A stretch of 26,559 nucleotides of DNA from a virus, in the IMG/VR virus record IMGVR_UViG_3300046466_000181, positions 1-26,559 of that record. One strand, 5' to 3'. How positions within the stretch are numbered: the first letter of the stretch is position 1; each line of letters opens with the position of its first letter. The notes under the pieces were generated by a model that saw only the letters and a list, made by a program, of their open reading frames with translations, had not been told where the DNA came from and searched no databases. Below are positions 1 through 26,559 of this stretch, piece by piece. The translations under genes and the position numbers were made by a program.

Positions 1-105
1 CTTGCATTGTTCGATTAAGTGTATTATTGATTCTTGTTGCTCGTTCGTACCTATTACCTTTATGTAACCATTGCCCCTGCACGTCTGACATATTACCTTC
101 TGCAT
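1..105 (-). CDS. Partial small zinc-motif protein (CxxCxGxG), cut by window edge
   Basis: Thirty-five codons are visible from ATG at 105 before the window ends. The peptide has CQTCRGNG at residues 6-13, which is one DnaJ-type zinc knuckle half (CxxCxGxG), and a further Cys at residue 34 that could begin the second half. Small proteins of this type are common in marine phages, and their function is not known. A strong Shine-Dalgarno (AGAGGAAAG) sits three bases before the ATG, which is the main reason for calling it despite its full overlap with another open frame on the same strand. The C-terminal part lies outside the window. Real gene likely; function unknown. Confidence 0.6.
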   Translation of the reverse strand, partial: MQKVICQTCRGNGYIKVIGTNEQQESIIHLIEQCK

Positions 106-382
106 AACTTTCCTCTATCTTTTTAAATGTTAAACCAACTTTTTTTCTCACTAAATTGTGATCTAAATCAGCATAGTGGCAAATTGTGGCAAAATCTTGA
201 TTAGGTTCTGTAATATATAAAAGGTCATGAAATGTCACATCTGCTTTGTACTTATGTTTCATTACACAGGCTTTAATTGCATCTTCGATAGCGACCACTA
301 ATACGTTTCGCCATAAAGATTTTACTGGGTCTTTTATTCTTGATTGATAAATATCAACCGCTTTTGTTCCGTAATTTACCAT
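1..382 (-). CDS. Partial conserved phage protein of unknown function, cut by window edge
   Basis: An open frame from ATG at 382 gives 127 residues and is still open at base 1. It begins MVNYGTKAVDIYQSR and holds a WRNVLVVAIEDAI segment and a YADLDHNLVRKKVGLTF segment, both compatible with a small helical protein. I recognise the style of a conserved phage hypothetical but cannot name a family. Its start lies inside the 3' end of the ribbon-helix-helix gene (29-base overlap, different frame), which suggests translational coupling. Its last 105 visible bases are also covered by the CxxCxGxG frame, so either this gene ends soon after base 1 or the two overlap unusually far. Confidence 0.6.
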   Translation of the reverse strand, partial: MVNYGTKAVDIYQSRIKDPVKSLWRNVLVVAIEDAIKACVMKHKYKADVTFHDLLYITEPNQDFATICHYADLDHNLVRKKVGLTFKKIEESYAEGNMSDVQGQWLHKGNRYERATRINNTLNRTMQ

Positions 383-533
383 TTAGTTTTACTACTTTCT
401 CGTTGATTATTAATTCCAGAGCCTTGGCTCTAGATACTTTCACTGTTGGCACGATAGCTTTACAAATTTTATCTAACTTTTCACACGCTTCGTGCGAGAG
501 TGCGACCGATTTGTATTTACTTATGTCTGTCAT
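354..533 (-). CDS. Small ribbon-helix-helix-like regulator (59 aa)
   Basis: A 59-residue protein starts at ATG 533, preceded by AAGGATA as ribosome binding site. The order is a short N-terminal beta-strand-like stretch (YKSVALSHEACEKLD, from about residue 7), then helix, turn and helix (SRAKALELIINEKV, residues 34-47). This is the layout of CopG/Arc-type ribbon-helix-helix DNA-binding proteins, in which a dimer inserts the strand into the major groove. Its small size fits the family (45-80 aa). It is first in its leftward operon, directly downstream of a putative promoter, as expected for a phage transcriptional regulator. The fold is assigned by pattern only. It could bind the inverted repeat at the replication promoter, but nothing in the sequence proves that. 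Confidence 0.6.
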   Translation of the reverse strand: MTDISKYKSVALSHEACEKLDKICKAIVPTVKVSRAKALELIINEKVVKLNGKLRNKSG

Positions 534-562
534 TACTGTATCCTTACTAACTTTATATTTAA

Positions 563-590
563 TATATAGGATTTTTATATTTTTTTACAA
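563..590 (-). promoter_or_regulatory. Putative sigma70-like promoter for the leftward regulator operon
   Basis: Read on the minus strand there is TTGTAA (585-590) as -35, a 16-base spacer, and TATATA (563-568) as -10, about 30 bases before the ATG at 533. The intergenic gap is only 65 bases and must also hold a promoter for the rightward gene at 599. A poor candidate for that one is TTACTA (544-549) with TAGGAT (567-572). The region is very AT-rich, so chance matches are easy. Confidence 0.35.
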
Positions 591-598
591 GGAAGTCA

Positions 599-838
599 AT
601 GAAATTTTTACTAACTATTTTTATATGTTCAGGCATAAATGCTAATGATTGCCATACTAATAAAAGCTATCCAAAAGTATTCCCCGACCATCACGATTGC
701 ATACGCGCTGGGTTAACTGAGTCCTATGAAATACTGTATGCTGATGGTAATTTTACCAAAGAACAGATAAACAAGTTACAGTTGTATGCTAAATACACAT
801 GTACTCCTATCGAAGACGAAGGTAAAGTAACTACCTAG
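599..838 (+). CDS. Small exported cysteine-containing phage protein (79 aa)
   Basis: Starts at ATG 599 behind a good ribosome site (AAGGAAG, four bases upstream). Residues 1-15 (MKFLLTIFICSGINA) look like a short signal peptide with an A-N-D cleavage context. The mature part has Cys at residues 18, 34 and 68, a FPDHHDCIRAG segment and a C-terminal YAKYTC segment. This resembles small secreted Cys proteins found in many marine phages, with no known function. It is one of only two genes on the plus strand. Its TAG overlaps the stop of the facing gene by four bases. A periplasmic location is inferred from the signal peptide. Confidence 0.7.
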   Translation: MKFLLTIFICSGINANDCHTNKSYPKVFPDHHDCIRAGLTESYEILYADGNFTKEQINKLQLYAKYTCTPIEDEGKVTT

Positions 839-969
839 CCCTGGCCTTTGTATCTTAATTGTTTTTGTTGACGCTTCTCACTTTTATTTTTATTTTTTTT
901 ATGTTGACGAGGTCCTCTCTTTTTAGGCTTGTCTCGAGGTGTGAAAAATTTAAAGCTTTGCCGTGCCAT
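835..969 (-). CDS. Small highly basic conserved phage protein (44 aa)
   Basis: A 44-residue frame starts at ATG 969 and begins MARQSFKFFTPRDKPKKRG. It is rich in Lys, Arg and Gln and ends in RYKGQG. The FTPRDKPKKRG core and the KGQG tail match a mini-protein I recall as recurrent in marine cyanophages and SAR11 phages. The strong positive charge suggests nucleic-acid contact, perhaps with RNA or packaged DNA, but this is inference. The start lies within the 3' end of the upstream zinc-ribbon gene (20-base overlap). The end shares the bases CTAG with the end of the opposing gene. Confidence 0.7.
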   Translation of the reverse strand: MARQSFKFFTPRDKPKKRGPRQHKKNKNKSEKRQQKQLRYKGQG

Positions 970-1183
970 TTTCTTTTATAAAATGTTTATCAGTTTCTGA
1001 TAATTGAATGTATCTTATTCTACCATTAATATGTTGTTTGGTATCAGCGCCACATCCTGTGCATCTGTAAAACTCTTGCACAAGAGCTACTAAAATAGTT
1101 TCATCTCCACACTCTTCACAGTGACCAACTACTGTATCAATTTTATTAAATAACTTTATAGTTTTGTCATCTATTATACTCAT
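950..1183 (-). CDS. Zinc-ribbon conserved phage protein (77 aa)
   Basis: The protein begins MSIIDDKTIKLFNKI and carries two Cys pairs, HCEECGDE and RCTGCGAD, about 20 residues apart, the spacing of a rubredoxin- or TFIIB-like zinc ribbon. The rest (HINGRIRYIQLSETD) is probably a beta-rich extension. A longer frame with an upstream ATG at 1207 exists. I chose 1183 because that ATG overlaps the stop of the preceding peptidase gene as ATGA, the coupling used repeatedly here. The role is unknown. Zinc-ribbon mini-proteins of phages often bind nucleic acids or host polymerase, but no direct clue to that is present. Confidence 0.75.
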   Translation of the reverse strand: MSIIDDKTIKLFNKIDTVVGHCEECGDETILVALVQEFYRCTGCGADTKQHINGRIRYIQLSETDKHFIKENGTAKL

Positions 1184-1665
1184 CCAACAACCTTTCCTTT
1201 TTCCCATTTCATGTCGGGTAAACCTTCAGTATATTTTTTCCCGTCGAAGGTCAATACTTGTTTTCTGTTTGAGTCTGATTCGTGATAACTTATGTGGACC
1301 CATCCCCCTGCAGGATCATCTTTGTCAAAGTACTCCATGATCAATTGATCAAAGTCTACGTTATTTTGTAGCCAGTAAGCTGTCTTAATGTTGGGCACGC
1401 CAAATATTTCTAGGTCGACGGCTTGGCCCTTGGCATGCTGTGATGTTTTTTTGCTGCCTATAGCCTCACAGAGCGCCTCTGAGCGGTATCCGCTGGTAAT
1501 CGTAACTGGTTTGTCGAAGTGTGCACGTAAAGGTTCGAGCACCTCATAACACAGATCACCTAAGCTTTTAATCTCACCTGCTCCTGGTGTATTATCTATG
1601 CCCTTACGTTGAGCAGTCATCGAATTGGTCATCTCTCTTAAAGTAAAGTGTTTACTTAATTGCAT
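1180..1665 (-). CDS. Peptidase M15-family endolysin (D-Ala-D-Ala carboxypeptidase-like)
   Basis: A 161-residue protein of the M15_3 (VanY/DacA-like) type. It opens with SKHFTLREMTNS, the short N-terminal motif of these enzymes. It then has TSGYRSEALCEAIG (residues 57-70), SQHAKGQAVDLE (75-86), with H77 and D84 as zinc ligands, and GGWVHISY (120-127), with H124 as third ligand. Family members cleave peptide cross-links of peptidoglycan, and phage versions act as endolysins. There is no signal peptide, so release would need a holin. The downstream genes include small membrane proteins that could supply it. A clear ribosome site (AGGAG) precedes the ATG. Zinc-site residues are intact, so an active enzyme is expected. 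Confidence 0.9.
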   Translation of the reverse strand: MQLSKHFTLREMTNSMTAQRKGIDNTPGAGEIKSLGDLCYEVLEPLRAHFDKPVTITSGYRSEALCEAIGSKKTSQHAKGQAVDLEIFGVPNIKTAYWLQNNVDFDQLIMEYFDKDDPAGGWVHISYHESDSNRKQVLTFDGKKYTEGLPDMKWEKGKVVG

Positions 1666-1675
1666 AATTTTTCTC

Positions 1676-1888
1676 CTAATTTAATATTAATTTTTTTATT
1701 GACAAAGATCCATCTATATTTGTCTCAAGTTCTGCTTTAGACTTTATACATTGATATTTTATGTGCGACTTAGATTCACGTTTCGCAACACGCTTTCCTT
1801 TAAGACATTCAGACATTGAAGTCTGGATACGTGCTTCCTTAATCTCTCCGTGTACAATCATAAGTAAAGCTACAATCAACTCTGTCAT
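1676..1888 (-). CDS. Conserved small phage protein with hydrophobic N-terminus (70 aa)
   Basis: Begins MTELIVALLMIVHGEIKEAR, a short hydrophobic stretch followed by a charged region, and carries CLKGKRVAKR and YQCIKSKAELE with two Cys (28 and 47). The C-terminus is GSLSIKKLILN. I recognise this as a family conserved across marine cyanophages and SAR11 phages, without a known function. The N-terminal stretch could be a weak signal or membrane anchor. The Cys could pair if exported. Its ATG shares bases with the stop of the upstream gene (TAATG), and the endolysin follows after ten bases, so a link with host-cell exit is possible. Confidence 0.75.
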   Translation of the reverse strand: MTELIVALLMIVHGEIKEARIQTSMSECLKGKRVAKRESKSHIKYQCIKSKAELETNIDGSLSIKKLILN

Positions 1889-2262
1889 TAATAAGCCTTG
1901 CCATTTTCTCTTACCTTATCTTTCAATCCTTCAATATCTTCTAATGCTTTATCTAATTGCTCTCTTAAAAATTCTATATTGACTTTGTTAGTCATGTTCA
2001 TTTCTTGAGTTTCTTCCATCTTCTCTACAGTTTTATATAAATCCTCAATTAAAAAATGTTGCTCTTGATCCGTGGGCACTTGTTCAGATTTCTTTAACAA
2101 ATCATTTTCAAACAACTCACGTGATGTCTCTAATGATACTAATCTTGAGGTTAGTTCTGTGTATGCGAACACGCCCATTCCGACTAAAATTATAAGGCTA
2201 GCTACCGTTTTCATCGGCATTTGTACAGCTGCAGATTCTGATATGTTTAATGGTTTAGTCAT
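1888..2262 (-). CDS. Single-span membrane protein with periplasmic coiled coil (124 aa); holin/spanin candidate
   Basis: Residues 1-17 are polar, residues about 18-35 (KTVASLIILVGMGVFAYT) form one transmembrane helix, and residues 36-120 are Glu/Leu/Lys-rich heptad-like sequence (SLETSRELFENDLL and later FLREQLDKALEDI), a likely coiled coil. The topology (short inside, one span, long coiled coil) is that of an inner-membrane spanin or a structural accessory. It sits next to the endolysin, which supports a host-lysis role by context only. The start overlaps the upstream gene by eight bases, and the stop overlaps the downstream start as TAATG. Confidence 0.7.
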   Translation of the reverse strand: MTKPLNISESAAVQMPMKTVASLIILVGMGVFAYTELTSRLVSLETSRELFENDLLKKSEQVPTDQEQHFLIEDLYKTVEKMEETQEMNMTNKVNIEFLREQLDKALEDIEGLKDKVRENGKAY

Positions 2263-2845
2263 TTTTAGGTTTTGGTAGAGGCAGTATATAGTCTTTTGGT
2301 GGGATTTTCAATTTGCTTTTTCCTGAATTTATGAACTTATCTCCCATTAAAGTGATGTCTGGGTTCTCTTTTTTGTAGTCATCTTTCATATTATCCCAAA
2401 GACTCTTGTCATCTGAGGGTCTAGTGTTGTTTCCTGTTGGAGCAACGCCAACACATTTAGATACTAATAAATTAAAACTAGGGTTGTGTTTTAATGTAGG
2501 ATTACTGTTAACCCTTCCACACATTTTCATAAGTTCTAGCTGCTGTTTTAGTTCCATGTTTTCTTGTTGAACAGCTTTAAATTCATCAGTGCAGGCTGAA
2601 CCTAAATAATGTCTATAAGTAAGACGTAAGGACCTATCATCAGAAGGATTAGTATAATTATTATCAGGATTATTGTGTCTGTACCTAGACTCGTATTCCC
2701 TCTGTTCGACTGATACGCTAAGATCACCCGTGCTACAAGTATTGGTACCATTATTAAGATATTCGTTTCTAGGATACGCAGGTTCTACAAACAACGCTAA
2801 AATTGTAAGGGCTAGAATAATTAATCCTGTAAAATAATAATTCAT
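2255..2845 (-). CDS. Secreted Cys-containing phage protein with coiled-coil segment (196 aa)
   Basis: The start chosen is ATG 2845, because GGAGG lies eight bases upstream. An in-frame ATG at 2860 would place that site inside the gene. Residues 1-24 (MNYYFTGLIILALTILALFV) are a signal peptide or membrane anchor. The rest holds paired Cys (CSTGDLSVSVEQREYESRY region, SACTDEF, LMKMCGRV, VSKCVGV) and a short helix ENMELKQQLELMK. The motif PSDDRSL recurs about 75 residues later as PSDDKSL. The C-terminus is Pro/Lys-rich (LPLPKPKND). This is compatible with an outer-membrane-directed or virion-associated protein, possibly a lysis accessory. Family function is not known to me. Confidence 0.7.
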   Translation of the reverse strand: MNYYFTGLIILALTILALFVEPAYPRNEYLNNGTNTCSTGDLSVSVEQREYESRYRHNNPDNNYTNPSDDRSLRLTYRHYLGSACTDEFKAVQQENMELKQQLELMKMCGRVNSNPTLKHNPSFNLLVSKCVGVAPTGNNTRPSDDKSLWDNMKDDYKKENPDITLMGDKFINSGKSKLKIPPKDYILPLPKPKND

Positions 2846-2863
2846 CCTGAGAACCTCCATGCA

Positions 2864-3163
2864 TTACCTGTTTAAATCCTTAATATCATAGTCATGTTCT
2901 CTAACTTGATCTGCTAGCTGTCTATATAAATTTTCTGCCATCTGCCACGTAGATTCCGCAGAAGTTAGTCTTGTGTTTTGATCTACAATTTTATCTTCTG
3001 CAACTTTTAAATCTCTTTTAAGATCTACTATTTCTTGCTGATTAGTGTTGATAGTATCTGTAAGATTAACAATATAACGAACGCCAGTAAATGTACCAAC
3101 TAGCACTGAAGCTACTACAGGTACCAATACAAAATTCTTTTTTAACAAATCTGCTAAATTCAT
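2864..3163 (-). CDS. Single-span membrane protein with coiled coil (99 aa); holin candidate
   Basis: Residues 9-33 (KNFVLVPVVASVLVGTF and following) form one transmembrane helix after a short basic N-terminus. Residues 35-99 are a heptad-rich coiled coil (QQEIVDLKRDLKVAEDKIV and onward). This is the second one-span plus coiled-coil protein within 1.3 kb, which suggests a pair acting at the membrane during lysis, but no specific holin family can be named. The ATG shares bases with the stop of the 38-residue gene upstream (TAATG), so translation is probably coupled. Confidence 0.7.
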   Translation of the reverse strand: MNLADLLKKNFVLVPVVASVLVGTFTGVRYIVNLTDTINTNQQEIVDLKRDLKVAEDKIVDQNTRLTSAESTWQMAENLYRQLADQVREHDYDIKDLNR

Positions 3164-3279
3164 TATCTATTCCAAAAAAATATTCTTTTCCACCAACTTA
3201 ATTTAACTTTAACTGGCTCAACAACACACTGACATTTTTTTTTCTCAAATTTACAATCCATACATATATTTAAACTCAT
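3163..3279 (-). CDS. Cys- and Trp-rich mini-protein (38 aa)
   Basis: ATG at 3279 overlaps the stop of the upstream gene (ATGA), and the stop at 3163 overlaps the next start (TAATG). A good ribosome site (GAGGAG) lies ahead, so the frame is tightly fitted between its neighbours. The peptide begins MSLNICMDCKFEKKKCQC: four Cys arranged CxxC then CxC, able to hold one metal ion. The C-terminus KLSWWKRIFFWNR is aromatic and basic, as in membrane-surface helices. I know of no named family. The fitting boundaries and binding motif make it a credible gene. Confidence 0.65.
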   Translation of the reverse strand: MSLNICMDCKFEKKKCQCVVEPVKVKLSWWKRIFFWNR

Positions 3280-3917
3280 TTTTTCTCCTCAATATTATAA
3301 AACATTTTATCAGAATCTTCTGTTACCCAATCAGATCCTTCACAGTCCCAATACGTAGTTTGTACGCTATAATCGGGCCAATCATTATCTGTAGTATAAC
3401 TGTTCACATGCCAAATGATTCTGTTGTTTGGCTGCGCTGCATAATTACCATTTTTTAATGCCATTATGTGTGCACACTTGTGCTCTTGCGGAATTTCAGA
3501 ATGTTCCGTATTTAGTATATTAGTCTCTGGATGTGCCCAGTCAACAGTAAATAAGTATTGACCTGAATAAAATTTTTTATCTTTACCAATATACTTGCCG
3601 TCTATACCAGCCAACCAATCAAAACAATGGACACTAGGATAATAACTAAAGCAGTTCCACAATTCGAGTTGATCCACTCGCATATCAGGCACGTCTTTTC
3701 TTTCAAACTCTTTTTGAAAGAATGCTGAAATAGGTAGTCTATAAAAGACTGCACCATTTGGTAACATGCAATGAAATAAGATTGCACGACCTGAAATAGA
3801 GCTAAGACCAAAGATAACACAGTCACTAGACTGTCCTTTATTTTTTTTAAGATCATAGAGATACTCCCTTCTTATTTTACAATAAATTGGCGGTATGTTA
3901 GCATTTAAATAAGCCAT
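3276..3917 (-). CDS. Conserved phage hypothetical protein (213 aa)
   Basis: Begins MAYLNANIPPIYCKIRREYLYD. No transmembrane span or signal is evident, and the protein is rich in aromatic residues (Trp, Tyr, Phe). Recognisable blocks are CVIFGLSSISGRAILFHCMLP (about residues 33-53), QLELWNCFSYYPSVHCFDWL (about 83-102) and NNRIIWHVNSYTTDNDWPDY near the C-terminus. It resembles a conserved protein encoded near the replication genes of many marine phages. I know no function for it. It lies six bases after the polymerase gene, without a clear ribosome site, and probably depends on coupling. The compact globular composition suggests a soluble cytoplasmic protein. Confidence 0.75.
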   Translation of the reverse strand: MAYLNANIPPIYCKIRREYLYDLKKNKGQSSDCVIFGLSSISGRAILFHCMLPNGAVFYRLPISAFFQKEFERKDVPDMRVDQLELWNCFSYYPSVHCFDWLAGIDGKYIGKDKKFYSGQYLFTVDWAHPETNILNTEHSEIPQEHKCAHIMALKNGNYAAQPNNRIIWHVNSYTTDNDWPDYSVQTTYWDCEGSDWVTEDSDKMFYNIEEKK

Positions 3918-3923
3918 AGTACA

Positions 3924-5861
3924 TTAATTTATTTCACCCCAGTTTGGACCATATTCATCATCCACTTTGTTTGGAACTTCTAAGTCTACCGCGTGGATCA
4001 TTACATCTTTTATTTTATCAGCTTGCTGTTGTGATTCAATAGAAAAGTCTAACTCATCATGTACCTGTATGTGAGCTAAGATTCCTTCTTTGTGAAGCTT
4101 GACCATAGCTTGTTTAGTCATGTCAGCTGCACTACCTTGAATTAATTTATTCAAAGACTTGTAAGTAAATGCTCTACGATGACCATTTTTATGCCAATAG
4201 TTTTTCTTTTTTTGTTTTTTATCATCTAAAATAAATTCACCATCGTCATCTTTTAACCACTCACCCATGTTTTGAAGTTGAAGCATTCTTTCTTCATCTT
4301 CTGCTGGCACATACTTACCCCAGTCTGTACCTTTTAAAATAGGTTCGTATTTTGGAAAACGACAACGTCTACCCAGCAATGTTTTTATCTGACCTTTGCT
4401 TTCTGCAGCGCTCATAGCTTTGTTCATTAGTTGTTTTACAAATGGAACTTTACTGTGATACTTATCAAACAATTCATCAGCTTTATCTTTACTAACACCT
4501 AACTCTGCTTGAAGTTTTGCTTTACCCATACCATAAAATAATCCAAGATTAATTGTCTTTGCTTCTGTTCTAGGTATCTCTGCCATCTCTGCAACTATTT
4601 TGTGAAAGTCTGTTGATGGATCTGAATCATATGAATCTGCAATTGTATTTACAGATGGTAATTCATAACGTAATGCATAGTGTGCAACTAACCTTGGTTC
4701 CTGTTGCGAGTAATCAAAACAACCCCACTTGCAGTTTTCTTCTGGTATAAATAAAGACCTAATCATGGGGCCTGTTACTGGATCCCTGGCTGGTATCTGT
4801 TGTAGGTTAGGATTAGAATAACTAAATCTTCCAGTCACTGTACCACCATCATCGGAACGAATCTGATTAATCCCTGCGTGTATTCTACCACAATGTTCGT
4901 GATCAATAATGGTATCAATAAAGGTTGTTCTAACCTTGTTTATTTTTCTAGCTTCTGCTATCATCTTAACTACAGGATGTTTATGATTTGTAATAAAGTT
5001 TTTAGTGAAAGAAGGTGTTTTTGTTTTTGCAGTTAGTTCATATTTTAAATTCAAATTGTCAAAAGCTTTGGCAATACTTGCTGCTGCCCATAGTTGAACT
5101 TCTTGGTTACATTCTTTTTTTATTTGTAGGAGTAACATTTCTTCTTGCACTGCTAATTGTTGCTTCAATTTATGAGCTTTTTCAACGTCCACTCTCACCC
5201 CAAGAAATCGCATATCAACCAGACAAGGAAAAAGATCCGTTTCAAGATTAAAAACATTTTGTAATTGTTGTTCTTCAATTATTTTTTTAAAATATTGCCA
5301 CAGTTCCAAAGTAAGTTCAGCATCTGCTTCGGCATATTCTCCAACTTCCATAGCAGGTAATCTCCACATATCAGCTTTGGGGTCTAGTCCTCTTGACTTT
5401 GCAGCTTCAATTAATTTTGTTTCGTTTTTACCTTTTTTTAAAAAAGCCCAAGACAAAGTATTTAGTGTATAAGAGAATCTATTTTCATCTATAAGACTGG
5501 CTGCAATCATAGTGTCTGTGATTAAACCATTGATTTTTATACCTAATTTACGTATCCAACATACGTCATACATTGCATTGTGAAATATTTTTTTCGAGGG
5601 TAAGGCACATACATTGGTAAACCAATCTAATACTTGTTTACGATCCATGTTAGGTCCTTCTTCATGTGCAATTGGATAATAACCTTTCCACCCTTCAACA
5701 GCCACAGCTATACCTACGATTTCTCCCACACCTATGATTGATCCTGATCCAAGTTTCTTTAAGTTTGGATCACGTGTTTCTAAGTCAATTGCTATCTCAT
5801 CATGTTTAGATAGATCTGGAAATTGTTTTGGCTGTAGCCATTCTGTTTGTGGTAGTATCAT
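3924..5861 (-). CDS. polA: Family A DNA polymerase with 3'-5' exonuclease domain (645 aa)
   Basis: Replicates the phage genome. The exonuclease domain is complete: motif I DLET (D26, E28), motif II HNAMYDV (94-100, D99), motif III Y176/D180 in EYAEADAEL. The polymerase domain has motif A DYSQQEPR (383-390), motif B with K435 and Y443, and motif C HDEL (601-604). There is no 5' nuclease domain, so the length is like T7 gp5 and not host Pol I. At the position equal to E. coli Phe762 it has Leu (L439 in KTINLGLFYG), a residue that influences dideoxynucleotide discrimination and replication rate. It overlaps the DUF3310 gene start-to-stop by four bases and is part of the replication operon. No processivity factor is recognisable here. 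Confidence 0.97.
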   Translation of the reverse strand: MILPQTEWLQPKQFPDLSKHDEIAIDLETRDPNLKKLGSGSIIGVGEIVGIAVAVEGWKGYYPIAHEEGPNMDRKQVLDWFTNVCALPSKKIFHNAMYDVCWIRKLGIKINGLITDTMIAASLIDENRFSYTLNTLSWAFLKKGKNETKLIEAAKSRGLDPKADMWRLPAMEVGEYAEADAELTLELWQYFKKIIEEQQLQNVFNLETDLFPCLVDMRFLGVRVDVEKAHKLKQQLAVQEEMLLLQIKKECNQEVQLWAAASIAKAFDNLNLKYELTAKTKTPSFTKNFITNHKHPVVKMIAEARKINKVRTTFIDTIIDHEHCGRIHAGINQIRSDDGGTVTGRFSYSNPNLQQIPARDPVTGPMIRSLFIPEENCKWGCFDYSQQEPRLVAHYALRYELPSVNTIADSYDSDPSTDFHKIVAEMAEIPRTEAKTINLGLFYGMGKAKLQAELGVSKDKADELFDKYHSKVPFVKQLMNKAMSAAESKGQIKTLLGRRCRFPKYEPILKGTDWGKYVPAEDEERMLQLQNMGEWLKDDDGEFILDDKKQKKKNYWHKNGHRRAFTYKSLNKLIQGSAADMTKQAMVKLHKEGILAHIQVHDELDFSIESQQQADKIKDVMIHAVDLEVPNKVDDEYGPNWGEIN

Positions 5862-6109
5862 TTCTTTTTACCCATGTCTTTCAGTGTTTTAATTTCTAAT
5901 TCACAGTAATGAATTATTTTCTCAAGATCTTGTATGCCAGCTTTATTTTTGTATCGACACACATACTTTATAACATTGCCTTGAAAAAAAGAAAGATCAT
6001 TCTTTGATATGAATTCATATGGTTGAATATGAAATTTTTTATAATGTGATCCTCCGATTTGTTTTTCTTGTGGTCCTTTAGAACTTTCAAATATACTATT
6101 ATCTGTCAT
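5858..6109 (-). CDS. DUF3310 protein (83 aa)
   Basis: Contains the hallmark sequence GGSHYKKFHIQPYEF (residues 19-33) followed by GNVIKYVCRYKNKAGIQDLEKIIHYCELEI, the full DUF3310 pattern. This family is very common in phages and is often labelled a nucleotide kinase, but its biochemical function is not firmly established. Length (about 80) is typical, so it is complete. It is coupled by four-base ATGA overlaps to both the helicase gene upstream and the polymerase gene downstream, which places it in the replication or nucleotide supply machinery. Confidence 0.92.
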   Translation of the reverse strand: MTDNSIFESSKGPQEKQIGGSHYKKFHIQPYEFISKNDLSFFQGNVIKYVCRYKNKAGIQDLEKIIHYCELEIKTLKDMGKKK

Positions 6110-7533
6110 AGTTTGTATCCCTTCCTCTGCATTTTTGCTTTTAGTTTATATAGATTATTTTTTGCACGAGTGACTGCTACGTACCAAACTCTATGTTCTT
6201 CGTCCTCCTTGTCTTGACTTTTCTTTATTGCTTTTAATATTTTGTCTCCTAAATCTAAAGATAATATAACATTATCTTGTTCACCACCTTTAATCGCATG
6301 AATAGTTGATGTCCAAATTCTTGCAGGTTTACTTAAATCTTCCCCTGCTTCAATTAAACCTAAAAGATAATCCTTATCTTCTTGTTCTATATTTTGAAAC
6401 GCTTCGTACCAATCTTTTTTTAAATTAAATTCTTCCGTACCTGTGTATTCTTTTATATCTTTAATATCTTTTTCTTCTAATTTAATATCTTGCTGTAATA
6501 GTTCATAGTTTTTTATGGCTTTGTATGCCCGAACCCTGACGCTTTTTCCCCTATTACTTTCGAAATATAAATTTTTTTTCTTTAGTTGCTCTTCTATCTT
6601 CAGTAATCTTGATACTGTTCTAGTTAATATTAACCACTTACCCTCAGTTAAATCTACCTGGTCCAGGTTAGCAATCTCCTCACAGTTTCCTTCATAGTCT
6701 CTTGGATAATATTTTTTTTCTTTTCGGTTACCCACAATGTTTTCTATACACATTTGTGATTGTTCCTGTATGGCTTTTGATATTCTTCTAGATTTATGTA
6801 ATACTTTTTCTTTTGCAGGTTCATCAATAAATCTATTCACATCAGCGCCCGCCCAGGCAAAGATAGCCTGATCATCATCTCCTGCAAGATAAATATCTTT
6901 ACTTTTTTCTTTTAACTTGTCGTAAAGCTTCCATTGCAATGGTGATAGATCCTGAGCTTCATCAATAAATACTGTATTGAACTCCGGAATCTTACTATCT
7001 TTCTTTAGTAACATTTCAATCATATCATTAAAGTCCATCATTTTTTTCTTGTCTTTGTACTCTAAGTAATTTTTATATATGTGATCTAACATAGACCATT
7101 CAACTTCTTTTGAGTTATGTTCTCCACGGTCAAACTCTTCTCTTATATCTACACATCTATTGATAGCTCTATGTATCAACTGAAAGTATGGATTATCACA
7201 AGTTAAAAAGTGAGATTCTTCTTTGTTATATCTATCGTAGTATTTTACTTTTACATTTAATTTTTTACCAAAGACTTCGTAATGATATGGTTGCATCACA
7301 TCATCTTCTTTTAAACTTAAAATATTAAATGCAAATGAGTGAAGTGTTTGAAAGTATGGTAACTTCTTATCTTCTGCTGGCATTCTTTTCTTTGCTTCAC
7401 CTGCAGCTTTTTTAGTAAATGCAAAGTAACCTATTTTATGTAATGGTGTCCCAACTCTTGCGTAGGCTCTGGCTCTTGATATCAATCTATATGTTTTACC
7501 CGTGCCAGGCGGCCCATATATCTTGTATACCAT
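6106..7533 (-). CDS. UvrD/PcrA-like superfamily 1 DNA helicase (475 aa)
   Basis: Motif set of an SF1A 3'-5' helicase: Walker A GPPGTGKT (7-14), motif Ia AFTKKAAGEAKKRM (38-51), motif II DEAQD (191-195), motif III GDDDQAIFAWAGAD (218-231), motif V TIHAIKGGEQDNV (410-422) and motif VI VAVTRAK (452-458). The length is shorter than host UvrD (about 720), which means compact 1B/2B subdomains. The ATG overlaps the stop of the primase gene (TAATG). As no DnaB-like helicase is seen in this window, this is a plausible replicative helicase of the phage, or it may act in recombination. All key catalytic residues are present. Confidence 0.95.
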   Translation of the reverse strand: MVYKIYGPPGTGKTYRLISRARAYARVGTPLHKIGYFAFTKKAAGEAKKRMPAEDKKLPYFQTLHSFAFNILSLKEDDVMQPYHYEVFGKKLNVKVKYYDRYNKEESHFLTCDNPYFQLIHRAINRCVDIREEFDRGEHNSKEVEWSMLDHIYKNYLEYKDKKKMMDFNDMIEMLLKKDSKIPEFNTVFIDEAQDLSPLQWKLYDKLKEKSKDIYLAGDDDQAIFAWAGADVNRFIDEPAKEKVLHKSRRISKAIQEQSQMCIENIVGNRKEKKYYPRDYEGNCEEIANLDQVDLTEGKWLILTRTVSRLLKIEEQLKKKNLYFESNRGKSVRVRAYKAIKNYELLQQDIKLEEKDIKDIKEYTGTEEFNLKKDWYEAFQNIEQEDKDYLLGLIEAGEDLSKPARIWTSTIHAIKGGEQDNVILSLDLGDKILKAIKKSQDKEDEEHRVWYVAVTRAKNNLYKLKAKMQRKGYKL

Positions 7534-9155
7534 TAAATAATATCCTCTTCATCTTCAAATGAAACAATCTCATCTATTTCTTTTTTTTCTTCAAAGACAT
7601 ACAAAGGAACTCTTAAAACTTTTATTGGTGGAAAATAATCATCATTCTTATCCTTACCAGGAAATCTTTTTGGTTTGTTAAACAATGCTTTTTTATCTTT
7701 ATCATCACTCTTAAATAATTCTTTTATCATGTAAGAAGTTCTTTGTGGATCTGTTTTCCATTCTTTTGTTTTTAAATCAGAATAAAATTCATCATAAACA
7801 AACCATGCATAGTTTTCATCCACTAAAGGTTTACCACTTTCAAAAGATTTATATGTGGTTGCTCTTGGTCCATATACATATTTCTCTAGATTCTTTAATA
7901 AAATATCCATAGGACTTGTGCCTTCTACTGGTTCAATAGTTTCTACTTTTTCTTTATCAAATAAAAGCTTCATTATTTCAATGAAGTCATTACCTTTTAT
8001 ATTTGGTGGAACTACAAATGCTTGCTCCATCATCAAAGCTCTTAATGCTTTCTGACTTTCTAGTTTGTAAATATCTTTTGCATGTACCTGAACTGTCTCA
8101 CCATCTTCTCTTTCAACAGTAAACTTCCATTCTGGTGTAGGTTTGTAATTTATTTTTTGCAACGCTGATATTCTAGGCCACACAGGTTTATCGTCAGATA
8201 AAATTCCAAACTTTCTTTTTAAACAAACTGGTTTAACACACACTGGTGATAGTAGTTCTCCATTACATTGATAACCTTTTGTTTCTTTATCCCAACTTTT
8301 AATTTTTGTTTTAACGTGATCATCTGTCCACTTAGAATCAAACTTAAAATAATTTCTAGCTGCTTCAACTATCTTATCTTTCCAGTTATCTTTGTATTTC
8401 TTTTTAGCAAACACCATATAGTTATATAAAAATCTATCTCTATCATCTGTCATTATTTCTTTTGTAAGAACTCCAAGACAAGGTGGACCATCTTTAAACT
8501 CTTCACCACTACCTTGTAGTTCATCTGAAATAATTTTTTCCTGTATATCTTTTAATTGTTTTTTATTTACTGAATTAAGTTCAATACATTTTACAAACAT
8601 GTCTAAAGACATTTCAGTTCCATCAGGTGCTAATGCTCTTCTACCATCTGCATTGTATGGAAGATTTATAAAGTTACCGTTTGCTTTATTACCTTTTTCA
8701 TCGGAAGAACGTAAGTTTGTTTGCTTAGGAAATATCTCTGTCTTGATGTTTAGTTTAAATACATAGAGCATCTGCTCTAGAAACTGTCTTATCTCTATTG
8801 CTTTTACAAATTCAGTGGTGAACACATATAAATGTAGTCCACCACTTTTGGACAGGACAGGGATGATTGGTAAACTTTTTTCTTGTATTGTTTTTAAATA
8901 AAATTCTCTATCAATTGGATACTTGTCTACATCGATTGCACCAAATCTTGCAGTGCCATCGTCTGTACATGGTTGTATACCAATTGATTTAACTCCTGTT
9001 AAATGATCCTCGTAGTCTTTGTCTGTAACTTTTAACTGTGACCATTCATGTTTAAATTTTTTCTTACCTGTCTCTGGATCTACGTACCCTTCGTTTATTT
9101 TACAGACACCATAATTACGTGTTAAGCCAGTAAAATACTTTATAAAATCTTTCAT
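7533..9155 (-). CDS. Archaeo-eukaryotic-type primase (PrimPol-like) with four-Cys C-terminal domain (540 aa)
   Basis: The N-terminal domain (about 1-200) is an AEP fold: AIDVD supplies the metal-binding D75 and D77, SKSGGLHLYVF (102-112) carries the conserved H108, and NFINLPYN (161-168) closes the active site as in phage and TOTE-type primases. A helical second domain follows with Cys at 226, 297, 306 and 311, in the PPC...C...C...C order that recalls the Fe-S domain of the primase large subunit (PriL/PriCT-like). This second assignment is inference. The remainder (320-540) is unassigned and ends in EDEEDII. The gene lies between a possible nucleic-acid-associated protein and the helicase. 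Translation begins at a modest AGGA site just after a structured leader. Confidence 0.85.
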   Translation of the reverse strand: MKDFIKYFTGLTRNYGVCKINEGYVDPETGKKKFKHEWSQLKVTDKDYEDHLTGVKSIGIQPCTDDGTARFGAIDVDKYPIDREFYLKTIQEKSLPIIPVLSKSGGLHLYVFTTEFVKAIEIRQFLEQMLYVFKLNIKTEIFPKQTNLRSSDEKGNKANGNFINLPYNADGRRALAPDGTEMSLDMFVKCIELNSVNKKQLKDIQEKIISDELQGSGEEFKDGPPCLGVLTKEIMTDDRDRFLYNYMVFAKKKYKDNWKDKIVEAARNYFKFDSKWTDDHVKTKIKSWDKETKGYQCNGELLSPVCVKPVCLKRKFGILSDDKPVWPRISALQKINYKPTPEWKFTVEREDGETVQVHAKDIYKLESQKALRALMMEQAFVVPPNIKGNDFIEIMKLLFDKEKVETIEPVEGTSPMDILLKNLEKYVYGPRATTYKSFESGKPLVDENYAWFVYDEFYSDLKTKEWKTDPQRTSYMIKELFKSDDKDKKALFNKPKRFPGKDKNDDYFPPIKVLRVPLYVFEEKKEIDEIVSFEDEEDII

Positions 9156-9170
9156 TCCTATCCCTGTTTT

Positions 9171-9227
9171 TAAGGCGCTTCCAGTCTCCCTTCAGCGCCT
9201 TAGCTTGGCCAGCATTCCCAGAAGGGA
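9171..9227 (-). ncRNA. Candidate H-type RNA pseudoknot in the primase leader
   Basis: In the 74-base gap between two replication genes, the leftward transcript can form a perfect 9-base-pair stem TAAGGCGCT/AGCGCCTTA (plus-strand arms 9171-9179 and 9194-9202). The 14-base loop contains GAAGGGA (plus 9187-9193 complement). That loop segment is perfectly complementary to TCCCTTC just after the upstream stop (plus 9221-9227). Order upstream strand, stem, loop strand, stem gives an H-type pseudoknot. A competing hairpin TTCCC-AGAA-GGGAA (9215-9228) could replace the second helix. The spot is G+C-rich in an AT-rich genome. It ends 15 bases before the primase start codon, so translational control is plausible. 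There is no U-tract, so a terminator is unlikely. Confidence 0.5.
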
Positions 9228-9229
9228 AA

Positions 9230-10015
9230 CTAGATAATGTCTTCTTTACTTTTAGTTGATGCAACCTGTTCATACTTAGGTTTTGCTGCACCTGCAAAAG
9301 CTTCTTCTTGAAGTTTTTTTGCAGTTTCATAGATAGATAAATCTTCTGGCTTAGATACATCTAGCATTCTAACCTTGCTAGGTTTGTAAACGTGCCAGCT
9401 TTTATCTCCCCAGTTTTTACCAACTGTTTTAAGATTAAAGACTGCTGCATAGGCTGCAGGTTTAAATGAACCTTGAGCATCTTTTACTCTAAGATTATCA
9501 ATTAAATCATTTAACTCTCTACCTGGAGTTAAATTAGATGATCTCATAGTGATGACTGCTCTTCTTGCTTCACCGTTGATTAATGCCAGTACAAAGAAAT
9601 ACATAGTTTTTTCACAGTAATTACCATTAGATAATCTGTATTTACCATTTTTTTCTTCTACCGCATCTGCAGGTGGATTGATGTGAGTACCGACTGGTGC
9701 TGCCGCACTGTCTCCTCTTTCTTGCCATTCTGGGTATCTAGTGTGAGTATGACAAATAACTACTTCTAGTCCTTTGTCTCCATCAATTAAACTACCCATA
9801 CTGCCAGAATATATCATCCCAGGTTTCGCACCTTCAACGTATTTAGCGTTTCTTGTGTTACACTCAGGTGATAACTGGTGAAGAATTTTTAAAATCACAG
9901 TTGATTTATCACTGGACTTTAACTCTTCTGTGCCTTTTCCTGCATCGGATCTTAAGCTTACTGGTGATAGTGCACCTGCACTATTCTTTTGAACCATATC
10001 TGTATTATTACTCAT
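9230..10015 (-). CDS. Conserved phage replication-module protein, ssDNA-binding candidate (261 aa)
   Basis: Starts at ATG 10015 behind AGGAG. The N-terminal 35 residues are polar and probably disordered. The central part (KYVEGAKPGMIYSGSMGSL, HTHTRYPEWQERGD, GNYCEKTMYFFVLALINGEA, FKPAAYAAVFNLKTV) looks like a beta-barrel-type fold. The C-terminus is a charged tail ending in SKEDII. Position directly upstream of primase, helicase and polymerase, and the tail, point to an ssDNA-binding or recombination-mediator role. I recognise it as a conserved protein of marine phages but cannot prove the activity. The tail resembles the EDII end of the primase. Confidence 0.7.
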   Translation of the reverse strand: MSNNTDMVQKNSAGALSPVSLRSDAGKGTEELKSSDKSTVILKILHQLSPECNTRNAKYVEGAKPGMIYSGSMGSLIDGDKGLEVVICHTHTRYPEWQERGDSAAAPVGTHINPPADAVEEKNGKYRLSNGNYCEKTMYFFVLALINGEARRAVITMRSSNLTPGRELNDLIDNLRVKDAQGSFKPAAYAAVFNLKTVGKNWGDKSWHVYKPSKVRMLDVSKPEDLSIYETAKKLQEEAFAGAAKPKYEQVASTKSKEDII

Positions 10016-10045
10016 ATATGTTTACTCCTATATATATTTATTAGT

Positions 10046-10591
10046 TTATTTTTTATTTTTTATTTTTGTTTGATTTCCATCAAACGTCCAAAAAAGATCT
10101 TCAGGAACTTCGTTACCTTTGTTCTTCCAATCTTCCATGGTTACTTTAAGAGTCATGGCATGAACTGCTTCTTTTTGAGAAGGTTCATAGCCCTGACCCT
10201 TTGCAAGGGTAGCATATTCTGCAGCCTTGTTTTCTTCGCCTTGACCAAAGTTAACTGTGATTTCATTTTTCACAATATCACCTAAGCCATTATTTCGAAG
10301 CCATTGTATCGCCTGAGCTTTTTTATCAGCTTTCATAGTGGCGCTATAAATTTTTTTAACAGATAATTCTGAACCATCTTTTAATTTTAATGTGCTCAAA
10401 TTCATCTTTTCCATAAGTTCAGGAATAGTAAAATTATTAATATACTTTTCTTGTTCTTTTAACTCTTTTAAACCAGCCTCTGTACTTAAGATCTGTGCGC
10501 TAATAGATTGTAATTTTTCTATCTGCTCAGATAGTTCTGTTGGATCAATTGCATTTAATTGATCAGGTGCGTCGTCACGTAGATTTATCAT
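10046..10591 (-). CDS. Coiled-coil replication-module protein (181 aa)
   Basis: First gene of the replication operon, 32 bases downstream of the predicted transcription start, with a good ribosome site (AAAGGAG). Residues 18-55 (LSEQIEKLQSISAQILS and onward) form a coiled coil. After that comes FTIPELMEKMNLSTLKL, then KKAQAIQWLRNNGLGDIVKNEI, then HAMTLKVTMEDWKNKGNEVPE. The order coiled coil, IPELM, W-L-R-N-N-G-x-GDI-K is one I recall in small phage proteins beside SSB or recombination genes, where the resemblance to Gam-like proteins is weak. No enzymatic motif is visible. The function is unknown. Being first in the operon suggests early, abundant expression. Confidence 0.75.
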   Translation of the reverse strand: MINLRDDAPDQLNAIDPTELSEQIEKLQSISAQILSTEAGLKELKEQEKYINNFTIPELMEKMNLSTLKLKDGSELSVKKIYSATMKADKKAQAIQWLRNNGLGDIVKNEITVNFGQGEENKAAEYATLAKGQGYEPSQKEAVHAMTLKVTMEDWKNKGNEVPEDLFWTFDGNQTKIKNKK

Positions 10592-10621
10592 TTTTAACTC
10601 CTTTATTTAAATTAACTTTCA

Positions 10622-10641
10622 TGTTTCGTAATATAGAAACA
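10622..10641. promoter_or_regulatory. Inverted repeat TGTTTC-N8-GAAACA, candidate operator
   Basis: Perfect six-base arms (10622-10627 and 10636-10641) flank the -10 element of the promoter below, which lies exactly in the 8-base spacer. A dimeric repressor binding here would block RNA polymerase. The regulator is not known, and the ribbon-helix-helix protein at 354-533 is one candidate. Chance occurrence of six-base arms in AT-rich DNA is possible. Confidence 0.45.
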
Positions 10642-10657
10642 AATTAATCTTTGTCAA
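10630..10657 (-). promoter_or_regulatory. Sigma70-like promoter of the replication operon
   Basis: On the minus strand, TTGACA (10652-10657) is a perfect -35 box, followed by a 16-base spacer and TATATT (10630-10635) as -10. Transcription should begin near 10623, about 32 bases before the ATG at 10591. It lies in a non-coding gap between the stop at 10660 and that start. No phage RNA polymerase gene is visible, so reliance on host sigma70 polymerase fits. Confidence 0.75.
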
Positions 10658-10659
10658 GA

Positions 10660-11052
10660 CTACTTGTTAAATAAATTTATTTCTATAGGAAAATAAGACG
10701 CTTGTATTCTGTCCCACTTTAATAATTTAAAGTGACCATTTGTCACATCACTTGCAACTGCACATACAACTCCAATTAGAGCCGGATCACCATACAATAA
10801 AAGATAATCATCAGATGTAAAATTTTTTAAACTATTTTTTATTTCTATAATTAGTGGGCCTGGTGAAAATTGCATTTGTTTTAATTTAGGAAACATTGTC
10901 TTAATTTCGCCATACTTGATAGCAGGAGTTAAATCAAACTTAGGTTGTCCTGTTTGTCTATCGGTAGGTATTTCTTGCACTAAATAAACTTTGGACAAAG
11001 TTGTCGCATCATCAACATAGTGTTGTTTATTATTATATTTTAATATTTTCAT
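10660..11052 (-). CDS. Conserved phage hypothetical protein (130 aa)
   Basis: Start chosen at ATG 11052 because the longer frame (from 11154) would run across the divergent promoter region and into the helicase start. The chosen start gives MKILKYNNKQHYVDDATTL. Recognisable blocks are TPAIKYGEIKTMFPKLKQM, QFSPGPLIIEIKNSL, DDYLLLYGDPALIGVVCAVA and FKLLKWDRIQASYFPIEI, which suggest a compact alpha/beta protein. I recall similar proteins in SAR11 phages, always unnamed. The gene lies alone between the divergent promoter and the replication promoter, so it may be an early or regulatory gene. No catalytic or DNA-binding motif is clear. Confidence 0.7.
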   Translation of the reverse strand: MKILKYNNKQHYVDDATTLSKVYLVQEIPTDRQTGQPKFDLTPAIKYGEIKTMFPKLKQMQFSPGPLIIEIKNSLKNFTSDDYLLLYGDPALIGVVCAVASDVTNGHFKLLKWDRIQASYFPIEINLFNK

Positions 11053-11053
11053 A

Positions 11054-11082
11054 TTGACTTTATATCTTTCTCTTCTTATATA
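11054..11082 (+). promoter_or_regulatory. Sigma70-like promoter for the SNF2-like helicase
   Basis: TTGACT (11054-11059), 17-base spacer, TATATA (11077-11082). This is close to consensus with ideal spacing. Transcription should start near 11089, 30 bases before the ATG at 11119. The -35 box begins two bases after the start codon of the leftward gene. Confidence 0.7.
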
Positions 11083-11104
11083 CACCAATAGAAAGAAAAG
11101 TAAA
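11077..11104 (-). promoter_or_regulatory. Opposing promoter sharing the palindromic -10 box
   Basis: Because TATATA (11077-11082) is its own complement, it can also serve leftward transcription. On the minus strand TTTACT (11099-11104) lies 16 bases upstream as a -35 box. The predicted start is near 11070, 18 bases before the ATG at 11052. The -35 match is moderate. Confidence 0.5.
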
Positions 11105-11118
11105 GGTATATATAAATT

Positions 11119-12552
11119 ATGAATTACAAATTTAAAACAAAACCATATAAGCATCAGCTTGATGCATTACAAGACTCTTGGGACAAAGAAAACTTTGCCT
11201 ATTTTATGGAGATGGGTACGGGTAAATCTAAGGTTCTTTTAGACAATGCAGCAATGCTATACGACAAGGGTAAGATTAATGGTTTATTAATTATTGCACC
11301 TAAAGGTGTATATAAAAACTGGTACGACTCAGAAATACCAACACACTTACCAGATCATATTTTTAAAAAAATGGTTTTGTGGAAGACATCAGACAAATCA
11401 AAAAAACAACAACTGCTTTTAAATACTTTATTTGAAACAGGAAGTGAGTTTCATATATTACTTATGAATGTTGAAGCTTTTTCAAAAGGTGATGGTGCAG
11501 CATTTGCATATAAATTTTTATCTTGTCATAATACAATGATTGCAATTGATGAGTCTACAACAATTAAGACTCCTACATCTAACAGAACTAAAAATATTTT
11601 AGCGCTAAGAGAGCATGCTAAATACAGAAGAATACTTACCGGTTCTCCTGTAACTAAATCACCCTTAGATTTATTTAGTCAATGTGAGTTCCTTGATCCC
11701 TGGCTCCTGGGGCATACTTCATACTGGACATTCAAGGCTCGTTATGCAGTAACCAGAAAAATTCAGGTACAAGGTAGACAAGTAGAAATAGTTGTTGGTT
11801 ATAGAAACCTAGGTGAGTTATCAGAGAAGATACAACCATTCTCTAAAAGAGTTTTAAAAGATGATTGTCTAGACTTACCTAAAAAGACTTTTATGAAACA
11901 TGTTGTTGAAATGACTAAAGAACAAAAGAAAGTTTACAAACAAATGAAGGAAGAAGCTATTGCCTATCTTGATGGTAAGGTTTTATCTTCAGCTACAGTC
12001 ATGACTCAGTTAATGAGACTACATCAAATTACTTGTGGTCACTTCACACCTGATGATGGAGAGATAAAAGATCTTCCTTGTAATAGAATGACAGAGCTGA
12101 TGGACATACTAGAAAATGTACATGGTAAAGCTGTTATCTGGTCCCACTATACTCACGATGTGAGAAGAATTATTGAAGAAATAAAAAGAGTATATGGAGA
12201 AGATTCTGTTGTTGATTATTTTGGTCAGACCACTCCGGAAGAAAGGTCAATTAATATAAAGAAATTTCAAGAGGATGACAAGTGTAGATTTTTTGTAGGA
12301 ACTACTCACACGGGCGGCTATGGTATCACATTGACTGCTGCGAGTACAATGATTTATTTTTCAAACGGTTATGATTTAGAGAAGAGACAACAATCAGAAG
12401 CTAGAATAGATCGTATTGGTCAAACAAAACCTATGACTTATATTGATATTATTTCTGAAGATACTGTTGATGATAGAATTGTTAAAGCTCTTCGTAGCAA
12501 AATAAATATTGCTAATCAAATTATGGGTGAGGATTATAAAGATTGGATTTAG
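11119..12552 (+). CDS. SNF2-like superfamily 2 DNA helicase/translocase (477 aa)
   Basis: Motifs in order: Q-like HQLDAL (12-17), Walker A EMGTGKSK (31-38), Ia IIAPKGVYKNW (58-68), DEST (144-147) as motif II, LTGSP (173-177) as motif III, FVGTTHTGGYGITLT as motif V, and QSEARIDRIGQ (425-435) as motif VI. Together these mark a compact SNF2/RapA-like ATPase that moves along double-stranded DNA. The length is minimal, with no accessory domain. It is the only large plus-strand gene and has its own promoter, so it is expressed independently of the replication operon. It could assist replication, recombination or removal of bound proteins. No nuclease or methylase is fused or adjacent, so it does not look like a restriction system part. 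Confidence 0.93.
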   Translation: MNYKFKTKPYKHQLDALQDSWDKENFAYFMEMGTGKSKVLLDNAAMLYDKGKINGLLIIAPKGVYKNWYDSEIPTHLPDHIFKKMVLWKTSDKSKKQQLLLNTLFETGSEFHILLMNVEAFSKGDGAAFAYKFLSCHNTMIAIDESTTIKTPTSNRTKNILALREHAKYRRILTGSPVTKSPLDLFSQCEFLDPWLLGHTSYWTFKARYAVTRKIQVQGRQVEIVVGYRNLGELSEKIQPFSKRVLKDDCLDLPKKTFMKHVVEMTKEQKKVYKQMKEEAIAYLDGKVLSSATVMTQLMRLHQITCGHFTPDDGEIKDLPCNRMTELMDILENVHGKAVIWSHYTHDVRRIIEEIKRVYGEDSVVDYFGQTTPEERSINIKKFQEDDKCRFFVGTTHTGGYGITLTAASTMIYFSNGYDLEKRQQSEARIDRIGQTKPMTYIDIISEDTVDDRIVKALRSKINIANQIMGEDYKDWI

Positions 12553-12746
12553 ATTTTATCTAATAACATTAAGATAACACTAGCCATACCAGCAAGTAAT
12601 ACGCCAGCACATACTATCATTATTTTTTCTATTCTTTTGATTTGTTCTTCTATGGATTTAATTTTATCGTGAGTTTGTTTCTGCATAATTCTACACAGCT
12701 TTTCATGTGATTCTATTCTTGTAAGTGCTTCGTCTTTTTTAGCCAT
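12549..12746 (-). CDS. Small membrane protein with coiled coil (65 aa)
   Basis: Residues 1-40 are charged and heptad-like (ESHEKLCRIMQKQTHDKIKS and then IEEQIKRIEK), and residues 43-62 (IMIVCAGVLLAGMASVILML) form one transmembrane helix, so the protein is tail-anchored. Similar short proteins are common in phages and could be a holin or a membrane tether. The gene follows the terminator of the structural operon, so it depends on read-through or an unseen promoter. Its stop overlaps the stop of the opposing helicase gene within TTAG. A small hairpin (ATGTG 12751-12755 with CACAT 12764-12768) places the G-rich ribosome site in its loop. Confidence 0.65.
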   Translation of the reverse strand: MAKKDEALTRIESHEKLCRIMQKQTHDKIKSIEEQIKRIEKIMIVCAGVLLAGMASVILMLLDKI

Positions 12747-12768
12747 TAAAATGTGACCCCCGCCACAT

Positions 12769-12794
12769 AAAAACCCCGATAGTATGAGACTATC
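12769..12794 (-). terminator. Rho-independent terminator at the end of the virion operon
   Basis: On the leftward transcript: stem GATAGT/ACTATC with loop CTCAT (12778-12794), extendable by three U-G pairs, then GGGG and a run of five U (complement of 12769-12773). It lies 20 bases after the stop of the 1339-residue gene, the expected place. The stem is short and AT-rich, so efficiency may be partial. Confidence 0.55.
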
Positions 12795-12813
12795 AAACCG
12801 CCCAAATAAATCA

Positions 12814-15800
12814 TTATGCTAAACCTCGTTGTCTTAATCTAATTTGTTTTTCTTCATCAGATAATAATGCATTTTCAACTGGTGTCAATCCTGTAGCCAT
12901 GATGTTCCCTGGTGCCTGAGGCTGTATTACTTGAGCATTGGGCATAGGTTGTATTGGTAATGGTGGTGTTTGTACTTCAGGTATTAGATAATCATTTAAA
13001 TCTATACCTGTTTGATCTACTTCTTCTAAGTTAGGTGTATAAGCTAATCCACCTTGCGCAAATGTTTGAGGTTCTATATTATTTTGATATGATCCATCTA
13101 ACCTTAATTTATTCATGTCTCTTCTCATTCTTAAAAGCACAGGTCTTGCTGTATTAAACACATTAAAAGTTCCAAGGTTCCTTGAAATTTCTCTAAATCT
13201 TTCTTGAATATCTTCAGAAGGATAATACGCATCAAATCTTCCTCTTCTTAAATTATTAAAATTAGATTCTGAAAGTTGTCTATCAGAAAATTCTCTATTT
13301 AAATTTTGTTTTGATACACCTAATATTTCTGCTGCATTAATATTTTTGTGCATTTCTTTTTGAACATTAAATCTTGCTTTGTTGGATTCATAGTATCTTG
13401 TAATGATATCATTAGGGTCAATTGGCCCACCTCTTAATAATCCAAACGCACCACCTGTAAATTCTCTTCTAGCATTTCTAATACCTCTTTGATATTCAGC
13501 AATTTTAAATCCCATAGATTTAATTGGATCAACTTTAATAGGTCTAAACCCTATTAACCCTGCTATCTGATCATCTAGTTCTAATATATCTCCAGTTTTA
13601 GTAGGTTTTTCTAAAGCAGCTTGTCCAATCCTTACGTATTGTTTATATGATGGAGCAAGAGCTTCCATTAAGTGTCTAAATTTAATTGATAGTCTGTCAC
13701 CTATAGGTGTTTGGTCTGTATATAAAAGTCTACCATCTCTTGTTCTACCACCTCTACCGGGAAGTAGTGGAAATAAATCTACATCTGCTGCAGCCTGAGT
13801 CCAAATAGATTCATCAATAAATGGTGCAGCTATTTCTGTAACTGCTTCTTCAGCTCCTGTAATAAATCCTTGAAGTATTGTATCACCATCCTTTGTACCA
13901 GCCATAATTTCATTTGCTAAAGTTCTAAAAGGTCTGCCAATTAAATCGTATGCATTTGAGTGACTAAAATCCATATATTTTAATTCACCTGTATTCTCAT
14001 CTCTAATTGGAATTAGTGTTGAGTTTCTTGACCACTCAGGAACAAATTGTCTTAATGCTTGTATCTCGTCTTCCGTTACATTGTACAAAGCCTTTGCACC
14101 TTCTACAGCCATCGCAGGCACTGCATTTAATGTAAATGCCATACCAGCAGCTCTTGTTGCGCCAATACTGTACATTGGGTTATTATTTTTAACAAAACCT
14201 TTTCCTTGTATAAAAACCATGGGAAGAATATTACTACCTTTTATAACTTCACCTGCAGCTGGAATATGTTTCATTTCTTTTATAGCTTGCTGACCAATGT
14301 TTACTGTTGATCTAATCATTTCAGATGGAAAAGACATGAAGTTACCAACAGGTAATAGTCTCGCAGTTCTAACTACATCACCAACATACGCATAGTTTGG
14401 CACTGTATTTCTTACAATGTCTGCAGCTTCTTCTTTTAATTCTTTTGTAGTCTTATTAATTTTTGCAGCTTTGTAAGCATTATCTCTTCTACTCAATTCT
14501 ACAAAATAATTTGTAATTTTCCAAAAATCATCTTCGGCAACATATTTACCTTGTAAGTATTCAGGAACTTTTTTTAATTTAGAAAGCATTGGATTTAACA
14601 CAGCATCTAAATCAGCTATCTTGTCTCCAAAGTTAACATCTTTCATTAAAGCTCTAAGATCTCCTATTTGAACCTGTGAGTTTACAACCCCTAATTCTAA
14701 TAATTCTCTATATGCATTCTCAAAATCTAAATCTTTGTATCTAGTATTTTTTAAATTACCTACACCAGATATCTGCCAACCTTTTCTAAATGCATCACCT
14801 AACATTTTTGGATTTTTAAATCCCTGAAATAATATTCCATTTGCAGAAGCAAATGCACCAGCACTAATAATATTACGTAAGTGAGTTGGTATTGAAAATA
14901 CTGTTTTAGCCAATTGAGATACTCCCTTTGGAAATAATAATAAATTTCTATATAAAAAACTCGCACCTTTTTCTGCAACTGATGCTCCTTCCTTACCTCT
15001 AACTGCAGCTGTAAAATAACCTTCAGTTAAATTGTTTGCATTTTCTAAAGCTTGTGCAATTGGTTTAGTTGTAAATTTACCCACTAATGGATTTGCTACT
15101 TGCCCCGCTTTAAATGTTGCTAAATCTTTTAATTTATCTTTTTTACCTATTTCAACTATTTCTACTACACCATTGGTAGCATTTCTTGCTTCTTCTTTTG
15201 TTTTCCAAAAACTTCCTACTCCACCTTGAGATTGAATTACATCATTTTGATCAACCATTTGTTTTAACATAGCACTATTCCTAGCCATACCGGATAATTG
15301 AGTTACCGCATTGAATATAGAATATCTAGGATCTTTCATTTCTCCTAAAAGTTTTCTTATTTCTTTCGCTGGACCTTTCGTTTCATCAATTATATTTTTT
15401 ATAAATTTATCGTCTTTCCCAAAACCTTGTAAAGTTTTTTTAATGTATGTAGGATCTGCTAATCCTTTTATAGATTTTTTCTCTTGTACTCCATCCTCTA
15501 AAATTCTATCTACAATATCCCTTGCTTCTTGAGTAAATAAACTACGATCTCTTTTACCACTAGCATCTGATAATTGTTTTTCAAAAAATTTAGTAGCTTG
15601 TTCTTTTACTTCATCGGTTGGTCTGTATCTACCAAAGACACCTAATACAGGAGAATCTTCGAATATTTTATATGTATTTTTTACAGACTCTTTTATTCTT
15701 TGCTGTAGTATAGCTTTTAATTCTGGTGCATTATATTTGTTTGTAGTGTCAATTAAATTTTTAAATGTTCCTCTTGCATCATCAACTGTATTCATGATGT

Positions 15801-16833
15801 CTCCTATTACTTCTTCACTAACACCTTTATTTTTTGAATTTTTATAAAATGCATCTACTTTTGCAACTGGAGAAAGTTTAGTTAAATCACCATCTAATAT
15901 TAAGTCATTTATTTCTTTGTAAAATAATTCTTTTTCTTCTTTACTCAATGACTTATCTAAAATTTTCTGCATCTCAGGAAATGCTTTAGCTACTGTTCTA
16001 TCTAAACGTTTAACTAATTCAGTTGCTTTGTTCATATCTGCAGATCTAAATCCTTCCATAACTTTTTGAGAACCAAATAAAGCTTTTGTTAAAGGTCCTT
16101 CAGGTGTAAATGCTTCTGCAAATTTATTTAAATATCTTTCAAATCTATTATTACTATACGCTAATGCTTTTCCTTTTTGAGCAAGAGCCTTTGCACTTTT
16201 ACCTGCAGCTCCTACAATAGGAGTAAACAATAAAGACTCACTACCGAATTTTAATCTGTTCATTAATTTTCTAGTAGCATCTTCTCTTCCACTACTCACA
16301 TCAAATGTATCTAGTTGAGTAGGACCTTTATCAAATAAATCACCAAAAGTTCCGATCTCTTCTACATCAGCTACAAAAAATTCACCTGCAGCTCCTCCTA
16401 TTGCACCAACAGTAAATCTTTGAAGACCTTCTTTTTCATTTAGTTTAAATGCTTTTTCAGCGCCTTTAATTACTTTTTTATCACCAGAGCTAAAAGCTTT
16501 ACCTAATTTTTTCTTTTTAAAATAATTAGTTGCTAACTTACTTCCTAATTTAAAACCCTGTTGCCCAGGAACACCTATTGAAACAAGCGCTTCAGTTAAT
16601 TTACCTATACCTTTTTGCTCTGCTAATTCTTCAAATGGATTAAGTTTATCAAAAAACATTTCAACATCTGCTGCAGTATTTGTATCAAAACCTAAATCAA
16701 CTAACTCTGCACCTAATGAAAATATACCTTCAGGAACTTTAATTAAACCCGATGCTATACCAGATATACCCGAAGTGTACCAAGAAACTTCGTTACCTTC
16801 TTCTTGAGGAATTAGTGGAGTAAACTCAGCCAT
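12814..16833 (-). CDS. Very large putative internal virion (ejection) protein (1339 aa)
   Basis: The longest gene in the window and the last of the virion operon. The N-terminus (about residues 15-35, GISGIASGLIKVPEGIFSLGAE) is a Gly-rich amphipathic segment, and hydrophobic Gly/Ala patches recur (TVGAIGGAAGEF, TPIVGAAGKSAKALA). The long middle is Lys/Glu-rich helix. The C-terminus is Pro-rich and contains FAQGG (1258-1262). Size, position among tail and internal genes, and membrane-active segments recall the large ejected core proteins of podoviruses (T7 gp16-like role). No lysozyme or transglycosylase motif is seen. Assignment is by context and composition, and homology to gp16 is not demonstrated. 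The ATG has a GGAG site five bases upstream. Confidence 0.75.
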   Translation of the reverse strand: MAEFTPLIPQEEGNEVSWYTSGISGIASGLIKVPEGIFSLGAELVDLGFDTNTAADVEMFFDKLNPFEELAEQKGIGKLTEALVSIGVPGQQGFKLGSKLATNYFKKKKLGKAFSSGDKKVIKGAEKAFKLNEKEGLQRFTVGAIGGAAGEFFVADVEEIGTFGDLFDKGPTQLDTFDVSSGREDATRKLMNRLKFGSESLLFTPIVGAAGKSAKALAQKGKALAYSNNRFERYLNKFAEAFTPEGPLTKALFGSQKVMEGFRSADMNKATELVKRLDRTVAKAFPEMQKILDKSLSKEEKELFYKEINDLILDGDLTKLSPVAKVDAFYKNSKNKGVSEEVIGDIMNTVDDARGTFKNLIDTTNKYNAPELKAILQQRIKESVKNTYKIFEDSPVLGVFGRYRPTDEVKEQATKFFEKQLSDASGKRDRSLFTQEARDIVDRILEDGVQEKKSIKGLADPTYIKKTLQGFGKDDKFIKNIIDETKGPAKEIRKLLGEMKDPRYSIFNAVTQLSGMARNSAMLKQMVDQNDVIQSQGGVGSFWKTKEEARNATNGVVEIVEIGKKDKLKDLATFKAGQVANPLVGKFTTKPIAQALENANNLTEGYFTAAVRGKEGASVAEKGASFLYRNLLLFPKGVSQLAKTVFSIPTHLRNIISAGAFASANGILFQGFKNPKMLGDAFRKGWQISGVGNLKNTRYKDLDFENAYRELLELGVVNSQVQIGDLRALMKDVNFGDKIADLDAVLNPMLSKLKKVPEYLQGKYVAEDDFWKITNYFVELSRRDNAYKAAKINKTTKELKEEAADIVRNTVPNYAYVGDVVRTARLLPVGNFMSFPSEMIRSTVNIGQQAIKEMKHIPAAGEVIKGSNILPMVFIQGKGFVKNNNPMYSIGATRAAGMAFTLNAVPAMAVEGAKALYNVTEDEIQALRQFVPEWSRNSTLIPIRDENTGELKYMDFSHSNAYDLIGRPFRTLANEIMAGTKDGDTILQGFITGAEEAVTEIAAPFIDESIWTQAAADVDLFPLLPGRGGRTRDGRLLYTDQTPIGDRLSIKFRHLMEALAPSYKQYVRIGQAALEKPTKTGDILELDDQIAGLIGFRPIKVDPIKSMGFKIAEYQRGIRNARREFTGGAFGLLRGGPIDPNDIITRYYESNKARFNVQKEMHKNINAAEILGVSKQNLNREFSDRQLSESNFNNLRRGRFDAYYPSEDIQERFREISRNLGTFNVFNTARPVLLRMRRDMNKLRLDGSYQNNIEPQTFAQGGLAYTPNLEEVDQTGIDLNDYLIPEVQTPPLPIQPMPNAQVIQPQAPGNIMATGLTPVENALLSDEEKQIRLRQRGLA

Positions 16834-16841
16834 TTAGTCTC

Positions 16842-17693
16842 CTATGCTGATGGATCGTCCATTGACATTCCAAAATCAGGGACTGATCTATCTTTTTTTT
16901 CTGGTGGTGGAGTTATTTTTTCGGTTAAATCAATTTCTTCTATAGTATTATATGTATCAAAACCAAGTACACCTGCTACTTCTTGAACTTTCACATAAGT
17001 GTTTGTAAAAGGATCATAAAATACTTTACCTTTATTTTTTCTTAATAATTTTTCATTTGCTCTTCTTTGATCAACATCATTTATATCAAAAGTAAGAACA
17101 CCACCTGCTCTTGAACCTACTTTTTTACGAAAGTCTCCCGCTAATTCTGTTTGAAATTTTGTAGCAGCTTGAGCAGCTGGAATATTATCTGTTCCATATT
17201 CTTGTATATTTGTGTCTAAAACACTTGCAGTCAATGGATCCATTTTTCCTGATGCAGTAGTTTCTGCAATTTTTAATTTACCTGCTAATTCATCTGCTAA
17301 TAATTTTTCTTTACCAGCTTGTTCAATAGCTAATTGAGCTGCACCTGATTTAAGATCTCTTAAATATTTTCTTTTTTCAGCTTGGTTTTCTAAAAGGTTT
17401 GCAACAGGTTTTTCTGCCGCCGCTAATCCTGTAGAAATTAATCCACTAAGACCTTTACCTTGAGGAGCTTGTGATGCAATAGATGGTCCGTATTGTAATA
17501 AAAAAGTTGTTAGCGGATCAAAACCTTTGTCTTGTGGAGCATTCTGCATAAGTATATCTAAATTTTCTTTAGTAAGTTCTCCAACTCTACCTGCTTCTGC
17601 ATAGTTTTCTCTATCTTCAATACCAGACATGATGCCATTCATATTAGCACCGCCACCTTTTCTAAACATGGGTCTTCTAAATATTTTACTCAT
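16842..17693 (-). CDS. Putative virion protein with Gly-rich N-terminal motif (283 aa)
   Basis: The N-terminus reads MSKIFRRPMFRKGGGANMNG, and AEAGRVGELT follows at about residue 32. This basic start with GGG is shared in style with the 338-residue protein upstream. Residues 60-150 are Ala/Gln/Lys-rich helix (SIASQAPQGKGLSGLI, QAEKRKYLRDLKSGAAQLA). The C-terminal third is beta-rich (GGVLTFDINDVDQR, VFYDPFTNTYVKVQEVAGVL) and ends in a Pro-rich acidic tail. Its position between the large internal protein and the Q-rich internal protein suggests an internal or tail component. Start and stop codons overlap the Q-rich gene as TAATG. No known family can be named. Confidence 0.7.
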   Translation of the reverse strand: MSKIFRRPMFRKGGGANMNGIMSGIEDRENYAEAGRVGELTKENLDILMQNAPQDKGFDPLTTFLLQYGPSIASQAPQGKGLSGLISTGLAAAEKPVANLLENQAEKRKYLRDLKSGAAQLAIEQAGKEKLLADELAGKLKIAETTASGKMDPLTASVLDTNIQEYGTDNIPAAQAATKFQTELAGDFRKKVGSRAGGVLTFDINDVDQRRANEKLLRKNKGKVFYDPFTNTYVKVQEVAGVLGFDTYNTIEEIDLTEKITPPPEKKDRSVPDFGMSMDDPSA

Positions 17694-18586
17694 TAAAGCG
17701 CTCTGTATATACCAGCTAGTGTTGAACCTAAACCTAATGCAGATTGAAGTGGACTAGCTGATGGTGATGTTTGTTGAAACTGTGATCCAGGGTAACCAGC
17801 AATTAGACCCGTAATACCTGAACCTAAAGTTTGTGCTGCTGTAATTGGTTGTTGTAATTGTTGTTGAGCTAACTGTTGTTGTGCTCCTAATTCTGATTGT
17901 CTTTGTGATTGCAATCCACCACCTAGACTAGTTAAACCTGCAACTTGTTGTCCAGCTAACTGTGGAGATAATCCGGCTAATGCTTGTTGCTGTGTAGATA
18001 ATGCTTGTTGTTGATTTGCTAAAGCTTGTTGTTGACCGAAAGCTTGACCCGCTGCTTGTTGAGCTTGACCAAAACCTTGTTGTAATAATTGTGCTTGTAA
18101 TGCCGCTCTGTTTCTATCTGATGCTGACATATATTCTGCTCTTGCAACACCTTCACGTCCTCCACCAAATGCACCTGATTGAATTGCACTTTGTGCAATT
18201 GAACCTAAACCTTTTTGTGCTTGGATATCAAATTCATCTAAAGATGCTTGAATAACATCCTGTTGATATGGCGACATAAACTGAGAGTAAGCTTGAGGTC
18301 CCATAAATTGACCTGCTAGGCCAGCTTGTTTTGCTGCTTCTCCAGCTTGAGTTGATGCTGTTTGTAAGAATGGAGCGTATGATCCTAAACCTTGTTGTGC
18401 AGTTGCAACTTTAATTGCTTCAGCTTGTAAAGGATCTTGTCCAGCTACGAATTGTGGACCATAAACTTTTGATAAATCTGCACCTTTAAATTGACCAACA
18501 GCTTGTTGTAATTCTGTAATATATGGTTTTGCTGCTGCTTCTATAAACTCAGGTGGTTGTGTTATTTGTGTAATTGTTTCAGCCAT
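17693..18586 (-). CDS. Gln/Ala/Gly-rich internal virion protein (297 aa)
   Basis: Residues about 60-240 are strikingly Gln/Ala-rich (LLQQGFGQAQQAAGQAFGQQ and many QQQAL units), forming long low-complexity helices. The block SGAFGGGREGVARAEYM (about 137-153) is a conserved signature I associate with internal or ejection proteins of short-tailed phages, comparable in role to T7 gp14. The C-terminus is Gly/Ala-rich and hydrophobic (GSGITGLIAGYPGS, LGSTLAGIYRAL), compatible with membrane insertion on ejection. The gene is coupled by TAATG to both neighbours. The Gln repeats are encoded by alternating caa/caa-type codons and may vary in number between strains. Function is inferred from composition and context. 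Confidence 0.75.
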   Translation of the reverse strand: MAETITQITQPPEFIEAAAKPYITELQQAVGQFKGADLSKVYGPQFVAGQDPLQAEAIKVATAQQGLGSYAPFLQTASTQAGEAAKQAGLAGQFMGPQAYSQFMSPYQQDVIQASLDEFDIQAQKGLGSIAQSAIQSGAFGGGREGVARAEYMSASDRNRAALQAQLLQQGFGQAQQAAGQAFGQQQALANQQQALSTQQQALAGLSPQLAGQQVAGLTSLGGGLQSQRQSELGAQQQLAQQQLQQPITAAQTLGSGITGLIAGYPGSQFQQTSPSASPLQSALGLGSTLAGIYRAL

Positions 18587-19602
18587 TATACTCTTCCGCC
18601 TTTTTCTAATTTTTTCATTATGTCATACATACGTTGTGCACCTTTGTTGACATTACCATCACCCATGCCTCTTACAGCATCGGCAGTAAATACAAATTCA
18701 TTGTTTGACAACATCGCAGGGATGTCATCTGCCTTCTCTTTTACACCAACTGGAGGAATAAATCCACCACTTTCTCTAAGATCTAGCTCCTTTACGCCTG
18801 CTTTATTAGTCCTTTGAGGTAGACCCATGATGCCTGATGCCTGATCCACTATCTGATCGGTTCCCATAGCATAATTCATTCTACCACCCATATTTGCAGG
18901 TTCTCTATATGTATTTGCTGCAGTAGTAGTTCCTTTAACACTATTAAATAATTCATCTATTTCTCTTACAGACATATTTTCTACCATGTCTCTGTATCCT
19001 TTTTTAATTAAAAAATCTTTTTTAAGATCAGTTCCATCGTTGTATCCTATTCTACCACCCTCTGCATATCCACCAGCTCCTGATGTATACTCAGATAAAT
19101 CATTGTCTACAAGTGCAGGTATTTCAGATTCTTTATATCCTAAATTTTGATAAGCTGTTGTAAGCTTACTTCTTAATGCTCCTATGTTTCTACCTGATGA
19201 TACTTCTTCTTGTTCTTCAGGAGACAAAGCACCTAATACTCCACCTAATACAGTTCCACCAGCCATGACTCCAAGAGTCTTGCCTAGTGTTTTTTCTCCA
19301 CCCAATAATTCTTTTAAACCTGTTGCTTTTCCAGAAAATAAATTAGATAAAAAACTACCTTCTCCTCTACCTAATAAACCTCCAAAAGAGGTTCCAGGTA
19401 TACCAAATAAACCTCCACCAATTAATGCAGCTTTACCTAAATCTGATTTAAGAACGCTACCAATACCCTTAGCAACACCTTTAACAGCGCCTTTAAGAGC
19501 ATCACCAACACCTCCAAGGAAATAACCCTGTCTTGGTGCGACTTCCATTATTCCGCCACCTCTTCTTAGTTGTCTGGGCATTTGCATTCTTGAAATTGGC
19601 AT
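18586..19602 (-). CDS. Conserved Gly-rich virion protein with NNEFVFTADAVRG module (338 aa)
   Basis: N-terminus basic and Gly-rich (QLRRGGGIMEVAPRQGYFLGG, residues 11-31). Residues 33-125 hold Gly/Ala/Leu amphipathic helices (GVAKGIGSVLKSDLGKAALIG and following). AEGGRIGYNDG is at 180-190. The C-terminal module GGFIPPVGVKEKADDIPAML (279-298), NNEFVFTADAVRG (300-312) and NKGAQRMYDIMKKLEKGGRV recurs across marine phage virion proteins. Its role is not settled, but a tail or internal structural location is likely. The gene sits 12 bases after the 56-residue gene and overlaps the Q-rich gene by one base. No enzyme motif is present. Confidence 0.75.
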   Translation of the reverse strand: MPISRMQMPRQLRRGGGIMEVAPRQGYFLGGVGDALKGAVKGVAKGIGSVLKSDLGKAALIGGGLFGIPGTSFGGLLGRGEGSFLSNLFSGKATGLKELLGGEKTLGKTLGVMAGGTVLGGVLGALSPEEQEEVSSGRNIGALRSKLTTAYQNLGYKESEIPALVDNDLSEYTSGAGGYAEGGRIGYNDGTDLKKDFLIKKGYRDMVENMSVREIDELFNSVKGTTTAANTYREPANMGGRMNYAMGTDQIVDQASGIMGLPQRTNKAGVKELDLRESGGFIPPVGVKEKADDIPAMLSNNEFVFTADAVRGMGDGNVNKGAQRMYDIMKKLEKGGRV

Positions 19603-19614
19603 AGTTTTATTAGT

Positions 19615-19785
19615 TTACTTAGTTTTTCCGAAAATATCAAGGCTTGGCATAATTACTTTTATATCTCTTCGGATATCTTCTTCTGCTATTCCTTTTAATT
19701 TCCATTCGTTATCGTCTTTGTATTCTTCACCTGTTTTAAGGTTAGTTATTGTTTCTATTATTTTTTCTGGTTTTATGACTTGCAT
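19615..19785 (-). CDS. Small conserved phage protein (56 aa)
   Basis: Start chosen at ATG 19785, preceded by AGGA at seven bases. An in-frame ATG at 19806 would overlap the previous gene by 14 bases and has no site. The peptide starts MQVIKPEKIIETITNLKTGE and ends IMPSLDIFGKTK, with a conserved block EDIRRDIKVIMPSLD. I recall close relatives in the same gene position in marine phages, always between small virion proteins, so a virion accessory or head-tail joining role is plausible but unproven. No transmembrane segment or metal motif. Confidence 0.7.
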   Translation of the reverse strand: MQVIKPEKIIETITNLKTGEEYKDDNEWKLKGIAEEDIRRDIKVIMPSLDIFGKTK

Positions 19786-19792
19786 TTTTTTC

Positions 19793-20122
19793 CTATGTTC
19801 TATCAAACTCTAGTATTGATACTGTTCCCTCAAATATGTCAGCTGTCGCTGCTTGTAGTTGTAACTTGTCACTCTCTTCTAGTATAATTGTACCATCAGA
19901 TATAGACTTAGAATTACCTGAGTTTACAGTGTGTTCTGCAAATTGATAAGCTCTACCTGCAGAGGTATCATATACATAAGCTTTAATCTCAACGTTACCT
20001 GATCCAACATTAGCTGTATGAATGTTTTGTATAATTGCTCTAGACTCAGTTGGTACAGTATAAATATCTGTAGCATTAGTTGTAGTTAAATCAAACTGTG
20101 CATTCTTATATCTATTAGCCAT
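19793..20122 (-). CDS. Small beta-rich conserved virion protein (109 aa)
   Basis: Starts MANRYKNAQFDLTTTNATDI and continues with alternating beta-strand sequence (AIIQNIHTANVGSGNVEIKAYV, GTIILEESDKLQLQAATAD, GTVSILEFDRT). This immunoglobulin-like or jelly-roll-like composition and the opening MANRYKNAQ are recurrent in small proteins of marine phages that sit among tail and capsid genes, where they may decorate the virion. The start shares bases with the stop of the 59-residue gene (TAATG). Length is typical. No function is known to me beyond its structural context. Confidence 0.75.
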   Translation of the reverse strand: MANRYKNAQFDLTTTNATDIYTVPTESRAIIQNIHTANVGSGNVEIKAYVYDTSAGRAYQFAEHTVNSGNSKSISDGTIILEESDKLQLQAATADIFEGTVSILEFDRT

Positions 20123-20301
20123 TATGCTTCACTTCCACTATTCATAAACCAAGTAAATCTTGATTGCTCATCTCTTAAATCTTGTTGAAAAGTTGAGTTT
20201 AATTTCTCAATCAATCCGTCTAAATCTCTAACTAAAGAATCAGCATCTTGCTGTTTATATTCTTGCCCTGGTCTAGAAAATACTACTGTTATCTTTGCCA
20301 T
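20122..20301 (-). CDS. Small conserved phage protein (59 aa)
   Basis: A 59-residue frame from ATG 20301 fits exactly between its neighbours, sharing TAATG with the genes on both sides. It begins MAKITVVFSRPGQEYKQQDA, a beta-strand followed by a helix-rich part (LVRDLDGLIEKLNSTFQQDL), and ends RFTWFMNSGSEA. The pattern with R-P-G-Q-E-Y and the later QQDLRDEQSRF is one I recognise across marine phages in the same gene neighbourhood. A structural accessory or joining protein is likely from position only. Confidence 0.75.
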   Translation of the reverse strand: MAKITVVFSRPGQEYKQQDADSLVRDLDGLIEKLNSTFQQDLRDEQSRFTWFMNSGSEA

Positions 20302-21773
20302 TATATTAATCTATTTTCTACTTGTCTTAATACTTCTTTATCAAAACCAGTTATATCTACACCTGCATTTGCTAAGAATCCTTTAGCAATACCATCACCA
20401 TTGTAATCAGCAAACTCAATATCATTAATAAATATTCTTCTACCAGATGTATCTAATGAATAGACAACAGGTATCTTATCAATCTTAACAGATAGTGGAC
20501 TATCTTTGACCATAATAAATCTACCATCTTCTTTAACATAGTGACTACCTGCAACAGTGACACCTTTGTAATCATGGATTTCATCAGATGCTTTAAATTG
20601 GAATACACCTGTAACTTCACCACCTTTGGTATCATCACCGAGTTGAATGTTTTTAATTTCTTTAGTTGAACCGTCAGCCATTTGAATAGGAGTGCTTGGA
20701 TCAAAACAGAAATTACCTGCATCATATCCACCACCTTTTCCTGCTCCTCTACTACTACTTCCAGCTCCAACATCAGAAAATCCTCCACCTCCCCCTGGTC
20801 TTGAATCTCCTCTATTATCTCTTGCAATTGCTTCTCTTTGAGTTCTTGTTGGTTGAGTAAATTGTCTTACTTCTTTTGGAATATCTGCTATTCTTTTTTC
20901 TTCTAATTTTCTATTGTAAATTATATCTGCCGCTGATTTTCTTCTATTTAATAAGTTTTGAGATTTATTAAATAAATCTAGTCTATTAATTAAATCAGTT
21001 GGTTTACCAGTAGCTGGATTTATTGGTACATCACCTTCATATTCTCCAGCGACAGCTGCTGCTATTTCTGCATCAGTCATTCCATATTTTTCTTTTAATG
21101 TTTTAGAAACTGTTTCTCTTCTCTTGTCATAAGACTTATCTAATCCATAATTAGTTTCTTCACCCATTTTACCACCCGTTACAAGATTTAATAAACCACC
21201 TGATACAGGATTATATCCCGCCATAATTCCTTCTGGCGTGTTGTAATTATTTGTTACAAGTCTACCCATGTTATCTAACATAAAGCCACCGCCTAATAAT
21301 TCGTTTTGAAAAATACCTGCTTTATTCGGTGGTAAACCACTCAATAAATTTTTTGCAAAACTTCCTATACCTTTAATTCCTCTTCCCAACATAGTATTGC
21401 TTAAAAGTTCTTGAATTTTTGAAGGAGGTTTTTGTTGATAAGGACCCATTATACCTGAAGTGTTCAAAGCTCCTGTTGCAATATTAGCTTCAGGATCACC
21501 CATCATTGTACCAAAAGCAGCTTCATAAGCAGGTCTTGCATTATAATTTCTAATAGTTCTTACATTAGGATCGTTTGCACTTATATTAAATGGACCACCT
21601 CCACCTCCGTCTCCACCCATTTGTTGTAATAACAATGGAGTAATTCCTCCTGATGTAGTTTCTTCAACTGGAGTTTCTACAACTGGTGTGTTAGTTACAG
21701 GTTGAAATATAGGAGATATACTAGGTAATCCTTGATTTAAATATGCTTGCGCTAAATCTGCTAAAGTTGCCAT
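20301..21773 (-). CDS. Virion protein with C-terminal Hint (Hedgehog/intein-like) domain (490 aa)
   Basis: Residues 1-325 are a structural part: Pro/Thr-rich start, Gly-rich QQMGGDGGGGGPFN (50-63), and Gly/Leu segments, with no known fold. Residues 327-354 are a Gly/Ser linker. Then CFDPSTPIQMADGSTKEI (356-373), IQLGDD, EVTGVFQF, GVTVAGSHYVKEDGRFI (404-420) and IFINDIEFADYNGDG (447-461) form a Hint domain. C356 is the expected nucleophile for N-S acyl shift, and H411 is the block B histidine. The usual block B Thr is Ala here. No terminal His-Asn splice motif follows, so cleavage in place of splicing is expected. Position between the tail protein and small virion genes suggests autoprocessing during assembly or entry. 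Confidence 0.8.
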   Translation of the reverse strand: MATLADLAQAYLNQGLPSISPIFQPVTNTPVVETPVEETTSGGITPLLLQQMGGDGGGGGPFNISANDPNVRTIRNYNARPAYEAAFGTMMGDPEANIATGALNTSGIMGPYQQKPPSKIQELLSNTMLGRGIKGIGSFAKNLLSGLPPNKAGIFQNELLGGGFMLDNMGRLVTNNYNTPEGIMAGYNPVSGGLLNLVTGGKMGEETNYGLDKSYDKRRETVSKTLKEKYGMTDAEIAAAVAGEYEGDVPINPATGKPTDLINRLDLFNKSQNLLNRRKSAADIIYNRKLEEKRIADIPKEVRQFTQPTRTQREAIARDNRGDSRPGGGGGFSDVGAGSSSRGAGKGGGYDAGNFCFDPSTPIQMADGSTKEIKNIQLGDDTKGGEVTGVFQFKASDEIHDYKGVTVAGSHYVKEDGRFIMVKDSPLSVKIDKIPVVYSLDTSGRRIFINDIEFADYNGDGIAKGFLANAGVDITGFDKEVLRQVENRLI

Positions 21774-23947
21774 TATCTTCTTCCGTCTGGTTGCGTGTCT
21801 AATCTAAACGTACCAAGTTTCCAACTTTGATTAGCAGCTGTATTAGCTATTTTCAAAGACATGGCTCTTGCTCTTGCACGTGTATCTACTTTATCAGTAG
21901 AACTGGTAATTGTAAAGGGTCCAAGTGGTGAGCTTGCTTGTGAGCTATTTGGATAGTTTCTGAGCTGTAATGTTACTTGAGTATTACCTGTTTGTGATAA
22001 AAAGTCAGGTATAAATCTTCTAATTTTCATAATGAATTCACCATCTCCTTGGAATGTTGCAACACCTGTTTGTTGACCTTGTCTAGATCTTTGTGCTGTA
22101 ATATCAAAGTCTCCTGATTCAATGTTTGATGTAATTACATTTATACCATTTGCTAATGCTTCATCAGTTCCTTTTTCGTGCTCAAAATATATTGTACTTC
22201 CTTCAGTATTACCAACAACATCAAATGATGCATCATCACTTGCAGTAAAACTAGTTGCGTGTGGTAAACCAAATACAGAAGAATCTTGCCATGTACCTCT
22301 TGATAAAGTCCCTGTAGTCCATACAGGTCTTTGTGCAGTTGAGTCCATATAATTATAGGTTACACATCTATTAATTACAGTTGAACTTTCTGTGCAATAG
22401 AACCAAGTAATTTCCCCAAACAAATTATTTAACCCAACATTAATTAATTGGTTAGCTGTTGTATTTAAATCATCATAAACAAAATCTTCTACCAAACAAA
22501 TCATAGTCTCCAAATTACCAGAGTATTTAAAGAAACCGTTTTCTGAAAACCAATATGCAGCACCATCAACTTCTAATGCAGCGTTCTGTCCAATCAATCC
22601 ACAGTTAGTTCCTACTTGTTGAAAACCAAAAGTAAAAGGTTGACCAATAAATCTCATAGTAAATAAAGATGTGTCTGTCCAAACATAGATTGCATCTCTA
22701 CCTCTAACCGCACCTACAATTTTAGATCCATCAGCTAGTCTTTGAAAACCTGCTGTGTTAACTGCTGTTGGTTGATAAGTATTAATATCTTCTCTATTTG
22801 AGAATCTAATAAACATTTCATCTTGTGTAGAAGGTGTTCCTATAGTTTCTTCTGTGCCAAAAAATACTAAGTGTCTATCAGGTGTTGATACTAACATATC
22901 ACGTGATGCTGTTGGTGCACCTGAAATAATAGTTGCTCTATTAGTTACGGCATTTGTTGCATTAGAGTCCCATTCAAATACTTGTGCATTATGAATTAGT
23001 GCAATTACTTTATCACCAAAGTTATCAATAGACCATAAACCAGGATCAACAACTAAGTCACCTGATGCAGCTTCACCCCATGCGATGTAATCTGAACTAT
23101 TAAGTACGGTTGCACCATTAGAGTGTGTTGCAGCTGTTGTATTTCTAACCCCTCTTGTAACACCGGTTAAAGTATTTGTTGATATCCCTGTGTATGAAAT
23201 TTCTTCTGAACCTATTTGTATAAAGTTTGTACCTGATGTTGGAAACAAGGATGCATCTGTTAATACAATAGTTGTTGTAACTGCATTAATACCACCATTT
23301 AAAGTTGTAGTTGCTTCACCTGTCACAGTTCCACCCCAAGAAGCTAATCCCCAACCGAAGCCCGGTAATTGTTCTGCAGGTCCTACTGGATAATAATGTT
23401 GAACTCTAATACCACCAGATGTTGTAGCACCTGATCCAGTCTCATTAGATGGCATTGTAATAGTTAAAGTTGTTCCTGTTGGCACACTTGTTACCATAAA
23501 TTTTTTATCATCAAAGTCTGATGCTGAAAAATTAGAATTAGTTATTGCTGTAAAATTATCTAAAAGAATAATATCGTTTTCTTGAATGTTATGATCCGTG
23601 CTAAATGTTATTGTAACAGTTGCAGAACCGTTCGTTGTACTGAATGCATTGGTTAATGTTGTTGTAGTTTTAATCGGATGAATGTCGTAAAATACACCAC
23701 CTGTGTAAGCGTATAAAATTCTGTTTGTACCTATGATTGCAAACTTGTTACCAGACTTGTTAACTAAATGATGTAAAGCTCTTGCAGCTCCTGTAAGTTT
23801 TGATTCACCTAATTGTGACCAACCACCAATTTTTTCAGGTGTACCATATCTAAACCTTACGTTATCTCCACCAACCCATTGTCCTTCAGCTGTGGTTTCT
23901 GTAATCTGTTTATTGAATCCAGGTTGAAAACCTATCTTTTGTAGCAT
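21773..23947 (-). CDS. Large tail or stabilisation protein (724 aa)
   Basis: Rich in beta-strand sequence and Thr/Gly/Asn. Diagnostic opening is QPGFNKQITETTAEGQWVGG and RFRYGTPEKIGGWSQLG, which resembles the tail nozzle/stabilisation proteins of P22- and T7-like phages (gp10 or gp12 role). Later blocks include VVDPGLWSIDNFGDKVIALI, LVSTPDRHLVFFG, RFSNREDINTYQPT, GRDAIYVWTDTSLFTMRFIG and GAAYWFSENGFFKYSGN, which look like repeating blades of a beta-propeller. The C-terminal part (RQGQQTGVATFQGDGEFIMK) is another beta domain. The ATG is preceded by GGAG at four bases. It starts the virion set after the oxygenases. Confident as a tail protein, less so for the exact subunit. Confidence 0.8.
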   Translation of the reverse strand: MLQKIGFQPGFNKQITETTAEGQWVGGDNVRFRYGTPEKIGGWSQLGESKLTGAARALHHLVNKSGNKFAIIGTNRILYAYTGGVFYDIHPIKTTTTLTNAFSTTNGSATVTITFSTDHNIQENDIILLDNFTAITNSNFSASDFDDKKFMVTSVPTGTTLTITMPSNETGSGATTSGGIRVQHYYPVGPAEQLPGFGWGLASWGGTVTGEATTTLNGGINAVTTTIVLTDASLFPTSGTNFIQIGSEEISYTGISTNTLTGVTRGVRNTTAATHSNGATVLNSSDYIAWGEAASGDLVVDPGLWSIDNFGDKVIALIHNAQVFEWDSNATNAVTNRATIISGAPTASRDMLVSTPDRHLVFFGTEETIGTPSTQDEMFIRFSNREDINTYQPTAVNTAGFQRLADGSKIVGAVRGRDAIYVWTDTSLFTMRFIGQPFTFGFQQVGTNCGLIGQNAALEVDGAAYWFSENGFFKYSGNLETMICLVEDFVYDDLNTTANQLINVGLNNLFGEITWFYCTESSTVINRCVTYNYMDSTAQRPVWTTGTLSRGTWQDSSVFGLPHATSFTASDDASFDVVGNTEGSTIYFEHEKGTDEALANGINVITSNIESGDFDITAQRSRQGQQTGVATFQGDGEFIMKIRRFIPDFLSQTGNTQVTLQLRNYPNSSQASSPLGPFTITSSTDKVDTRARARAMSLKIANTAANQSWKLGTFRLDTQPDGRR

Positions 23948-23964
23948 ATGACTCCATTATAATA

Positions 23965-24615
23965 CTATTTAATACCTGATGGTAGACCTAACATAGGTCT
24001 TCCGTCAAATCTATTTTTATCAGCAAATGGGCCGTTTACATGATTATAATGTAAGAATACTTGGCCACATATGTTCCCGTCAAAAGGCTCTCGCCAATGT
24101 TCGAGTTCGCAACCACTATATACTAACATATCCCCTACTTCAAGCAAGACTTTCGTACCTGCTGGAGCGTTGGGTTTTACAATATTTTGTCTTTCATTAA
24201 CAACATTATTAGCACCTGTACCGTCTATAAATATAGGCCAAGGATCTCCACCTAAATTAAGTGTTGTAGATATTTCACAAGATGGTCTATCTTTGTGTCT
24301 ATGTAAACAATCACCTTTTTTATAGGCTCTAGTGTAAGAATAAGTTGGTATCAAATCTAAGCCTGTATGTTTCTTCATAACAGGCAACATTTTAACTAGT
24401 AATGTATCCATTACAAAATCACCATAACACGAATAGGTATTTGGTATTTGTTGATCTGTCCATGTTCCAAGGATCGGGGACTGTGAGTGTATGTTATGTT
24501 CATACATAAATCTTGTTGCATCTCTTTTAAGTAGTAAATAATTTAAGGCAAAGTTAGCTAGATCGTATGATACAGCGCTTTTGATTACTTGATATTTATT
24601 AGTTTGAAATGTCAT
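23965..24615 (-). CDS. 2-oxoglutarate/Fe(II) oxygenase A (216 aa)
   Basis: Double-stranded beta-helix dioxygenase. RAYKKGDCLHRHKDRPSCEI (residues 96-115) holds the metal ligands H107 and D109 as HxD. The strand region VLLEVGDMLVYSGCELEHWR supplies the distal H173. The end of the core is GQVFLHYNHVNG. Enzymes of this class couple 2-oxoglutarate decarboxylation to hydroxylation of proteins, nucleic acids or small molecules, and the substrate cannot be told. The usual Arg/Lys ten residues after the distal His is not obvious, R175 being the nearest. It overlaps the next oxygenase by ATGA and lies 17 bases upstream of the tail gene, so it is co-expressed with virion proteins. Confidence 0.82.
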   Translation of the reverse strand: MTFQTNKYQVIKSAVSYDLANFALNYLLLKRDATRFMYEHNIHSQSPILGTWTDQQIPNTYSCYGDFVMDTLLVKMLPVMKKHTGLDLIPTYSYTRAYKKGDCLHRHKDRPSCEISTTLNLGGDPWPIFIDGTGANNVVNERQNIVKPNAPAGTKVLLEVGDMLVYSGCELEHWREPFDGNICGQVFLHYNHVNGPFADKNRFDGRPMLGLPSGIK

Positions 24616-25202
24616 ACAAACATACCTTTCTGTAAAAAATTAAATGATACTGATATTCTTATATCATTAGATTGATTAGGATCAACACAATGCATTAACC
24701 AGGATGGAAACATAATACATCTTCCAGCAATAGGTTCGTAATGTGTTTCTCTAAATAGTCTTGGAGGTACTGGACCTTTTTTCTGATTTGGTCTAACCAT
24801 TGCAGCTGATGCTCTTGGATCATCTATTTTTAAATGTCCTGAGTTCTTAGGTGCTTTAATATAATATACACCTGACCATAGTGAATTAGGGTGTTGATGT
24901 GCTCTGTTCATTCCACCTGGTGGATTTATATTAGCCCACATATTACCTAATACAGGTTCACTATCTAAATGTTCTTGTTCGTATATTGTTTTTTGACATG
25001 CATATAACATATCAACTAGTTTTTTATATTCAGGTAACTCAGCCATGTTTGTAGGTGAATGCCAACCTTGTACATTAGTTCTTGTTATACCTTTATCTTG
25101 TTTAGACCATGCTACAATATCTCTTTCCAATTCTTGATTTAAGGTTGGGTGTTCTATGTCTGCAATATAGATAGGTGTTGGAAAATGTAAATCTCTATGC
25201 AT
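24612..25202 (-). CDS. 2-oxoglutarate/Fe(II) oxygenase B, TIGR02466-type (196 aa)
   Basis: Contains the family signature NINPPGGMNRAHQHPNSLWS (91-110) followed directly by GVYYIKAP, with H102 and H104 candidate metal ligands. LKIDDPRASA (125-134) follows. MFPSWLMHCVDPNQ (164-177) supplies H171, and RISVSFNF (182-189) has R182, which would bind 2-oxoglutarate. This is the pattern of the putative 2OG-Fe(II) oxygenase family seen in many marine phages. Substrate unknown. It shares TAATG with the upstream oxygenase and ATGA with the downstream one, so all are translated together. It is clearly a different subfamily from its neighbours, which argues against recent tandem duplication. Confidence 0.85.
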   Translation of the reverse strand: MHRDLHFPTPIYIADIEHPTLNQELERDIVAWSKQDKGITRTNVQGWHSPTNMAELPEYKKLVDMLYACQKTIYEQEHLDSEPVLGNMWANINPPGGMNRAHQHPNSLWSGVYYIKAPKNSGHLKIDDPRASAAMVRPNQKKGPVPPRLFRETHYEPIAGRCIMFPSWLMHCVDPNQSNDIRISVSFNFLQKGMFV

Positions 25203-25786
25203 TATTTAAATGGTGTTCCTCCAAACCACATAACAAGTGATTGTCTTCTACCTCGTGTCACAGGTTTTACTCTATGTCTTATAAATGAAGCAAAGAATAC
25301 TGCGTGTCCCTGTTTTATTTTTGCAATTTTACCTTCAGCCATTAATTCCAAGTCTCCTCCTTCAAACTCTGATTCAGGAGAAAGTAGACAAGTCATAGAT
25401 ATTTTTCTAACAGGTGGTTCGTGTGCACAGTTTACATCATTATCTACATGCCATTCGTAAAAACCACCTTCTGGATATTCTGTGTATTGTGCCATCTCTG
25501 TGATAGTCATTCCATCAAAACCAAAATGATTACCATTTGTGGTTTTCATAATTTGTTCAATGTCTTTGTACATCTCTGGTGTTTTAGAAAATGGTATCCA
25601 ACTGATATGTGAAGTTCTAGTTTTAGTATCAATTACTCCACCTTTAATACCTTTTGCATTTCCAACTCCTGCATCGTTTCTAGGTTCAGCACGTCCTGCA
25701 GCAATAATCATTTTACATTGTTCAGGTGTAAAGATTGGTTGTGTAGTTTCTACTATATAAGATTTCCAACGTGGCTCTGTTATCAT
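25202..25786 (-). CDS. 2-oxoglutarate/Fe(II) oxygenase C, PKHD-type hydroxylase (194 aa)
   Basis: Has all elements of the PKHD (PiuC-like) subfamily: YEWHVDND (110-117) with H113 and D115, RKISMTCLLS (127-136), EGGDLEL (142-148), AVFFASFIRHRVKPVTRGRR (162-181) with distal H171, and R181 as the probable 2-oxoglutarate ligand before SLVMWFGG. This class hydroxylates amino-acid side chains or small molecules. The physiological substrate here cannot be read. Length is slightly below the family norm (about 220), with no C-terminal extension. It begins one base after the stop of the next gene upstream. All catalytic residues are intact, so an active enzyme is expected. Confidence 0.9.
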   Translation of the reverse strand: MITEPRWKSYIVETTQPIFTPEQCKMIIAAGRAEPRNDAGVGNAKGIKGGVIDTKTRTSHISWIPFSKTPEMYKDIEQIMKTTNGNHFGFDGMTITEMAQYTEYPEGGFYEWHVDNDVNCAHEPPVRKISMTCLLSPESEFEGGDLELMAEGKIAKIKQGHAVFFASFIRHRVKPVTRGRRQSLVMWFGGTPFK

Positions 25787-25787
25787 A

Positions 25788-26366
25788 TTAATATCCGTAT
25801 TCTACCCATCCTGTTATTATATATTTATCATTTGATAAAGGTGGGTTGCCTCTATGAATGTGTGTAAATTGTGAAGGCCAAACTAATAGTGTATTTTTTT
25901 CAGGTTTAAACCTACACTTTTGATATAAAAATTCTGTCTCTCCACCTTCTGCAACATCATTAAGATAAACCATAAAAGCTAGTATTCTATTTCTTGCTTT
26001 CATCTCAGCATTTTCACAATGCCAAAAATGATAACCTTCACCTACTTTGGTTTTTTGAATTTTTACTTCTAATATATTATGCGTTGCTAATTTTTTTAAA
26101 TAAGAATATTTTTGTACATACAGAGGATAAACATCTTTAAAAAACATATCTATAAAAGGTTTGTTGTTATAAGTCATTGAAACATTAGTATCTCTAATAG
26201 TATCGATTGCATTATCAGATACTAACATCTCATCTTCTCGTCTTGGATATACTGCACCTTGTTGTTCACATTTGTTAAAGTAATTTGTATAATCATCTAT
26301 CAATTCATTAGGCATAAAATTTTTAAATAACCCTATGTGATTATCTATGTAATATTGTTTGTCCAT
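25788..26366 (-). CDS. 2-oxoglutarate/Fe(II) oxygenase D, prolyl-4-hydroxylase-like (192 aa)
   Basis: Core is GEGYHFWHCENAE (109-121), AFMVYLNDVAEGGETEFLYQ (130-149), FKPEKNTLLVWPSQFTHIHRG (153-173) and KYIITGW (181-187). This is the layout of prolyl-4-hydroxylase-like enzymes. The metal pair is H116 and E118 (HxE in place of HxD), a known variant that some relatives share. H169 or H171 is the distal ligand, and K181 binds 2-oxoglutarate. The presumed target is a Pro or other residue in a protein, but this is not shown. The gene is coupled by TAATG to the truncated oxygenase upstream. It is unlike the other four in sequence. Confidence 0.88.
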   Translation of the reverse strand: MDKQYYIDNHIGLFKNFMPNELIDDYTNYFNKCEQQGAVYPRREDEMLVSDNAIDTIRDTNVSMTYNNKPFIDMFFKDVYPLYVQKYSYLKKLATHNILEVKIQKTKVGEGYHFWHCENAEMKARNRILAFMVYLNDVAEGGETEFLYQKCRFKPEKNTLLVWPSQFTHIHRGNPPLSNDKYIITGWVEYGY

Positions 26367-26559
26367 TAACTAGCACCTCTGTTTTTTATTGGATCAAATT
26401 GTACGTCACAGTTTGCAGCTAGAGTTCGTCTCACTTCATCTGTCCCATTAAATGGATATACACAGTGTCTCATATCATAAGGAAAAATATAAAAATCTCT
26501 AAGGTCCATGGGTGGTTGATAATCTATCTTTGCAAACTGACCATTAGCTGCGCCTAATA
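26366..26559 (-). CDS. 2-oxoglutarate/Fe(II) oxygenase E, C-terminal part only
   Basis: Sixty-three residues of the C-terminus are visible. The 5' part lies beyond the window. The segment DLRDFYIFPYDMRHCVYPFN, then GTDEVRRTLAANCDVQFDP, matches the C-terminal half of a phage 2OG-Fe(II) oxygenase: the distal metal His in RHCVYPF and an Arg nine to thirteen residues later (VRR) for 2-oxoglutarate, followed by the last core strand. The HxD half is missing only because of the window edge. The stop overlaps the start of the next oxygenase as TAATG. It would be the fifth such gene in a row. Confidence 0.75.
   Translation of the reverse strand, partial: LGAANGQFAKIDYQPPMDLRDFYIFPYDMRHCVYPFNGTDEVRRTLAANCDVQFDPIKNRGAS

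Follow-up and report, generated by a model that had tools for sequence, protein, structure and literature searches.

The window analysed, the whole 26,559-nt IMG/VR virus record IMGVR_UViG_3300046466_000181, raised the question of why 74 bases (9229->9156, minus strand) separate two of its replication genes and which of the two genes the intervening sequence serves. The upstream gene (9230..10015, minus strand; stop TAG at 9232-9230) matched Pam3_Gp34 (PF23977, E 2.4e-36) and probably codes for a phage single-stranded-DNA-binding protein (SSB), and the downstream gene (7533..9155, minus strand) coded for an archaeo-eukaryotic-type (AEP) primase (PF22548, E 8.7e-15; phrog_21866 primase, E 4.4e-166). 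The minus-strand gene order was gp32-, gp33-, and gp34-like genes (Pam3 naming) followed by the AEP-type primase, a UvrD-like helicase, and a family-A DNA polymerase. Pelagibacter phage HTVC027P is a relative of the window (65.6% DNA identity over 8700-9700) in which the gp34-like gene is annotated as hypothetical. A first-pass annotation of the window had singled out the gap on the grounds that nearly all other operon junctions are zero to a few bases, which was partly right, but gaps of 112, 68, and 30 nt are also present. Elsewhere in the window, positions 3276-3917 matched a PHROG labeled ferredoxin (E 2.5e-76), and this label disagrees with the PurM annotation of the polymerase-adjacent gene of HTVC027P, if the genes correspond.

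On the minus strand, the gap opened right 3' of the SSB stop with a small hairpin (P0, UUCCC-UUCU-GGGAA, 9215..9228), followed by the middle element GCUGGCCAAGC with the palindromic core UGGCCA (9203..9213), a larger hairpin (P2, 9171..9202), and a spacer to the primase start containing an SD-like AGGGA/AGGA (9156..9170). P2 comprised a stem (9202-9194/9179-9171), an internal loop (9193-9191/9182-9180), the pairs G9190.U9183 and G9189-C9184, and a GAGA tetraloop (9188-9185), and at -14.7 kcal/mol its stem outranked every other 30-nt hairpin of the window's minus strand. The pairings described in the first-pass annotation were present in the sequence, namely the 9-bp perfect stem (9202-9194 with 9179-9171), the 7-bp complement between UCCCUUC (9227-9221) and GAAGGGA (9193-9187), and the small hairpin after the upstream stop (9228-9215). 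With added G.U pairs the arm-loop pairing reached 13 bp, taking in the upstream stop codon, and energy prediction on the window sequence favored this fold over all others. By itself the window sequence was only slightly more stable than its shuffles (z -2.23).

A P2-type hairpin was identified in 188 of the 255 distinct gp34/primase junctions (185 by definition and three with a G.G pair) among the matches listed, a count that is partly circular since the first hairpin finder required pairing plus one of a few tips. The junctions came from primase-anchored and hairpin-pattern scans that yielded 387 loci in which 70 nt or more preceded the primase; the set was drawn partly from the hairpin-pattern scan, each scan supplied its best 80 loci at most, and the fractions are no census. 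Among the first 53 loci the "loop" was constant in most and the upstream arm was variable. Loci L212 and L218 carried GCGAGAGU in place of the window's GGGAGACU, a G-C to C-G exchange indicating that the constant 8-mer consists of a G.U pair, a G-C pair, and a GAGA tetraloop. This exchange ruled out an octaloop with an open GGGAGACU and corrected the open 14-base loop of the first-pass annotation, which really ends in these same pairs and tetraloop. The conserved plan was a covarying G+C-rich stem, a purine internal loop, a G.U pair, then G-C or C-G, and the GAGA tetraloop. Stems varied widely (e.g., GGGCGUC/GACGCCC, GGGGCGG/CCGCCCC, and AACGU/ACGUU), and the internal loop was mostly GAA/GGA or related purines, being fully base-paired with an unchanged tip in L038, L203, and L204. 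The hairpin was also kept in HTVC027P, whose primase is 45% identical to that of the window.

Alignment of the gap across related phages, a check suggested by the first-pass annotation, gave compensatory changes at all modelled P2 pairs (9/9) and a pseudoknot pairing that was not kept. In the alignment termed A5 (91 thinned hairpins), whose covariation is likewise partly circular through the requirements of the finder, 97.7% of cells were paired, 193 cells carried double changes compared to 64.3 when shuffled, and slid registers paired in at most 49.5%. A5 was derived from A4 by dropping the rows for L274 (cut incorrectly where a contig ends) and L366 (shifted by one column), and the L274 row is retained in the 93-row and 155-row hairpin tables. 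RNAalifold, unaided, returned the same P2 structure. Because the finder demanded pairing, the covariation test was repeated with the tip located by sequence alone, requiring G, GAGA, and U but no pairing, which gave 188 distinct 40-mers and 106 after thinning. The inner pair was complementary in 106/106 of these (57 G-C, 49 C-G, and 0 mismatched), and the stem columns held 668 Watson-Crick, 37 G.U, 2 A.C, and 35 other combinations; eight of the 106 thinned rows paired at fewer than five of seven positions in the fixed register and, by eye, paired after a one-base shift. The occurrence of G.U far above A.C indicates selection on the transcript (mRNA) strand, and P2 is a transcript-sense RNA structure under strong selection. 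A DNA-level element such as a replication origin or primase loading hairpin would suit a site between replication genes with adjoining palindromic elements, but is highly improbable, as both the stem counts and the conserved G.U pair point to selection on the transcript strand. The claim that the gp34-primase gap holds a functional RNA structure is therefore strongly supported by the covarying hairpin in relatives, and it may act as an RNA stability element, the other role proposed in the first-pass annotation.

The H-type pseudoknot and the switch between alternative pairings, also put forward in the first-pass annotation, were not upheld as conserved features. The energy prediction for the window speaks for them, as do complementary runs of nine bases in the window, L004, L010, and L015, but across 119 junctions the loop-arm complementarity was at shuffle level, the longest loop-to-upstream run having a mean of 4.96 compared to 4.72 when shuffled and reaching seven in 13 of the 119, several from the window's own clade. 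HTVC027P has the hairpin without the upstream arm, the arm covaries inside its own hairpin P0, and the connecting lengths would be too short for the full 13-bp and 9-bp helices to coexist, such that a pseudoknot or two-state switch is very unlikely even if restricted to the window's own clade. The small hairpin on the same bases had been read as a competitor of this pairing; its presence was confirmed, but rather than competing it is a conserved element itself. A P0-site hairpin of at least 5 bp right after the stop was found in 51 of 73 distinct upstream segments compared to a mean of 4.2 and a maximum of 10 in shuffles, its stems differed among relatives (UUCAC/GUGAA, UUCUC/GAGAA, and CUUCUU/AAGAAG), and P0 is a covarying small hairpin and a conserved element of its own. 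Palindromes of at least 8 nt between the stop and P2, some of them P0 itself, occurred in 36 of the 73 segments compared to a mean of 7.2 in shuffles. Those between P0 and P2, at 9203-9213 in the window and at the same place in relatives, included CTTGCAAG, GTAGCTAC, TGGCCA, TCCTAGGA, and GTTTGTACAAAC. Stop-codon readthrough or frameshifting is unlikely, because the gap takes lengths of all three frames and both TAG and TAA occur as the stop. A mini-ORF inside the window gap was seen by eye in the near clade only.

A search with the covariance model R1, likewise suggested at the outset, gave P2 as the single match in the window (48.6 bits, E 1.9e-11), along with copies in related records. One copy each was present at E <= 1e-4 in 15 of 18 long records, two were without a match, and one had a weak match elsewhere. 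In GTDB, 8 of the 56 contigs with a primase relative had P2 at E <= 1e-4. These carriers came from six SAR11 or Pelagibacteraceae assemblies (four or more of which are named as single-cell genomes), one Marinimicrobia bin, and one Porticoccaceae bin, and probably represent phage contigs of infected cells or bins. Several weaker candidates were set aside: in 023Pt_psg01 the match to R1 (E 0.056) lay away from the SSB/primase junction, L467 (E 0.0084) was distant from the primase match on its alphaproteobacterial contig and is probably due to chance, and the pattern matches L094 and L155 had no primase or gp34 match, with weak R1 scores over part of the model. Rfam 15 gave no match at the gathering score in the window or in nine loci (L390, L393, and L397 among them), a permissive Rfam search of 9000-9400 returned just two matches to plant microRNAs at chance level, both lying off P2, and no described counterpart was found in the open-access literature searched. 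P2 is real, widely conserved, and undescribed in Rfam 15 and the open-access papers searched.

The assignment of gp34 drew on structure and on the termini of its relatives. An AlphaFold model built from 81 relatives had a pLDDT of 85.5, compared to 37.5 for the single-sequence fold. With this model, a second-look structural aligner ranked a phiC31 integrase-recombination directionality factor (RDF) fusion first (Z 8.1), followed by gp32 cores (Z 6.4 for RB69, 5.9 for T4, and 5.2) and PRD1 P12 (4.8), with cellular SSBs also below RB69/T4 gp32; the best Foldseek match was a polymerase alpha-RPA entry (E 1.4e-3), and the gp34 profile had no match among PDB sequences. T4 gp32-like phage SSBs typically carry an acidic C-terminal tail with an aromatic tip. 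Many gp34 relatives ended in the SSB-like VPF, IPF, TPY, or SPY (e.g., DEVPF, ENIPF, and DSTPY), and the C-terminus in the window was KEDII, with some clades also being without the aromatic tip. Based on the structural matches to gp32 cores and SSBs and on the SSB-like tips in many relatives, gp34 is probably a phage SSB, with middling structural scores (Z 5-8).

The position of P2 relative to the next start codon bears on control of the primase. Spacers between P2 and the start measured 5-39 nt among relatives, the short ones being 87% A+U, and 78 of 160 had no SD match, mostly those of 5-14 nt. As many spacers are short and without an SD, the hairpin must touch the ribosome-binding site of the next gene. 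In HTVC027P a GGAGG lies within the hairpin, 13 nt before the ATG, and an SD hidden in the hairpin was rejected as a general rule since other hairpins have UUAA at this place. Among known examples of replication proteins controlled through RNA, the main ones come from T4-like coliphages. A translational operator of the primase, in which a phage protein (primase or SSB) on the hairpin tip would block ribosomes at the primase start, would account for a hairpin located where the SD belongs, for the SD-less and A+U-rich spacers, and for a near-fixed tip next to an SSB-like upstream protein, and has precedents in T4 gp43 and gp32, which repress their own messages through RNA structure (PMC3014915, PMC535899). 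The T4 gene 32 autogenous operator is likewise a structured RNA by an A+U-rich stretch and start codon in a phage SSB message (PMC3014915), but it is a pseudoknot upstream of gene 32, whereas P2 lies downstream of the SSB gene, has no conserved pseudoknot, and is unrelated in sequence. The T4/RB69 gene 43 (DNA polymerase) operator is also a short hairpin with a conserved tip 5' of a replication gene start (PMC3014915), but its tip is -UAAC- compared to the GAGA with G.U of P2, and the gene is different.

Loci in which the downstream gene differs argued against such an operator. SSB-anchored scans, in which the hairpin finder still required tip and stem, showed a GAGA-type hairpin in 77/77 readable loci in the first and 31/76 in the second among the matches listed, 9-31 nt downstream of the SSB stop. 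No primase relative was present downstream in 23 of the 153 readable SSB loci (among the matches listed), and in the 21 of these 23 with enough sequence the next gene coded for a 480-493 aa protein (e.g., L507, L517, L526, and L589). The SSBs on either side of this replacement were 82-90% identical and had the same hairpin family, comparisons to L532, itself of the replaced kind, being excluded. The 480-493 aa protein had no Pfam, PHROGs, or NCBIfam match worth the name and no BLAST similarity to the primase in the one pair compared. The family has invariant LRLDxxxDxDxDN and SSH residues, which by eye we take to resemble PrimPol motifs, and judged from its sequence the replacement may be a distant AEP primase. 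For this reason the hairpin might still act on any primase that comes next, and no GAGA-type hairpin was seen beside a clearly non-replication downstream gene.

Ten primase-anchored loci, nine of them distinct because L389 and L391 are identical in sequence, had a small gene lying between SSB and primase; an eleventh candidate, L061, was a frame-shifted reading and was not counted. The strong hairpin in these 10 loci followed the SSB stop by a few bases, and none of its strength was found before the primase, the hairpins there being weaker (-11.8 kcal/mol in L379 and -10.9 kcal/mol in L389/L391). The inserted-gene hairpins were of another loop class than GAGA, mostly with a UCCCCC loop, and that of L388 was a plain terminator. 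As the hairpin stays after the SSB gene in these loci and persists before an unrelated downstream gene, a primase operator is conceivable but doubtful, and the control of primase proposed by the first-pass annotation is weakened in favor of an element that travels with the upstream SSB-like gene. A second hairpin class was observed in L550-L612 and L371-L404, mostly 4-13 nt past the SSB stop, with very different stems and a UCCCCC(C) loop. CCCC occurred in the loop of 28 of 37 distinct non-GAGA hairpins, and some of these loops seem by eye to be complementary to the SD of the next gene.

A transcription terminator or attenuator between SSB and primase is improbable. P2 resembles intrinsic terminators and intercistronic stabilizing hairpins in having a G+C-rich stem past a stop codon, 12 of 28 plain GNRA/UUCG hairpins of sister phages in the group carry T-runs at the same place, the plain hairpins have similar GGGGCGG/CCGCCCC stems, and a textbook terminator follows the SSB gene in L388. 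However, UUU right after the stem was present in just 11 of 157 GAGA-type hairpins and absent in 146/157, the window stem is followed by AAAACAGGG without a U run, and the purine internal loop and near-fixed tip set P2 apart, a weak conserved G.U beside the tip being unexpected in a terminator.

The explanation that we prefer, with about even confidence, is that P2 is an intercistronic mRNA hairpin of the 3' side of the SSB gene that sets SSB output relative to the downstream replication genes; it is the simplest one to cover both flanking genes. SSB is needed in large amounts and primase is not. The hairpin would form after the ribosome leaves the SSB stop codon and could then obstruct 3'-5' exonucleases and/or keep ribosomes or polymerase from entering the next cistron, ending the SSB unit, protecting its message, and holding back the next gene, with the outcome of much more SSB than primase from one operon. 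The near-fixed tip (G.U, G-C/C-G, and GAGA) would be read by a protein or RNase, since a passive stem would not keep a weak G.U and a single tetraloop. A more specific and rather unlikely version is an undescribed RNA family that serves SAR11 and related marine phages in gauging free SSB: SSB, or a different protein of replication, would recognize the GAGA/G.U tip after the SSB stop and so set the SSB-to-primase ratio, the module having at least three tip kinds (GAGA, C-rich loop, and terminator) and a constant place beside the SSB gene.

Pelagiphages rank with the most abundant marine viruses. That many marine phages, mostly of SAR11 type, retain the hairpin after the gene of their probable SSB suggests an undescribed element controlling the amount of replication proteins. 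Its compact near-fixed tip, the repeated G-C/C-G exchange, and a carrier isolate (HTVC027P, on SAR11 strain HTCC1062) make post-transcriptional control in such phages directly testable, and the P2 RNA model offers a means to locate and annotate SSB genes in many unannotated marine phages.

On a tree of 123 primases (FastTree only), the tip type switched at least 15 times on well-supported branches. In the pairs L103/L256 and L065/L299 the primases were very close (short branches) and the hairpin type was exchanged, with alike flanks in L103/L256, which suggests fast turnover or recombination of the hairpin. A longer structured gap before the primase start, with a repeated segment like GCAGCGAGTAGGCCCCACC, was observed in L390, L393, L397, L426, and L428.
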